Source: Actinomycetes bacterium
Lineage (GTDB): Bacteria > Actinomycetota > Acidimicrobiia > Acidimicrobiales > Ilumatobacteraceae
NCBI GenBank assembly: GCA_025356335.1
Contig: JANXUF010000033.1
Coordinates: 62,001-126,000, forward strand
Direction: 5' to 3'
Length of the DNA stretch: 64,000 nt
This document shows, piece by piece, positions 1-64,000 of the stretch. The notes below the pieces were generated by a model, which was given only the letters and a program-made list of their open reading frames with translations, was not told the origin of the DNA and made no database searches. Both the position numbers and the translations under genes were made by a program. The first letter of the stretch is position 1; every line of letters starts with the position of its first letter.

Positions 1-28
1 TGGGCCTGCCCGACGCGCTGGCGTGGTG

Positions 29-1198
29 CTACTGGCCGGCGACGGGAACCCGTGGACCGGCGTCTGCCGGAGCGTCGGCGTCGAGGGCGAACTTGACGTA
101 CTCCTCTGCGGTGTCCTCCCAGTCCTCGAACTGGATGACGTTCATCTCCTCGAAGCGGTGACGGAGCCACTTGTCGTTGCGATCGAGCAGACCGAGTTTC
201 TTGCAGTTCGGGACGATCTTCGAGAACAGCATCTGCTGGAACATCACCCTGGTCGGGTCGGCGAGCACGAGTGGCAGCACGTCCTTGGGGTTGATGCCCA
301 TCCGGTCCCACACTTCTTGTGAGAGGAAACGGTCGCGCATGCGGACGGCGGCCTCGAAGGCGAACTCCTGGCGGTCCATCATCTCGCGATCGGTCATGCC
401 GTCGTACACCTCTTTGAGCGACAGCACGCCGAAGGCGACGTGGCGGGCTTCGTCACTCATCACGTAACGCAGGAGCTGCTTGAGCAGCGGCTCGCTCGTC
501 AACTGCTGCTGGAAGCCGAAGGCGGCAAGTGCCAGACCCTCGACCATGACCTGCATACCGAGATACGTCATGTCCCAGCGGGAATCGTTGACGATGTCGT
601 CGAGCAGCAACTTCAAGTGGGCGTTGATCGGGTAGTGACCCGACAGCTTGGTGTCGAGGTAGCGGCCGAAGACCTCGACATGACGGGCCTCGTCGACGAC
701 CTGCGTGGAGGCGTACAGCTTGGCGTCATACCACGGCACCGTCTCGACGATCTTGGCGGTACACAGCAGCGCACCCTGCTCACCGTGCAGGAACTGGCTG
801 AGCGTCCAGTTGTTCTGCTCGACGCCGAACTGCAGCCATTCCTTGTCGCCCCACTTCTCCACCGGCGTGCCGATGTATTGCGCCGGCTCCATGCCGGTGC
901 CGATCTGCGCCTGGATCTCGGCGACGACCTTCTCCTGGTCGACCTCGGTATCCCACGGCAGGTCGGTCGAACCGTTCCACTGACCGGTCTTGGCCTTTTC
1001 GTACAACTTGCGCAGATGCGGTCGGGCGAGGGAGTAGTCCCACGTGAAGATGGCGTCTGCGTTGTCCTTGACGACATGCGTGACCTCGTCGACGTCGGTG
1101 TTGACGACGCTGAGGATGGCCTCGATGTCGTTGATCTCGTCGCGGCCGAGCAGTTCTGCGTGCGATGCCCCGATGACGGGATTTTCGGTGATGCTCAT
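29..1198 (-). CDS. Ferritin-like / R2-like diiron protein
   Basis: 389-aa ORF with two DEARH motifs (VVDEARHVEVF, MSDEARHVAFG) typical of diiron helical-bundle proteins. Confidence 0.75.
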   Translation of the reverse strand: MSITENPVIGASHAELLGRDEINDIEAILSVVNTDVDEVTHVVKDNADAIFTWDYSLARPHLRKLYEKAKTGQWNGSTDLPWDTEVDQEKVVAEIQAQIGTGMEPAQYIGTPVEKWGDKEWLQFGVEQNNWTLSQFLHGEQGALLCTAKIVETVPWYDAKLYASTQVVDEARHVEVFGRYLDTKLSGHYPINAHLKLLLDDIVNDSRWDMTYLGMQVMVEGLALAAFGFQQQLTSEPLLKQLLRYVMSDEARHVAFGVLSLKEVYDGMTDREMMDRQEFAFEAAVRMRDRFLSQEVWDRMGINPKDVLPLVLADPTRVMFQQMLFSKIVPNCKKLGLLDRNDKWLRHRFEEMNVIQFEDWEDTAEEYVKFALDADAPADAGPRVPVAGQ

Positions 1199-1236
1199 GG
1201 GTTACTCCTTCGTTGATTCGTGGTTAGCACGGAGCG

Positions 1237-1869
1237 CTAGCTGTGCAGGGATGATTGGGTCGAGATGAGTGCGCCGGAATAGGCAGGCAGGATGATCTTG
1301 CGGATGAAGGCGCGGGCATCGACTTCCTTGGTGAAGTCCATCCGCTCCGAGGGTGCAAGGAACCCGGAGATCACCAGGCGAACGAGCAGTTCGACGACTT
1401 CGCCACCCTCGCGTTTGCCGAGGAACGGCTGGACGAGCGGGGTCAGGAACGTCGAAGCGACCCGAATGATGCGCGGGACGCCGTGAACCGTCAACTCATC
1501 GACCGTCTCGCCGGGGGCTGTCGACATCATCACCGCAAGGTGGTGGTCGTCGCGCATGTCCTGCATCGAGAACACCACGGCACGCACGAGGAGTTCCTCG
1601 AAGTCGTCGGTCTCACCGATCGCCGCCAGTAGTCGGCTGAAGAAGTCTTCGAGTTCCTGCAGGCGCATCGCCTCGAACAGCACATCTTTGCCGCCGGGGA
1701 ACAGCCGGTAGAGGGTCGCTCGGGAGACCTTGGCGGTGTTGGCGATGTCGTCGATGGTGACGCGCTCGAATCCCCACTGTTCACAGCACACCTTGGCGGC
1801 ATCGAGGATGCGTTGTTCTGCCGCACTCGGCATGCGACGCGTTTCCAAGGCTGAGCCCGCGTGCTCCAT
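1237..1869 (-). CDS. TetR family transcriptional regulator
   Basis: N-terminal TetR HTH pattern (RILDAAKVCCEQWGFERVTIDDIANTAKVSRATLYRLFPGGKDVLFEA). Confidence 0.85.
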   Translation of the reverse strand: MEHAGSALETRRMPSAAEQRILDAAKVCCEQWGFERVTIDDIANTAKVSRATLYRLFPGGKDVLFEAMRLQELEDFFSRLLAAIGETDDFEELLVRAVVFSMQDMRDDHHLAVMMSTAPGETVDELTVHGVPRIIRVASTFLTPLVQPFLGKREGGEVVELLVRLVISGFLAPSERMDFTKEVDARAFIRKIILPAYSGALISTQSSLHS

Positions 1870-1988
1870 GAATGAGACATTAAGACTAAAACCGTCTCAC
1901 TGTCAACCCCCCACTTCGGCCTGTCATCGTGACCGTCGAAGCGGGCGCGGGACTAGCCTGTGGCCACCGTTCACCACCGGAGGTTTCT

Positions 1989-3095
1989 ATGCGTCGCTCA
2001 GCTCGTTTGGGCACTGTCATGTTCATTGCCGCAGCGACGTTGCTCGCCGCGTGCGGCAGCGATACCAAAGATGCAGCCGTCCCGACGACGACAGATCCGG
2101 CGGCGACGGTCGCCGGATCCGCCGCATCATCTGCCGCCACGACCACTGCCGCCACGACCACTGCCGCCACGACTTCCACGCCGACGACGTCCGCGCCGAC
2201 CGCAGCGGGAGCGACGAAGGCGACAGCCACGACCGCCGCTCCAGCGACTGCCGCCCTCACGAGCGCCGCAGCGACGACAACTGCGACCACTGCCGCCACG
2301 ACCACTGCCGCCAAGATCGCTGTCAACCCGGCGACGTGCGTCGCCGGCAAGACGCTGACCGCCGGCAAGTTCACCGTCGCCACCGGGAATCCGGCGTACT
2401 CCCCGTACGTCATCGACGACAAGCCGGAATCCGGCAAAGGGTTCGAGTCCGCGGTCACCTATGCGGTCGCCGCCAAGATGGGCTTCAAGAACGCTGACGT
2501 CGTCTGGGTGCGCACCGGCTTCGACGAGGCGATTGCACCGGGACCGAAGAGCTTCGACGCCAACATCCAACAGTTCTCCGTCACCGCCGACCGCGCCAAG
2601 GTCGTCGATTTCTCACTGCCGTACTACACGACGAATCAGGCGCTCGTCACGACCAAGACGTCGAAGTTCGCCAAGCCGAAGTCGATGGCGGATCTGAAGA
2701 CCGCCAAGCTCGGTGCAGCAACCGGCACCACCAGCCTGACGTTCATCACCGGGGTGATCAAACCGACGTCCGCTCCGCAGGTGTTCGACGACAACGCCGG
2801 CGCAGCTCAGGCGCTGCAGAACAACCAGATCGACGGCCTCATCGTCGACCTGCCGACGGCATACGGCATCGTCAACGGCGGCGGCATGACCGACGGCAAT
2901 CTTGCCGGCCAGTTCCAACGGCTCTCCACAGAACCAGGTGATCAGCTCGCCTACCTGATCACCAAGGGCAGCCCGCTGACGGAATGCATCAACGGTGCAC
3001 TCAAACAGTTGACCGACGACGGCACGCTCGCCAAGCTGGCAACAACGTGGCTGGCGCAGGGAACCGACGGCGTTCCCATCGTTCCCCGAGGGTGA
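1989..3095 (+). CDS. Amino-acid-type ABC transporter substrate-binding lipoprotein
   Basis: Lipobox (LLAACGS), Ala/Thr-rich linker, SBP_bac_3-like domain; followed by permease and ATPase genes. Start chosen at ATG 1989 within ORF 1929..3095. Confidence 0.8.
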   Translation: MRRSARLGTVMFIAAATLLAACGSDTKDAAVPTTTDPAATVAGSAASSAATTTAATTTAATTSTPTTSAPTAAGATKATATTAAPATAALTSAAATTTATTAATTTAAKIAVNPATCVAGKTLTAGKFTVATGNPAYSPYVIDDKPESGKGFESAVTYAVAAKMGFKNADVVWVRTGFDEAIAPGPKSFDANIQQFSVTADRAKVVDFSLPYYTTNQALVTTKTSKFAKPKSMADLKTAKLGAATGTTSLTFITGVIKPTSAPQVFDDNAGAAQALQNNQIDGLIVDLPTAYGIVNGGGMTDGNLAGQFQRLSTEPGDQLAYLITKGSPLTECINGALKQLTDDGTLAKLATTWLAQGTDGVPIVPRG

Positions 3096-3928
3096 CGACA
3101 CCGCTCACCCGTCGGCAACGCTACGAACAACGCACGAAGCGCCGCTCGTTCGCCATCGCCGCCGCCAGCACGATCGTCGTGCTGGCGGCGGTGGTCGTGC
3201 TGTTGCCGATGACGTCCGGATGGCAGAAGGTCCGCCACTCGTTCTTCGACGGTTCGATCTTGCGGTTCTCGCTCGGGCACATGCTCGGGCCGTTCTGGTA
3301 CGACGTCCAGATCTTCCTCTGGTGCGCGCCGTGCATCCTGCTCGGCGGTCTTTCGCTGGCCTTCGCCCGCAATGTCCGCAGCCCGGCGCTGTTCCCGCTG
3401 AGGCTGTTCTCGACGATCTATACGGATGTCTTCCGCGGTGTGCCGATGGTGCTGTGGATCACGCTCATCGGCTTTGGGGTGCCGGGCCTGCTGCAGAGCC
3501 GCAACCTCGGCCGAGCCGTCATCTGGGGTTCGGTTGCGCTGATCGCCGCCTACAGCGCCTACGTCGGCGAGGTTTTCCGTGCCGGCATCGAGAGCGTCCA
3601 CGAATCACAGCGCGCCGCTGCCCGCTCGCTCGGCATGACCAGTACGCAGACGATGCGCCATGTGATCCTCCCCCAGGCCATCCGCCGAGTCGTTCCGCCG
3701 CTGATGAACGATCTCGTTTCATTGCAGAAAGATGTCGCCCTGATCAGCATTCTCGGTCCGGTCGAAGTGCTCCGTCAGGCCGGCATCGACAAGGCGAAGT
3801 TCTTCAACTTCACGCCGTACGTTGCCGCCGCCGTGCTGTTCCTCTGCGTATCGGTGCCCCTCACCCGCACGACCGACCATCTGCTGCAACGCGAGCGGCG
3901 CCGCACCGGCGCGACAGCCGTCCGATGA
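3092..3928 (+). CDS. Amino acid ABC transporter permease
   Basis: HisM/GlnP-like sequence with EAA-like motif (AARSLGMTSTQTMRHVILPQAIRRVVPPLMND); start approximate. Confidence 0.85.
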   Translation: MTTPLTRRQRYEQRTKRRSFAIAAASTIVVLAAVVVLLPMTSGWQKVRHSFFDGSILRFSLGHMLGPFWYDVQIFLWCAPCILLGGLSLAFARNVRSPALFPLRLFSTIYTDVFRGVPMVLWITLIGFGVPGLLQSRNLGRAVIWGSVALIAAYSAYVGEVFRAGIESVHESQRAAARSLGMTSTQTMRHVILPQAIRRVVPPLMNDLVSLQKDVALISILGPVEVLRQAGIDKAKFFNFTPYVAAAVLFLCVSVPLTRTTDHLLQRERRRTGATAVR

Positions 3929-3935
3929 CCGTCCG

Positions 3936-4721
3936 ATGACCGACGCAGCCGCAGCGGGAGAAACCGACGCCGGACGGACGGCGAAGCTCGAACTGGACTC
4001 GGTCGTCAAGCGCTTCGGGCAACGGACCGTGCTCGATCACGTCGACCTGAGCGTCGCCGAGTCAGAGGTCATCTGCCTGATCGGTGCGTCCGGATCCGGT
4101 AAGTCGACACTGCTGCGCTGCTGCAATCTGCTCGAGCCGATCGACGACGGGGCGATCTACCTCGATGGTGTCGACATCTCCGAACCGGGGCTCAGTACCG
4201 ACCCGATCCGGCGCCGCATCGGCATGGTCTTCCAGAACTACAACCTCTTCCCGCACATGAACGTACTGAGGAACGTCACGATCGGACCGATGAAGGTGCT
4301 CGGGCAATCGACTGCAGTCGCCCAGGTAGCGGCGCACGAGCTCCTCGCCGTCTTCGGCCTCGCCGACAAGGCGAGGGCGTATCCGGACCAGCTCTCCGGC
4401 GGCCAGCAACAGCGCGTGGCGATCGTGCGGGCGTTGGCGATGAAGCCGGAACTGATGCTGCTCGACGAGATCACCGCCGCGCTCGACCCGGAACTCGTCG
4501 GCGAGGTGCTCGACGTCATCCGCGGCCTCAAACAGGAGCGCATGACGATGGTGCTGGCGACGCACGAGATGAGTTTCGCCAGGGAGATCAGTGACCGCGT
4601 CGCCTTCCTCGATCAGGGCGTCGTCTGCGAGATCGGCTCACCGCAGCAGATCTTCAACGACCCGGTCGAGCCGAGGACGCGCCAGTTCCTGCAGCGGGTG
4701 ATCGATGCCGGCCGACTCTGA
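3936..4721 (+). CDS. Amino acid ABC transporter ATP-binding protein
   Basis: Walker A GASGSGKST, signature LSGGQQQR, Walker B LMLLDE. Confidence 0.9.
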   Translation: MTDAAAAGETDAGRTAKLELDSVVKRFGQRTVLDHVDLSVAESEVICLIGASGSGKSTLLRCCNLLEPIDDGAIYLDGVDISEPGLSTDPIRRRIGMVFQNYNLFPHMNVLRNVTIGPMKVLGQSTAVAQVAAHELLAVFGLADKARAYPDQLSGGQQQRVAIVRALAMKPELMLLDEITAALDPELVGEVLDVIRGLKQERMTMVLATHEMSFAREISDRVAFLDQGVVCEIGSPQQIFNDPVEPRTRQFLQRVIDAGRL

Positions 4722-4769
4722 GAACATGCTGCTCGCCGGGCTTCAGGACATCGTCTCGTGCTAGCGCAT

Positions 4770-4900
4770 GGCCGACTGTGTTCCGCGTTCAGCCAGGTCG
4801 ACGGGTGGAACACCAACTGAAACTCCTCGTCGGGAACTTTCACGGACGCATACCACCTCTTCACAGTGCACAGGAACAGCTTCGGGGCGTTGGGCGACAC
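4770..4900 (-). pseudogene. Possible remnant of a phage-type replication protein C-terminus
   Basis: Short ORF reads KRWYASVKVPDEEFQLVFHPSTWLNAEH; HPSTWLN resembles the C-terminal motif of phage replication-initiation proteins; no intact gene around it. Confidence 0.2.
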
Positions 4901-4973
4901 GGCCGTAGGCAGGCATCACGCTGGATCCCGGCACGAATCGAGTGATTCGGCCCGGATTGCTGCCTCGCCGGCA

Positions 4974-5345
4974 TCATTCAGGGGCGTGGCAGACGGCTTC
5001 GACGTTGTTGCCGTCCGGGTCGCGGACGAACGCGCCGTAGTAGGTCTCGTGGTATTCGGGGAAGAGTCGCGGTTCGTGGAGCACCTCGGCTCCGGCCGAT
5101 ACCGCTGCGTCGCGGAATGCCCGCACCGCTGCGCGGTCCGGGGCGCTGAAGGCGATATGCGACTCGCGGAACCCGACCCCGGTGCTCTGCGGCCCGAGCC
5201 AGAAGTCGGGCACCGGGGCGATGCCGTAGCCGCGCACGTCACCGAAGTCCATGAGACGCGAGCCGCCGAGTGGGGCGAGCACAACGTCGTAGAACGCCGC
5301 GCTGGCGTCGACATCGGCACATTGGATCGAGAGGTGGTCGAGCAT
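4974..5345 (-). CDS. VOC (glyoxalase/bleomycin resistance) family protein
   Basis: DHLSIQCADVDASAAFYDVVLAPLG ... FVRDPDGNNVEAVCH. Confidence 0.85.
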   Translation of the reverse strand: MLDHLSIQCADVDASAAFYDVVLAPLGGSRLMDFGDVRGYGIAPVPDFWLGPQSTGVGFRESHIAFSAPDRAAVRAFRDAAVSAGAEVLHEPRLFPEYHETYYGAFVRDPDGNNVEAVCHAPE

Positions 5346-5370
5346 CGGCTCAGTCTGTCACGGCCGGTCC

Positions 5371-5448
5371 ATCGATTCGGCAGTGCCACCGACCACATCG
5401 ATTCGCCAGTGCCACCGACCACATCGATTCGGCCGCGCCACCGACCAC
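5371..5448. repeat. 26-bp direct tandem repeat, 3 copies
   Basis: ATCGATTCGGCAGTGCCACCGACCAC / ATCGATTCGCCAGTGCCACCGACCAC / ATCGATTCGGCCGCGCCACCGACCAC read directly. Confidence 0.95.
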
Positions 5449-5477
5449 GACCGACCACGACCCGCCGGCGCCGGCCG

Positions 5478-7100
5478 CTACGGCAGCACGAGGTCGGCGA
5501 AACGATCGCGCAGCGTCTTCTTGGAGAACTTGCCGACGCTCGTCTTCGGAACCTCGTCGATGAAGATGACGTCGTCCGGCAACTGCCACTTGGCGAGGCT
5601 CGGAGCGATGAAGCTCAGCACTTCCTCCTTGGTCATCGTCTCGCCGTCCTTGACGACGACACAGGCAATCGGACGCTCCGACCATTTCGTCGAGAGCACG
5701 CCGATGACCGCCGCCTCCTTGATCTTCGGGTGACCCATCAGCTCGTTCTCGATCTCGACCGAGCTGATCCACTCGCCACCCGACTTGATGAGGTCCTTGG
5801 TGCGGTCGACGAGTTTGATCCGACCCTCGGAGTCGACGGTGGCGACGTCGCCGGTCCGCAACCAGCCGTCATCGGTGAAGCTCTCGCCGGCGCGTGGGTC
5901 GTCGTAATAGGTGGCGGTGATCCACTGGCCCCTGCACTGCAGTTCGCCGCTCGACTCGCCGTCCCACGGCAGTTTCTCCATCGTGCCGGGGTCGACCACC
6001 CTGGCCTCGATGCAAAAGGCGATCTGGCCGACGTTCGTACGCAGATCCGCCTGCTCCTCGTCGCTGAGCAGCAAATCGGCTTTGCTGAGGCTGCAGACAG
6101 CGGCGATCGGCGAGGTCTCCGTCATCCCCCACGCCTGCAGGATCGGCAAACCCAGTTGCAGTCGATAGGCCTCGCTCAAGGCGCGCGGCACAGCCGAACC
6201 GCCGCAGGGGATCACGCGGAGCGACGACGTGTCCCGGCCTTTCAACGCTGGCAGCACCGCCATCCAGATCGTCGGGACACCGGCAGCAACCGTCACCCGC
6301 TGATTGACGATCAGATCGGCGATCGCCGGGCCCGACAGATCGTTGCCAGGCATCACCAGGTCGGCACCGCTTGCGACTCCGGCATGGGCCAGACCCCAAC
6401 TGTTGGCGTGGAACATCGGCACCACCGGGAGGATGACGTCGCGTTCTCCGACGCCGATCTCATCGGTCGTCATCACGCCCATCGTGTGCAGGAACGTCGA
6501 CCGGTGGCTGTAGATCACGCCCTTCGGGTTTCCGGTCGTGCCGCTCGTGTAGCACATCGATGCTGCCCGGTTCTCGTCGTCGACCGCGAACGCGACCGGC
6601 GAGGCTGCGGCGAGGAGCGTCTCGTAGTCGTGCAATTGGATGTCGCCGAGATCCGCTGGGATCTCGCCCTTTCCATCGTCCATCACGACCAGGTGTTTGA
6701 CCGTCGAGAACGTCTTGAGGAGGGGTGCGAGCAGCCCGAGCAACGATTTGTCGGCGAAGATGACCTCGTCCGCGGCATGGTTGACGATGTACGTCAGCTG
6801 CTCGGGGAACAGACGAATATTGAGCGTATGCAGGACGCGACCGGTGCACGGTGCGGCGAAATACAGCTCGAGGTGGCGGGAGGTGTTCCAGGCAAACGTT
6901 CCGATGCGCCCATCGGCGCTGATCCCGAGCGTGTCGAACACGCCGCCGAGCCGCCTCGTTCGTTCGGCCCAGTCGCCGTAGGTGATCGACTCGACGTGGC
7001 CGGACATCGCCGTCGTGATCGTCTTGGTTCGGTGGTATTGCTCGGCACGCTCGAACAGGTGAACGATCGTCAGCGGAGTCTCTTGCATCGTCGAACGCAT
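5478..7100 (-). CDS. Long-chain fatty-acid/acyl-CoA ligase (AMP-forming)
   Basis: 540 aa; AMP-binding motif [13 protein letters not shown] and [32 protein letters not shown]. Confidence 0.9.
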
Positions 7101-7192
7101 GGTTTCCCTCTCGTGCTACGCGCCACCCCATTCGGGCGCAGCCCAGAACAGTAACGCGCCGAAGTCTGAGCCGCTCGCCGTACGCTCTGGCG

Positions 7193-7882
7193 ATGGCGAG
7201 CGAGCAGACGGCATTCCCCTTGCAACCGCCGGAGTTGCCGTCCTCGTCGCCGTCGGTGGCACCCGACAGCCGCTTGCGACTGCTGGTCGGTGCCTTCGGT
7301 GTACTCGTCGGCCTGGGCTATGTCGCCCAGATCTTCTTCGCCAGGATCATCGCCTCCAGCCCAGAGGGCCTGATCGCGCTGTCGTCGCGTATCCGCTATC
7401 TGCTGCTGAGCGTCCCTGCCGGCATCAGCCCGATCGCCTATTCCGTCATCGGTTTCGTTCGCCTGGCGATTGCTGCGACGCTCTGCTACGTGCTCGGATA
7501 CTTCTACGGCGACCGAGCGATGGCGTGGTTCTCGCGCCAACTCGACGGCCAGGAGCCGATCACGTTCCGCTGGCTGAAGATCGTCGCTGCCAAGGCCGGG
7601 TGGGTGCTGGCGCTGCTGTTCCCCGGCAGCAACATCGCCTGCGCCCTCGTCGGTTTGCACCGCATGCCTCCGCGCCGCTTTGCGCTGTTCATCTCCCTCG
7701 GCATCGCAGCACGTCTCGCATGGGTGTGGGCAGCGGCTCGCCATTTCGACAAGCAGTTGACTAGGCTGCTGCACTGGATCGAGAAGTACCAGTGGTATGT
7801 CGTCGGTGCATTCTTCGTCATCACCTTCGCCCAGGCGTTCTACAAGGCCGCGAGGATGGAGAAAAGCGGCCAGATCGAATAG
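7193..7882 (+). CDS. DedA/SNARE-associated-like integral membrane protein
   Basis: Multiple hydrophobic segments; FPGSNIACALVGLHRMPPRRFALFISLGIAARLAWVW resembles the DedA core. Confidence 0.5.
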   Translation: MASEQTAFPLQPPELPSSSPSVAPDSRLRLLVGAFGVLVGLGYVAQIFFARIIASSPEGLIALSSRIRYLLLSVPAGISPIAYSVIGFVRLAIAATLCYVLGYFYGDRAMAWFSRQLDGQEPITFRWLKIVAAKAGWVLALLFPGSNIACALVGLHRMPPRRFALFISLGIAARLAWVWAAARHFDKQLTRLLHWIEKYQWYVVGAFFVITFAQAFYKAARMEKSGQIE

Positions 7883-7957
7883 CTGTCGGCGCGACTGTCG
7901 TGCAACTTCTGGGGACCGTGGTGCACCGCCGGCAGTGCACCAGTGAACTCAGTCCGG

Positions 7958-10309
7958 TCAGAGCACGGCGCGCAGATCTCCAGCCAGGTCGGTGAGCGCT
8001 TCGAGGTCGTCCATCCGGTTGACATAGAAGATGTCGACGACCTCGTGGCCGAGGGTGACGACCTTGGCGTGGCGGATGTCGAGGCCGTGGCGTTCGAGGA
8101 CGACTGCCATGCGATGCAGCACACCGATTCCATCTGGCGCACGAACCTCGACCACTGTTGCGGTACGCGACCAGCCGTTGTCGACCAGCACCTCCGGCTT
8201 CGGAGGGTGCGCCGACTGCGCTGTGCGGTGGACGTTCGCGTAGGTCTTCACCTTTTCGGCAAGCTGTGCGTTGAGGTCCATCTCGCCGGCCAACACGAGC
8301 CGCAGGTCGGCTTCGACGCGCCGCCAGTTCGTTTCGCCGCCGACGCGTCGCCCGACGACGAAGTCATCGACGGCGACGCCGTCGTCGCTCGTCCAGACGT
8401 CAGCCGAAACGATGTCGACGGAGTGCAACGACAATGCCCCGGCGATCACGCGGAACAGGCCGGGCTTGTCCGGCGCGGCAATCGTGCAACCGTCGACTCT
8501 TCCGACGACGTGAGCGAGGTGATCGCCGTGCACCTGGGACATCATCGCCCGATGTTCCGCCGTCGGGAATCCGGAGACCTGCGCGGGACGATGGCCATCG
8601 AGCGCCCGACGCGTCCTGCTGACGAGATCGTCGACGAGTCCGGCTTTCCAATCACTCCACGCACTCCAGCCGGTCGCCAGACTGTCGGCGATCGTCAGCG
8701 CTCTGAGCAGCTCGAGTTGATCGACGTCGCCAACGGATTCGGCGACGTTCGTGATCGTCCGCGGATCGGCGAGATCGCGGCGGGTCGCGACTTCGGGCAG
8801 CAGCAGGTGCAGTTCCTCCATGCGTACGATGCGATCGACATCGGGCTCGGCGAATCCCATACGCGTCGCAATCGCCCGGACGATCGGACTGCCGACGTCG
8901 GTGTGGTCGCCGGGAAAGCCTTTGCCGATGTCGTGGAGCAGCGCCCCGACCAACAGCAGGTCCGGCCTGGCGACTTCGCGGACGTAGGCGGCTGCGTTGG
9001 CTGCGGTCTGCCAGAGGTGACGGTCGACGGTGAAGCGATGGAAAGCGTTGCGCTGCGGCTTTGCCTGCACGTTGGCCCATTCAGGCAGCACGCGGATGAT
9101 CAAGCCATAGCGGTCGAGCGCTTCGAAAATCGGTACGGATGCCTCCCCTGCGCCGAGCAACGAGACGAGCGCCTTCAACGCCGTCGCCGGCCATGGGTCC
9201 GGCATCGACGTGTCTGCGGCGACAAGCGCCTGCAGCGACTGGCGGTCGAGCTGCGCGCCGTGATGGGCGGCCGCCGCTGCCGCTCGCAACACGAGCGTCG
9301 GGTCGTCGACGTCGACATCGGCGCGCAGCACGAGCATGCTGTCCTGCAGTGAAAAGTCGCCGTTGATCGTGAACGCCCGGCCTGGACCCTCCGCACGCCG
9401 TTTGTCGAGCCGGCGAATGACACGCGCCCAGAAGCGGTCCGATGCCCAGGCGATCGTGCGTCCGGCGAGGGAGACGGCGAGCATCAGATCGTCGGAATCG
9501 CCGTAGCCGAGCGCTGCGGCAACGGCGTCCTGCTCCTGGAGCAGCAGGACGTTCGATGCCTTTGCCGTACTTCGGTGCAACTCGACGCGGGCGTCGATCA
9601 AGATGTTGGCCGCGTCGGTCAGCACGCCGGGCGGTTCTTCCTCGGCCCCTTCGATCGCCGGATGGGCCGTCAGCTGTGCCCAGTACATCGCCTGTGCGTC
9701 GCGCAGGCCACCGCGCCCGTCCTTGAGATCGGGTTCCAGCAGAAAAGCGACCTCGCCGGACTTGGTATTGCGTGCTTCGACCGATGCGTCGAGCTTCTTC
9801 AACCAGTGTCTGGCATTCCCCCGCCACTGCTCCAACGCCCGTGCGGTCAACGTGGCGACGACGTCACCATCTCCGCACTGATACCGCAGTTCGAGCAGGG
9901 TCGTGGCCGTGACCAGGTCACTCCTGGCGAGTTCGAGGATCGATTCGATCGAGTGCACTGCTGGGCTGATCTTCGACCCGGTATCCCAGAGCGGGTACCA
10001 GAGCACATCGGTGATCGCCGCGATCTCCTTTGCCTGCGCTTTTCGCGGGTGGATCAAGAGCACATCGAGGTCGCTGCCGACCGCCATGTCCCGCCGCGCA
10101 GAACCGGCCGTCGTCATCAATGCCCAACCCGGTCCCGGGTCAGCAGGCAGCGCGTCCCAGAGTTCGTGCAACCAGCGCTCGTGGAGCATCGAGAGTGGCT
10201 CTGTCAGGGCGCGACCGATCAGCTCCGGCCGGGAAATCAGTTCAAGTCGAGCTACTCGACGATCCACATTGCTCCTGTGTACCGACTGAATCTTTCCGGA
10301 GTTCGGCAT
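7958..10309 (-). CDS. glnD: [Protein-PII] uridylyltransferase / HD-domain protein
   Basis: Nucleotidyltransferase GSARRDMAVGSDLDVLLIH, HD motif LLHDIGKG.PGDHTDVG, two ACT-like regions; start uncertain. Confidence 0.85.
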   Translation of the reverse strand: MPNSGKIQSVHRSNVDRRVARLELISRPELIGRALTEPLSMLHERWLHELWDALPADPGPGWALMTTAGSARRDMAVGSDLDVLLIHPRKAQAKEIAAITDVLWYPLWDTGSKISPAVHSIESILELARSDLVTATTLLELRYQCGDGDVVATLTARALEQWRGNARHWLKKLDASVEARNTKSGEVAFLLEPDLKDGRGGLRDAQAMYWAQLTAHPAIEGAEEEPPGVLTDAANILIDARVELHRSTAKASNVLLLQEQDAVAAALGYGDSDDLMLAVSLAGRTIAWASDRFWARVIRRLDKRRAEGPGRAFTINGDFSLQDSMLVLRADVDVDDPTLVLRAAAAAAHHGAQLDRQSLQALVAADTSMPDPWPATALKALVSLLGAGEASVPIFEALDRYGLIIRVLPEWANVQAKPQRNAFHRFTVDRHLWQTAANAAAYVREVARPDLLLVGALLHDIGKGFPGDHTDVGSPIVRAIATRMGFAEPDVDRIVRMEELHLLLPEVATRRDLADPRTITNVAESVGDVDQLELLRALTIADSLATGWSAWSDWKAGLVDDLVSRTRRALDGHRPAQVSGFPTAEHRAMMSQVHGDHLAHVVGRVDGCTIAAPDKPGLFRVIAGALSLHSVDIVSADVWTSDDGVAVDDFVVGRRVGGETNWRRVEADLRLVLAGEMDLNAQLAEKVKTYANVHRTAQSAHPPKPEVLVDNGWSRTATVVEVRAPDGIGVLHRMAVVLERHGLDIRHAKVVTLGHEVVDIFYVNRMDDLEALTDLAGDLRAVL

Positions 10310-10440
10310 TCGGTTTCGGCGCAGGAGAGCTTGGCGCAGCCATATTTCCGCAAGATATGTGACGTCTTTCCATCGCGTTTCGTGCCTATCGGATGCGCCC
10401 GTGCGGTGGGATTCGACGTCGTCGGTGATACGAAAGGTCC

Positions 10441-10935
10441 ATGGCAGAAATTACCTTGCGGGGCAACCCCTTTCATACCGTCGGCGAACTTCCGGCGATC
10501 GGCTCGACGCCGACCTTCACCGTGACCGGAGCACTCCTCCAGGACATCACGAATACCGACTTCGCCGGCAGCAAGCTCGTGCTGAACATCTTCCCGAGCG
10601 TCGACACACCAACCTGTGCCGCCAGTGTCCGTCGCTTCAACGAATTGGCCAACTCGATGGACAACGCCAAGGTGCTGAACGTGTCCGCCGACCTGCCATT
10701 CGCCCAGGGTCGCTTCTGCGGTTCGGAAGGCCTCGAGAACGTGCAGAACGGGTCATCGTTCCGCACCGGCTTCGGGAGCGACTTCGGTATCACCTTGGCT
10801 GATGGGCCGATGAGCGGGCTACTCGCCAGAGCGGTGGTCATCCTCGACGAGGACGGCACCGTCGTTCATCGCCAGCTCGTCCCGGAAATCGCCGACGAGC
10901 CGGACTACGAAGCAGCTCTGGCGGCACTCAAGTAG
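10441..10935 (+). CDS. tpx: Thiol peroxidase (Tpx-type peroxiredoxin)
   Basis: 164 aa; NIFPSVDTPTCAASVRRFNE catalytic motif and Tpx length. Confidence 0.93.
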   Translation: MAEITLRGNPFHTVGELPAIGSTPTFTVTGALLQDITNTDFAGSKLVLNIFPSVDTPTCAASVRRFNELANSMDNAKVLNVSADLPFAQGRFCGSEGLENVQNGSSFRTGFGSDFGITLADGPMSGLLARAVVILDEDGTVVHRQLVPEIADEPDYEAALAALK

Positions 10936-11318
10936 CTCATCTCCGTCACCGGGTGGCGTGCGTCGGCGGCACCCAGATCGCTTGTCGTATGGACCGACTC
11001 GATGCCGTTGATCTGCTCCAGCCGGGTGACGGCGATGCCACGGTTGGCCCAGCCGACAGGCGACTGCAGGGTCACGACTCCATCCCGTACGCGGAGGTCC
11101 TTGAGCGCTGCATCCCGACGCAATATCGGATCCAAGGAGACCGACAACCGCACTCGCGCCTCACTTTTCAGATCGGCTGCTGACGGCCGAGTTGTGGTGG
11201 TGGCAGCACGCTTGGCAAAACTCGCCCAGCGCATGAGATCGCGCCGGTTCGACCACACGAAGGCGAGTGCCGCCGAGCGGTAGAACGGACGCAGTGGCCT
11301 ACGAATGAGCTTGAACAT
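10905..11318 (-). CDS. BON-domain-like hypothetical protein
   Basis: KDLRVRDGVVTLQSPVGWANRGIAVTRLEQINGIESVHT resembles a BON domain; 3' end overlaps the tpx 3' end. Confidence 0.5.
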   Translation of the reverse strand: MFKLIRRPLRPFYRSAALAFVWSNRRDLMRWASFAKRAATTTTRPSAADLKSEARVRLSVSLDPILRRDAALKDLRVRDGVVTLQSPVGWANRGIAVTRLEQINGIESVHTTSDLGAADARHPVTEMSYLSAARAAS

Positions 11319-11489
11319 CTGTCGTTCTCCTTGTGCGATGCGCCTGATGGACGGCACGCGCACTGTCGCCGAGACCCTCGAATCGGTGAGCTTGCGCGAC
11401 CGGTGCGCCAGCAGAAGTTACCCGGCTCGACAGCTGATCAAACGGCACTACGTACCGCCGTCTGGGCGATGAACGAGCGACGTGCCGTA

Positions 11490-12263
11490 TCAGACGAGTT
11501 CGCGTAGATCGTCCTCGCTCAATTGGCCACGGAGCTGTTCGAGTCCGGCCTTCAGCAGCCGACCGACGTGGACCTGGCTGGTGCCGACATGCTCTGCGAT
11601 GTCTGCCTGGCTCATCTGCTCGAAGAACCGCAGGTAGAGGATCATCCTGCTGCGGCCCGGCAGCGTCTCCAGCATTTGCCGGATCGTCGCCGAATCGATG
11701 ACGCCTGTGAGTTGACGATCGTCCTGGGCGAGACTGCGGTGTTGTTCCGGCGCATCGTCTCCGGTGCCGGGCGTATCCAGCGACGAGGCACGATAGGCAG
11801 CGGACGCCTCCATCGCCTCCAGCACCGAATCGACGTCGACATGGAGATGTTCGGCGATTTCGGCAACGCTCGGCGAACGTGTCAGCTGCTGCTGCAGCTC
11901 CTCGATCGCTTTGGCAATCCGCGGCTTGAGTTCTTTGGCGCTGCGGGGCACGCGCACACTCCAGGCGTAGTCGCGGAAGTACCGACGAACCTCTCCGACG
12001 ACGGTCGGCATGGCGAAGGAGACGAAGTTCGTCCCCATCTCCGGATCGAATCGATCGACCGCTTTGACGAGCCCGATCGACGCCACTTGCAGCAGGTCGT
12101 CGAAGGCCTCACCGCGTTGGTCGAACCGTCTGGCGACAGCGCGGGGGATCCACGAATGCTCGATGACGATGTCGTCGCGGGTTCGTCGATCGCCGGTGCG
12201 ACGGAGTTCGCGAAAGCGCGTCCGAAGCCGTTCCTCGTCCTCTGGGGTGCGCGGTGAGGTCAC
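11490..12263 (-). CDS. RNA polymerase sigma factor, SigB/SigF type
   Basis: Region 2 (DDLLQVASIGLVKAVDRFDPEMGTNFVSFAMPTVVGEVRRYFRD) and region 4 (RMILYLRFFEQMSQADIAEHVGTSQVHVGRLL). Confidence 0.93.
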   Translation of the reverse strand: MTSPRTPEDEERLRTRFRELRRTGDRRTRDDIVIEHSWIPRAVARRFDQRGEAFDDLLQVASIGLVKAVDRFDPEMGTNFVSFAMPTVVGEVRRYFRDYAWSVRVPRSAKELKPRIAKAIEELQQQLTRSPSVAEIAEHLHVDVDSVLEAMEASAAYRASSLDTPGTGDDAPEQHRSLAQDDRQLTGVIDSATIRQMLETLPGRSRMILYLRFFEQMSQADIAEHVGTSQVHVGRLLKAGLEQLRGQLSEDDLRELV

Positions 12264-12266
12264 GGG

Positions 12267-12707
12267 TCAACCGCGCGAGGAAGTCGACTGGTCTGACCGC
12301 TTCTTGACGACCCTGGCAGCGATGCGACCGTCGAGCGAATCGAGCTCGTACACGTCGCAGACCGCGTCGAGCACTGCCCTGGCGAGCAGCGCTTCGGGTC
12401 CCTCGAGATCGGCACCGGACACCGCCATCGTCGCGTCGATCGAAAATGCCAGCTCGCCGGCGTCGAATCGCAAGGTGATCTCGGATGGATCGTCGTGCTG
12501 GATGAACAGCGTCATCAACTCGCTCACGGCGATCTTGATGTCGTCGATGTCATCGACCGTCATGTCGCCGAGGGAGGCAACCGAACTGGCCGTCAACCGT
12601 GCAACCCGCGCCATCGCAGCGACCGCAGGGACGACCAACGTCACGAGTTGACCGGTACCGGAATCGGCGGTATCAGGTGCAGCTTCGGCCGGAGTGGCCG
12701 TGTTCAC
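12267..12707 (-). CDS. RsbW-like anti-sigma regulatory protein with degenerate ATP-binding motifs
   Basis: Operon position between STAS and sigB; N-box region reads SELMTLFIQH; no DxGxG or GRGL box. Start GTG 12707. Confidence 0.65.
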   Translation of the reverse strand: MNTATPAEAAPDTADSGTGQLVTLVVPAVAAMARVARLTASSVASLGDMTVDDIDDIKIAVSELMTLFIQHDDPSEITLRFDAGELAFSIDATMAVSGADLEGPEALLARAVLDAVCDVYELDSLDGRIAARVVKKRSDQSTSSRG

Positions 12708-13048
12708 GATGCTGCCTCTTCGATCACGAACTGCGTGGTGGTGCCGGTGATCGAGAGCAACCGCAGGACGCCGGACGACGGGTTGCGCAGTGTGACGGAG
12801 GTGTCGCGGCCCTGGGCGCGGCGACTCGCCGACAGCAGGCTGCGCAGGCCGGACGAGTCGATGAACTCGACACCCGCAAGATCGATGATGATCGGCTGCG
12901 ATTCCTCCTGTTGGAGTATCGCCTTCTCCAGCAGCGGGCCGCCGGCCAGGTCGATATCGCCGACCGCGATCACGGTTCCCCGCTGATCGATCGATACCGC
13001 CAGTGATTCGTTCCGGCCAACCTCGTGCATGTCGTTCATCTCGTCCAT
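12704..13048 (-). CDS. STAS-domain anti-sigma factor antagonist
   Basis: IIIDLAGVEFIDSSGLRSLLSASRRA carries the conserved DSSG phospho-acceptor motif. Confidence 0.9.
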   Translation of the reverse strand: MDEMNDMHEVGRNESLAVSIDQRGTVIAVGDIDLAGGPLLEKAILQQEESQPIIIDLAGVEFIDSSGLRSLLSASRRAQGRDTSVTLRNPSSGVLRLLSITGTTTQFVIEEAAS

Positions 13049-13329
13049 CGTCTTCTCGTTCTCGTCCGGTGGGGCTCATCCGGTGGGGGCAGTGTTCCGC
13101 CGACCCCACCGTACTGAGATGTGTGGGAGTATCTCAGTTTTGTGGCCCGCCCCGTCACTTGCTGTCATTCGAGGGTGACAACCGGGGCGATGGCGACCCG
13201 CGGATATACCCACGAATCCGCCGCTCGATACATCGCGCCAGGTCGCGGTCCGAGAAGATGCACGGATGCCGATTGCGGGGAGCGAATGCGCGACAGTTGT
13301 CTCGGTCGGTTGACGGAAGGATTGCGGAC

Positions 13330-14199
13330 ATGGTGAAATTCGGCTGGTTGTCTCCTGTCGCCGGTCACGCTGGGAGCAACTTTCAACCCATCGTGATGTA
13401 CCAGCAGGAGCACATCCTTCCGCAGGCGCTGCCTCATTTCGACTCGGTGTGGATCGCCGATCACTTCTACGGCTTCGACCCCGACAAGCGCGAAGGCTTT
13501 CTCGAAGGCTGGACAACGCTCACCTGGCTGGCAGCAACGTTCCCCGACGTGATGTTGTGCCACCACGTACTCGGTCACGGCTATCGCAACCCGGCGCTCA
13601 CGGCGAAGATGGCGGCGACGCTGCAGGTACTGTCCGGAGGCCGTTTCATGCTCGGCATCGGTGCCGGATGGCGAGACGAAGAATACCGTTCGTACGGATA
13701 TGAGTTCCCCACGGCCGCCGTCAGGCTTCGTCAACTCGAAGAGGTCGTACAGATCTGCCGCCTGATGTGGACGGAAGAGCACCCGACATTCGACGGGACG
13801 TACTTCCAGATCGACGACGCCGCAGCCACCCCCCGCCCCGGTATCGTTCCGCCGATCTGCATCGGTAGTTCCGGTGAGCAGATCGGTCTACCCATCGTCG
13901 GACGGCATGCCGACATCTGGAATGGTGCGTACCGGAGCGACGACGGGTGGAAACGCAAGCGCGACATCGTCGACACGGCCGCAGTCAGCGCCGGCCGGAA
14001 TACCGCCGACATCGAGAGCTGTGTGACCGTCGCCGGCGAGCTTCCGGATTCGGATGCGGCTTCCGAACGGTGGCTGCAACGACTGGCGCACCTCGGCGAA
14101 CTCGGCGTGACGTATTTCGTGATGGACTTCGGCCATCCCCTCGCCGTCGAGCCGGCGCTCCGATTCGCCGAGCAGGTCATCGCACCGTTGAAGGCCTGA
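13330..14199 (+). CDS. LLM-class (F420-dependent type) oxidoreductase
   Basis: LTWLAATFPDVMLCHHVLGHGYRNPALTAKMAATLQVLSGGRFMLGIGAGWRDEEYRSYGYEFP. Confidence 0.88.
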   Translation: MVKFGWLSPVAGHAGSNFQPIVMYQQEHILPQALPHFDSVWIADHFYGFDPDKREGFLEGWTTLTWLAATFPDVMLCHHVLGHGYRNPALTAKMAATLQVLSGGRFMLGIGAGWRDEEYRSYGYEFPTAAVRLRQLEEVVQICRLMWTEEHPTFDGTYFQIDDAAATPRPGIVPPICIGSSGEQIGLPIVGRHADIWNGAYRSDDGWKRKRDIVDTAAVSAGRNTADIESCVTVAGELPDSDAASERWLQRLAHLGELGVTYFVMDFGHPLAVEPALRFAEQVIAPLKA

Positions 14200-14421
14200 C
14201 GAGCGGGGAGCTCGCAAAACGGGACGATCGAACGTTGCACTGTTTACGTCCGATTCACGTTTAGAGCGGGCGGCGAGCGGGCACCGACGTCTGCGCATGT
14301 ACACGAGCCCGGATCGTTGTCGTCGACCGCACACACACGCTTCACCCTTCGGACGGGCCCAGTCAACTATCGTGGAATCTGCACTTCTCTGGTCGGACCA
14401 ATCCAACACTGGCATATCGCA

Positions 14422-14808
14422 ATGACCCCACGCATCGAACAACTCGACCTCGACCAGGACACTGGTGCGCCGCGTCAGGCCCGTCGTTTTCTCTCGACCG
14501 TCCTGCTGTCATGGGGGCTGCCTGCCGAAACCGTCGAAACCTCACAGCTGTTGGCAAGCGAACTCGTGTCCAACGCCGTGCTCCACGGTCGCGCCCCGAT
14601 CAACATGAGCATCGAACGCAGCGACCCAAGCGTCCAGGTGATCCGCATCGAAGTCAGCAACGAGGGCGCTGGTGTACCGACTCGTCGAGTTGCCGGGGAG
14701 ACCGATCCCTCAGGTCGCGGTCTGCAGCTGATCGCCGATCTCGCCCGCACCTGGGGCGTCTCGACCGATCATGGCCAGACGAGAGTGTGGTTCGAGATCG
14801 GTTCGTAG
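14422..14808 (+). CDS. HATPase_c_2 (RsbW-like) ATP-binding regulatory protein
   Basis: Intact N box ASELVSNAVLHG, G1 VSNEGAGVP and G2 SGRGLQLI. Confidence 0.8.
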   Translation: MTPRIEQLDLDQDTGAPRQARRFLSTVLLSWGLPAETVETSQLLASELVSNAVLHGRAPINMSIERSDPSVQVIRIEVSNEGAGVPTRRVAGETDPSGRGLQLIADLARTWGVSTDHGQTRVWFEIGS

Positions 14809-14835
14809 CGAACAGCGAACGTGGACGTGCCCGGC

Positions 14836-15603
14836 TCACAGCCCGAGATAGCTGTCGAGGCCGATGGTGAGTCCCGGGTGTTCAGCAATGCGTTTGCAAC
14901 CGAGCACGACCCCTGGCATGAAACTGACCCGGTCGTAGCTGTCATGGCGAATGGTCAGGGTCTGTCCAGCAGCACCGAGCAGTACTTCCTGGTGAGCGAC
15001 CATGCCGCGCATGCGCACCGAATGGACACGTATTCCGCCGGGTCCCTCGCCACCGCGCGCCCCGCGGACGACTTCGTGCCGAGTTGGATCCGGTGCCCAT
15101 GCTGACGACGCTGCGGCCATCCGAGTGGCAGTGGCAAGGGCCGTACCCGACGGTGCATCGATTTTCGCGTCGTGGTGTAACTCGATGATCTCGGCGGTGT
15201 CGAACCATGGCGAGGCCAGTTCGGCGAAGCGCATCATCAGCACGGCACCGATGGCGAAATTGGCGGCGATGAGGCAATTCGAGGAGGTGAACCGGCTGCG
15301 CGCCATCTGCATGTCGTCGTCCGTCAGTCCGGTCGTCCCCACGACAGCGTGGATGCCGTGCTCAGCCAGCCACGGCAGGGTCGAGCGGACTGCCGCTGCC
15401 ACGGTGAAGTCGACCACGACCTGAACATCGCGTTCCTTCAGGGCGTCGAGCGAAGCAGCGATCGTCACCCCGTTGACGAGCTCCCCACTGGCACCGACGT
15501 CGACAGCCGCCACGAGTTGCAAGTCCGGGTCGGCGACGACTGCATCACAGACGGTCGCTCCCATACGGCCACCAGCACCGATCACACCCACTCGAATCGT
15601 CAT
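14836..15603 (-). CDS. dapB: 4-hydroxy-tetrahydrodipicolinate reductase
   Basis: RVGVIGAGGRMGATVCDAV, VVDFTVAAAV, AIGAVLMMRFAE, IIELHHDAKIDAPSGTA. Confidence 0.95.
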   Translation of the reverse strand: MTIRVGVIGAGGRMGATVCDAVVADPDLQLVAAVDVGASGELVNGVTIAASLDALKERDVQVVVDFTVAAAVRSTLPWLAEHGIHAVVGTTGLTDDDMQMARSRFTSSNCLIAANFAIGAVLMMRFAELASPWFDTAEIIELHHDAKIDAPSGTALATATRMAAASSAWAPDPTRHEVVRGARGGEGPGGIRVHSVRMRGMVAHQEVLLGAAGQTLTIRHDSYDRVSFMPGVVLGCKRIAEHPGLTIGLDSYLGL

Positions 15604-15669
15604 GGCACGCCACGGTAACGCTGACAGCGCCGCACCGCAGCACGTGTCGTTCGCTCGGTGATGACGGCG

Positions 15670-16281
15670 CTACTTCGTGCAGGCCGACAACCTCTTCGTG
15701 ATGTCGTCCGGGGGTGAATCCGCCGACGTCAACAGGGCGTCGACGACGTTCGAAGTGGTCGAGCTGATCACCGTTCGTACGCAGACGAGTTCGACGGGGA
15801 GCCCCCGAGCGGCGAATCCGGCAGCGAGCACCCGAACCAGCAGTTCCTCTCCCGCCGGCGTCGCCGCCATCTGTTTGAGCATCGTGTCGCTGTCCCCACC
15901 GCAATCGCTGTTGCCCAGCACGTCGAGCGGATCGGCGATCGTCGAGGCCGCCGCCGTCGTTTCAGCGGCCGTCGCTTCAGCGGCCGTCGCCTCAGCGGCC
16001 GTCGCCTCGGTCGTGTCATCCGTTGCTGCGCTCTGCGAGTCCACCGGGATCTTGAAATCCGCAGGGATCGACGCCAGTTCCCGCTGAATGCATGCCTGAT
16101 CGACACCGGGCACGCCCGCGAGGCCGGCCGTCACGGCGTGCTTGAGAACGTCGGCGTCGCTCGCCGTCGACAGGTCCGCTCCGATCGGCGCAGCCCGCTT
16201 GGCGCTACTCGAACACCCGGCCGCGATGAGTACGAGCGACGCCAGTGCCACGGCGATGCGGCGGCGAACGCTTGGCTTCAT
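15670..16281 (-). CDS. Hypothetical lipoprotein with Ala/Thr/Glu repeat linker
   Basis: Lipobox LIAAGCSS; internal TAAEATAAEATAAETTAA repeat. Confidence 0.55.
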   Translation of the reverse strand: MKPSVRRRIAVALASLVLIAAGCSSSAKRAAPIGADLSTASDADVLKHAVTAGLAGVPGVDQACIQRELASIPADFKIPVDSQSAATDDTTEATAAEATAAEATAAETTAAASTIADPLDVLGNSDCGGDSDTMLKQMAATPAGEELLVRVLAAGFAARGLPVELVCVRTVISSTTSNVVDALLTSADSPPDDITKRLSACTK

Positions 16282-16345
16282 CGCCAGAGCCTGCCAGATG
16301 CCGGCTGCTCGGCGACGTCGTCACGATTCCGAGCTGCGTTGGGCC

Positions 16346-17599
16346 TCAGACCTCGACGACAGCTCGGAGTTCGTCGGTGATCGGTCCGACCGCGGAGACG
16401 ACGACCGGCCGGCTGAGTATCCGTTCGATTACCCGGTCGACGTCGCTGGAGCTCACGGCCTCCCAGCGGGCTGCCTGCTCCTCGGGCGAACGGATCGCAC
16501 CCATCGCCGTCAGCAGGCCGGCATTGCGGGCCATACGCGAGCCGCTGTCCTCGAGACCGAGGGCGAACGAGCCGGACAGATAGCCGCGAGCGATATCGAG
16601 TTCGTCGTTGGTGACACCGTGAGTACGGAGTCGGTCGAGTTCGATGCGGACGAGGCCGGCAACCTCCGCCGCCTGCTCGGGGCGAGCGCCGGCATAGATA
16701 CTCAACAGGCCACCATCGGAGTACAGCGAGGCACCCGAATAGACGCTGTAGACGAGTCCGCGTTTCTCGCGGATCTCCTCGAAAAGTCTGCTCGACATGC
16801 CACCGCCGAGGATGTGGTTCATGACGTCGAGCGCTTCGCGATCAGGATCCATACGGTCGAAGGCGCGGAACCCGAATGTCAGGTGGACCTGCTCGGTGTC
16901 GTCCTCCAACAGCGAGATGGCGCCAGGCGAGGACTCCGGCCGAATCCGTTCCGGCTTGGCGCCATCGACGCCGAGGTCGGCGAACGCCGCCGTGATCTGC
17001 CCGAGTACGACGTCGTGATCGATGTCGCCGGCGACGGCGACGACGGTGTTGTTCGATCGGTACCAGTAGGCGTGGAACTGCTGGATGTCGGCAGCGGTCG
17101 TTGCCATGACGGTCTCGACATCACCGGCGGTCTCGCGGCCGAGCGGATGCTCGGGAAACAGTGACGCCAGCAGCAGCCGGTGAGCGACATCGTCGGGACT
17201 GTCGTCGTCCATCGCCAGTTCTTCGAGAATGACCTTGCGTTCGGAGTCGACATCACTCTCGCGCAGCGCCGGACGAGACAGGACGTCGCCGAGCAACTCG
17301 ATGGCCATCGCCTGCGACCTGCGCGGCAGGCGGCAGTAGTAGGCCGTGTATTCTTTGGTCGTGAAGGCGTTCATGTCGCCGCCGACACGGTCGACCGATT
17401 CCGAGATCTGTTTTGCCGAACGATCAGCTGTGCCCTTGAACAGCAGGTGCTCGAGGAAGTGCGACGCTCCGGACAGTTCCGCCGGTTCGTCGCGGGCACC
17501 GACGCCGACCCAGACGCCAGCGGCCACCGACAACGCCCCAGGGACATTCTCGGTGGCCACCGTCAGGCCCTGCGACAATTGTGTGATCTGCGTTGACAC
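16346..17599 (-). CDS. M16 family (insulinase/processing-peptidase-like) zinc peptidase
   Basis: HFLEHLLFKGT (HxxEH motif) and downstream position to pnp. Confidence 0.92.
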   Translation of the reverse strand: MSTQITQLSQGLTVATENVPGALSVAAGVWVGVGARDEPAELSGASHFLEHLLFKGTADRSAKQISESVDRVGGDMNAFTTKEYTAYYCRLPRRSQAMAIELLGDVLSRPALRESDVDSERKVILEELAMDDDSPDDVAHRLLLASLFPEHPLGRETAGDVETVMATTAADIQQFHAYWYRSNNTVVAVAGDIDHDVVLGQITAAFADLGVDGAKPERIRPESSPGAISLLEDDTEQVHLTFGFRAFDRMDPDREALDVMNHILGGGMSSRLFEEIREKRGLVYSVYSGASLYSDGGLLSIYAGARPEQAAEVAGLVRIELDRLRTHGVTNDELDIARGYLSGSFALGLEDSGSRMARNAGLLTAMGAIRSPEEQAARWEAVSSSDVDRVIERILSRPVVVSAVGPITDELRAVVEV

Positions 17600-17737
17600 A
17601 GGACCCCTCGTACGAAAGACACCTGTCGATCATCGACCGCCAGGCAAGTGAGTAGAACCGCGCATGGCGGCGAAAAGCGATCTGGCCAGACCGCTACCGA
17701 AGGTAACAGTCTGGCCAGCGCTCAGTGGTGGGATGTC

Positions 17738-20218
17738 TCAGCGGTGACGACGGCGACCGCGGTCGCCTCCGGCGCCGTTGCGGCCACGATCTCCGCCACT
17801 GCCGTCACGACGCGGTGCGTCGTCACGAGGCAGCGAGGATGCCGGGCCGAGATCGCCGAGTTCGCCGGCCAGTTCGGCGTCGAAGGCGTCCTCGAAGCTC
17901 AACGACGTGGGTGCCATCGCTGCGCCGACGGAGGCGTGCTCACCGTCGTCGGACGACGCAGTTGCCGACGGGGTCGACGGTGCCGAAGAATACGAAGCCG
18001 GTGCCGGTGACTCGCCGGACGGCGCAGCAGCGTCGTCTGCAAGGCTGAGGCTGACCTTGCCTTTTTCGTCGATCTCGTCGACGCGGACTTCGATCTCGTC
18101 ACCGAGGTTGACGACATCCTCCACCCGGTTGATCCGCTTGCCGCGGCCCAACTTGGAGATGTGGATGAGGCCGTCACGACCCGGAAGGATGTTGACGAAG
18201 GCACCGAACTTGGTGATGTTGACGACGCGACCCATGTAGGTGGCACCGACATCGGCCGACGGCGGGGCGATGATCAGCATGATCCGGTAGCGGGCGTCTT
18301 CGACCTTGCGGCCGTCGACGGAACCGATGGTGACGGTTCCGACGACACCGTCGTCGTCGATATTGACGTCGGCGCCGGTCTCCTGCTGGATCGTGTTGAT
18401 GACCTTGCCCTTCGGCCCGATCACCTCTCCGATGCGGTCCAACGGGATGTTGAAACTGAGGATCTTCGGTGCCGTGTCACGGACTTCCGAACGCGGCTCG
18501 GAAATCGCTTCGTTCATCACCTCGAGGATCTGCAGGCGGGCTTCTTTGGCCTGCTGCAGAGCGGCGGCGAGCACATCGGCGGGGATGCCGTCGATCTTCG
18601 TGTCGAGCTGCAGAGCGGTGACCACGTCAGCCGTTCCGGCAACCTTGAAGTCCATGTCGCCGAAGGCGTCCTCGGAACCGAGGATGTCGGTCAGCGTCGT
18701 GTACTTGCCATCGGCATAGATGAGGCCCATGGCGATACCGGCGACAGGCGCCTTGATCGGCACACCGGCGTCCATCAACGCCAGCGACGAACCGCAGACC
18801 GAGGCCATCGACGTCGAGCCGTTCGAACTCATCACTTCGCTGACGAGACGCAGCGAGTAGGCAAACGATTCCTGCGACGGGACGACCGGCAACAGGGCCC
18901 GCTCGGCGAGCGCGCCGTGGCCGATCTCGCGACGCTTCGGCGAACCGACACGGCCGGTCTCGCCGTTGGCCCACGGGGCCATGTTGTAGTGGTGCATGTA
19001 GCGCTTGGTCGTGTCAGGCGTCAACGTATCGAGCTGCTGGTTCATGCGCGGCATCGCCAAGGTGGCGACCGTCAGGACCTGCGTCTCGCCGCGCTGGAAC
19101 AGTCCGGAGCCGTGAGCCGTGGCCAACACGCCGATCTCGGCGGAGACCGGACGGAGATCGCGGACACCGCGGCCGTCCATCCGGATTCCCTCGTCGAGCA
19201 CACGCTGGCGCACGAGCTTCTTCGTCAGGCTGCGGAACGCGTCCTTGATCTCCTTGGTGCGCCCGGCGAATTCGCCGGGTGCCTCGGAAGTTCCTGCCAG
19301 TTCGGCGACGGTCTCCTTGGCGGCGGCGTCGGTAGCGGCATTGCGGTCCGTCTTCTGCGTGATCTTGATGATCTCTGCAAGCTTCGGCGAGCCGACACGC
19401 TGGACGGCTTCCCACACGTCGGTGCCGTAGTCGAGGACCGGGTTGTAGGACAGCGGCTTGATCGGGCCATGGGCCTCGATCACGGCGGCGAGCAGCTGGC
19501 GCTGGAGGCCGATGCTCTCTTTGATCCACACCTTCGACGCTTCGAGGCCTCCGGCGATGACTTCTTCTGTCACCTTCGGGGCGCCGGCTTCGTAGTACGT
19601 GAAACTCTTCTCGGTGCCACCGGCTTCGACCATCATGATGGCGACATCGCCGTTGTCGAGCTCACGGCCGGCGACGACGAGTTCGAAGGTGCCTTCGTGG
19701 CCCTCTTCGAAGGTGGGGTGCGGGATCCATGTGCCCTCTTGGCTGAAGGCGACGCGGACGGCGCCGATCGGGCCGTCGAAGGGGATGCCGCTGATCATGA
19801 ACGCGGCGGAAGCGGCGTTGATGCTGATGATGTCGTGCGGGTTTTCCTGGTCAGCGCCGAGGATCGTCAGGACGACCTGTGTCTCGTTACGGTACCCGTC
19901 GGCGAACGCCGGCCGCAGCGGGCGGTCGGTCAGGCGGCAGGTGAGGATTGCGTTCTCGCTCGGGCGGCCTTCACGACGGAAGAATGCGCCGGGGATCTTG
20001 CCGGCAGCGTAAGCACGCTCTTCGACATCGACGGTGAGCGGGAAGAAGTCGATGCCATCTCGGACATCCTTGGCTGCGTTGGCGGTTGCCAACACGGTGG
20101 TCCGTCCGAGACTGACGACAACTGCACCCTGCGACTGCGGGGCGAACTTGCCGGTCTCGAACGAGAGCGTCTTCTCAGTACCGGCGACCGGTGCTGAGAC
20201 ACGAATGGCCTCTGCCAT
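17738..20218 (-). CDS. pnp: Polyribonucleotide nucleotidyltransferase
   Basis: Two RNase PH-like repeats, KH motif (IGPKGKVINTIQQETGADVNIDDDG) and S1 motif (GRVVNITKFGAFVNILPGRDGLIHISKL); start ATG 20218. Confidence 0.97.
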   Translation of the reverse strand: MAEAIRVSAPVAGTEKTLSFETGKFAPQSQGAVVVSLGRTTVLATANAAKDVRDGIDFFPLTVDVEERAYAAGKIPGAFFRREGRPSENAILTCRLTDRPLRPAFADGYRNETQVVLTILGADQENPHDIISINAASAAFMISGIPFDGPIGAVRVAFSQEGTWIPHPTFEEGHEGTFELVVAGRELDNGDVAIMMVEAGGTEKSFTYYEAGAPKVTEEVIAGGLEASKVWIKESIGLQRQLLAAVIEAHGPIKPLSYNPVLDYGTDVWEAVQRVGSPKLAEIIKITQKTDRNAATDAAAKETVAELAGTSEAPGEFAGRTKEIKDAFRSLTKKLVRQRVLDEGIRMDGRGVRDLRPVSAEIGVLATAHGSGLFQRGETQVLTVATLAMPRMNQQLDTLTPDTTKRYMHHYNMAPWANGETGRVGSPKRREIGHGALAERALLPVVPSQESFAYSLRLVSEVMSSNGSTSMASVCGSSLALMDAGVPIKAPVAGIAMGLIYADGKYTTLTDILGSEDAFGDMDFKVAGTADVVTALQLDTKIDGIPADVLAAALQQAKEARLQILEVMNEAISEPRSEVRDTAPKILSFNIPLDRIGEVIGPKGKVINTIQQETGADVNIDDDGVVGTVTIGSVDGRKVEDARYRIMLIIAPPSADVGATYMGRVVNITKFGAFVNILPGRDGLIHISKLGRGKRINRVEDVVNLGDEIEVRVDEIDEKGKVSLSLADDAAAPSGESPAPASYSSAPSTPSATASSDDGEHASVGAAMAPTSLSFEDAFDAELAGELGDLGPASSLPRDDAPRRDGSGGDRGRNGAGGDRGRRRHR

Positions 20219-20282
20219 TGTGATTCCTTTCTTGGATGCGCCACCCTGGCGCAATTCCTGTTGGAAGCAAGGCCCGGTTCCC

Positions 20283-20350
20283 AGTCGGCAAGCTCCCGTG
20301 CTGCACCTGCACATGCGGTGGAGCGGGAGAATCTCGACTGACAACCGACT
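20283..20350 (-). promoter_or_regulatory. Structured 5' leader of pnp (nested stem-loop)
   Basis: Nested complementarity on + coordinates: AGTCGG(20283)/CCGACT(20345), CTCCCG(20293)/CGGGAG(20324), CACC-t-GCA/TGC-GGTG inside. Confidence 0.6.
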
Positions 20351-20435
20351 CCTGTACCTCGGTTTTTGGTTTGCCCCTGTGACGTCGGGACCCCCGTTTG
20401 ATCGGTACTTCAGTGAATGAAGCGCAGATGTGGAA

Positions 20436-20458
20436 CGAGCGGCCATGCTGGCCGCTCG
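20436..20458 (-). terminator. Terminator/attenuator-like hairpin downstream of rpsO
   Basis: Perfect 9-bp stem CGAGCGGCC-ATGCT-GGCCGCTCG about 20 nt past the rpsO stop; no strong U tract. Confidence 0.6.
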
Positions 20459-20477
20459 CTCACAGACACTTCATTTG

Positions 20478-20732
20478 TCAGCGACGCAGACCGTTCTTCT
20501 GAACGATTGCCCGGTAGCGCTCGACGTCGATGTTCTTGGCATAGTCAAGCATGCGACGGCGGCGGCCGACCATCATCAGCAGCCCGCGACGGCTGTGGTG
20601 GTCCTTTTTGTGGACCTTGAGGTGCTCGGTGAGCTGGTTGATCCGCGCGGTGAGCAATGCAACCTGGACTTCCGGGGAACCGGTGTCCGTGTCGTGTACT
20701 CGGTGCGCGGCGATCGTGTCCTGTGTGGACAT
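20478..20732 (-). CDS. rpsO: 30S ribosomal protein S15
   Basis: [48 protein letters not shown]. Confidence 0.97.
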
Positions 20733-20953
20733 ATCGTTGCCTTCCTTCTGACTTGACGTCACGTGATGGAGGTCGCACCCACCAACGGTGGCAGATGCAT
20801 CACGCCAGGGCCTGGGCTCCGACGGACGGCAGCAACGCTATCGGCCGGACTGTCAAATCCCTCGACAGCAACGTCGCAGCTCAGAGCGTATTCATGACGA
20901 TGTCATCACCGTCTGCAGGAACAGCTGGGCATCGCCCAACCCTGTCATGTCCC

Positions 20954-22525
20954 CTACAGGTCGACCATCGGCTTCAGGGTCAAGCTCGGCTCGTCACGCT
21001 GCAGCCGCTCGAGGCGGTACTTGTTCTCGAACAGCGCCAGCAACGCACCGTCGCTGCGGTCGGCGATACGGATACCGCCGATCTCGCGCAACTTCTGCGC
21101 CGTCGCAGCATCGGTACGCCTGACGACCTGGATGTTGTTGCCGCCGAGTTCGACCTCGACGTTGTACTCGGCACGCATGCGATGCTTGAAGACGTCCATT
21201 TGCAGTGCCCCGACGGTGGCGATGATCGGTCGGGAATGATTCCCGTCTTCGATCAGCGCCTGGATCACGCCCTCGGCATCGAGCTGCTCGACACCGGTGC
21301 GGAACTGCTTGGCCTTCGAGACGTCGAGTGGACGGGCCGAGGCGAACACCTCCGGTTCGAACCGCGGCAGGGGTGGGAACTCGACCGGCGGACCGGCGTA
21401 GACGGTCTCGCCGATGCGCAGGTTACGTGCGTTGACGAGTGCGACGATGTCGCCGGGGAACGCCTCTTCGACGGTCTCGCGCTCTTGGCCGAGGACCGAT
21501 GCAGCGTGCTTGGTCGTCACGACCCTGCCGTTCGACGACTGCGTCAACGGCTCGCCGCGCTCGAAGCGGCCGGAGCACGCCCGCACGAAGGCCATCTGGT
21601 CGCGGTGCGACGGATCGACGTTGGCCTGGATCTTGAAGACGATGCCGGCGAACGGAGCGTCCAACGGACGCATTGCCCCGTCGACCTGTTCACGCGGCGT
21701 CGGCGACGGGGCGATCGAGACGAGCGCGTCGAGCAGTTGGCGCACACCCTGATTCGTCAGCGCAGAGCCGGCGAGCACGGCAGACAACTGGCCGGACTCG
21801 AACGCCTCCTGATCCCAACCCCCGTACGACAGGTCGAGCAGTTCGCACTCCTCCCGAGCTTGCCCGAGCGCAGCACCGGCGAGGGCGATGGCGTCGTCGC
21901 CCTTCAACGTTTCTTCGTCGCCGATGAAGGCGCCGCGGGCAGTACGATCCGCCCGGATCAGCACATCCTGTCGGGTGTCGAGCAAACCGAAGAGAGCGCC
22001 ACTCGGACCGACGGGCCACATCAGCGGTGCGAGTGCGAGGTCGAGTGTGTTGGCGATGTCATCCGCCAACTCCAACGGCGTCAGACCTGGGCGGTCCTGC
22101 TTGTTGAGGAAGGTGATGATCGGAGTGTTGCGAGCGCGGCAGACCTCGAACAGCTTGCGGGTCTGTGGTTCGATGCCCTTCGCCGAATCGAGCACCATCA
22201 CCGCAGCATCGACGGCAGTCAGTACGCGGTACGTGTCCTCGGAGAAGTCCTTGTGGCCAGGCGTGTCGAGGAGGTTCATCATGCAGTCGCCGTAGGGAAA
22301 CTGCAGCACGGTCGACGAGACGGAAATGCCTCGTTCGCGCTCCATCTCCATCCAGTCCGACCGTGCAGCCGTGCGACCGCCACGCGCTTTGACGGCACCG
22401 GCGCTCTGGACGACACCGGCGTACAGCAACAGCTTTTCGGTCAGCGTCGTCTTGCCGGCGTCAGGATGCGAGATGATCGCGAAGGTCCGACGACGAGCCG
22501 CTTCGGTGACGACGTCGCTGCTCAT
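20954..22525 (-). CDS. prfC: Peptide chain release factor 3
   Basis: GTPase motifs ISHPDAGKTTLTEKLL, DTPGHKDFSEDTYR, NKQDR; RF3-like length and C-terminus. Confidence 0.93.
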   Translation of the reverse strand: MSSDVVTEAARRRTFAIISHPDAGKTTLTEKLLLYAGVVQSAGAVKARGGRTAARSDWMEMERERGISVSSTVLQFPYGDCMMNLLDTPGHKDFSEDTYRVLTAVDAAVMVLDSAKGIEPQTRKLFEVCRARNTPIITFLNKQDRPGLTPLELADDIANTLDLALAPLMWPVGPSGALFGLLDTRQDVLIRADRTARGAFIGDEETLKGDDAIALAGAALGQAREECELLDLSYGGWDQEAFESGQLSAVLAGSALTNQGVRQLLDALVSIAPSPTPREQVDGAMRPLDAPFAGIVFKIQANVDPSHRDQMAFVRACSGRFERGEPLTQSSNGRVVTTKHAASVLGQERETVEEAFPGDIVALVNARNLRIGETVYAGPPVEFPPLPRFEPEVFASARPLDVSKAKQFRTGVEQLDAEGVIQALIEDGNHSRPIIATVGALQMDVFKHRMRAEYNVEVELGGNNIQVVRRTDAATAQKLREIGGIRIADRSDGALLALFENKYRLERLQRDEPSLTLKPMVDL

Positions 22526-22561
22526 ACGCCGGCCACGCTACCGATGAATCACTGCAGAGAT

Positions 22562-23545
22562 TCAGGACACCATCGGTAGCACGATCTTGGCGGCGAGCTC
22601 GATCGTCTCGAGATCATTGGCCAAACCGGTGTTGAAGATGATGCCGTCGATGCCGGTGTCGAGGATCGCCTGTACCTCTGCAGCGACCTCGTCAGGACCT
22701 CCGTAGATCACCATCGACTTGACCTGCGCCTGCATCTCCTCCGGCAGGTCGGCGACCTTCGCTCCGCCGAGGCGGACGGACAGCTTCGCTTCCGCAGCTT
22801 CCATCGTCGGCGCAGCGATCAATGTCGCCAGCCTGGTGCGGCAGATCTCCTTCGGATCTCGACCGAGGTTGGCGCAGTGCTCGTCGAGTACGCCGATCAA
22901 GCGCGTGAGCTGCGCGGTATCTCCGAAGAGGTTGCAGGCGTCAGCGTATTGGGCGACCATCCGCAGCGTCTTCTTCTCGCCGCTGCCACCGATGAGCACC
23001 GGCGGGCCACCGGCCTGGACCGGCTTCGGGAAGTTCATCGCCTCCTTGGTGTGGAACCACTTGCCGTCGAACGTCGTGTGCTCGTTCACGAACATGCTCT
23101 TGACGATCTGCAACGCTTCTTCGAGCTTCTCGAATCGTTCGGTGAAGCTGCCGAACTCGAAGCCGTATGCGTCGTGTTCCTGCTCGAACCACCCGGCACC
23201 GATCGCCCAGATCGCCCGCCCGGACGACACGATGTCGAGCGTCGAGACGACCTTGGCGAGGAACGCCGGGTTGCGGTACGTGACACCGCCGACCATCGCC
23301 CCGAGGCGGACCTTCTTCGTCCTGGCGGCGATCGCCGAAAGGATCGTGTAGCACTCGAGCATGTTCTCGCTCGGCTGACCGATCATCGCCAACTGATAGA
23401 AGTGGTCCATCACGTAGACGGAGTCGTAGCCCGATTCCTCGGCCAACACCGCCTGGGCGAGGACGGCTTCGAACAGTTCGCTGCTCGGGACATCGGGATA
23501 GGTGAAGCTCGGAATCTGTAGGCCAAGTTTGATCAGATCGCTCAT
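22562..23545 (-). CDS. LLM-class (F420-dependent type) oxidoreductase
   Basis: GAMVGGVTYRNPAFLAKVVSTLDIVSSGRAIWAIGAGWFEQEHDAYGFEFG. Confidence 0.9.
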   Translation of the reverse strand: MSDLIKLGLQIPSFTYPDVPSSELFEAVLAQAVLAEESGYDSVYVMDHFYQLAMIGQPSENMLECYTILSAIAARTKKVRLGAMVGGVTYRNPAFLAKVVSTLDIVSSGRAIWAIGAGWFEQEHDAYGFEFGSFTERFEKLEEALQIVKSMFVNEHTTFDGKWFHTKEAMNFPKPVQAGGPPVLIGGSGEKKTLRMVAQYADACNLFGDTAQLTRLIGVLDEHCANLGRDPKEICRTRLATLIAAPTMEAAEAKLSVRLGGAKVADLPEEMQAQVKSMVIYGGPDEVAAEVQAILDTGIDGIIFNTGLANDLETIELAAKIVLPMVS

Positions 23546-23646
23546 GATTCGTTTCTACATGGCACGAGCGACATTCACTCACGAATCGGCGATTATTCGG
23601 AGGTTCCTCCGGTTATCCCCGCGGAGCTCCAACTGCGATCTGTCGG

Positions 23647-24459
23647 ATGAAGCGACGAAGCGGGCATCTGGCGTCTACCGTTTCACGGGTGAGCGACCTG
23701 GCAGCACTCCGTGCACGCATCGACGAACTCGATCGGCAACTCGTGCGCGTTGTCGCTGCCCGCCTCGCCGTCTGCGAAGAGGTCGCCCAGTTGAAGGCCG
23801 GCTCCGACACTCCGGTGATCCAACCTCAACGGGTGCGCGACGTCGTGACCTCGCGCCGCCAATGGGCGATCGACGACGGCGTCGACCCTGACTTCGTCGA
23901 GCAGCTGGTACGCGTGCTGCTGAGTGAAACTCACCGCATCGAAGTCGCCGGTGCGAGACCCGACCCGGCGCCCGACAAGCTGGCCGCCAGCCAGCAACGA
24001 TCTGCGATCGACACCGTGGCCACGCGCATCGACCACGTCGTCGTCGCCGTCAAAGACCTCGACCGCGCCGTGGACCTCTTCTCGAACCAGCTCGGATTCC
24101 ACCGCGAGCCGCTCGCCGGCGGGGAGGCACCGGGGTTGGCGGCGATGACGGCAGGTGGCGTGACCGTCGTGCTCGTGTCCGCCGAGGCCAGTGCGTCGAT
24201 CGCCGACTATCTGGCCACCAACGATTCGGGGGTGCAGCACATCGCCATCGAGGTACTCAACGCCCGCTACGCCAGAGCGTCATTGGAAGCCAACAACGCT
24301 GCGCTGCTGACCGACATCGTCGTCGACGAGCACGGCCACGAGCAGTTCTTCACTGTCAAGGACCCGATGAGCGGCGTGCAGATCGGATTCATCTCACGTA
24401 CGGGTCACCGTGTCGGGGTCAGTGCCGCCAACGTGTTGGCACTCTTCGATTCGCTGTGA
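23647..24459 (+). CDS. Fusion protein: AroQ-type chorismate mutase-like domain + VOC (HPPD-like) domain
   Basis: N-term LRARIDELDRQLVRVVAARLAVCEEVAQLKAG (AroQ-like helix); C-term RIDHVVVAVKDLDRAVDLFSNQLGFHRE...GVQHIAIEV...FFTVKDPMSGVQIGFISRTG...NVLALFDSL. Confidence 0.8.
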   Translation: MKRRSGHLASTVSRVSDLAALRARIDELDRQLVRVVAARLAVCEEVAQLKAGSDTPVIQPQRVRDVVTSRRQWAIDDGVDPDFVEQLVRVLLSETHRIEVAGARPDPAPDKLAASQQRSAIDTVATRIDHVVVAVKDLDRAVDLFSNQLGFHREPLAGGEAPGLAAMTAGGVTVVLVSAEASASIADYLATNDSGVQHIAIEVLNARYARASLEANNAALLTDIVVDEHGHEQFFTVKDPMSGVQIGFISRTGHRVGVSAANVLALFDSL

Positions 24460-25808
24460 GACAGGCCGGCCGGCAGATGGGACTCGGACGGACAATTGCC
24501 GTATTGACGACGGCGATCGTCTCGCTCGGAGCATGTTCCAGCACCTCCTCGACCGCTCCCACGACGACCGCAGCCGGCGCTGTGACCAACACCCCTGGGG
24601 ACACGACAACGGCGGTCTCCACCGTCGCCGGGTCGATCCCGACCGAAACGACTGCTCCCGGAACCGATGGCGGGGGAACCGCACCGGCCACCGCTGACGC
24701 GACCACCGCTGCGAGCGCAGCGACGACACTACCCGTCATCTCGACGAGCCCGGCGAACGCCGCTCCGTCGGGGACCGTCACCGCTGTCAAGGCTGGCTTC
24801 CTCGTTGCCGCCGACCGCTGTGCCGCCAACAAGGCTGCGGGCCCGATCACTTTCGCGACGGGCCTCGACTTCGCCGCGTCGGCAGCCACCGTCGATGTCC
24901 TCGTCGCCAAACAGGCGCGCTACTTCGAACAGATGTGTCTCGATGTGCAGATCAAACCGGGTCGCTCGACCGACAACTATGCCGCTGTCGGCCAGAACCA
25001 GGTGCAGTTCGGTGCCGCCGATTCGTTCAGCGAAGTGATGCAGTACGGAGCGAGCACGCAATCGAACTTCGTCGTGCTCTCCGAGGAGGGGAAGACACCG
25101 CTCGACACGCTGATCGTCAAGGACGGAGCGGCTCCCACGGTCGCCGATCTTCGTGGTCAGACGATCGGTGTCGACGGCACGATCCCGACGCCGATCCAGG
25201 CAATGTTGGCGGCCAACAGCCTCGTCGCCGGGACGGATTACCAGGTCGCCGATATCCAGCAACAGTACGGGCTCGATCCGACGGTACAGATCGCCATCCC
25301 GACGATCGCCGCCTTCCCCGCCTCGAAATCCGTGCAACCAGGCGTGCTCAATCGGGCAATCGTGAAGTACCACACGTTCGATCCGAGCGACGCCGGCATC
25401 CCCGGCAACTTCGGCCTGCTCTACACCAACCAGGCGTTTGCGACCGAGTTCCCGAGTGCGGTCCAGGATTTCGTCCGCGCATCGATGCGCGGCCTGGAGG
25501 ATGCCACCGATGACGTCGGCGCAGCATCGAAGACGGCCTACGACCTGGCGATCGCCGAGGGCAACCCCGCTGCGCTGACCCCCGACGGTGAGAACTACCG
25601 CTGGAGGACCGAGGCGGACCTGATCGCCAAGTCGACGCCGCCTGGACAGCCGTATGGCATTCCCGATGTCGCCGGGCTGCAGGCGGAGGTCGACAGTGAT
25701 GCCAACCTCGGCCGTTTCGGCAGTACCAAGCCGATTATCGACACCCACGTCGACGTCAACACCATCGCCAGTGTCTACAACGCAGACGGCAAGGTCATCT
25801 GGCCCTGA
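24456..25808 (+). CDS. NMT1/SsuA-like ABC transporter substrate-binding lipoprotein (orphan)
   Basis: Lipobox SLGACSS, Thr/Ala linker, solute-binding fold; GTG start overlaps the previous stop (GTGA). Confidence 0.75.
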   Translation: MRQAGRQMGLGRTIAVLTTAIVSLGACSSTSSTAPTTTAAGAVTNTPGDTTTAVSTVAGSIPTETTAPGTDGGGTAPATADATTAASAATTLPVISTSPANAAPSGTVTAVKAGFLVAADRCAANKAAGPITFATGLDFAASAATVDVLVAKQARYFEQMCLDVQIKPGRSTDNYAAVGQNQVQFGAADSFSEVMQYGASTQSNFVVLSEEGKTPLDTLIVKDGAAPTVADLRGQTIGVDGTIPTPIQAMLAANSLVAGTDYQVADIQQQYGLDPTVQIAIPTIAAFPASKSVQPGVLNRAIVKYHTFDPSDAGIPGNFGLLYTNQAFATEFPSAVQDFVRASMRGLEDATDDVGAASKTAYDLAIAEGNPAALTPDGENYRWRTEADLIAKSTPPGQPYGIPDVAGLQAEVDSDANLGRFGSTKPIIDTHVDVNTIASVYNADGKVIWP

Positions 25809-25832
25809 CGCCTCCCCGTCCTCGCTACCCCC

Positions 25833-25865
25833 GCCTCCCCAGCCCAGCCTCCCCAGCCCAGCCTC
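25833..25865. repeat. 14-bp tandem repeat (about 2.4 copies)
   Basis: GCCTCCCCAGCCCA GCCTCCCCAGCCCA GCCTC. Confidence 0.9.
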
Positions 25866-25875
25866 TGACACCCCC

Positions 25876-25949
25876 GATCGAGTATTTCGCTGACACCGGG
25901 AGCCAAACGAGTATTTCCGGTGCACCGTGGGGCGTCTTGCTACTCGATG
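25876..25949 (+). repeat. 74-bp inverted repeat, left copy
   Basis: gATCGAGTAtttcgctgac...CGAGTATTTCCG...TACTCGATg. Confidence 0.93.
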
Positions 25950-25957
25950 GGAAGGCT

Positions 25958-26977
25958 TCAGGCCGATTGGCGAACATCGATCGACGCCAGCCTCGCCAGA
26001 TAGACCGACTCGAGTTCGTCGGCAAGCGTCTCGACGTCGAGCATGTCGAGTTCTGTCACGCGATCGACCTGCCATCCGATGACGTGGCACTGTCGATCTC
26101 GGCGTTTGTCCTTCGTCGTTCCCTGGAGCAGCAGGTGATCCGGATGGACGTCGATCTCGATCGCCCATCGAAGCTCCGGTATCGACAGATCGATGCGAAT
26201 CGGCGGATGGTCCGGCAGATCGAGTAGGCGAACCTGACGAACGATCGGTGTGCCCTTGCGTTTCATGGCCATCTCGAGGACGACCTCGGGATGGGATTCG
26301 AGCGCCGGAGCGTTGCCACGTTCGATCAGCAGACGGGCAAATCGCAGGGAACCCGTTCGCCGCGAATGAGCGAGTCGCCTGGCGTAGTACACGAGCGAGA
26401 AGAACGTGCAACGCCGCTTTTGAATCGACTGCTCGATGACCGAAAGGAGGTCGTCTGTGGACAGTGCTGCTGAGAGGTCGAGTAGCAATCGTTGGGGACT
26501 GGCAACAGTGATGCCGTCGCTGCGTTTCGTGACGTCTGCCGGCGTGACCGCAGTCGACTGATGGAAAATGGTGTCGCCGCTATATTCGATATGCAACCCG
26601 TGGGGCACGGTGAAATGGATCTGTTCGCTGGCCGGCATGCGGCGATATCCCTCCAATCTCCCTGCCGTCGGGCCGGACACGAAGCCAGTCGGGTGGGCGA
26701 GACAGAGCGCGACACAGCGCGACTCCAGGGTGATCGGCGCTGATGTGATCCGATATACGCGCTTGAAGAGCAGGTCGAGGATCTGTTCCTCGACCAGCCG
26801 TCGTCGTGCTCGCCGGCCGACACCCGCGTCGGTGAGCATCTGGCCGGTTGCAACTCCGTGATGTTGACGAAAGAGCTTCGTCGCTGCTGGGGTGAGAGAT
26901 GACACGTGGGAACCTCCGCATCGAAGTGATGGCGAGGGGGAAGTCGAGTCACGTGCGACTCTATTGCCGGGCACCAC
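25958..26977 (-). CDS. DUF559 (Vsr/PD-(D/E)XK-like) protein with AbiEi-like N-terminal region
   Basis: C-term IRIDLSIPELRWAIEIDVHPDHLLLQGTTKDKRRDRQCHVIGWQVDRVT fits DUF559; N-term LFRQHHGVATGQMLTDAGVGRRARRRLVEEQILDLLFKRVYRI fits an AbiEi-type winged helix. Alternative start GTG 26905. Confidence 0.8.
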   Translation of the reverse strand: MVPGNRVARDSTSPSPSLRCGGSHVSSLTPAATKLFRQHHGVATGQMLTDAGVGRRARRRLVEEQILDLLFKRVYRITSAPITLESRCVALCLAHPTGFVSGPTAGRLEGYRRMPASEQIHFTVPHGLHIEYSGDTIFHQSTAVTPADVTKRSDGITVASPQRLLLDLSAALSTDDLLSVIEQSIQKRRCTFFSLVYYARRLAHSRRTGSLRFARLLIERGNAPALESHPEVVLEMAMKRKGTPIVRQVRLLDLPDHPPIRIDLSIPELRWAIEIDVHPDHLLLQGTTKDKRRDRQCHVIGWQVDRVTELDMLDVETLADELESVYLARLASIDVRQSA

Positions 26978-26987
26978 CGCATTGCTC

Positions 26988-27061
26988 GATCGAGTAGGAA
27001 CACGCCCTACGGCGCGACGGAAATACTCGATTGATGGTCGACGTCAGCGAACTACTCGATT
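26988..27061 (-). repeat. 74-bp inverted repeat, right copy
   Basis: Reverse complement reads aATCGAGTAgttcgctgac...CGAGTATTTCCG...TACTCGATc. Confidence 0.93.
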
Positions 27062-27084
27062 GGGGCGCCGCTGAGCGTGTTCGG

Positions 27085-28041
27085 TCAGGAGCTGTTGTCG
27101 AGCGCCATCGAGGCTCTGGCGTGTTCGACGTCGAGCTTCAACTGGCCGATGATGGCGTCGATGCCGTCGAACTTGCGCTCACTGCGCAGGAAATGAGTGA
27201 ACGACACATGGGCGAGCTCTCCGTAGAGGTCGCCGTCGAAGTCGAGCAGATGCGCTTCGAGGAGCGAATGATCCGCATGCTCATAGAACGTCGGGCGGCG
27301 ACCGAGGTTGATTGCGCAGGGGTGGACGATGCCGTCAGGGCGGCGGTACAGCCCGGCGTACACGCCGTCGGCAGGCAGGCACACCGTGTTCGGCACGACC
27401 ACGTTGGCGGTCGGGAATCCGAGCAGGCGCCCACGCTGGTCGCCGGTGACGACGGGGCCGCGAACCTCGAACGGACGGCCGAGCATCGCTGCCGCGGTTT
27501 CGACCTGACCACCGGCGAGTGCACGGCGGATTGCCGTGGAACTCACCGGCTCCTCGACACCGTCGACGCGGGACACGAGGTCCATCGGGTTGACCTCGAA
27601 GTCGTCGATCAGGCCGAGTTCCATCAGCAGTTCGACGTTGCCGTGACGCTGATAGCCGAAATGGAAGTCGGAGCCGACGACGATGTGTTTGGTGCGCAGG
27701 CAGTCGACGAGCACCTGCTTGACGAAGCGGTCGGGCGACAGCCGTGATTCCGCCTCGTCGAAGGTCACCAGCGCCGTTGCGTCGACGCCGGTGTCGGCGA
27801 GCAGTTCGAGTTTCTGGTCGAGATCGGTGAGGAATCGCGGCGCTGACTCCGGACGAACGATCGTTGCCGGATGACGGTCGAAGGTGACGACGACGCTGCG
27901 GCAGCCGAGTTCTGCGGCGGCGCGTTTGACCTCCTCGATCACCGCCCGATGACCGAGATGAACGCCGTCGAAGGCGCCGATGGTGATCACGGCCCGTTCA
28001 GTCGGCCAGGGAGATACCGAAAGATCGGCAATGACCTGCAC
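27085..28041 (-). CDS. ribF: Bifunctional riboflavin kinase/FAD synthetase
   Basis: TIGAFDGVHLGHRAVI and GRLLGFPTANVVVP motifs. Confidence 0.95.
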   Translation of the reverse strand: MQVIADLSVSPWPTERAVITIGAFDGVHLGHRAVIEEVKRAAAELGCRSVVVTFDRHPATIVRPESAPRFLTDLDQKLELLADTGVDATALVTFDEAESRLSPDRFVKQVLVDCLRTKHIVVGSDFHFGYQRHGNVELLMELGLIDDFEVNPMDLVSRVDGVEEPVSSTAIRRALAGGQVETAAAMLGRPFEVRGPVVTGDQRGRLLGFPTANVVVPNTVCLPADGVYAGLYRRPDGIVHPCAINLGRRPTFYEHADHSLLEAHLLDFDGDLYGELAHVSFTHFLRSERKFDGIDAIIGQLKLDVEHARASMALDNSS

Positions 28042-28050
28042 GGTGCGAGG

Positions 28051-28938
28051 CTAACGCTCGAAGGCGTGTGCGAGCACTACCGACGGTTTCGCCTGGGCAA
28101 GTCCGAACGGCTCGTAGACAGCGATGAGCTCGCCGTTCGGAGCCGTGACGGCCCAGGGGCCTGTTCCTTCGAAGGCGGCGATGACCCGTCCGTTGCCGAT
28201 GAGTTCGACGGTCGATTGGTCGACTGCGACGACCGGGACACCGCGCAACGCCTCGATCAACGGCAACAACTCGCAGCTCTCGGGCGGGTGCGCCTCGGCG
28301 ACGACGAACCTGCCGACCGATGTACGGCGCAGATTGCGCAGATGTGCTCCCCCACCGAGCAGCCGGCCGAGATCGTCGGCGAGCGTGCGAATGTAGGTGC
28401 CGGTCGAACATGTCACGTCGATGCAGAAGACGCCGGGATCATCGGTTGCGGCGGCGGTGAACGAGTGGATCTGCACCGGCCGCGCTTCACGCTCGACTTC
28501 GATTCCCTCGCGGGCGAGTTCGTGCAACCGGCGACCGTCGACGCGACGGGCAGACACCATCGGTGGTGTCTGCAGGATCTCGCCGGTCAGGCTGTCGGCA
28601 ATCACTCGCCGCACGTCGTCGAGTGTGATTTCCGACATGTCGTAGGTCGCCGTGACCTGTCCATCGGCGTCGAGGGTGTTCGTCGAGCTGCCGAGCACGA
28701 CCTCGCCGACGTACGACTTGTCGCTGCCGAGCAGTGAACTCAACAGGCGCGTACCGTCGCCGACGCCGATGAGCAGAACGCCCGTGGCACTCGGGTCGAG
28801 CGTGCCGGCATGGCCGATCCGCTTCTCTCCGAGACGTCGTCGGAGCACGCTGACGACGTCGTGACTGGTGACGCCAGACGGCTTGTCGACAATGCAGAAC
28901 CCGTGAACCGTCGGCGGCTTACGGCGCGCCATCCGCAC
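28051..28938 (-). CDS. truB: tRNA pseudouridine(55) synthase
   Basis: DKPSGVTSHDVV, KRIGHAGTLDPSATGVL. Confidence 0.96.
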   Translation of the reverse strand: MRMARRKPPTVHGFCIVDKPSGVTSHDVVSVLRRRLGEKRIGHAGTLDPSATGVLLIGVGDGTRLLSSLLGSDKSYVGEVVLGSSTNTLDADGQVTATYDMSEITLDDVRRVIADSLTGEILQTPPMVSARRVDGRRLHELAREGIEVEREARPVQIHSFTAAATDDPGVFCIDVTCSTGTYIRTLADDLGRLLGGGAHLRNLRRTSVGRFVVAEAHPPESCELLPLIEALRGVPVVAVDQSTVELIGNGRVIAAFEGTGPWAVTAPNGELIAVYEPFGLAQAKPSVVLAHAFER

Positions 28939-29389
28939 CTACGTCTGTCACCTTCGACGACGCTTCGATCACGTCGACGTTGGGATCGACGGGACGCTCG
29001 GGAATCGGGTTCTCGCGGAGGATCTGCTCGATCCGGGCGGCACCGCGCAAGACCTCGTCAGGCCGAAACTCGAGGATCGGCGTCTTGCGCGCCCGGATCT
29101 GCGAACCGATAGCGCCCTGGAGGCGGATGCGATGGGAGTTGAAGGCGGCGATGACTTCGTCGTCGGCGCTTGCTCCGGCGAGAGCGTCGAAGAAGACGAT
29201 GCCGCGATTCAGTTCGGGATCGACGTCGATGCTGGTGATGGCGACGAGCACGAGACGCTCGTCATCGATCCGCTCCAATTCCTCGGCAATGACCTCCCGC
29301 AGCAGTTCGCCGAGGCGAGCCGTTCGCTGATATCGCTGGGGGGATGACGACGCTGGGCGACGACGCTGTTGCTTACTCATTCCAGCCAC
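28919..29389 (-). CDS. rbfA: 30S ribosome-binding factor A
   Basis: RYQRTARLGELLREVIAEEL...SIDVDPELNRGIVFFDAL. Confidence 0.92.
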   Translation of the reverse strand: MAGMSKQQRRRPASSSPQRYQRTARLGELLREVIAEELERIDDERLVLVAITSIDVDPELNRGIVFFDALAGASADDEVIAAFNSHRIRLQGAIGSQIRARKTPILEFRPDEVLRGAARIEQILRENPIPERPVDPNVDVIEASSKVTDVGADGAP

Positions 29390-29661
29390 CTCCGTTCACT
29401 TGACGATACGGCCACATCGGGGTGGGACCATACGAAGCGCTCGACGGCGTCGATCACCTCTTCTGCATGATGCTGCGACGATGCCACGACCGCAAAACCA
29501 ATTTGCGATCGCTGCCACAGATCCTGGTCGCCGACTTCGGCGACCGACACTGCATAGCGATGGCGAGCCGATTCGAGAATCGACTTGATGACCTGGCGTT
29601 TGGCTTTCAGCGAGCGGGACTCGTTGATGTGCAGATCCATTTCGAGCGAGAGTACGAACAT
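29377..29661 (-). CDS. DUF503 family protein
   Basis: MDLHINESRSLKAKRQVIKSILESARHRYAVSVAEVGDQDLWQRSQIGFAVVAS. Confidence 0.92.
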   Translation of the reverse strand: MFVLSLEMDLHINESRSLKAKRQVIKSILESARHRYAVSVAEVGDQDLWQRSQIGFAVVASSQHHAEEVIDAVERFVWSHPDVAVSSSERRWLE

Positions 29662-29662
29662 C

Positions 29663-30421
29663 TCAAACGCGTTGTGGGACCACCTGCGCAGGGTGTCCGT
29701 CGACAACGGCGTCGGCGGGAACGTCAACACTACGGCGGATGTAGGCCAATGCCTGTAGACCGGCGACGGACGTCAGGATGCCGGCGTCCGCACCGCCGAC
29801 GGTGACCGTCGATCCGACCGCGGCGGGGGCGGTCAGCACGATCCGTTCGAGGTGGTGAGGAGCATGGTTGCCGCGGCTGTCGACGCGGGCGACGAGTTCC
29901 TGGCCGGTGTAGCACCCCTTCTTGAAGTTGGCTGCGAGTTCGACGAGTCCGGTCTCGGCCGGGATGATGCCTTCCGTCAGCTCCCCGATCCCCGGCCACC
30001 CTGCGCCGACGCGGGCCAACTCGGCGTCCGTCTCCGAGCCTTCGTGAGCTGATTCGGCGACGAGGTGCGCGCCCTGCCCCCACCATCCGGCCAGCGACCG
30101 GCCGGTTGCTGCTGCGTCGGGGGCAACGTCGACGAACAGGCTGTCGCGTGTCAGCGTTGCCTTCGTCCTGATGAGGAATCGGCGAAGGCGTGCCTCGACA
30201 GCGTCACCCTGGCCAGGCTCGATATCGAGCCGGAAGGTGTCTGCTTCCAGGTGTTGGACGCGCAGCACGAACCCGAGCTTGCCGCTCGGCTCGAGCAGGA
30301 AGCTCCATGCCGAATCACCGACCGCCAGACCGAGCACATCCTGGGACAGCTGACCCTGGAGATACTTTCCTGCGTCCGGCCCGATCACGTCCACGACATC
30401 TCTGCGTCGAATTGCGCTCAT
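29663..30421 (-). CDS. ygfZ: Folate-binding YgfZ/GcvT-like protein
   Basis: YLQGQLSQDV...NFKKGCYTGQELVARVDSRG; start ATG 30421 overlaps the trpE stop. Confidence 0.9.
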   Translation of the reverse strand: MSAIRRRDVVDVIGPDAGKYLQGQLSQDVLGLAVGDSAWSFLLEPSGKLGFVLRVQHLEADTFRLDIEPGQGDAVEARLRRFLIRTKATLTRDSLFVDVAPDAAATGRSLAGWWGQGAHLVAESAHEGSETDAELARVGAGWPGIGELTEGIIPAETGLVELAANFKKGCYTGQELVARVDSRGNHAPHHLERIVLTAPAAVGSTVTVGGADAGILTSVAGLQALAYIRRSVDVPADAVVDGHPAQVVPQRV

Positions 30422-31992
30422 GCAACCGTTCCTCCCGCCGACCGGGTGGCCGTCATCGTCCTCGCCGCAGGGATCGCTGCGAGCAGCGCCGCCGCCTTGT
30501 TGCGGCATTCCAGGTCTTCGTCGTCCGGAATCGAGTCGGCGACGATGCCGGCCCCCGCTTGTAGGTAGGCCTCGCCGGTCGGGCCGACGAACATCGTGCG
30601 AATGGCGATCGCCGTGTCGAGGTTGCCGGCGAAATCGACGTAGCCGACGACACCGGCGTACGGACCCCGCTTGCACGGTTCGAGGGCGTCGATGATCTCC
30701 ATCGCCCTGACCTTCGGCGCGCCGCTGACCGTTCCGGCGGGGAGCGTCGCTCGTAGTACGTCGATCGGCCCGAGCCCGTCGACGAGCGTGCCGGTGACCT
30801 GCGACGTCAAGTGCATCACATGGCTGTACTTCTCCAACGTCATCAGTTCGTCGACCGTGACGGTGCCGAATTCGGCGACCCGACCGACGTCGTTGCGAGC
30901 GAGGTCGACGAGCATGATGTGCTCGGCGACCTCCTTCGGGTTCTCCATCAACTCCCCCGCCATACGCCGATCGTCTTCGTCGTTGCGTCCGCGGCGACGG
31001 GTGCCGGCGATCGGGCGGGAAACGACCTGACCGTCGATCAGCTGCACCATCGGTTCTGGCGACGACCCGACGATGGTGATCTCGGGGTGGCGCACGAAGT
31101 ACATGTATGGACTCGGGTTGATCTGACGGAGGACGCGATAGACGTCGAACGGGTCGGCTTCGAGCGTCAGGTCGTAGCGCTGGGCGAGCACGACCTGGAA
31201 GATGTCGCCGGCACGGATGTGCTCTTTGGCGACCTCGACAGCCTGCTGGTACATGCCGTTGGGCATCGACGATTTGATCGACGGCAGATCCTCGCCGGCG
31301 ACGGGCGGCTGGACGGCACTGTAGGCAAGCGGTCGGCTGAGGTCGAGGACCGCTCGACTGACGCGTGCGACAGCCTCGGCATAGGCATCGTCGAGGGTAC
31401 CGCTGTCGAGGCCGAGTACCGGCGTGCTCTCGATCAGGTACACGCGTTGGCGCCAATGATCGAACGCCGCCAGCGAACCGATGACGCTCATCACGGCGTC
31501 GGGAAAGTGGCGATCGTCGCCCGGCACGTCCGGCAGTTTCTCGACCTCGCGGATCACGTCGTACCCGAGGTACCCCATCACCCCACCCTGTAACGGTGGC
31601 AACTCGGCGAGGTGCGGTGCACGATACTCGCCGGTCAATGCGTCGAGCGCTGCCAGCATCCCTCGATCCAGCGGCACGGACGCAGGGATCTGCCCATCGA
31701 CTTCGATCAACCCGTCGCGGAGCACCAACGTCGCCAGAGGATTGCGGCCGACGAAGGAAAACCGACTCCAGCGTTCGCCGTGTTCCACCGATTCGAGCAG
31801 GAATCCACGCCCGTCACCGACGAGTTTGGCGTAGGCGGCGACAGGCGTTTCGAGGTCGGCGAGCAGCTCAGTCCAGACCGGAACGACGGTGTGATCGTTG
31901 GCCAGGGCGCGAAATTCGGCGAGGCTCGGTTTGATCCTCAACCCGTTCGGCCCGACACCGCCAACGACGGGCTCGGAGACGCTCACAGTCAT
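30418..31992 (-). CDS. trpE: Anthranilate synthase component I
   Basis: Chorismate-binding domain: [51 protein letters not shown]. Confidence 0.95.
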
Positions 31993-32351
31993 ACGCCTGC
32001 GCCGAAACTGCGGAAGAAGCACGAGTAGTTGCCGGTGTGACAAGCGCCATTGCCCTCCTGCTCGACCTTGAACAGCAGCGTGTCGCCATCGCAGTCGTAG
32101 AACGCCTGGCGAACGAACTGGCGGTCGCCACTGGTCTCACCCTTGCGCCACACTTCCTTGCGGCTGCGGCTCCAGTAGACCATCCGTCCCTCGGCAAGGG
32201 TCAGACGGAGCGTCTCCGCGTTCATCCACGCCATCATCAGGACCTCGCCCGTCGCCAGGTCCTGGGCGATCGCCGGCACGAGCCCGCGGTCGTTGTAGAC
32301 CACCGTGGCGAGCTCGTCGTCGGATACCTGGATCGGAGTAGCTGTCGGCAC
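31989..32351 (-). CDS. hisI: Phosphoribosyl-AMP cyclohydrolase
   Basis: [39 protein letters not shown]...[22 protein letters not shown]. Confidence 0.97.
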
Positions 32352-32445
32352 GGGGTCAATCCTACGCCGACCGATCCGTGCGCTCCCGGGAGTTCTTCGG
32401 CGTTGCGCGTGCTGGCGCCTCCGACGGAGTTCTTCGGCCCGTTTG

Positions 32446-32461
32446 CCGCCAGATCTGGCGG
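32446..32461. repeat. Perfect 16-bp palindrome between hisF and hisI
   Basis: CCGCCAGATCTGGCGG; also a 12-bp direct repeat GGAGTTCTTCGG at 32389 and 32426. Confidence 0.9.
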
Positions 32462-32471
32462 GCAGGTGGAC

Positions 32472-33245
32472 TCAGTTCTCGTTGGTGCGGACGTTGATGC
32501 CGGCGGCGCTGATCACCGCTTTGGCCTCGGCAATCGTGTGCTCTCCGAAATGGAAGATCGAGGCCGCGAGCACGGCGTCGGCGCCGCCGATGGTGATGCC
32601 GTCTGCGAGGTCCTGTAACGAGCCGACCCCGCCACTGGCGATGACCGGCACGGTGACAGCGTCGGTCACCGCTCTCGTCAGTTCGTTGTCGAAGCCCTGG
32701 CGCGTGCCGTCGCGATCCATCGAGGTCAGCAGGATCTCGCCCGCTCCGAGCGCGACGGCACGTATCGACCACTCGACGGCATCGGTACCTGTCGGCGTTC
32801 GGCCGCCGTGCAAGAAGACTTCCCAACCGGGTTCGCCGTTCGTTCGTCGTCGCCCATCGATGGCGCAGACGACGCACTGGTTGCCGAACTCGGTGGCGAT
32901 CTCGGTGATCAGTTCCGGCCGCTCGAACGCCGCCGTGTTGACACTGACCTTGTCGGCTCCGGCGCGCAGCATGCGCCTGGCGTCGTCGACACTGCGGATG
33001 CCGCCGCCGACGGTGAACGGGATGAACACCTGATCGGCGACGTGGGCGACCATCTCGACCATCGTCTCGCGGCCATCGGAACTGGCGGTGATGTCGAGGA
33101 AGACAAGTTCGTCGGCGCCCTCTGCGTCGTACCGTGCCGCCAACTCGACAGGGTCGCCGGCATCACGCAACCCGACGAAGTTGACACCCTTGACGACGCG
33201 GCCGTTCGTGACGTCGAGGCAGGGAATCACTCTGGCGACACGCAT
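32472..33245 (-). CDS. hisF: Imidazole glycerol phosphate synthase subunit HisF
   Basis: [32 protein letters not shown]. Confidence 0.97.
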
Positions 33246-33303
33246 CGGACCATCCTACGGTTGGGCTCGATCGACCTCTCGGGGCCGAACTCCCGAGACC
33301 GTG

Positions 33304-33350
33304 CCGAGTCACGGAATGTCGCACGACGTGCGACATCCGATGACTCGGGA
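33304..33350. repeat. 47-bp imperfect palindrome, copy A
   Basis: CCGAGTCACGGAATGTCGCAC-GAC-GTGCGACATCCGATGACTCGGGA; near-perfect ~20-bp arms. Confidence 0.92.
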
Positions 33351-33438
33351 ACGACAACGACGCTGTGTCTCGTTGCCGCCCAGGTGAAAACCAACTCGAG
33401 TTGGGCGATCTCGATAGCGGGCGAACGCGGATACCGTT

Positions 33439-33768
33439 GTGTCCGTGAGCAGCCAGGCGAAACTCCCGATCAAGATGCTGAACGATCGTCTGCTGGTGAA
33501 GATTTCCAAGGAGGACGGCGAGCGACGTTCCTCCGGCGGCATCGTCATCCCCGCCACCGCACAGGTTGCCAAGCGGCTCGTCTGGGCGGAGGTCGTGGCC
33601 CTCGGGCAGAACGTCCGCGCTGCCGAAGCGGGCGACAACGTGCTGTTCAGCCCCGATGACCGCTTCGAGGTCGAGGTCCAGGGTGAGGACTACATCATGT
33701 TGCGTGAACGCGACCTCCACGCAGTCGCCGCCAGCCGCATCGAGGGTTCGACCGGGCTGTACCTGTAA
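33439..33768 (+). CDS. groES: GroES co-chaperonin (orphan, no groEL in window)
   Basis: IKMLNDRLLVKISKEDGERRSSGGIVIPATA...EDYIMLRERDLHAV. Confidence 0.88.
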   Translation: MSVSSQAKLPIKMLNDRLLVKISKEDGERRSSGGIVIPATAQVAKRLVWAEVVALGQNVRAAEAGDNVLFSPDDRFEVEVQGEDYIMLRERDLHAVAASRIEGSTGLYL

Positions 33769-33820
33769 CGCGCCTGTTCGAAGCCGAACGAGATCTCGAT
33801 CCTCAGCTGGGAGTCGAGGG

Positions 33821-34603
33821 TTACAGCCCAGTTGCGGATCGTCCGGCAAGCGCCTGCAACGCCTCGGCCACCGTGAAACGCTGTTCGTACAGTGCCTTGC
33901 CGACGATCACCCCGCCGATGCCGCCAAGCGATCCGAGCGTGCGTATGTCATCGAGGGTCGAAACTCCCCCACTGGCGATCACCGGAATCGGTGAATCCAA
34001 TCCGGCCTGACGCAACCCGTCGACGTCGGGACCGACGAGCATGCCGTCCCTGCTGATGTCGGTGATCACGAACGCCGCAGCGGCCGGGAATCGTCGGAGG
34101 GCATCGACCAGCTGCACGCCTGACGATTCCGTCCATCCGCTGACTGCGAGATCCCCCGCTCGATGGTCGAGACCGACGGCAACGGCAACGAGCGCCGCGA
34201 CGTCATCGACGATGGACGGATTCCGAACCGCTGCTGACCCCATGACGACTCGGCCGACGCCGAGGCCGGCCAACTCAGCGGCGTCTTCGACCGTTCGGAC
34301 GCCGCCGCCGGCCTGCACGACAGCCTGGCCCGCCACTGCGGCGGCGATCGTGGCGACGACGGGCCGATTGACCGGATTGCCGTCGCGTGCAGCGTCGAGG
34401 TCGACGACATGGATCCACGTTGCACCGGATGCTGCGAAGCCGCAGGCAATCGCCACCGGGTCGTCGCCGTAGATCTGTTCGCGGCGGTAGTCACCCTGCG
34501 CTAGGCGGACGGCACGGCCACCACGCAGGTCGATCGCCGGGAACAGCTCGACTGCGCCCGACACCGCGCGCCCGCTCCGAGACGCCGGCGTCGAATCAGC
34601 CAT
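33821..34603 (-). CDS. hisA: Phosphoribosylformimino-5-aminoimidazole carboxamide ribotide isomerase
   Basis: LFPAIDLRGGRAVRLAQGDY; in his cluster. A PriA (HisA/TrpF) role is possible in actinobacteria. Confidence 0.93.
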   Translation of the reverse strand: MADSTPASRSGRAVSGAVELFPAIDLRGGRAVRLAQGDYRREQIYGDDPVAIACGFAASGATWIHVVDLDAARDGNPVNRPVVATIAAAVAGQAVVQAGGGVRTVEDAAELAGLGVGRVVMGSAAVRNPSIVDDVAALVAVAVGLDHRAGDLAVSGWTESSGVQLVDALRRFPAAAAFVITDISRDGMLVGPDVDGLRQAGLDSPIPVIASGGVSTLDDIRTLGSLGGIGGVIVGKALYEQRFTVAEALQALAGRSATGL

Positions 34604-35267
34604 CTGTGTTCACCAGCCGGGATACGCCGACGAAGTTGGTCAACAACTGCAGTCCGGCAGCTGCCGATTTCTCCGGATGGAACTGCGTCGCGAAGACAGA
34701 ACCACGCCGGAACGCCGCATTCAACGTCGATCCGTATTCGACCGTCGCAGCGATGTCAGCGGGATCCTCCGGCACGCCGTGCAGCGAATGCACGAAGTAC
34801 AGCCACGGCGAACTGCCGAGACCTGCGAACATCGGGTCGCCACGGTGTGCGTCGCCGATCGACAGCTGATTCCACTGCATCTGCGGGCGCTTGACACCTG
34901 CTGGTATCCATCGGATCGCGCCCGGAATGATGCCGAGTCCCGGCTCGGACGGCGCTTCCTCGCTCATCCCGAAGAGCATCTGCATCCCGACGCAGATGCC
35001 GAGGAATGGACGGCCGTCGCCGGCTGCGCCAACGGCGAGATCGGCAAGACCCGCAGCATGGAGCGACCGCATACATGCACCGAAGTTCCCGACGCCGGGC
35101 AGCACGACGGAATCAGCGGCGGCGATCAGACCCGGATCGTTCGTCAATCTGGCGTCAGCGCCACAATGCTCCAACGCCCGCTCCGCCGATCGCAGATTTC
35201 CGATGCCATAGTCGAGGACGGCAACCAGCGGGCGTCGATCCGGCCGTGCCTGGAGGGTCTCGGTCAC
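34596..35267 (-). CDS. hisH: Imidazole glycerol phosphate synthase subunit HisH
   Basis: DYGIGNLRSAERALEHCG...PFLGICVGMQMLF...ATQFHPEKS. Confidence 0.96.
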   Translation of the reverse strand: MTETLQARPDRRPLVAVLDYGIGNLRSAERALEHCGADARLTNDPGLIAAADSVVLPGVGNFGACMRSLHAAGLADLAVGAAGDGRPFLGICVGMQMLFGMSEEAPSEPGLGIIPGAIRWIPAGVKRPQMQWNQLSIGDAHRGDPMFAGLGSSPWLYFVHSLHGVPEDPADIAATVEYGSTLNAAFRRGSVFATQFHPEKSAAAGLQLLTNFVGVSRLVNTDG

Positions 35268-35866
35268 AGCACGCCCTTGGTGGAGGGGATGGAATCGTTC
35301 TCGACCCTGACTGCATCACGAAGTGCACGCGCCACGCCCTTGAAGGTCGCTTCGATGATGTGATGGACGTTCGTCCCGCGGACGAGCGAGACATGCAGTG
35401 TGATCGCCGCTGCGGTTGCGAACGATGCAACGGCGTGCTCGGCCAACGACGGATCGAACGCCGGGCTGCCGAGCGGGATCGCCTCCGGCAGCTTCACATC
35501 CCAGACGACATAGGGACGGCCGGAGAGATCGAGGGCAACATCGACGAGCGCTTCGTCGAGCGGATACCGGCCGCTGGCGAACCGACGGACGCCCGCTTTC
35601 GATCCGAGTGCCTCGCGGAACGCTTCGCCGAGGACGATGGCGACGTCTTCGACCGTGTGATGGGTGTCGATCTGCAGATCGCCGACGGCTTTGATCGTCA
35701 AGTCGAACCCGCCGTGACGGCCGAGCTGGTCCAGCATGTGGTCGTAGAAGGGAATGCCGGTCGAGATGTCGGTGACACCCGATCCATCGAGATCGATCGA
35801 CAGTTCGATCGACGTTTCCTTCGTTGCTCGTGAGCGGGTGGCAACCCGCTGCCTGCCTGTATTCAT
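35264..35866 (-). CDS. hisB: Imidazoleglycerol-phosphate dehydratase
   Basis: RATKETSIELSIDLDGSGVTDISTGIPFYDHMLDQLGRHGGFDL. Confidence 0.96.
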   Translation of the reverse strand: MNTGRQRVATRSRATKETSIELSIDLDGSGVTDISTGIPFYDHMLDQLGRHGGFDLTIKAVGDLQIDTHHTVEDVAIVLGEAFREALGSKAGVRRFASGRYPLDEALVDVALDLSGRPYVVWDVKLPEAIPLGSPAFDPSLAEHAVASFATAAAITLHVSLVRGTNVHHIIEATFKGVARALRDAVRVENDSIPSTKGVL

Positions 35867-36924
35867 GACGAGAGTATCGCCTGTAGCGCCGCGAGGAACT
35901 CGTCGTTTTCGTCGTGCGTTCCGACGGTGACTCGCAGGCACCCTTCGAGCCGTGGCCAGCCGGAGCAGTCACGGATCAGGATGCTGCGGTCGACGAGTTG
36001 CCGCCAGACGTCATGGCCTTCGATCGTGAGCGGGCGGAAGAGGATGAAGTTGGCACCGCTCGGCCAGACCTGTACCGGCAGCGCAGTCAGCGCGGCGGCG
36101 ATGCGTTCGCGCTCGCCGACGATCTGCCTGACTCGTTCGTCCATCTCGTCGGTGAACCGCAGCGCCAGGCGACCGGCGTGCTGCTTGGCGGTATCGAGGT
36201 GATACGGCAGCACGACCTTCTCGAGTTCCGACACCAACCACGACGGGCCGACGAGATAGCCGAGGCGCGCCGCCGCCATCGACCATGTCTTGGAAAACGT
36301 TCTGGTGACGACCAACGGCAGTTCCTCGTCCAGCAGCTCGAGCGCCGACCAGTCGGCGAATTGCCCGTACGCCTCATCGACGACGACCAGCCCTGGTGCC
36401 CGATCGAGGAGGTGATGAACGTTCTCCGCCGGCTCGACCATGCCGGTGGGATTGTTGGGCGAGCAGAGGAACGTGATCACCGGCTGAGCGCTGTCGATGA
36501 CCCGGTCGACCTCCGCCAGATCGAGCCTGAAGTCATCGGCACGCTCTCCCTCGACCACGGTCGCTCCGCTGATCCTGGCGAGATGACCGTGGAGCTGATA
36601 GGTCGGCTCGAAGGTCGCGACGGTGCGACCGGCCCCCGCGAATGTCAGGAGCAACGTCTGCAGCACCTCGTTCGAGCCGTTGGCCACGAACACCTGTGAC
36701 TCGTCGACGTGATGTGATTCGCCGATCGCCTGGCGCAGCGCCGTTGCCGCCCTGTCAGGGTATCGATGCCATTCGATGCGGGAGATCTCACCGGCGTAGG
36801 CGTCGCGCCATGCGTCCGGCGGCGCTGCAGGTGACTCGTTGGTGTTCAGCCTGACCCTGACGGACACCTGGGCAGAGTGGTAGCCCTCCATCGCTCGGAG
36901 GTCGTCACGAATCGGGATGCGCAC
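35863..36924 (-). CDS. hisC: Histidinol-phosphate aminotransferase
   Basis: VRLNTNESPAAPP...FLCSPNNPTG...FSKTWSMAAARLGYLVG; start GTG 36924. Confidence 0.93.
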   Translation of the reverse strand: MRIPIRDDLRAMEGYHSAQVSVRVRLNTNESPAAPPDAWRDAYAGEISRIEWHRYPDRAATALRQAIGESHHVDESQVFVANGSNEVLQTLLLTFAGAGRTVATFEPTYQLHGHLARISGATVVEGERADDFRLDLAEVDRVIDSAQPVITFLCSPNNPTGMVEPAENVHHLLDRAPGLVVVDEAYGQFADWSALELLDEELPLVVTRTFSKTWSMAAARLGYLVGPSWLVSELEKVVLPYHLDTAKQHAGRLALRFTDEMDERVRQIVGERERIAAALTALPVQVWPSGANFILFRPLTIEGHDVWRQLVDRSILIRDCSGWPRLEGCLRVTVGTHDENDEFLAALQAILSS

Positions 36925-37053
36925 GGGACCGAGACTATGCGGGCGATCTCGGATTCCGAGCGTGCATCGACCGGCGATATCGGCCCCGCCGTCCGATGCA
37001 CGTGTTTGCCACGGCCCGTGCCGTTCTCCGTGACTGGCCGCCAGACTGAGCCG

Positions 37054-37257
37054 ATGTCGCAGACACTGACCGCCGAACTCGCATCGCTCAGCATCGCCTC
37101 CGACACATTGCGCGACCGGGTCGGTGCCTTGACCGGCAACCTCTCCGGAGCGAATCACGAGCACATCGTGCTGGTGCTCTACGAGGTCGAGCGGGCGCTG
37201 TTGTCGGCCAGCCGCCAACTGGCACGCGCCGAGCGATTGTCACGCACGGTGCGCTAG
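37054..37257 (+). CDS. Small hypothetical protein
   Basis: 67-aa ORF MSQTLTAELASLSIASDTLRDRVGALTGNLSGANHEHIVLVLYEVERALLSASRQ, helical and plausible. Confidence 0.4.
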   Translation: MSQTLTAELASLSIASDTLRDRVGALTGNLSGANHEHIVLVLYEVERALLSASRQLARAERLSRTVR

Positions 37258-37309
37258 TGGGCCCGGTCGAGCCGGATCGACCGCATCATCGGTCCGCCGT
37301 CCCCGGTCG

Positions 37310-37417
37310 GCCGTGACGGTGGGAGACGGCTCCCCGAGGGAAGCCGTCTCACCGTAGCGAAGCCAGGCGGCGGTCCCGGCATTCGCCCGCAAACCAGGTG
37401 GCGGGAACCTGGTTGGT
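37310..37417 (-). ncRNA. Candidate small structured RNA
   Basis: Minus-strand promoter TTGCGT-N16-TATAGT (37451-37424), hairpin AACCAGGT-7 nt-ACCTGGTT (37392-37414) at the predicted start, and a strong terminal hairpin (37316-37355). Confidence 0.45.
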
Positions 37418-37443
37418 GAAATCACTATACACCGCCGGAGAAT

Positions 37444-38154
37444 TCACGCAACTACAACGTGACGAGGTGGCCGACGCCGCTCCGGCCGCGTCGGCAACTG
37501 CGATGAGGGACACAACGGTTCGAGCAGGCATTCGGCGCACAACGGCTTCTTGGCGGCACAGATCCTTCGACCGTGAAGGATCAGCCGCAGACTGAAATCG
37601 CCCCATTCGGCTTTCGGGAGCAGCGTGCCGAGTTCCGTCTCGACCTTGACGGCGTCCTCCTCGACCGTCAGCCCGAGACGGCGCGAGAGCCGCCCGACAT
37701 GGGTGTCGACCGGGAGTCCCGGCAGGCGGAAGGCGACCGAACGAACGACATTGGCGGTCTTGCGTCCGACACCGGGCAGTGTCACGAGATCCTCGAGCGC
37801 CGTCGGCACGTCGCCGTCGAACCGCTCGAGCAGCGCCTGCGCCATGCCGATGACGCTGCGGGTCTTGGCCTGATAGAAGCCCGTCGAGCGAATGATCTCC
37901 TCGACCTCGCCGGGATCGGCACGTGCGAGCGAGATCGGATCGGGAAATCGCCCGAAGAGCCGCGGCGTCACCGTGTTGACGCGGACATCCGTGGTCTGTG
38001 CCGACAGGATCGTCGCTGTGAGCAACTCGAACGGATTGCGATGGTCCAGTTCGCAGAGCGCATCCGGATAGAGCTCCGCCAGGAGCGACGAGATCGCTCT
38101 CGCTCTTCCCTTCTGTGTTCGCGGCGTTCCGATCCGCTCAGGGTAACTGTCGAC
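37444..38154 (-). CDS. nth: Endonuclease III
   Basis: HhH motif LVTLPGVGRKTANVV, [4Fe-4S] cysteines CAAKKPLCAECLLEPLC; start uncertain. Confidence 0.92.
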   Translation of the reverse strand, partial: VDSYPERIGTPRTQKGRARAISSLLAELYPDALCELDHRNPFELLTATILSAQTTDVRVNTVTPRLFGRFPDPISLARADPGEVEEIIRSTGFYQAKTRSVIGMAQALLERFDGDVPTALEDLVTLPGVGRKTANVVRSVAFRLPGLPVDTHVGRLSRRLGLTVEEDAVKVETELGTLLPKAEWGDFSLRLILHGRRICAAKKPLCAECLLEPLCPSSQLPTRPERRRPPRHVVVA

Positions 38155-38190
38155 CGTCGGAACGAATCGGTCGGCGATACCGTCACTGCC

Positions 38191-39177
38191 GTGTGGCAGA
38201 TCAAGACGACGGATGAGCTCCCCGCTGAATCCGAGGTGCTCGATCGACTGGTCGGCGGCTCTCGGCGGTCGGACAACGGCACCGGCGACGACGGGATCAC
38301 CGGCGGCCCGACGGAGCCGCAACTCAACGACGAATTGATGGTCCAATTCCGTCATCGGGGTGGCGACGGATTTGTCGCCACCGTCGCCAAGGACGGCGCT
38401 GGTGCACTCGTCGGGTACGGCCAGGCGTCACGCTCGACGCATGGCTGGACGATCGGCGCGGTGATCGACCGCGGCGTGCAGCCGGCCGACCGCGAATCCA
38501 TCTCCACGGCGTTGTTCGGCAGTCTGTTCTCGGCGGTCGCCGGTTCCGGCGGCGGAGAGGTCACGTGGTGGGCACCGAGAGCCACGTCCGCAGACGAGGA
38601 CTTGGCACGAACATTCGGGATGACACCGGCTCGAACTCTGCTGGAGATGCGGTGTCCACTCCCGCTCGACGCGTCCGTCGTCGCCGGTGCCGAATCGTCC
38701 GCCACGCCGCCGTTCGTCACCCGGCCGTTCGTCCTCGGCCAGGACGACGATGCATGGCTCTCGGTCAACAATCGAGCCTTCGCCGGCCATCACGAGCAGG
38801 GCGGCTGGACGCTCGCCACGTTGCATACCCGGTTGTCCGAGCCGTGGTTCGCCGCCGAGGATCTGTTGCTCCACGAACTCGACGGCCGTCTCGCCGGTTT
38901 CTGCTGGATGAAGCTGCACACGCGTACGGGTTCCGACTCAGCACCGCTCGGCGAGATCTATGTGATCGGGGTCGATCCGGATTGTGCCGGCGTTGGCCTC
39001 GGCCGGTCGCTGGCAGTTGCCGGATACCGGCACATCACCGCTCGTGGGGCAGGAACGGCGATGCTCTACGTCGACGACGACAACGTCAAGGCAATCCACC
39101 TCTACGAATCACTCGGTCTGCGCGTCTCCCGTCGCGACGTGGCCTACGTGACGACGGTGCCAGGTCGATTCTCCTGA
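38191..39177 (+). CDS. mshD: Mycothiol synthase (GNAT)
   Basis: FAGHHEQGGWTLATLHTRLSEPWF...FCWMKLHT...GEIYVIGVDPDCAGVGLGRSLAVAGYRHITARG; start approximate. Confidence 0.88.
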   Translation: MWQIKTTDELPAESEVLDRLVGGSRRSDNGTGDDGITGGPTEPQLNDELMVQFRHRGGDGFVATVAKDGAGALVGYGQASRSTHGWTIGAVIDRGVQPADRESISTALFGSLFSAVAGSGGGEVTWWAPRATSADEDLARTFGMTPARTLLEMRCPLPLDASVVAGAESSATPPFVTRPFVLGQDDDAWLSVNNRAFAGHHEQGGWTLATLHTRLSEPWFAAEDLLLHELDGRLAGFCWMKLHTRTGSDSAPLGEIYVIGVDPDCAGVGLGRSLAVAGYRHITARGAGTAMLYVDDDNVKAIHLYESLGLRVSRRDVAYVTTVPGRFS

Positions 39178-39225
39178 TTGGTCGACGTCGCCGTCCAACG
39201 CAGAGTTCGCGCAGGGACGCCGGGC

Positions 39226-39723
39226 TCAGATCACGACGTGGCCGTACATCTCGCCGAGCGGATCGCTGATCAGTTCGAGGCGGGCGCCGTCGGGATCGAA
39301 GAAGTAGATCGAAGTCCCGTCGATGTGCGCGTAGTCGATCGAGGCAGCGTCGAGCTTGTCCTTGAGGAGTTGCCACCTCTCCGGTTCGACGGAGATGGCG
39401 AGGTGATGCAACCCTCCGAGCACCTCGGCGTAGGGCCCGAGATCGAGCCCAGGCATATCGAAGAAGGCGAGCGCGTTGCCGTTGCCGATGTCGAAGAAGA
39501 AGTGTGTCGAACCGGGATAGTCGCGGTTCTCGAACATGTCGGTGAGCGGGAACTCGAGGAGGTCCTGGTAAAAGCGGACCGTCGCCTCGACATCGGACGA
39601 CAGCAGCGCGACGTGATGGACGCCGCGCGCTGCAGGGACTGGTCGTTGGTCGTGCGGCAGCAGGTGCGCCGTCCGAATGCGATCTCGTTCAGCTGTGTAG
39701 TGCTCGCGCGAATTGGTCATCAT
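39226..39723 (-). CDS. VOC family protein
   Basis: GVHHVALLSSDVEATVRFYQDLLEFPL...GLHHLAISVE...YFFDPDGARLELI. Confidence 0.88.
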   Translation of the reverse strand: MMTNSREHYTAERDRIRTAHLLPHDQRPVPAARGVHHVALLSSDVEATVRFYQDLLEFPLTDMFENRDYPGSTHFFFDIGNGNALAFFDMPGLDLGPYAEVLGGLHHLAISVEPERWQLLKDKLDAASIDYAHIDGTSIYFFDPDGARLELISDPLGEMYGHVVI

Positions 39724-39799
39724 CGGTGTGGAGATTGTATCCGGATCCGAGTGCGCCTGACCAGGAGTCGATCGGCTCGATTGCTGCCACACTGCAGCG

Positions 39800-41638
39800 A
39801 TGACTGCGCTCCACGAACCGGCCTCCACCGAAGAGGCGCTCCCCCGTTGGTCCTTCGCCGACGTCTACGACTCGCTCGACGGCCGGGCGTTCGTCGGCGA
39901 TTTCGAAGGCCTCGAGGCCGATATCACCCGCACGCTCGGCCTCTTCGACGAACTCGGGATCAAGGCGATCGAACCGCGGCCGGTGACGCCCGCCGACGTC
40001 GAGGCCATCGAACGGGCGCTACCCGAGATGAACCGCACCAACGAGACGCTGATGCGGCTGTTCACCTGCGTCGAAACCACCGTCGCTGCGAACACTCGCG
40101 ACAGCGCAGCGCAAGCGTTGAGCAGCCGCCTGCATGCGCTCGACGCGTCGCTCAGCCCGCTCGAGACGCGACTCGCCAACTGGGTCAACGCGCTCGGCGT
40201 CGACGGACTGGCCGCCGCAAGTCCCCAGGCCGACGACCACCGCGGTCCATTGAACCGTCTCGCTGCCCGCGCCGCACATCAGATGAGCGAGCCTGAGGAA
40301 GCGCTGTACTCGGAGTTGTCGACGACGGGCCGCAGCTCGTGGGTGAGTCTGCATGCGGACATCACCTCGCAGCTGTCGGCGACGGTCATACTCGGAGACG
40401 GCATGAGCGAGACGATGCCGATGGCGTCGGTCCGTGGTCTCAGCAACCATCGCGATCCCGACATGCGCCACGCCGCCTATCGCGCCGAGATGCAGACGTG
40501 GCCGACGGTCGCCGTGCCATGTGCCGCGGCGTTGAACGCCATCAAGGGGGATGCCGTGATCGTCAACCGCCGCCGCAACTGGGAGCATCACCTCGACGCC
40601 TCGCTGTACGCAAACTCGATCAGCCGCCCGACCTTCGAAGCGATGCAGTCTGCCGTCGTTTCCAGCCTTCCCGATCTTCGCCGGTGGATGCGCATCAAAT
40701 CGGCGGCACACGGCCATGCCGGAGCGCTGGCATGGTGGGACCTCGTCGCTCCGCTGCCGATCGAGCAGGGTGCGATCGATTTCGACACCGGTGTCGGCAT
40801 CGTCACCGACGCCTTCACCAGCTACAGCGACCGGCTCGGCAGACTTCCCGGCCGTGCACTGGCGGAGCATTGGATCGATGCCGAGGCTCGCGACGGCAAG
40901 GTCGGTGGAGCCTTCTGCGCGTCCTTCGTCGACGATCGTTCACTGGTACTGCTCAATTGGCGCGATTCGATGGACAGTGTGCAGACACTCGCGCACGAAC
41001 TCGGCCACGCCTATCACAACACGCAATTGGCCGAGCGAACGATGCTGCAGAAGCAGTTGCCGATGGCACTTGCCGAAACCGCAAGCATCTTCTGCGAGAC
41101 ACTCGTCGTCGAAGCAGGGCTGCAACGCGTCAGTGGCGCGGCGCGCCTGGCGTTACTCGACGTCGATCTCATCGGCACGAACCAGATCGTCGTCGACATC
41201 CACAGTCGATTCCTGTTCGAATCCGCCGTCTACGAGCGGCGGGCGAAATCGAAGATCGGCGTCGAAGAGTTCTCGGAGATGATGGTCGAAGCACAACTCG
41301 CGGCGTATGGCGACGGCCTCGACCAGACCACCGCCCATCCGTATATGTGGGCGGTCAAGCCACACTATTACGGCAGCAGTTTCTACAACTGGCCCTATAC
41401 CTTCGGAGCACTGTTCGGTCTCGGCCTCTACCAACAATTCGGGAACGATCCGCAGCAGTTCCGTCTCGGCTACGACGACCTGCTGTCGCGCTGCGGGATG
41501 GCGACGGCCGAGCAACTCGGTTCGCAGTTCGGCATCGACGTCACCGACGTCTCCTTCTGGACGGCGAGCCTCGACGTTGTCCGCCAACGCATCACCGAAT
41601 ACGAGCGCCTCGCCGGAGAACTCGGCCTGATCAGCTGA
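39800..41638 (+). CDS. M3 family oligoendopeptidase
   Basis: HELGHAYHN (HExGH) motif; length and architecture as PepF-like enzymes. Confidence 0.93.
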   Translation: MTALHEPASTEEALPRWSFADVYDSLDGRAFVGDFEGLEADITRTLGLFDELGIKAIEPRPVTPADVEAIERALPEMNRTNETLMRLFTCVETTVAANTRDSAAQALSSRLHALDASLSPLETRLANWVNALGVDGLAAASPQADDHRGPLNRLAARAAHQMSEPEEALYSELSTTGRSSWVSLHADITSQLSATVILGDGMSETMPMASVRGLSNHRDPDMRHAAYRAEMQTWPTVAVPCAAALNAIKGDAVIVNRRRNWEHHLDASLYANSISRPTFEAMQSAVVSSLPDLRRWMRIKSAAHGHAGALAWWDLVAPLPIEQGAIDFDTGVGIVTDAFTSYSDRLGRLPGRALAEHWIDAEARDGKVGGAFCASFVDDRSLVLLNWRDSMDSVQTLAHELGHAYHNTQLAERTMLQKQLPMALAETASIFCETLVVEAGLQRVSGAARLALLDVDLIGTNQIVVDIHSRFLFESAVYERRAKSKIGVEEFSEMMVEAQLAAYGDGLDQTTAHPYMWAVKPHYYGSSFYNWPYTFGALFGLGLYQQFGNDPQQFRLGYDDLLSRCGMATAEQLGSQFGIDVTDVSFWTASLDVVRQRITEYERLAGELGLIS

Positions 41639-41659
41639 CCGCCACCTCATCTCACCGTC

Positions 41660-41706
41660 CCGAGTCACGAGAAATCGCAGCCGTCGCGAGATCCGGTGAC
41701 TCGGGA
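41660..41706. repeat. 47-bp imperfect palindrome, copy B
   Basis: CCGAGTCACGAGAAATCGCAGCCGTCGCGAGATCCGGTGACTCGGGA; 35/47 identical to copy A without gaps. Confidence 0.92.
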
Positions 41707-41746
41707 CGGCCTCGCCCCACTGGCCGTCGCCGTTAGCCTGGGATGT

Positions 41747-42790
41747 ATGGCAGGCAGATACGACTACGACCGGGCAGCGCTCGGTGAGCTGCTCGCCGAT
41801 CAGCCGCGCTACCGGCTCGACCAACTGTGGAGCGGGCTGTACGAACACCTCGCAGAACCAACGGCGATCACCGGTCTGCCGGCAGCGTTGCGCGCCAGGC
41901 TCGACGAAGTACTGCCGACATCGTTGACGGAAGTCGCACGCCAGTCGACGCCAGGTGGTGAGACCGTCAAGTTCCTGTGGCACCTCGAAGGGGGTGCGCA
42001 GATCGAGTCGGTGCTGATGCTCTATCGCGACCGGGCGACCGTCTGCGTCAGCACACAGGCAGGCTGCGCGATGGCGTGCGGATTCTGTGCAACCGGACAG
42101 GCAGGTTTCACCAGGCAGTTGACCGTCGGCGAGATCGTCGAACAGGTGATCCTCGCCTCACGCCAGGCACGGTTGGCGGACCGCCGCGTGTCGAACGTCG
42201 TCTTCATGGGGATGGGCGAGCCGCTCGCCAACGAGGAAGCGGTGTGGGGTGCCGTCGAGCGCCTCCACAGTGCGGTCGGCCTCTCCGCTCGACACCTGAC
42301 GATTTCGACAGTCGGGCTCGTTCCGGGTATCCGTAAGCTCGGCGACCGTCCGCTCCCCGTCAATCTCGCTGTCTCACTGCATGCCGCCAACGACGCACTG
42401 CGCAGCGAACTCGTGCCGATCAACAGGCGCTACCCGCTCGAGGTGCTGATGCAGGCATGCGCAGAATACCTCGCCAAGAAGAACCGCAGGCTGTCGTTCG
42501 AGTGGGCACTGATCGACGGCGTCAACGATCGCCAATCCGACGCCGTAGAACTGTCACGACTCTGCCGCGGCCTGCCTTTGCATGCGCACGTCAACCTCAT
42601 CCCACTGAACCCGACGCCGGGCTGGCCAACCAAGGGTACGCCACTCTCCCGTGTCCACGACTTCTGTCACCAGCTGGAGTCACTCGGCGTCAACGCCACC
42701 GTCCGGCAGAATCGCGGCACCGACATCGAAGCAGCCTGCGGCCAATTGGCCGCAGGCCAACCCGTGACCCTCGGCTCGACCCGCCGCTGA
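41747..42790 (+). CDS. rlmN: 23S rRNA (adenine(2503)-C(2))-methyltransferase
   Basis: Radical SAM CAMACGFCATG, VFMGMGEPLANEE; start ATG 41747. Confidence 0.95.
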   Translation: MAGRYDYDRAALGELLADQPRYRLDQLWSGLYEHLAEPTAITGLPAALRARLDEVLPTSLTEVARQSTPGGETVKFLWHLEGGAQIESVLMLYRDRATVCVSTQAGCAMACGFCATGQAGFTRQLTVGEIVEQVILASRQARLADRRVSNVVFMGMGEPLANEEAVWGAVERLHSAVGLSARHLTISTVGLVPGIRKLGDRPLPVNLAVSLHAANDALRSELVPINRRYPLEVLMQACAEYLAKKNRRLSFEWALIDGVNDRQSDAVELSRLCRGLPLHAHVNLIPLNPTPGWPTKGTPLSRVHDFCHQLESLGVNATVRQNRGTDIEAACGQLAAGQPVTLGSTRR

Positions 42791-42905
42791 AAACCGCCGG
42801 CCGGCAACGGGCGACAGCACGACGCAACGGGCGCAGGAGGCGATGGGTGAAGCGGCAGCAAACGGTACGACAAGCCGACCCCGTCGGGGAGTACCAGGGG
42901 GCGAT

Positions 42906-42997
42906 AGCCCCTTCGTCCGGCGGGAGGGCCGGCTTGCTGGCGGCCGTTGCAGAGAAAGCGCGCCGAAGCCGCTCCGACAAGCACTCGACGGAGCGGA
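42906..42997 (+). other. Hairpin-dense intergenic segment, possible 3'UTR or terminator cluster
   Basis: CCGGC-6 nt-GCCGG and CCGCTCCG...CGGAGCGG stems, with GGGGC-GATA-GCCCC just upstream. Confidence 0.35.
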
Positions 42998-43041
42998 GGA
43001 AGCGGAGCGAGGAACGAGCGACCGAGTGACGGAGAAGCCGA

Positions 43042-44274
43042 CTAGCCGCAGGCGAATTTGACGGAGGGGAACGGGTTGACTGCTGCACCGTTGCCCGGGT
43101 GTATCTCGAAGTGGAGGTGCACGCTGCCCTTGGCGTCACCCGTATCGCCCATATACCCGATCACGTCACCCCGCTTCACGACACCGTTTTTCGCCCAACT
43201 GTCGAGGTGGGCGTAGTAGTACCCGTTGCCGTTGCTGCCGGTGAAGTTGACGGCGTTACCACCGAGGCCGTTGGTTTCGTCTTTGGCGATGCCATCGACG
43301 ACAGCGAGAATCGGGGTGCCGCGTGCGCCGAGCATGTCGACGCCCTGATGCCTGCGGCCTCCTGAACGCGGCGCTCCCCACGTATCGCTGAATGCAGAGG
43401 GCCCACCGACCGGGCAGATGATGCTCGTGTCGACGTAGCCGCAATCGCCGATGCATCCGCCGTTGACGTTCGCGCTGCCGTTTCCGCCGCCGGTCACCGC
43501 CACTGGTGTGGCGGCCGCTGCCGGCCCGGCGGCCGCCGGTGCTCCGGCAGAGACGCTTGCGGCAGCTGCAGCTGCCGCCTTCTGCGCAGCAGCGTCCGCA
43601 GCCGCTTTCTGCGCAGCTGCTTTGATCGCCGCTTTTTCAGCAGCCTGCTGCTGCGCAAGCGCCTTGGCGATGGCCTGGTCCTGCAACGCCTTGTTCTGGA
43701 TCTCCGTCCATGTGTCGATGTCGGCCCGTGCCGCTGACTGCGCCGCTTCCAGCGACGCCTGCTTCAGTTGAATCTGGTGCGTCTTGGCAGTGAGCGCCGC
43801 CTGCTTGACTTCCAGCAGCTGTTTCGACACCTGAAACTGATCGATGGCGCTGAGGTTGGTGTCGGTCAGCAGACCGGTCAGCGCGCTGATTTCAACCTGA
43901 TTGGTGACGCCTTTGAGATCGCTGAGCAGCAGGTTGGTGGAAGTGTCACCGGCGGCGAACTGCTGCAGGGCAAGTTGCTGAACCCCGCGTTGCAGCGTCG
44001 AAACCTGCTGTTTCACGGCATCGACCTGGGAGGTCAGTTCGACTGCGTCCTGGTTGGCCTGATCGAGTTCGGATTGCGCCGTTCCCCATGCTGCCGCCGC
44101 CTGGTTCGCCTGATTGTGCGCAGCAGTCACTTCGGCAACGGCCTTGTCGATGTCGCTCTGGTCCTCGGCGTGAGCGGCACTGCTCGGTGCCATGGCGATG
44201 GCCGCGCCAATCAGCGCAACGGCGATGAGTCGCCGGCCCAGCGAGCGATGAACGCCTGTGAATACATGCACGAC
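43042..44274 (-). CDS. M23 family (LytM/EnvC-like) peptidoglycan peptidase
   Basis: Coiled-coil N-term, C-term HQGVDMLGARGTPILAVVDG...GDVIGYMGDTGDAKGSVHLHFEIHPG; start approximate. Confidence 0.9.
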   Translation of the reverse strand, partial: VVHVFTGVHRSLGRRLIAVALIGAAIAMAPSSAAHAEDQSDIDKAVAEVTAAHNQANQAAAAWGTAQSELDQANQDAVELTSQVDAVKQQVSTLQRGVQQLALQQFAAGDTSTNLLLSDLKGVTNQVEISALTGLLTDTNLSAIDQFQVSKQLLEVKQAALTAKTHQIQLKQASLEAAQSAARADIDTWTEIQNKALQDQAIAKALAQQQAAEKAAIKAAAQKAAADAAAQKAAAAAAASVSAGAPAAAGPAAAATPVAVTGGGNGSANVNGGCIGDCGYVDTSIICPVGGPSAFSDTWGAPRSGGRRHQGVDMLGARGTPILAVVDGIAKDETNGLGGNAVNFTGSNGNGYYYAHLDSWAKNGVVKRGDVIGYMGDTGDAKGSVHLHFEIHPGNGAAVNPFPSVKFACG

Positions 44275-44367
44275 GAATCGGAATAATACCGGCCTGCACG
44301 TCCACGGTGGTGTCATCCGGATTGCGGTCTGGCTACGGCCGTCCGGAGCCGCTACCGTCCAACCTCC

Positions 44368-45216
44368 ATGTCAACGATGCCACCGGTCGTCCCGCCTCCT
44401 GCCGTCGTCCGCGTGCCTGCTGTCATCCAGTTGCGCGCTGTGCGGCTGGTCCGGGACGAGCGAGTGATTCTCGACGACGTCGATTGGAAGGTCAGCTCGG
44501 GCGAGCGGTGGGTCGTGTTGGGGTCCAACGGGTCCGGCAAGACCAGCATGGTCCGTATCGCCGCACTGATGCTGCACCCCAGCGGCGGGACGGTGCGCGT
44601 GTTGGGCGAGCAACTCGGCATGACCGATGTGCGTTCCCTCAGGCGCCGCATCGGCTACGTCTCGGCGGCACTCGCCGGACAGTTGCGAAACGATCTCATC
44701 GCCGCCGACATTGTCATGACGGCCAAGAACGCAGCGCTCGAACCGTGGTGGCATCGGTACGACGACGCCGATCGCCAGCGGGCCGTCCTGTGCCTCGAAC
44801 AGCTGGGCGTCGGTCACTTCGCCGATCGGTCGTTCGGGACGATGTCATCCGGCGAACAGCAGCGTGTGCTGCTGGCCCGTTCGTTGATGAACGCCCCGAA
44901 CGTGGTTCTGCTCGACGAGCCGAGTGCCAGGCTCGATCTCGGAGGGCGAGAACAACTCGTCGGCGCGCTGACGGAGATGGCCGACAACCCCGACGGGCCG
45001 GCCTTGGTACTCGTCACCCACCATGTCGACGAGATCCCTCCCGGCATGACTCACGCAGTGTTGCTCCGCGACGGCCTCGTCCAGGCGTCTGGGCCGATCG
45101 CCAAGGTGTTGACCAGCGAATCGCTGAGCGCCTGCTTCGGCCTGCAGCTCGACCTCGAACGCCGGCCGAACGGCCGCCTCAGCGCCTACGCCAGCAGCGG
45201 GCAGCCACTCCGATAG
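44368..45216 (+). CDS. Stand-alone ABC ATP-binding protein (ModF-like)
   Basis: Walker A GSNGSGKTS, signature MSSGEQQRVLLAR, Walker B VVLLDEP; no adjacent permease. Confidence 0.88.
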   Translation: MSTMPPVVPPPAVVRVPAVIQLRAVRLVRDERVILDDVDWKVSSGERWVVLGSNGSGKTSMVRIAALMLHPSGGTVRVLGEQLGMTDVRSLRRRIGYVSAALAGQLRNDLIAADIVMTAKNAALEPWWHRYDDADRQRAVLCLEQLGVGHFADRSFGTMSSGEQQRVLLARSLMNAPNVVLLDEPSARLDLGGREQLVGALTEMADNPDGPALVLVTHHVDEIPPGMTHAVLLRDGLVQASGPIAKVLTSESLSACFGLQLDLERRPNGRLSAYASSGQPLR

Positions 45217-45226
45217 CAGCTAGGTG

Positions 45227-45303
45227 CCCGAGTGTGGACGCACCCGAGTGTGGACGCCGCACCGGAGTGCGGTGGCGACCGCTACGGGTGCCTGGACACT
45301 CGG
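45227..45303. repeat. Palindromic intergenic element with 16-bp tandem duplication
   Basis: CCCGAGTGTGGACG twice (45227, 45243); CCGAGTGT(45244)...ACACTCGG(45296); inner hairpin CCGCAC-CGGA-GTGCGG (45257-45272). Confidence 0.9.
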
Positions 45304-45335
45304 ATGCCGCGCTGACACAGTGCTGCACGAACAGT

Positions 45336-45815
45336 TCAGGCGGTGCCTGGGGGTTGTTCGACGAGCGCCTTCAGGGAGTCACGCCCCCGGTTGATCTGCT
45401 CGTGCAATACCCGTTCGAGGACCGCGCCTGTCCACAAACCGCCGCCATAGTGCAACGACATCGTCAACGTCGTCGACGTCGTCCTCGCCGGTCCCGTCAA
45501 CGTCGTCGCCGTCGTCAGTTCGGCCTGCAGTACCCACGAGGAGTGACTGTTGCCGTCCAATTCCCGTCGTTCGAAACGCACGAGTTTCCCGTCGACACCG
45601 TCTGTGCGCACCATCCGCAGACGCTTCGAGCGGGCGAACGGACCAACCCGTGCCCGCAGTTCGACCGTCCATGCCGGTGCTGCGTCCGCTGCCATCTGGT
45701 CTGGCGCAGCTCGGTGCACGAGATCGAGCCATACCGGGTAGTCGGTGAGGTCGTGAACCCATCGATACAGCGTCGCCGGCGGGCATTCGGCGACGAGCAC
45801 AGCACTGATGTCCAC
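45336..45815 (-). CDS. SRPBCC (START-like) family protein
   Basis: PPATLYRWVHDLTDYPVWLDLVHRA; typical length. Confidence 0.8.
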   Translation of the reverse strand: MDISAVLVAECPPATLYRWVHDLTDYPVWLDLVHRAAPDQMAADAAPAWTVELRARVGPFARSKRLRMVRTDGVDGKLVRFERRELDGNSHSSWVLQAELTTATTLTGPARTTSTTLTMSLHYGGGLWTGAVLERVLHEQINRGRDSLKALVEQPPGTA

Positions 45816-45843
45816 ACGCTGAGTATGCCAAGCCGAACTGCGA

Positions 45844-46374
45844 TCATTCGCTGGAGGCCTGAGGACGTCCGTCGACGAACGGCTCGGTGCCGAAGGCTTT
45901 TGCCAACAGCGGGGTTCGTGCCGACAGCAATCCGTTCAGGTCGTCGCGGCGGTCGAAAACCGGGATCCACGGGAGCGCAACAGCTGGTCCACCGGCTCGA
46001 TCGCCTGCAGGCTGGTCGAGCCCTGCTGTCGGGAGTGCGTCGGTGGCCATGATCTCGAACGGCAGCTCCTCTGTGGAGTCGACGTGCTGACGCGACGCCG
46101 GCCGCTGGTGCCTCGGGCGTGGCTTCGCGACCGGGTGTTCCGGCGGCGGCTGCTGGCGGAACAGGCGCGGTTGGCTTTCACGGAGGTCGTCGAGCCACCA
46201 GCCCAACGGCGGGGTCAACGAGTTGGCGTGGTGCTCGCACAACGCTCCCCCGCGGATCGCCGTGCCCTCCTGTGAATAGAGGACCGAGAGGAAGACCAGG
46301 TGGCGCCGGGCATCGAAGCCGTAGCCGACAGCAGCGGCGACGGAACATCCGGGACGTTCACAGAGCCGAGCCAC
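45844..46374 (-). CDS. DUF3499-like protein
   Basis: RLCERPGCSVAAAVGYGFDARRHLVFL...GALCEHHANSLTPPLGWWLDDL. Confidence 0.75.
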   Translation of the reverse strand: MARLCERPGCSVAAAVGYGFDARRHLVFLSVLYSQEGTAIRGGALCEHHANSLTPPLGWWLDDLRESQPRLFRQQPPPEHPVAKPRPRHQRPASRQHVDSTEELPFEIMATDALPTAGLDQPAGDRAGGPAVALPWIPVFDRRDDLNGLLSARTPLLAKAFGTEPFVDGRPQASSE

Positions 46375-46393
46375 GACGTAATGTTAGTGGTGG

Positions 46394-47080
46394 ATGCGTG
46401 CACTGATAGTCGAGGACGATCCGTCGATGGCTGCCTCGCTCCGCCGCGGGCTGGAGGCGGAGGGATACACCGTCGCAGTGGCCGACAACGGCGAGGATGG
46501 GCTGTTCCAGGCACAGCAGGGCGACTTCGACATCGTGCTCCTCGACATCATGTTGCCGAGGCGAAACGGCTATCTCGTGGTGACCGATCTCCGCACGTCG
46601 GGCAGCACGGTCCCGGTGCTGATGCTGACAGCGAAGGACGGGGAGTGGGATCAGGCGGAGGCGCTGGACTCGGGTGCCGACGACTACCTCGCCAAGCCGT
46701 TCTCCTATCCCGTGCTGCTCGCGAGGATGCGTGCGCTGATTCGTCGGTCCGCCGGCATCGCCGATCCACTGCTGACCGTCGGCGACCTACGCATCGATCC
46801 GTCTGCGAAACGCTGCTGGCGAGCCGGAGTCGAGATCGAGCTGACGGCTCGTGAGTTCGCTGTGCTCGAGTACCTGGCGGTCCAGTCCGGACGCGTCGTC
46901 AGCAAGATCGAACTCGTCGAACATGTCTGGGATCAGGCGAGGGAGCCGGACACCAACGTCGTCGAGGTCTACATCGGCTACCTGCGCCGCAAGATCGACA
47001 CCCCGTTCGAGGTCGCGCTGTTGCAGACGGTTCGCGGTGCCGGGTACCGCCTGAGCGCGCCGGTACCCGCACCGAAGTGA
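46394..47080 (+). CDS. OmpR/PhoB-family response regulator
   Basis: Receiver (VEDDPSM, LLDIMLPRRNG, LMLTAKD, KPFSYPVLLARM) plus winged helix (YIGYLRRKID, TVRGAGYRL). Confidence 0.95.
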   Translation: MRALIVEDDPSMAASLRRGLEAEGYTVAVADNGEDGLFQAQQGDFDIVLLDIMLPRRNGYLVVTDLRTSGSTVPVLMLTAKDGEWDQAEALDSGADDYLAKPFSYPVLLARMRALIRRSAGIADPLLTVGDLRIDPSAKRCWRAGVEIELTAREFAVLEYLAVQSGRVVSKIELVEHVWDQAREPDTNVVEVYIGYLRRKIDTPFEVALLQTVRGAGYRLSAPVPAPK

Positions 47081-47122
47081 CAGCGCTTCGTCGTCCGGCC
47101 CGAACATTGCAGCGACGATGCG

Positions 47123-47143
47123 TCATGATATTCATCATCATGA
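47123..47143. promoter_or_regulatory. Operator-like inverted repeat upstream of the P450 gene
   Basis: TCATGAT-attcatc... read as TCATGAT N7 ATCATGA, AT-rich in a GC-rich genome. Confidence 0.5.
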
Positions 47144-47213
47144 ACCTGGGGTGACGCTCACTGGATGAAGCGGACAGCAGTCGGCTGCTGGTTCGCCGAA
47201 GGAGGATCTACCG

Positions 47214-48401
47214 ATGAACGAGTATCCGTCGGTCGAGGTCAATCTGACCTCGCTCGTGACGCCCGTCGGGGCGCACTGGGAACAGAACGATCGACTGCGT
47301 GAGGAATTCCCTGTCTATTGGAACACCTACGGAAACGGCTACTGGGTGCTCACCCGCGCCGAGGAGATCCGAGAGGCCTCACAGAACCCGGCCGTGTTCT
47401 CCAATCATTCGATCGTCGCCACAGACCCGAATCCGGCGTACCGATTCCTTCCATCGTTCGTCGACCCCCCACAGCACATGAAATACCGCAAGCCGCTCAA
47501 CCGTTGGTTCTCCCCGCCCGCCGTCGCGGCGCTCGTCCCGCAACTGCGTGAATGCGCAGCGACGACGATGCAGGAGTTCGCCGCAGACGGCCATACCGAC
47601 TACGTCAACTCCTTCGGCGACCACTTCCCTGTGCGCGTCTTCCTGACGTCGATGGGCCTGCCGTTGGAACACGCTGCCTTCCTCGTTTCGTGCGTGCGCA
47701 GGATGTCTGGGGCCCGCTCGGGCTCCCCTGACCACGTCGCCAGGATGATGGGGGCGTGGGCAGACATCGCTGCGTTCTGGACCGTGCTGCTTGCCGATCG
47801 CCACGCCAACCCGCTCGACCCTGACATCGATTTCGTCACCCACATGACCGAGGCGACGATCGACGGACACCCCTTTGCCGACGACGAGATCATCGACACG
47901 CTCGTCACGTTGACACTCGGCAGCCTCGACACCCTCAAGGGTCAGTTCGGCTGGTGCATCTATCACTTCGCAACGCACCCCGAGGATCGTCAGCGGATCA
48001 TCGATGACCCGAATCTGATTCCGAACGCCGTCGAAGAGATCATGCGCGCCTACCCGATCGTCGGCATGGCGCGGAAGTTGACGCAGGACATCGAATTCCA
48101 TGGCTGTCCGATGAAGAAGGACGACATGCTCTTCCTGAATCTGCCGTCGGCGACGCGAGATCCTCGCGAATTTCCCGATGCCGACAAGGTGATCATCGAC
48201 CGCAGCCCGAATCGCCATATGGCCTTCGGGGCGAGCGAACACCGCTGCGTCGGTTCGCACCTCGCCCGCGCCGAGATGATCATCGCCTTGGAGGAATGGC
48301 ATCGAGCGATCCCCCACTATCGGCTGGGGGTCGATGAACCGCTGATGGAGCTCGGAAGTCAGATCGCCCTCGTTTCGCTACCGCTCGTGTGGGACGTATA
48401 G
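47214..48401 (+). CDS. Cytochrome P450
   Basis: Heme-binding FGASEHRCVGSHLARAE; I helix TLTLGSLDTLKGQ; PNRHMAFG. Confidence 0.95.
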   Translation: MNEYPSVEVNLTSLVTPVGAHWEQNDRLREEFPVYWNTYGNGYWVLTRAEEIREASQNPAVFSNHSIVATDPNPAYRFLPSFVDPPQHMKYRKPLNRWFSPPAVAALVPQLRECAATTMQEFAADGHTDYVNSFGDHFPVRVFLTSMGLPLEHAAFLVSCVRRMSGARSGSPDHVARMMGAWADIAAFWTVLLADRHANPLDPDIDFVTHMTEATIDGHPFADDEIIDTLVTLTLGSLDTLKGQFGWCIYHFATHPEDRQRIIDDPNLIPNAVEEIMRAYPIVGMARKLTQDIEFHGCPMKKDDMLFLNLPSATRDPREFPDADKVIIDRSPNRHMAFGASEHRCVGSHLARAEMIIALEEWHRAIPHYRLGVDEPLMELGSQIALVSLPLVWDV

Positions 48402-48555
48402 CGACAGCCGGCGATCGCCGGAAACCGTCGCCGAACGTCGCCTTTGAAACCGCCTCCGGAGACCTTGCTACACCGCTTTGCTACGCTCGCTTGCACCGGC
48501 GTTCGCGCCTGTCATGCCCACGAGTTGCCGCACTGCGCCAGCGGGAAGGAGAGAG

Positions 48556-49161
48556 ATGTCCGCAACTACTACGTTCGCCGACGACATCGTCTATCCAGAC
48601 AGCGACGCCAAGGCGATGGCCGACAGTCAGCAACAGGCTGCGGTCATCCGCCGACTCGTCGCCGGATTCGAGCGGGTCTTCGCCGATCGCCAGGATGTTG
48701 TGGTCGGCGGCGACTTCTTCTGGTACCCGGTCGAGGGAGTCCCGAAAATCGTCGCCGCGCCTGACGTCACGATACTTTTCGGCGTCGACCAGGACGACGA
48801 TCTGTCGAACGGTCGGCCGGGGGTGTACGGAGGCAGCATCGCGCTGACGGCCGAGGTGATGTCGTCGGCGAACACCTGGCGGGAGATGACCGAGAAGCGG
48901 ATGGTCCACGACCGTTGTGGTGTGCCGGAATCCTGGGTTTTCGATCCGGAAACCGCCATCCTCGAAGTGTGGCGGCGGACCGAAGACGGCGGTCTCTTCG
49001 CCGTCGCCGATCCGGCAGACGGCTCTGTCAGCCCACTCGGCAACGTTCGTGTGAGCGTCGAGGACGGGGACCTCGTCATTCGCGATCCAGACGGTCGGGC
49101 CTGGCCGCGACTGACAGGTATCGGTCTGCACGAGCTGCACGACTGGGAACGAGACGCTTGA
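48556..49161 (+). CDS. Uma2/DUF820 family (PD-(D/E)XK-like) protein
   Basis: APDVTILFGVD...LTAEVMSSANTWREMTEKRMVHDRCGVPESWVFDPE. Confidence 0.85.
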   Translation: MSATTTFADDIVYPDSDAKAMADSQQQAAVIRRLVAGFERVFADRQDVVVGGDFFWYPVEGVPKIVAAPDVTILFGVDQDDDLSNGRPGVYGGSIALTAEVMSSANTWREMTEKRMVHDRCGVPESWVFDPETAILEVWRRTEDGGLFAVADPADGSVSPLGNVRVSVEDGDLVIRDPDGRAWPRLTGIGLHELHDWERDA

Positions 49162-49204
49162 CCAGCAGGTCGGTCGCGAACCGGGCGCCGACGGGCGCCT
49201 CACG

Positions 49205-50560
49205 ATGAGGTTGAAGAAGGCGTCGGTGCGGACGCGCATCGCCGTCGCCGCGACGCTCGCCGTCGGTGTCGTACTCATCGCCGCCGGGTTCGTGCTGATT
49301 TCTGTCGTCCGGTCGTCGCTCGAACGACCGATCGCCGGCGAGGCCAAGGTGCGGGCCGCCGATGTGGTGACGCTGTCCAGCAGCAGCGGCGTCCTGCCTT
49401 CGACGATCCCGCCGCTGCCGGCACCATGGCCGACGCTGGTCCAGGTCGTCGACTCGCGCGGCGACGTCATCGCTGCGAGCCGAGAGCTCGAGGGTGAACC
49501 GCCGCTACTCGTGCCGACGTCGTCGAGGCGGGAGCCGACAGGCAGCACCTACATCGTCTTCAAGGAGCATCGCCAGCACTGGCAGTTGAACGCCGTCACG
49601 GCGAACGTCGAGGGCGCCGACGTGACGGTCGTCGTCGCCACCTCGCTCGCCCAGGCCGAGCGCAGCACACGCCTGGTCGAAATCGCCCTGGCGATCGGGA
49701 TTCCCGTTCTCCTGCTGCTCGTGGCGACGCTCGGCTGGATCCTCGTCGGCCGCGCCCTTCGCCCGGTCGAGGATCTGCGCCGCGAGGTCGCCGGCTACGA
49801 CCGCTCGACCGGCGGACGGCGCGTGCCAGAGCCGCCGACGGATGACGAGATCGCCAGGCTCGCCAGGACGTTGAACGCGCTCCTCGATCGCCTCGACGAG
49901 GCCAACGGACGCCAGCGTCGGTTCATCGCCGACGCCTCGCACGAACTGCGCAGCCCTGTCGCCAACATACGCGCTGCAATGGAAATCGCGCTCGCCCATC
50001 CGGACAGCACGCCGTGGCTCGAGGTCGCCGCTGACGTGCTCGATCAGAACGCTCGTATGGGCCGACTGGTCGACGACCTGTTGCTGCTCGGCCGCGCAGA
50101 GGCAGACCCGACGACACGCCGCAACGAACAGGTCGAACTGCACGCGATCATCGACGCAGCCATCGCCAGCCAGGTCGACATGCGAGTCCCCGTCCGTTCG
50201 CATGCAGCTACTGCTGTCTACGTCACCGGTGACGCCGGGCAACTCGAACGGGTCGTGGAGAATCTCGTCGCCAACGCCCAACGCCACGCAGCGACGGCCG
50301 TCGACGTCTCCGTGTCGCGTCACGGCCGTTGGGCGGTCATCGACGTCACCGACGACGGCCCAGGGGTGGCGGCAGCCGATCGCGAGCGGGTGTTCCAACG
50401 ATTCGTCCGCCTCGACTCCGACCGCTCTCCTCGTGGCGGCGGAACGGGCCTCGGCCTGGCGATCGTTGCCGAGGTCGTTGCAGCCCACGGCGGCACGGTG
50501 TCGGTCACCGATGCCCACCCGGGGGCCGTTTTCACCGTTCGGCTGCCCGTCGCCTCCTGA
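49205..50560 (+). CDS. Sensor histidine kinase (HAMP + HisKA + HATPase)
   Basis: FIADASHELRSPVANIRAAMEIA; VTDDGPGVA; GGGTGLGLAIVAEVVAAHGG. Confidence 0.95.
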   Translation: MRLKKASVRTRIAVAATLAVGVVLIAAGFVLISVVRSSLERPIAGEAKVRAADVVTLSSSSGVLPSTIPPLPAPWPTLVQVVDSRGDVIAASRELEGEPPLLVPTSSRREPTGSTYIVFKEHRQHWQLNAVTANVEGADVTVVVATSLAQAERSTRLVEIALAIGIPVLLLLVATLGWILVGRALRPVEDLRREVAGYDRSTGGRRVPEPPTDDEIARLARTLNALLDRLDEANGRQRRFIADASHELRSPVANIRAAMEIALAHPDSTPWLEVAADVLDQNARMGRLVDDLLLLGRAEADPTTRRNEQVELHAIIDAAIASQVDMRVPVRSHAATAVYVTGDAGQLERVVENLVANAQRHAATAVDVSVSRHGRWAVIDVTDDGPGVAAADRERVFQRFVRLDSDRSPRGGGTGLGLAIVAEVVAAHGGTVSVTDAHPGAVFTVRLPVAS

Positions 50561-50742
50561 CTCGCCGAACACTCCCCGAGCAGCGGCAAGCAAGGAGTCC
50601 GCTGAGTACCGTGCGCTCATACGTCAGGTGGTACCAGCGGATTTGGTCTCGATGGCCACCGGTACACGGCGACGACGTCGGCTGGAGCCAGGGTCAGCAC
50701 TCATGCTGCCCCCCATTCCCCCGCGGGCCGTGCTTTGCACCG

Positions 50743-50917
50743 CCGAGTACGCCCGGCCCAAGCGAGTACGTGCGGGTCGCGCGAGTACGTGCGGCCCAAG
50801 CGAGTACGTGCGGGTCGAGCGAGTACGTGCGGGTCGCTGAGCGAACCAGACGTACTCCCGTGGACCGCCGGTACTCGGCGGTGGACCGCCGGTACTCGGC
50901 GGTGGACGTGGCGAGTC
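50743..50917. repeat. Mixed-orientation tandem array around a CGAGTAC core
   Basis: Four 19-bp units GCGAGTACGTGCGG(GTCGC/CCCAA/GTCGA/GTCGC), one diverged leading unit, then two 21-bp units ACCGCCGGTACTCGGCGGTGG carrying the inverted core. Confidence 0.95.
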
Positions 50918-50974
50918 AAGCGGGGAGCGGGACTCTCAGGATCCTCTTAGTGCCGGTGCAATACAGTCAGGCGC

Positions 50975-52198
50975 ATGACACGCCGCTCCCGCCGACGCAT
51001 GCGTTGGCTTGTTCCCGTTGCCGCAATCGCCGGAACCACCCTCGTCGCCAGTCTTCCCCATGTCTTGCCGGTCGGTGCAGATCCGGTTCCCGTACTGCCG
51101 ACGCTGACCCCCGGCCAACTGCTCAGCAAGGTCAAGAATGCCAACGTCACCACGCTGACCGGCGACATCAGGTTGAGCACGAATCTCGGTCTCCCCGATC
51201 TCAGCTCACTCGGCGGCGGTGGCGGCAGCGCTACATTCCTCGACCTATTGTCCGGCACGCACGTCGCCCACCTCTGGATCGACGGAACCGAACACGCACG
51301 GCTGGCCCTCGATTCGCCAGGTGCGGAGAACGACTGGATCCGCAACGGCACCGACCTGTGGTCCTGGGACAGCGCAACCCAAGCAGTCCAGCACGCGACG
51401 CTCTCCGAAAAGGCGCCCGCCGGCTCGACGGATTCCAGCGAGGGTGGTGCGGTCGCAGGGCTCGGCTCGATGGATCCCGTCGCCGCTGCGGATGCACTCG
51501 TCGCTGCGATCGATCCAACGACGTCGGTCACCGTCACCACACCCGGCTACGTCGCCGGGCGCCCTGTCTACGAACTCGTCGTCTCACCGAAGTCCGTTGA
51601 TTCGACGATCGCCGACGGAGTCATCTCCATCGACGCTGCGACCGGGATCCCACTCGGCGTGCGCGTCGAGGCCAAGGGTGCAAGCTCACCGGCGATCAGC
51701 ATCGCCTTCACCGACGTGTCCTTCGACAAGCCGGCTGCGTCGACATTCGATTTCACCGTTCCACCAGGTGCCCACCTGACCGAGGTCACGAACGCTTCGC
51801 AGTTGTTGCCGCTCGGCAGCTTGCACACACGTGGTCCCCGTGGCGACCGAGCGCCGCTCGTGCCGGCGACCACTACTGCGACGCCGTCCGATGGTACGAG
51901 TGGCACGTCAGCATCGGTGTCGGTCGACGACAACGGCGTCCCGGCCACCGGAGGCGCAAACCCGCCGAGCGTCAAAACCATCGGCAACGACTGGACGTCG
52001 GTGGCGATCATCTCCAATCTGCGCCTCGGCCGCCAGTTCCAACAACTGTTCTCGAACTCGCCGTCGATCACCGTCGGTTCGACGACAGGACACCTCGTGT
52101 CGACATCGTTGATCAACGTGTTGATCCTCGACGACGGACGAATCGTCGTCGGTGCCGTGACTCCCGCTGTGCTGGAGTCAGCAGCCGCTGCAGCATGA
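50975..52198 (+). CDS. LolA-like / outer-membrane-lipoprotein-carrier-type secreted protein
   Basis: Signal peptide, LTPGQLLSKVKNANVTTLTGDIRLSTNLGLPDLSSL, DLWSWDSATQ, PVYELVVSPKS. Confidence 0.65.
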   Translation: MTRRSRRRMRWLVPVAAIAGTTLVASLPHVLPVGADPVPVLPTLTPGQLLSKVKNANVTTLTGDIRLSTNLGLPDLSSLGGGGGSATFLDLLSGTHVAHLWIDGTEHARLALDSPGAENDWIRNGTDLWSWDSATQAVQHATLSEKAPAGSTDSSEGGAVAGLGSMDPVAAADALVAAIDPTTSVTVTTPGYVAGRPVYELVVSPKSVDSTIADGVISIDAATGIPLGVRVEAKGASSPAISIAFTDVSFDKPAASTFDFTVPPGAHLTEVTNASQLLPLGSLHTRGPRGDRAPLVPATTTATPSDGTSGTSASVSVDDNGVPATGGANPPSVKTIGNDWTSVAIISNLRLGRQFQQLFSNSPSITVGSTTGHLVSTSLINVLILDDGRIVVGAVTPAVLESAAAAA

Positions 52199-53169
52199 CC
52201 ACGCTGCTGACCAGGCCGTCCGAATCCCCCACCGCTACCGGTGCCGATCAGGCGATCGAAACCTCAGGCCTGACGAAGTTCTTCGGCAAGCAGAAGGTCG
52301 TCGACGAACTGGCACTCAGCGTGCCGACCGGTTCGGTCTTCGGCTTCCTCGGTCCCAACGGCTCCGGCAAGACCACGACGATTCGTATGCTGCTCGGCCT
52401 GCTGACCCCTGATGCCGGTGACGTCCGCCTGCTCGGTCAGCCGATCCCGGCAGCATCCGACGAGGCGTTGCCGCTGATCGGTGCGCTGATCGACGGCCCC
52501 GCCTGCTATCCGTGGTTGAGCGGGCGTCAGAACCTCTGGCGATTCGATGCCAGCGGTCCCGATAGTCAGCGGTCGACTCGTAAGGCGCGCATCGAGGAGG
52601 CCCTCGGGCGGGTCGGTCTGACGGCTGCCGGCGACAAGCGGTTCAAGGCCTATTCGCTCGGGATGCGTCAGCGCCTCGGTCTGGCCAATGCGCTGCTGCG
52701 CCCGCGCCAGTTGCTGATCCTCGACGAACCGACGAACGGGATGGATCCTCAGGGCACTCGCGAGATCCGTCACCTGATCCGTGAACTCGCTGCCGACGGG
52801 ACGACCGTATTCCTGTCAAGCCACCTGCTCGCCGAGATCGAACAGGTCTGCACCCATCTGGCGGTGATGAGCGCTGGTCGTCTCGTCGCCCAGGGTTCGC
52901 TGAACGAGTTGCAGGCTGCGACCTCACCTGTACTGCGCGTCGACACGGACGACGTACAGGCTGCTGAGGCGATCCTCTTCGCCAGCGGTCTGAAGACGAC
53001 GACGGAAGCGAGCCAGATCACCGCTGTCATCGGCGACGTCCGTCCGGAAGACGTGTGCCGACGATTGGTCGAGGGTGGTGTCGGCGTGCGCCGCTTCGTC
53101 GTCGAACGACCGAGTCTCGAGGACACCTTCGTCGCACTGACCGGGGAGGGTTTCGATGTGGCGCAATGA
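52195..53169 (+). CDS. ABC transporter ATP-binding protein
   Basis: GPNGSGKTTTIRMLLGL, YSLGMRQRLGLANALLRPRQLLILDEPTNGMDP; ATGA overlap with previous gene. Confidence 0.95.
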   Translation: MTTLLTRPSESPTATGADQAIETSGLTKFFGKQKVVDELALSVPTGSVFGFLGPNGSGKTTTIRMLLGLLTPDAGDVRLLGQPIPAASDEALPLIGALIDGPACYPWLSGRQNLWRFDASGPDSQRSTRKARIEEALGRVGLTAAGDKRFKAYSLGMRQRLGLANALLRPRQLLILDEPTNGMDPQGTREIRHLIRELAADGTTVFLSSHLLAEIEQVCTHLAVMSAGRLVAQGSLNELQAATSPVLRVDTDDVQAAEAILFASGLKTTTEASQITAVIGDVRPEDVCRRLVEGGVGVRRFVVERPSLEDTFVALTGEGFDVAQ

Positions 53170-53950
53170 GCTGTCGACGCTGTTCAGGCGTCGCCGCACG
53201 CAGGCGATCCTGCTGACGCTGATGCTCGTCCCGATCGCCATCACGCTGGTCGTCCGTTTCGCGGGCGGTCCAGAAGGCGGAGATGGCCCGAGCTTCCTGT
53301 CGCAGGTCACGAACAACGGCGTCTTCGCAGTACTCGCCGGTCTCACCGTCACCCTGCCGTTCTTCCTGCCGATGGCCGTCGCCGTCGTCGCCGGCGACAC
53401 CATCTCCGGTGAGGCCGGGCTCGGCACGCTCCGCTACCTGCTGACACGACCTGCCGGACGCGGTCGGCTGTTGGCGAGCAAGGGCGCGACGGTCGTCGTG
53501 TTCTGCCTCGCAGCCACCGCCGCCGTCGCCGGCCTCGTCGCCGGCGTGATCCTCTTCCCGGTCGGACGGATCACGACGCTGTCCGGTGACTCGCTACCGC
53601 TCGTCTCCGGGATGCTGAGGATCTCGCTGGCTGCGTTCCTGATCGGCGTTTCGCTGCTCGGACTGGCAGCAATCGGCGTGTTCATCTCGACGATCACCGA
53701 CGTGCCCGTCGGGGCGATGGCCGGAACGCTCGCCGTCTTCATCCTCATCGGTGTGCTCGATGCGCTGCCACAGACGGCCGCCATCCATCCATGGCTGTTG
53801 ACGAACCACTGGCTGAGTTACAGCGACCTGCTGCGTACCCACATCCAATGGGGAGGCGTGGTGCGCAACATCGGTCTGCAGGGGGTCTACGTGCTGGTCT
53901 TCGGTGCCGCCGCCTGGGCGAGATTCACCTCCAAGGACATCCTCGCCTGA
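53156..53950 (+). CDS. ABC transporter permease (ABC-2-like)
   Basis: Hydrophobic; AGDTISGEAGLGTLRYLLTRPAGRGRLLASK. Confidence 0.88.
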   Translation: MWRNELSTLFRRRRTQAILLTLMLVPIAITLVVRFAGGPEGGDGPSFLSQVTNNGVFAVLAGLTVTLPFFLPMAVAVVAGDTISGEAGLGTLRYLLTRPAGRGRLLASKGATVVVFCLAATAAVAGLVAGVILFPVGRITTLSGDSLPLVSGMLRISLAAFLIGVSLLGLAAIGVFISTITDVPVGAMAGTLAVFILIGVLDALPQTAAIHPWLLTNHWLSYSDLLRTHIQWGGVVRNIGLQGVYVLVFGAAAWARFTSKDILA

Positions 53951-53954
53951 TCGG

Positions 53955-56900
53955 CTACGGGTGGAGGAGCCGGCCGTGGCGGTGCCGTGTCCAGCTGATC
54001 GACTGCTCGCGAACCCAATGGCGCAGTTCGAGTTCGGCTGTCGGCTGCGCCGGTGACTGGTCGAGGTCGAGGCCGAGGCGGCGCAGGCGGCGGCGGAGAT
54101 CGTCGTGGATGTCACCGAGCACCCTCACCCGATCGAGTCCGATCAGGTCTGCGACTCCATCGATCTCGAACCGGGCAGGCGTGGCGACGATCGCCTCCAC
54201 CACGGGCGTCACGTTGATCTCGACCGTCGATACGTCGATCACCTCGACACCAGCCGTACGCGCAGCACACTGCAAACGCTGGACGTCGACCGGATCAACA
54301 CCGGCACCGATCAGCAGGCCCACCCGGCGGAGGCTGCGATAGCGCAGCAGGTTGCGCTCACACGCCAGTGCCGAAGGATCCGAGTCGGCGGTGAAATATG
54401 CATTCCATGCAGCAGTGAACTCAGCGGACGTGGTGGTCACCGAGGGCTCCGTTGCCGAGAACTCGGAGACAGGTCGCGCCGCTGACGCTGCTGGCTCGGC
54501 CCTCGTCGTGCTCCAGCTGCCGAATGCCTCGACATAGAACGGGCCGCCGGCCTTCGGGCCGCAACCGACGGATGATCGCTTCCAGCCGCCGAACGGTTGG
54601 CGCTGGACGATCGCACCCGTCATGTGGCGGTTTACATAGGCGTTGCCGACGTCCACGCTGGCCAGCCAGTGCTCTGCTTCGCGCTCGTCCAGCGACTGCA
54701 GCCCACCCGTCAGGCCGTAGTCGCCACCGTTCTGGATGGCGATGGCGTCATCGAGATCGAGGGCCCTCATCACACCGAGCACCGGCCCGAAACACTCGTT
54801 CCGATGGAACCAGCTGCCGGGCTGCACACCGAGGCGTACGCCCGGCGACCAGATCGCCTGTCCGGCATCCAGGCAACGCGGCTCGACGAGCCAGTGTTCA
54901 CCGTCATCCAGTGTCGTCAATGCTCGCAGCAGCTTGTCGCCGGGAGCGGCGATGAGCGGTCCGACCATCGTCTCCGGTGCAGCGGCCTCGCCGACGCGAA
55001 GACTCGTGACCGCTTCTGCGAGACGTCGGAGGAACCGCTGATCGTCGTAGACCGGGGCTTCGAGGATCGCCAGACTGGCGGCCGAACACTTCTGGCCCGC
55101 GTGTCCGAATGCAGACCTCACGAGATCCCGGATCGCCGCATCCTCGTCCGCTGCAGCGGTGATCACCATCGCGTTCTTGCCGCTCGTCTCGGCGAGCAGC
55201 CGCATGGACGGCTTCCATTCGAGGAAACGTGCAGCGGTCTCGAAGGCGCCGGTCAACACGACCGTTGCGACATCCTCGTGCGTCATCAGCCGCTGGCCGA
55301 CCTCGTTGTCGGGGCACGAGACGAACTGCAGGACATCGGTCGGAACGCCGGCGGCCCACAACTGATTGACGAGCAGCCAGGCGACACCACGGGCCTCCGG
55401 CGCCGGCTTGAGCACGACGGCGTTGCCGGCAGCGAGGGCGGCACACACACCGCCGGTCGGGATGGCGTATGGGAAATTCCACGGCGAGGCGACGACCACG
55501 ACACCGAGCGGCGTGAACACCGTGCCGTCGTGCGACCGCTCGGCGATCGTCGACGCGCAGTGCGCGTAGTAGCGGGCGAAGTCGATCCCCTCCGACACCT
55601 CGGGATCGCCCTCGGGGATCGTCTTGGCGGTCTCGAAGGCCATCTGCGCGAGCGTTTCACCGCGAGCCGCCTCCATCGTGTCCGCGGCGTTCATCAGGAT
55701 CGAGTTGCGTTCGGCAGTCGTTGTCGACGCCCATCGACGACCGGCCGCGACGGAGACGGCGAGCAACCGATCGATCTCCTCGGCGGTGTAGATACTCGGG
55801 TAGTCGCCTGGTTGGAACGCATCGAGGGCCCGACGAATCCAGTCTCGATTCGGCGATTGGGTGAAGTCGGTATCGGCGGCATTGGAGAAGCGGCCGGCTG
55901 CGGGCACGTCGGTCCCAGCGGCGCGATGCTGCTGTCGTCGGGATGACGTGTCGATCGTCGGCTGATCGGCGACCGCCCGCTCGAAACGTCGGCGTTGATC
56001 GTCCCACTCCGGCGAACCGGGCGTCAGCGTGAACAGTGCCCGCAGGAAGTTGTCAGGCGAGGTGTTCTCGTCGAGCCGCCTCGTCAGGTAGGCGATACTC
56101 GCCGGCAGATCGTCGCTGCGGACGACGGGGGCATAGAGCAGGAGGTCTCCCGCTGCGTCGAGGACCGCACGCGACTGCGCTGGGGCCATTCCCTCGAGCA
56201 TCTCGAGGTCGATGCGATCGCCGGCCCCGAGCGACAACCCCCAGGCGACGTCGAACAAGTTGTGGCTGGCGACTCCGACCCGTACGGCTCCGGCATAGCG
56301 GTCGTCCAGCGCCGCCGTGATCAGCCGTTTGAAACTCGCGTCGACCTCTGCTTTCGAACCGTACGGTGCCTGCACCAGGCCGTGGAGTTCTGCATCGACA
56401 CGTTCCATCGCCAGGTTCGCACCCTTGACGATGCGGATCTTCAGCGTGCCACCACTGCGCTGGTGCCTGGCAAGCGCCCAGTCGCACAGCTCGACGCATG
56501 CTGCGTGCGAATCCGGCAGGTAGGCCTGCAGGACGATGCCGGCAGCGGTGACGGCGAACTCGTCCTCGTCCAGCACCCGTTGCATTGCGGCGATGGTCAG
56601 ATGGAGATCGCGGTACTCCTCCATGTCGAGGTTGAGAAATGTCGTCGGATGCGACGACGCGGCGTCCCGATACAGCATCCGCAGACGATCACAGATGCGG
56701 TCGAGAGAATGATCGAAGGCGAAGACGTCGAGGTTGGCGCAGATCGCCGAGATCTTCAGCGACACATAGTGCACGTCAGATCTGCCGATGCGCTCACGCA
56801 ACATGCCAACACGTACATCCGCTTCGGCATCGGACAGGATCGCCTCACCGAGCACGTTGACATTGAGACGGAAACCCTGCTCGGTCCGGTGTCGCAGATG

Positions 56901-57326
56901 CTCGGCGAACGCCGGATCGTCTGCTGACAGCACGACTCCGTTGGCTTCGCGCAGCAGCCTCGATCGGACCATCGGCATCACGACCCGCGGTAAGCGCGGT
57001 GCGAGGCGCGCGCCGACGGCCAGCGAGAGCCGATCGACAGCACCCATCGACGTCGGAACACCGTGTTCGGCGACCACGGACCTCAGTCGCCGTGCAGCGC
57101 GCCTGTCGTCGGTGAATCGGAGGACCTCGTCGGTCATCGCGAACGTCAGTTCGCGGAGTGAGGCGTCCCCGACGACCGTCGCCAGACGACGCTGCTGGCG
57201 GCGCTCCCGGCGAGTCATCGTCGAGAGCGACGCCTGCAACAGTGAAGCGGCCAACTGCACGGCACCGGCGCCGTCAGCGGACGATGAGACGCCGGTCGGT
57301 CGACCATTTCGCGGAGGAGTGATCAT
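53955..57326 (-). CDS. putA: Bifunctional proline dehydrogenase / L-glutamate gamma-semialdehyde dehydrogenase
   Basis: PRODH region (YLPDSHAACVELCDWALARHQRSGGTLKIRIVKGANLAME) and ALDH region (VASPWNFPYAIPTGGVCAALAAGNAVVLKPAPE; FGHAGQKCSAAS). Confidence 0.93.
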   Translation of the reverse strand: MITPPRNGRPTGVSSSADGAGAVQLAASLLQASLSTMTRRERRQQRRLATVVGDASLRELTFAMTDEVLRFTDDRRAARRLRSVVAEHGVPTSMGAVDRLSLAVGARLAPRLPRVVMPMVRSRLLREANGVVLSADDPAFAEHLRHRTEQGFRLNVNVLGEAILSDAEADVRVGMLRERIGRSDVHYVSLKISAICANLDVFAFDHSLDRICDRLRMLYRDAASSHPTTFLNLDMEEYRDLHLTIAAMQRVLDEDEFAVTAAGIVLQAYLPDSHAACVELCDWALARHQRSGGTLKIRIVKGANLAMERVDAELHGLVQAPYGSKAEVDASFKRLITAALDDRYAGAVRVGVASHNLFDVAWGLSLGAGDRIDLEMLEGMAPAQSRAVLDAAGDLLLYAPVVRSDDLPASIAYLTRRLDENTSPDNFLRALFTLTPGSPEWDDQRRRFERAVADQPTIDTSSRRQQHRAAGTDVPAAGRFSNAADTDFTQSPNRDWIRRALDAFQPGDYPSIYTAEEIDRLLAVSVAAGRRWASTTTAERNSILMNAADTMEAARGETLAQMAFETAKTIPEGDPEVSEGIDFARYYAHCASTIAERSHDGTVFTPLGVVVVASPWNFPYAIPTGGVCAALAAGNAVVLKPAPEARGVAWLLVNQLWAAGVPTDVLQFVSCPDNEVGQRLMTHEDVATVVLTGAFETAARFLEWKPSMRLLAETSGKNAMVITAAADEDAAIRDLVRSAFGHAGQKCSAASLAILEAPVYDDQRFLRRLAEAVTSLRVGEAAAPETMVGPLIAAPGDKLLRALTTLDDGEHWLVEPRCLDAGQAIWSPGVRLGVQPGSWFHRNECFGPVLGVMRALDLDDAIAIQNGGDYGLTGGLQSLDEREAEHWLASVDVGNAYVNRHMTGAIVQRQPFGGWKRSSVGCGPKAGGPFYVEAFGSWSTTRAEPAASAARPVSEFSATEPSVTTTSAEFTAAWNAYFTADSDPSALACERNLLRYRSLRRVGLLIGAGVDPVDVQRLQCAARTAGVEVIDVSTVEINVTPVVEAIVATPARFEIDGVADLIGLDRVRVLGDIHDDLRRRLRRLGLDLDQSPAQPTAELELRHWVREQSISWTRHRHGRLLHP

Positions 57327-57392
57327 GTTTCCAGTCAAGTACCGTATCGCTGTCGGGCATCGCCAACGAACGTGGCCGCCGTGCATTTTGAA

Positions 57393-58265
57393 TCACCGAA
57401 GCGTTCTGGCGAGGACGATCATCGCCGCTGCTGCCGGTGACAGGCGGCCAGGTCGATGGAGCAGGCCGAGGCGCCTCGTCAGCGTCGGCCTGACCGAACG
57501 CACCACCGCGCCGCGAGCAGCCGCTTCGTTGGCGAGTGTGGTGGGAAGCAGCGACGATCCAGCGCCGGCCAGCACCAACGGCATGATCGCTTCGCGTTGG
57601 TTGATCTCGACGACGATATTCGGTTGCGCGCCGCTGCGGGCGATCAACTGGTCGAGCAGCCGCCTCGTCGAGGTGCCGACAGGTGTGGCGATCACCGGCA
57701 TCGCCGCGAATGCCGCCGGCGTGACCGGACCGTCCGGCAGGTCAGTTCCCGGTGGGCAGACGGCGAGGACTTCCTGCCGGAACAATGCGACGCGGACCAG
57801 ACCGCCACCGCCGGTCGTCAGATCGGTAAGGCCCAGTTCGGCTTTGCCCGATGCGACCTGTCGGTCGATGTCCGCAGCGTCCTCCGGTTCACGAACCCGG
57901 ATCGTCACGCCCGGATACCTCGTCCGGAACCTGCCGACGAGACCGGCGAGTGGGTCGACCGCCAGTGTCGGCAGGGCGACGATCTCCAATTGCCCGACCT
58001 GCACACCAGACGATGCCGAGGCGGCGGCGCTCACATCCGCCATATCGCGGAGCACCCTTCTGGCGGCATCGATGACCAACTCGCCGGCTGATGTCACCTG
58101 AACCGAACGGCCGAGTCTGGCGAACAATTCGACTCCGAGTTCCGTCTCGAGGGTTCGAATCCCGTACGAAAGCGACGGCTGGGCGACATGCACGGCGGCA
58201 GCGGCACGAGTGAACCCTCCGTGATCCGCAACGGCGACGATGTATTCAAGTTGGCGCAGATCCAT
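57393..58265 (-). CDS. LysR family transcriptional regulator
   Basis: MDLRQLEYIVAVADHGGFTRAAAAVHVAQPSLSYGIRTLETELGVELFARLGR. Confidence 0.95.
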   Translation of the reverse strand: MDLRQLEYIVAVADHGGFTRAAAAVHVAQPSLSYGIRTLETELGVELFARLGRSVQVTSAGELVIDAARRVLRDMADVSAAASASSGVQVGQLEIVALPTLAVDPLAGLVGRFRTRYPGVTIRVREPEDAADIDRQVASGKAELGLTDLTTGGGGLVRVALFRQEVLAVCPPGTDLPDGPVTPAAFAAMPVIATPVGTSTRRLLDQLIARSGAQPNIVVEINQREAIMPLVLAGAGSSLLPTTLANEAAARGAVVRSVRPTLTRRLGLLHRPGRLSPAAAAMIVLARTLR

Positions 58266-58315
58266 AGACCCAGGCTATTGGTCTGATCGCATCATCCTGT
58301 GCTGGAGCCCGCCCG

Positions 58316-59107
58316 TTGGACCGGCTGCAGGGCCACAGTGGTGACGTGATCTTCTCGCTTGCTCCGCACACATTGTTCGGTGCCGCGCTGATCGGTGTGG
58401 CCATAGGATTCCTCGGCGGGCTGTTCGGCAAGGGTGGATCGGCGATCGCCACCCCACTGCTCCACGCCATCGGCATCCCGGCGATCGTCGCCGTCGCTGC
58501 GCCGCTGCCGGCAACGATCCCGTCGACGTTGACCGCCGGCTCCGTCTACCGGCGGGAGCACTTGACCGACTGGCGGGTCGTCCGTTGGAGTATCGCCTTC
58601 GGGGTCCCGGCAACGATCGCCGGGGCGTTGGCGACGGGATGGATCGATGGCGCTGTCCTGGTCAAGGTGACCGACGGCCTGCTTGTCGCTCTGGGACTGC
58701 GTTCCCTCTTGAGCCATCAGCAGGCCGAGAACGAACCGGCGATGCCTGTCCGCGACAGCGCGTGGCTGCTGACAGCTGTTGCGTTCAGCGTCGGTCTGGC
58801 TTCGGGTCTGCTCGCCAACAGTGGCGGCTTCCTGCTCGCGCCGCTGTATGTTGCGGTCCTGCGGATGCCGATCAAATCGGCGTTTGCCAATTCTTTGATG
58901 GTTTCCGCAATGCTGGCGATCCCGGGAACGATCGTGCATGCCTCGCTCGGCCATATCAACTGGGGACTCGTCGCTGTCTTGGCGTGCACATCTGTCCCAC
59001 TGTCGTTCCTCGGCGCGAAGGTTGCCCTGCGCACCGAACCCGCACGGCTCGAACGTCTCTACGGCGCGGCGATCGGCCTGCTGGGCATCACCTTCCTCGT
59101 TGCCTGA
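58316..59107 (+). CDS. TauE/SafE (TSUP) family membrane transporter
   Basis: GVAIGFLGGLFGKGGSAIATPLL...FSVGLASGLLANSGGFLLAPLYV; start uncertain. Confidence 0.9.
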   Translation: MDRLQGHSGDVIFSLAPHTLFGAALIGVAIGFLGGLFGKGGSAIATPLLHAIGIPAIVAVAAPLPATIPSTLTAGSVYRREHLTDWRVVRWSIAFGVPATIAGALATGWIDGAVLVKVTDGLLVALGLRSLLSHQQAENEPAMPVRDSAWLLTAVAFSVGLASGLLANSGGFLLAPLYVAVLRMPIKSAFANSLMVSAMLAIPGTIVHASLGHINWGLVAVLACTSVPLSFLGAKVALRTEPARLERLYGAAIGLLGITFLVA

Positions 59108-59160
59108 GGATGAGCCCGTTGCAACGGAGGGGCGACCCGCGAGGGCGTCAGAACCGGTGT

Positions 59161-59613
59161 TCAGGCCACCGATTGCAGGGTCCTTCGCCGCATCTGCACG
59201 GTCCTCCACGCCAACGCCGTGGCGACGAGCATGATCACCAGACCGAGTAGTTCGTCCACGAGCGAGAACGTGGCCCAAGGCGCGCCGAGGGTTTCGTCGT
59301 AGCCGAACAGTCCCCACCTGATGCTGACGAGCAGTCCGGCGACCGACGCCGCCATGTAGGCGGCACCGCCGGCGGGCGCCAGCGGATGGGACACGACAGC
59401 GACGACGAGGCCGAGTAGACAGCCGATGATTCCCTGGAGCAGGAACAGGACGCCGATCGTGGGGACCGCCCGATAGCCGTCCGTTCGTCCCCACAGGTAC
59501 AGGTGCACGACTCCCGAGGCGACGATCGTCAACGCACCGAGTACGCCGAGCACCCTGAGCGCTACGTGGGCCGAATCCAGTCGGTCAGCGGTCTCGGTGC
59601 GTCGGTCGGACAC
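59161..59613 (-). CDS. DUF4383-like membrane protein
   Basis: Four hydrophobic segments; compact membrane protein adjacent to the cupredoxin gene. Confidence 0.5.
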   Translation of the reverse strand: MSDRRTETADRLDSAHVALRVLGVLGALTIVASGVVHLYLWGRTDGYRAVPTIGVLFLLQGIIGCLLGLVVAVVSHPLAPAGGAAYMAASVAGLLVSIRWGLFGYDETLGAPWATFSLVDELLGLVIMLVATALAWRTVQMRRRTLQSVA

Positions 59614-59614
59614 G

Positions 59615-60184
59615 TCAGCTCACCGTGATCGTCATGTCCATGCCCTTGCCCTTGTGCGTCGGGATGGCGCAATAGACGTCGTAGGTACCGGGCTTCAGGG
59701 TGACGGTCAGCTTGCCGCTCGCGCCACCGACGAAGGTGTCGGAGATCACGTTGGCGACGTCAGGGCCGTTGATGGCGAGGTTGTGCTTGAACTTCCCGGC
59801 GTTGCTCACGTCGAAGGTGTAGGTCCCTGCCTTCATCGTCGCCGACAGGCCATCGATCTTGTATTCGGTCTCGGTGACCGCTACCGCTGTGCCGGCTGCG
59901 GCTGCGGTTCCAGCTGCCGTACCGGTTGCGGCAGTCGTGCCGTCCGCAACCGTGGTCGCCGCAGCGGGCGAGGTCGTGGCCGCAGCAGGCGTCGTGGCAG
60001 CGGCAGGCGAGGTGGCAGCGGCAGGCGAGGTGGCAGCCGTAGTCGCGACTGCCGCGGCCGTCGCGGCCGTCGTTGTCGCCGCCTTGGTGCTGCTGGAGCC
60101 GCAGGCGGCAAGCGCCACGGCCGAGGCGGCGCAGACGCCGAGGAGGAGTCGTCGATGGATGGAAGGTGATGTTGATCGTGCCAT
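59615..60184 (-). CDS. Cupredoxin-like lipoprotein with Ala/Thr/Pro linker
   Basis: Lipobox ALAACGSS; C-term FKHNLAINGPD...LKPGTYDVYCAIPTHKGKGMDMTITV (His, Cys, His, Met copper-site pattern). Confidence 0.88.
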   Translation of the reverse strand: MARSTSPSIHRRLLLGVCAASAVALAACGSSSTKAATTTAATAAAVATTAATSPAAATSPAAATTPAAATTSPAAATTVADGTTAATGTAAGTAAAAGTAVAVTETEYKIDGLSATMKAGTYTFDVSNAGKFKHNLAINGPDVANVISDTFVGGASGKLTVTLKPGTYDVYCAIPTHKGKGMDMTITVS

Positions 60185-60229
60185 GGACCGATCATCGATC
60201 CGGCGATTGTGACCCCGCTGTGAGTTCGG

Positions 60230-61753
60230 TTACCGCGTCGATCGATCGACCGGCAGCGGTCGATCTGCCGACAGCGGGAAATCGGCGCCATTCGGCTGAT
60301 CGACGAGGACCTGATCGACGAGGACCTGATCGACGAGAAGCGGGAGCGTGATGCGGAAGACCGCTCCTCCGCCGTGGTGGTCGCTCACCGACGCATTCCC
60401 GCCGTGTGCTGCGGCAATGGCGGCAACGATCGCCAGCCCGAGTCCGGCACCGCCGCTCTCCCTGGCGCGCGATGGATCGGCACGGTAGAAGCGTTCGAAG
60501 ACCCTGGCGCCATCCTGCGCACTGAGACCGGGACCACGATCGCTGACTTCGAGGATCGCAACCGCTGCATCGCTGGACACCGTTACCACGACCGGCGCGG
60601 TCGGCGGCGTGTGCGTCCTGACGTTCGTCAAGAGGTTGTCGATCAGTTGCCGGAGTCGATCCTGGTCACCGACGACTTCGACGGAACCGGTGACTCGCAG
60701 GTCGATCCGTCGCTGTGGATCGAGCACCCTGGCGGCATCGGTGGCATCCGCAGCGAGCGCTCCGATATCGACAGGCTGGTGGTCCAACGGGCGGCCCTCG
60801 TCCAGTCGCGTCAGCAGCAGCAGATCGTCGACGAGTCGTCCGAGTCGTCGCGACTCATGCTCGATTCGCTGCATGACATGTGCCGTGTCGTCTGGCTGAC
60901 GACCAGCACGGCGACGGTGAAGTTCGGCGTACGCTCGGATCGCTGCGATCGGCGTGCGCAGTTCGTGTGACGCGTCGGCGGCGAATCGACGCAGCCGGTC
61001 CTCCGACTGCCGCAGTCGCTCCTCCGAGGCCTTGCGCTCGGCGAATGATGTCTCCAATCGACCGAGCATCGTGTTGAGTACTCGTGCCAATCTGCCGACC
61101 TCGGTGTTCGCCTCAGCGCCCGGCAACCGTTCGGTGAGGTTCTCCTCGGCGATCGTCTCGGCCGCTGCCTCGATACGCACGAGCGGACGCAATCCGAGCT
61201 GGACGAGCCACATGCCTCCCAACGCAGCGATGATCAGGATGATGCCGCCGGCAACGAATTCGACGACGAGGAGCTGATGCAGCGTCTGCTCGGTTTCCTG
61301 CTGAGACGCTGCAAGTACGAAGACGCCGCCCGTCCCCGATGACGCCAACATCACCCGGAACCCTGAGCTCCCGGACTGTGCTGCCGGCACTCCGAAGCGG
61401 GCGATCGGACCGAGATAGCCGGCGCCGGCCAACGGAGGTAACGTCGCCGGCAGAGCTGGCGACGTCGGTGTGGCGAGCCATGCGTACCCCTGGTTCTCGA
61501 CGACCACACCGCCGTCTGCGCTGCGCAGCTGCGACCAGATGCCGGGTGCCGATGCCCCGAGTTCCTTGGCGTCGAATGTCGTCGGTGCTGCCATCAACAC
61601 ACGTTTGGCGTTGGACGCCGCCGCATCGAGCTGCGAATCGGTCCGTTTCATCAGAAACGCGGACAGCGACGAATACGTCACGAACCCGGCAATGGTCAGG
61701 CCGGCAGCGACGAGCACGAGGCTGAGCACGAGGAGGCGGAGCCGAAGGGACAC
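60230..61753 (-). CDS. Sensor histidine kinase
   Basis: HisKA FAADASHELRTPIAAIRAYAELHRR; SDRGPGLS; GGAGLGLAIVAAIAAAHGG. Confidence 0.95.
   Translation of the reverse strand: MSLRLRLLVLSLVLVAAGLTIAGFVTYSSLSAFLMKRTDSQLDAAASNAKRVLMAAPTTFDAKELGASAPGIWSQLRSADGGVVVENQGYAWLATPTSPALPATLPPLAGAGYLGPIARFGVPAAQSGSSGFRVMLASSGTGGVFVLAASQQETEQTLHQLLVVEFVAGGIILIIAALGGMWLVQLGLRPLVRIEAAAETIAEENLTERLPGAEANTEVGRLARVLNTMLGRLETSFAERKASEERLRQSEDRLRRFAADASHELRTPIAAIRAYAELHRRRAGRQPDDTAHVMQRIEHESRRLGRLVDDLLLLTRLDEGRPLDHQPVDIGALAADATDAARVLDPQRRIDLRVTGSVEVVGDQDRLRQLIDNLLTNVRTHTPPTAPVVVTVSSDAAVAILEVSDRGPGLSAQDGARVFERFYRADPSRARESGGAGLGLAIVAAIAAAHGGNASVSDHHGGGAVFRITLPLLVDQVLVDQVLVDQPNGADFPLSADRPLPVDRSTR
60296..60337. repeat. 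15-bp in-frame tandem repeat in histidine kinase C-terminus
   Basis: CTGATCGACGAGGAC x2 plus CTGATCGACGAG; encodes LVDQVLVDQVLVDQ. Confidence 0.95.
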
Positions 61754-61756
61754 GGC

Positions 61757-62455
61757 TCAGTCGATCACCGGGCGGAAGATGTAGCCGACGAGCCTGACCG
61801 TGTGGATCAGCGGTTCGCCGAGACGATCGAGCTTCTTGCGCAGGTAGCTGACATAGGTTTCGACGACGTTTTCGTCGACCGCGAAGTCGTCGGCCCACAC
61901 GGATGCGAGGATCTGGGTCTTCGAGAGCACAAATCGCGGATTCGTCATGAAGTAGCGGAGCAGGCCGAACTCGGTGGCCGTGAGATGCACGCTCGACCCG
62001 TTGCGCCAGACCTCGTGGGCCATCGTGTCCATCAGCACATCGCCGACCCGAAGCACTTCGACGTCGCCGTCGCGCCGGCGTGTCCTGCGCAGAATCGCAT
62101 GCGCCCTGGCAACGACCTCGTCGAGGCTGAACGGCTTCGTCATGTAGTCGTCGCCGCCGATTCGCAACCCGACGACCCGATCCTCGACCGTGTCCCGGGC
62201 GGTCAGGAACAGGACGGCGACGTCCCGACCCTCTGCACGAAGCCGTCTGGTCACCTCGATGCCGTCGAGATCAGGCAGCATCACATCGAGCACGATCAGA
62301 TCGGGGTGCCTGGCCATCGCCGTGGCGATCGCCGACCGCCCGGTGATCGCCGTCTCGACCTCGAAACCCTCGTCGCGCAACACTTCCGACACTGTCTCGA
62401 GTATCGACTGCTCGTCGTCCACCACGAGGATGGTCATCGCTCTTGGCTGCATCAT
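61757..62455 (-). CDS. OmpR-family response regulator
   Basis: VVDDEQSILETVSEVLRDEGFEVETA, LDVMLPDLDGIEVTRRLR, FLTARD, TKPFSLDEVVARAHAILRRTRR; paired with the kinase. Confidence 0.95.
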   Translation of the reverse strand: MMQPRAMTILVVDDEQSILETVSEVLRDEGFEVETAITGRSAIATAMARHPDLIVLDVMLPDLDGIEVTRRLRAEGRDVAVLFLTARDTVEDRVVGLRIGGDDYMTKPFSLDEVVARAHAILRRTRRRDGDVEVLRVGDVLMDTMAHEVWRNGSSVHLTATEFGLLRYFMTNPRFVLSKTQILASVWADDFAVDENVVETYVSYLRKKLDRLGEPLIHTVRLVGYIFRPVID

Positions 62456-62568
62456 CCCTCCTCGTCTGGACTGTCGCCGCCATCGTTGTGACCCAGCTGT
62501 GAAGCCGGGTCAAACCATCGCCCCGCCTGTGCACGACCGTACTCCTCCGATCAGGACCGGCGCGTTCG

Positions 62569-63852
62569 TCAGAGTTCGTGTTCTGCCAGCGAGCGGAATT
62601 CGTCCGGGACCGATCCATGCTCGGAGAAGGTGACGGACGCATAGCCGACAGCGGTATGACCGAAGCGTTTGCGGACAGCGTCCATCGATTGATCGATTGC
62701 CCATCTCGCCGTGCCGAGGCGTGAGCCGGAACGGAGCTGGTCATCGGCCAGGACTGGTAGTTCGAGTTGCAGCACCGGCTGATCGACCAACTTGGAGACC
62801 GATATCGCCAGCAGCGAGAGCTGCCGCCGGTGACCGGTCACATCTCCGACCACGTTCCCCGGCGCATCCCCGAAGACGTCGCGTAGCGCGCCGTGGACCA
62901 GTTCCTCGGCGACCTCGGTGAGCGTCAATGTCGCCGAGATCGGATCGGGGAAGGTTCGCGACCTGGTCACGGCATGCATGTCGGCGAAGCGGACCCTCAC
63001 TGTCACCGTTCTCCCGGCGCGCTGCTTCGCTCGCAGTCTGCTGGCTACCCGGTCGGCGAGGTGCCCGAGCACCGTACGGACGAGCTCGGCAGTGACATCG
63101 CGCCGGCCGAACGCCGACTGTGCCCCCACCGACGCCGCCCGTCCATTCGCCTGCACCCGACGGTGATCCTCGTTGTTCGCCAGCGCGCCGACCTTGGCGC
63201 CGAGGGCGCGTCCGAGCATCGATCTCAATGCGTCGTCAGACGAGTTCGCCAACTGCCCGATCGTTGTGATGCCGCGTCCAGCGAGGTGGCGCTGGGTCAC
63301 CTGGCCGATGCCCCACACCAGGCCGACGGGAAGCGGATCGAGGAATGCCTGCTCGCCGTCGGGATCGACGATCACGATGCCGTCCGGCTTGGCGACCTGT
63401 GAGGCGATCTTGGCGAGATGCTTGGTCCTCGCGGCACCGACAGAGATCGGCAGGCCCAGTTCGAGGCGTACTCGTCGACGTATCTGCTCCCCGATCTGGC
63501 CAACCGTTCCGAACAGCTTCAGGGCGCCGCTGACGTCGAGGAAGGCCTCATCGATCGAGACGCGCTGCACGAGCGGGGTGAAGTCGTCGAGTATCGCCAT
63601 CACCTGATCCCCGAGACGCTGGTACATCGAGAAGTGCCCGTTGACGAAAATCAGTCGGGGACAGAGTCGCTTGGCGGCGAAACCCGACATTCCTCCTCTG
63701 ACGCCGAACTCTCTGGCTTCGTACGATGCGGCGAGCACGACGCCTCCGCCGACGGCGATCGGCAGCCCGCGCAGTGATGGCTCGAGCATCTGCTCGACCG
63801 ATGCGTAGAACGCGTCGAGGTCGGCGTGGAGAATCGTCGCACCAGCGGACAC
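62569..63852 (-). CDS. dinB: DNA polymerase IV (Y-family)
   Basis: ILHADLDAFYASVEQMLEPSLRGLPIAVGGGVVLAASYEAREFGVRGGM; VSIDEAFLDVSG; KHLAKIASQVAKPDGI. Confidence 0.96.
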   Translation of the reverse strand: MSAGATILHADLDAFYASVEQMLEPSLRGLPIAVGGGVVLAASYEAREFGVRGGMSGFAAKRLCPRLIFVNGHFSMYQRLGDQVMAILDDFTPLVQRVSIDEAFLDVSGALKLFGTVGQIGEQIRRRVRLELGLPISVGAARTKHLAKIASQVAKPDGIVIVDPDGEQAFLDPLPVGLVWGIGQVTQRHLAGRGITTIGQLANSSDDALRSMLGRALGAKVGALANNEDHRRVQANGRAASVGAQSAFGRRDVTAELVRTVLGHLADRVASRLRAKQRAGRTVTVRVRFADMHAVTRSRTFPDPISATLTLTEVAEELVHGALRDVFGDAPGNVVGDVTGHRRQLSLLAISVSKLVDQPVLQLELPVLADDQLRSGSRLGTARWAIDQSMDAVRKRFGHTAVGYASVTFSEHGSVPDEFRSLAEHEL

Positions 63853-63866
63853 GATCGACAGACTAC

Positions 63867-63882
63867 TCGAACGTTTGTTCGC
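63867..63882. promoter_or_regulatory. LexA (SOS) box upstream of dinB
   Basis: TCGAAC-GTTT-GTTCGC; matches the Gram-positive/actinobacterial TCGAAC-N4-GTTCGA consensus with one mismatch, 15 bp upstream of the start. Confidence 0.75.
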
Positions 63883-64000
63883 AGTCTGCCGCGCGCCGCG
63901 AGGCGAAGAGCGGCGGCCGTCCTCGCCCGTCCCGAGGAGCGTTGTGGATCAGCCAACACCGCACCGGCGGGATGCTCGCTGTCAGACCGTGAGCATCGAC

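Follow-up and report, generated by a model that had tools for sequence, protein, structure and literature searches.

A predicted nuclease gene lying between two inverted repeats raises the question of whether gene and repeats travel together as a single element or are bound to each other in some other way. Such a gene is found in the 64,000-nucleotide stretch of actinobacterial DNA analyzed here, hereafter called the window.

Two copies of a dispersed element flank the nuclease gene

The inverted pair described in the initial annotation, 74 bp long with 57 matches in 74 ungapped positions, was reproduced exactly, and a repeat search of the window extended it to 77 nt (25872-25948 and 26989-27065, 79%). 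Comparison of the left flank of the gene with its right flank gave a score of 45, against no more than 16 in 100 shuffles, and for none of the 38 other window genes did the same score exceed 18. The original observation is therefore correct, and it is also understated: the repeats are not ends private to this locus but each one copy of a dispersed 72-bp palindromic element made of two modules, as judged by repeat search and copy alignment. The left copy spans 25877..25948 (minus strand in the canonical orientation) and the right copy, inverted relative to the left, spans 26989..27060 (plus strand). Between the stop codon of the upstream gene and the left palindrome, the gap (25809-25866) is occupied by short direct repeats rich in C.

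The reading frame of the nuclease gene, on the minus strand, is open to position 26977 (339 aa), where the start codon, initially given as ATG, is actually GTG. Because the homologues align only from about residue 19-25, the likely start is GTG 26905, which gives a gene of 315 aa at 25958..26905; with this start, about 83 bp separate the gene from the right repeat, and not the 10 bp first reported. The neighboring genes, read from the open reading frames and not by profile search, are ribF/truB and a gene for a substrate-binding protein, and none of these was found beside any of the fetched homologues.

The genome of the window (G000) is a 156-contig draft assembly. With 40 of 110 candidates scored, it contains at least 25 further copies of the element at E<=1e-3, most of them solo, which contradicts the possibility that the repeats occur only at this locus. 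Twenty-two copies, including the two in the window, were examined: 15 have a length of 71-72 bp and comprise two modules, ATCGAGTAGGAAC...GGAAATACTCG and GTCACGGAAATACTCGAT; six others, of 43 bp, have a single module, and one has 62 bp. All end precisely in unrelated flanks (28 and 33% identity), so that spread must have happened. No target duplication was detected at these 22 copies for k 2-9, in agreement with what had been noted for the window locus. Across 61 genomes from the same family and order, copies of the window element are confined to G000, apart from one 29-nt match (E 5e-4) elsewhere. The tetranucleotide GTAG is present in this family (ATCGAGTAGG) and, by eye, absent from several others. 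Several families have a strong propensity to form a DNA hairpin, but that of the two window copies is no more than moderate (z -1.2 and -3.0), and hairpin formation is therefore not needed for the argument developed below.

Domain organization of the protein

Residues 14-180 of the window protein (26366..26866, minus strand), a winged helix and the domain that follows it, match AbiEi profiles (PADLOC, 4e-14). An AlphaFold2 model of the protein (pLDDT 89, pTM 0.85) was compared with known structures using Foldseek. Its N-terminus matches AbiEi of Streptococcus agalactiae (6y8q) and Rv2827c (1zel), while its C-terminal domain, about residues 200-300 (26006..26308, minus strand), matches more weakly the catalytic domain of I-Bth0305I (3r3p) and Vsr (1vsr), with E values of 0.02-0.1, probabilities of 0.99-1.0 and, for 3r3p, a TM score of 0.80 by target length. 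In both family alignments four residues never vary, E207, D239, H257 and D266; they would constitute an EDxHD set, the assignment of residues to the motif being my own reading. The label DUF559/Vsr first given to the protein holds at the level of the family, by profiles and by fold, where Pfam hits of the C-terminal domain to MTES_1575 were obtained for 12 members of 14 and for 4 of 9, and to DUF559 for 4 of 9; the window protein itself falls below the Pfam gathering cut-offs. NCBIfam had no family name for this protein, and a PDB sequence search with it returned nothing useful. The domain make-up shown by profiles and fold is that of a predicted AbiEi-type DNA-binding region joined to an EDxHD domain of the Vsr-like, homing-endonuclease kind. 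AbiEi proteins and Rv2827c bind inverted repeats (PMC7319586), and the N-terminal region is the proposed reader of the palindromes.

These same domains bring defense to mind. The AbiEi profiles stem from an anti-phage library and Vsr-like REases are known in conflict proteins (PMC3710099), as would suit a nuclease that attacks DNA and palindromes that act as chromosomal decoys or self marks and not as spreading repeats. I consider this reading improbable: the window gene is surrounded by ribF/truB and the substrate-binding gene, no AbiEii toxin gene could be recognized among the adjoining open reading frames, and the dozens of dispersed copies and the conserved, vertically inherited loci described below are atypical of defense genes.

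Flanking repeats are a trait of the nuclease family

Of nine paralogues examined in G000, eight carry matching repeats on both sides, each pair of a different sequence, and the remaining one is marginal. When homologues from G000 and its relatives were taken together, 67 of 96 were bracketed in this way: 70% reached a score of 22, against 2.7% of mispaired flanks, that is, flanks taken from different genes, and at a score of 25 the proportions were 65% and 0.3%. None of 38 control genes from the window was bracketed; among 51 neighbor genes five were, some of which perhaps share the element with the nuclease gene. Homologues were also sought by a GTDB scan with a three-sequence alignment as the query. 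The named homologues belong mostly to Ilumatobacteraceae, Acidimicrobiaceae and other Actinomycetota; 11 of the 12 loci with sufficient flank in named genomes scored at least 23, including that of the isolate Ilumatobacter nonamiensis, and the twelfth (L138, the same locus as L048 of the set of 96) has a tandem repeat upstream only.

A survey of the phylum found homologues in 60 of 195 actinobacterial genera, and 14 of 42 survey loci, mainly from more distant actinobacteria, were bracketed, against 0.4% of the mispaired control. The bracket is strongest in the order to which the window belongs and weaker outside; about 30% of the close homologues and two thirds of the distant ones lack it by the flank test. 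In many brackets the two repeats are direct, not inverted. The association of nuclease and repeats, and the privacy of each repeat to its gene, are properties of a large and apparently undescribed nuclease family, most members of which lie between copies of their own palindrome, contrary to the suggestion that other homologues might never be so flanked.

Two further features were observed around these genes. The heptamers TGTGACA/TGTCACA occur within 150 nt upstream of 23 of 146 family genes, against 1.0 expected from shuffles (for example L109-L115, L052, L069 and L070), usually at a distance of 25-35 nt from the aligned start; they may represent a promoter box of the -35 type in leaderless messages, or else an operator common to these genes. 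At L129, L130 and L131, the hairpin is adjoined by direct arrays of a unit of about 20 nt (e.g. CCGAGTCCCACACCACCAT) that repeats one arm of the palindrome, and at other sites the number of repeat units differs between species.

Dispersal and placement of the palindromes

To each nuclease gene belongs a palindrome of its own, copies of which usually lie elsewhere in the same genome as well, and a genome often contains several such pairs. With 40 of 183 candidates scored, five further families in G000 have at least 8, 8, 8, 4 and 1 additional copies, and the other three of the eight were seen solely next to their gene. Palindromes were taken from five nuclease genes in each of G010 and G017, and yielded 57 matches in the former and 53 in the latter. 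One family of G017 often takes the form of inverted doublets with a spacing of about 60 bp, which is the layout of a REPIN; the doublets lie at C54:37672/37734, C28:36248/36311, C28:26153/26217, C41:138802/138863, C64:41991/42054 and C131:2567/2630.

The orientation of the genes around solo copies was deduced from a simple codon-usage call, independently of any annotation. Solo copies were found between convergent genes in 22 cases, tandem genes in 32 and divergent genes in only three (p=0.00016 for convergent versus divergent). They are therefore not a set of promoter operators.

Palindromes change in concert with the nuclease

Across the family, similarity between proteins correlates with similarity between their palindromes (Mantel r 0.18, the best of 2000 permutations being 0.117). 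This covariation was examined within one genus (g11) by searching the palindromes of seven nuclease types jointly in nine species. Among the matches listed (E up to 4e-8), all but one correspond to the nuclease type of the genome in which they lie, and the sole exception, G102:C95, matches its own type too; likewise, all 59 sites that were fetched score best against their own type.

Together with the bracket data, these results bear on the idea that the repeats are ordinary intergenic repeats or terminators mobilized by something else, the nuclease lying among them by chance. Their REP-like placement beside gene ends agrees with it. However, each nuclease has its own palindrome, mispaired flanks fail to match, and the palindrome variants track the nuclease; moreover, a RAYT that might act as a hidden mobilizer was sought as Y1_Tnp (PF01797) and none was found in 12 genomes, the control working. 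A chance neighborhood is thus hardly credible.

Several of the g11 nucleases are orthologues located at one syntenic locus. They share 44-68% amino acid identity, compared with 72-81% for the neighboring genes. Ten intergenic positions are common to species of different nuclease type, in some cases by alignment of a single flank, and each of them holds the resident type. For instance, L326 and L346 lie in one 3-kb syntenic stretch, which contains GAGTGGGTACTCGC...GCGAGTACCCACTC in one species and GAGTCGGGACTCGC...GCGAGTCCCGACTC in the other. Site L360 of G135 appears to be an intermediate. Since the common positions are filled with host-matched types, the positions persist while the sequences are rewritten together.

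The simplest account of this concerted change would be gene conversion seeded by the cut of the resident nuclease. Selection on binding sites is the main alternative and could also drive it. A reading as operators and regulon makes the protein a regulator of the AbiEi kind that would control its own gene through the flanking palindromes, while the copies elsewhere would be regulatory targets that co-evolve with it through binding selection, the nuclease domain having another role. Such a regulon has a precedent in AbiEi and Rv2827c, which autoregulate through inverted repeats in their promoters (PMC7319586), and it agrees both with the presence of an element upstream of most family genes and with the tracking of the protein by the palindromes. 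It is nevertheless unlikely, since elements are located downstream of the gene too, solo copies shun divergent promoter regions, the nuclease residues are invariant, and the rewriting seen at many sites, which is symmetrical, runs over the full length and extends to loops and module number, exceeds what binding sites need.

Gene and palindromes keep their positions

The proposal that gene and ends form a mobile unit does not agree with the chromosomal positions of either. The nuclease orthologues hold one locus across species and genera, and the positions of the repeats are also conserved between species. In sister species of 90-93% identity, the palindrome is present in both at most sites for which both flanks were found, and no clean empty site or recent insertion was seen between them. 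The number of modules changes at L229, L230 and L233, the absence at L214 falls inside an indel of about 290 bp, and the site of L210 is occupied by another gene in the sister species. Apparent absences at L202, L205, L223 and L224 were discarded, the sister assemblies (G068, G090) having contig ends there; since contigs end at or beside palindromes, draft assemblies probably under-count them.

An IS-like unit, in which gene and inverted ends transpose together and solo copies are MITE-type derivatives, would explain the precise ends, the dispersed short derivatives and the inverted flanks at the window locus. It is largely contradicted, and in my view very improbable, because target duplication is absent, many brackets are direct, there is a single nuclease gene per palindrome type, and orthologues as well as solo copies stay where they are. 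Nor did any clean empty site come to light that would support transposition of the whole unit.

A model for palindrome maintenance

The reading that I favor, and regard as probable, is that of a nuclease/palindrome system that resembles a REPtron, is built on an unrelated enzyme and is kept uniform by break-induced copying, the binding, the cutting and the copying being the conjectural part. The AbiEi-type winged-helix region would recognize the arms of the palindromes that belong to its gene, and the EDxHD nuclease domain would cut at or next to them. Repair of the break by copying from another palindrome of the same cell would keep the family uniform; if the specificity of the nuclease drifted, copying repair would rewrite the whole family, and rare ectopic repair would generate new copies. 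The nuclease gene itself is inherited vertically at a fixed locus, evolves fast and is held between copies of its own palindrome. The system may also be of benefit to its host. A RAYT-like or homing-like role had been suggested for the nuclease at the outset, and this suggestion gains support from the dispersed repeats, the flanked homologues, the palindromes that track the nuclease and the homing-endonuclease-like C-terminal domain.

A bolder version of this model is quite possible, though I would stop short of calling it probable. AbiEi-EDxHD nucleases may be a new class of genome-resident enzymes, selfish or domesticated, that home palindromes in place: off-type palindromes would be cut and converted to the current variant, so that dozens of fixed sites would evolve with one enzyme, without HUH chemistry, in many actinobacterial genera.

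Comparison with known systems

The protein shares its N-terminal region, by profile and by fold, with the AbiEi antitoxins of type IV AbiE toxin-antitoxin systems and with Rv2827c. The AbiEi side is known to bind inverted repeats, and is the predicted reader here. Unlike these antitoxins, the protein carries a C-terminal nuclease, its repeats lie on both sides of the gene and are dispersed, and no gene for an AbiEii nucleotidyltransferase toxin was recognized beside the window gene. The family offers many independent protein/target pairs from which the reading of DNA by an AbiEi-type domain could be learned.

At family level, the C-terminal domain matches DUF559 and REase MTES_1575, the latter described as a Vsr-type REase within a HEPN conflict protein (PMC3710099). 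In a literature search that left aside preprints and most subscription papers, no published link of DUF559/MTES_1575 to palindromic repeats was found, nor any report of the nuclease/palindrome association. The present data suggest a possible role for these common yet unexplained proteins.

With the EDxHD homing endonuclease I-Bth0305I, which dimerizes on a target of nearly 60 bp (PMC3943268), the protein shares the fold of the catalytic domain and the invariant E, D, H and D. By contrast, the nuclease gene lies outside any intron or intein, its DNA-binding part is AbiEi-like, and the unit proposed to be copied is a dispersed family of palindromes, not the nuclease's own reading frame.

The closest resemblance in genomic organization is to REPtrons (REP/BIME/REPIN with RAYT/TnpA-REP). 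There too a single nuclease gene lies between its own palindromes, which are dispersed, extragenic and sometimes arranged as inverted doublets, and it occupies a fixed locus, evolves faster than its neighbors and co-evolves with the palindromes. REPs typically number hundreds of copies, whereas copy numbers here are in the tens. Further differences are that the enzyme consists of an AbiEi region and a Vsr-like EDxHD domain in place of an HUH tyrosine transposase, that brackets are frequently direct and not solely inverted, and that inspection by eye revealed no tetranucleotide foot shared by all families, GTAG being a feature of the window family. The system thus works like a REPtron and yet is none, because the defining HUH enzyme is absent. 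For RAYTs, cognate flanking palindromes, a fixed locus, a fast gene, co-evolution and a correlation with palindrome abundance have been described (PMC2817692; for REPtrons, PMC8266576). RAYT/REP is the palindrome-spreading partnership of the literature cited here, and an unrelated family with the same genomic logic would mean that such partnerships have had more than one origin. Naturally matched and mismatched pairs make the spread and uniformity of palindromes in bacteria testable, and the AbiEi-EDxHD family appears to be a second means, independent of the first, by which bacteria keep and propagate repetitive DNA.
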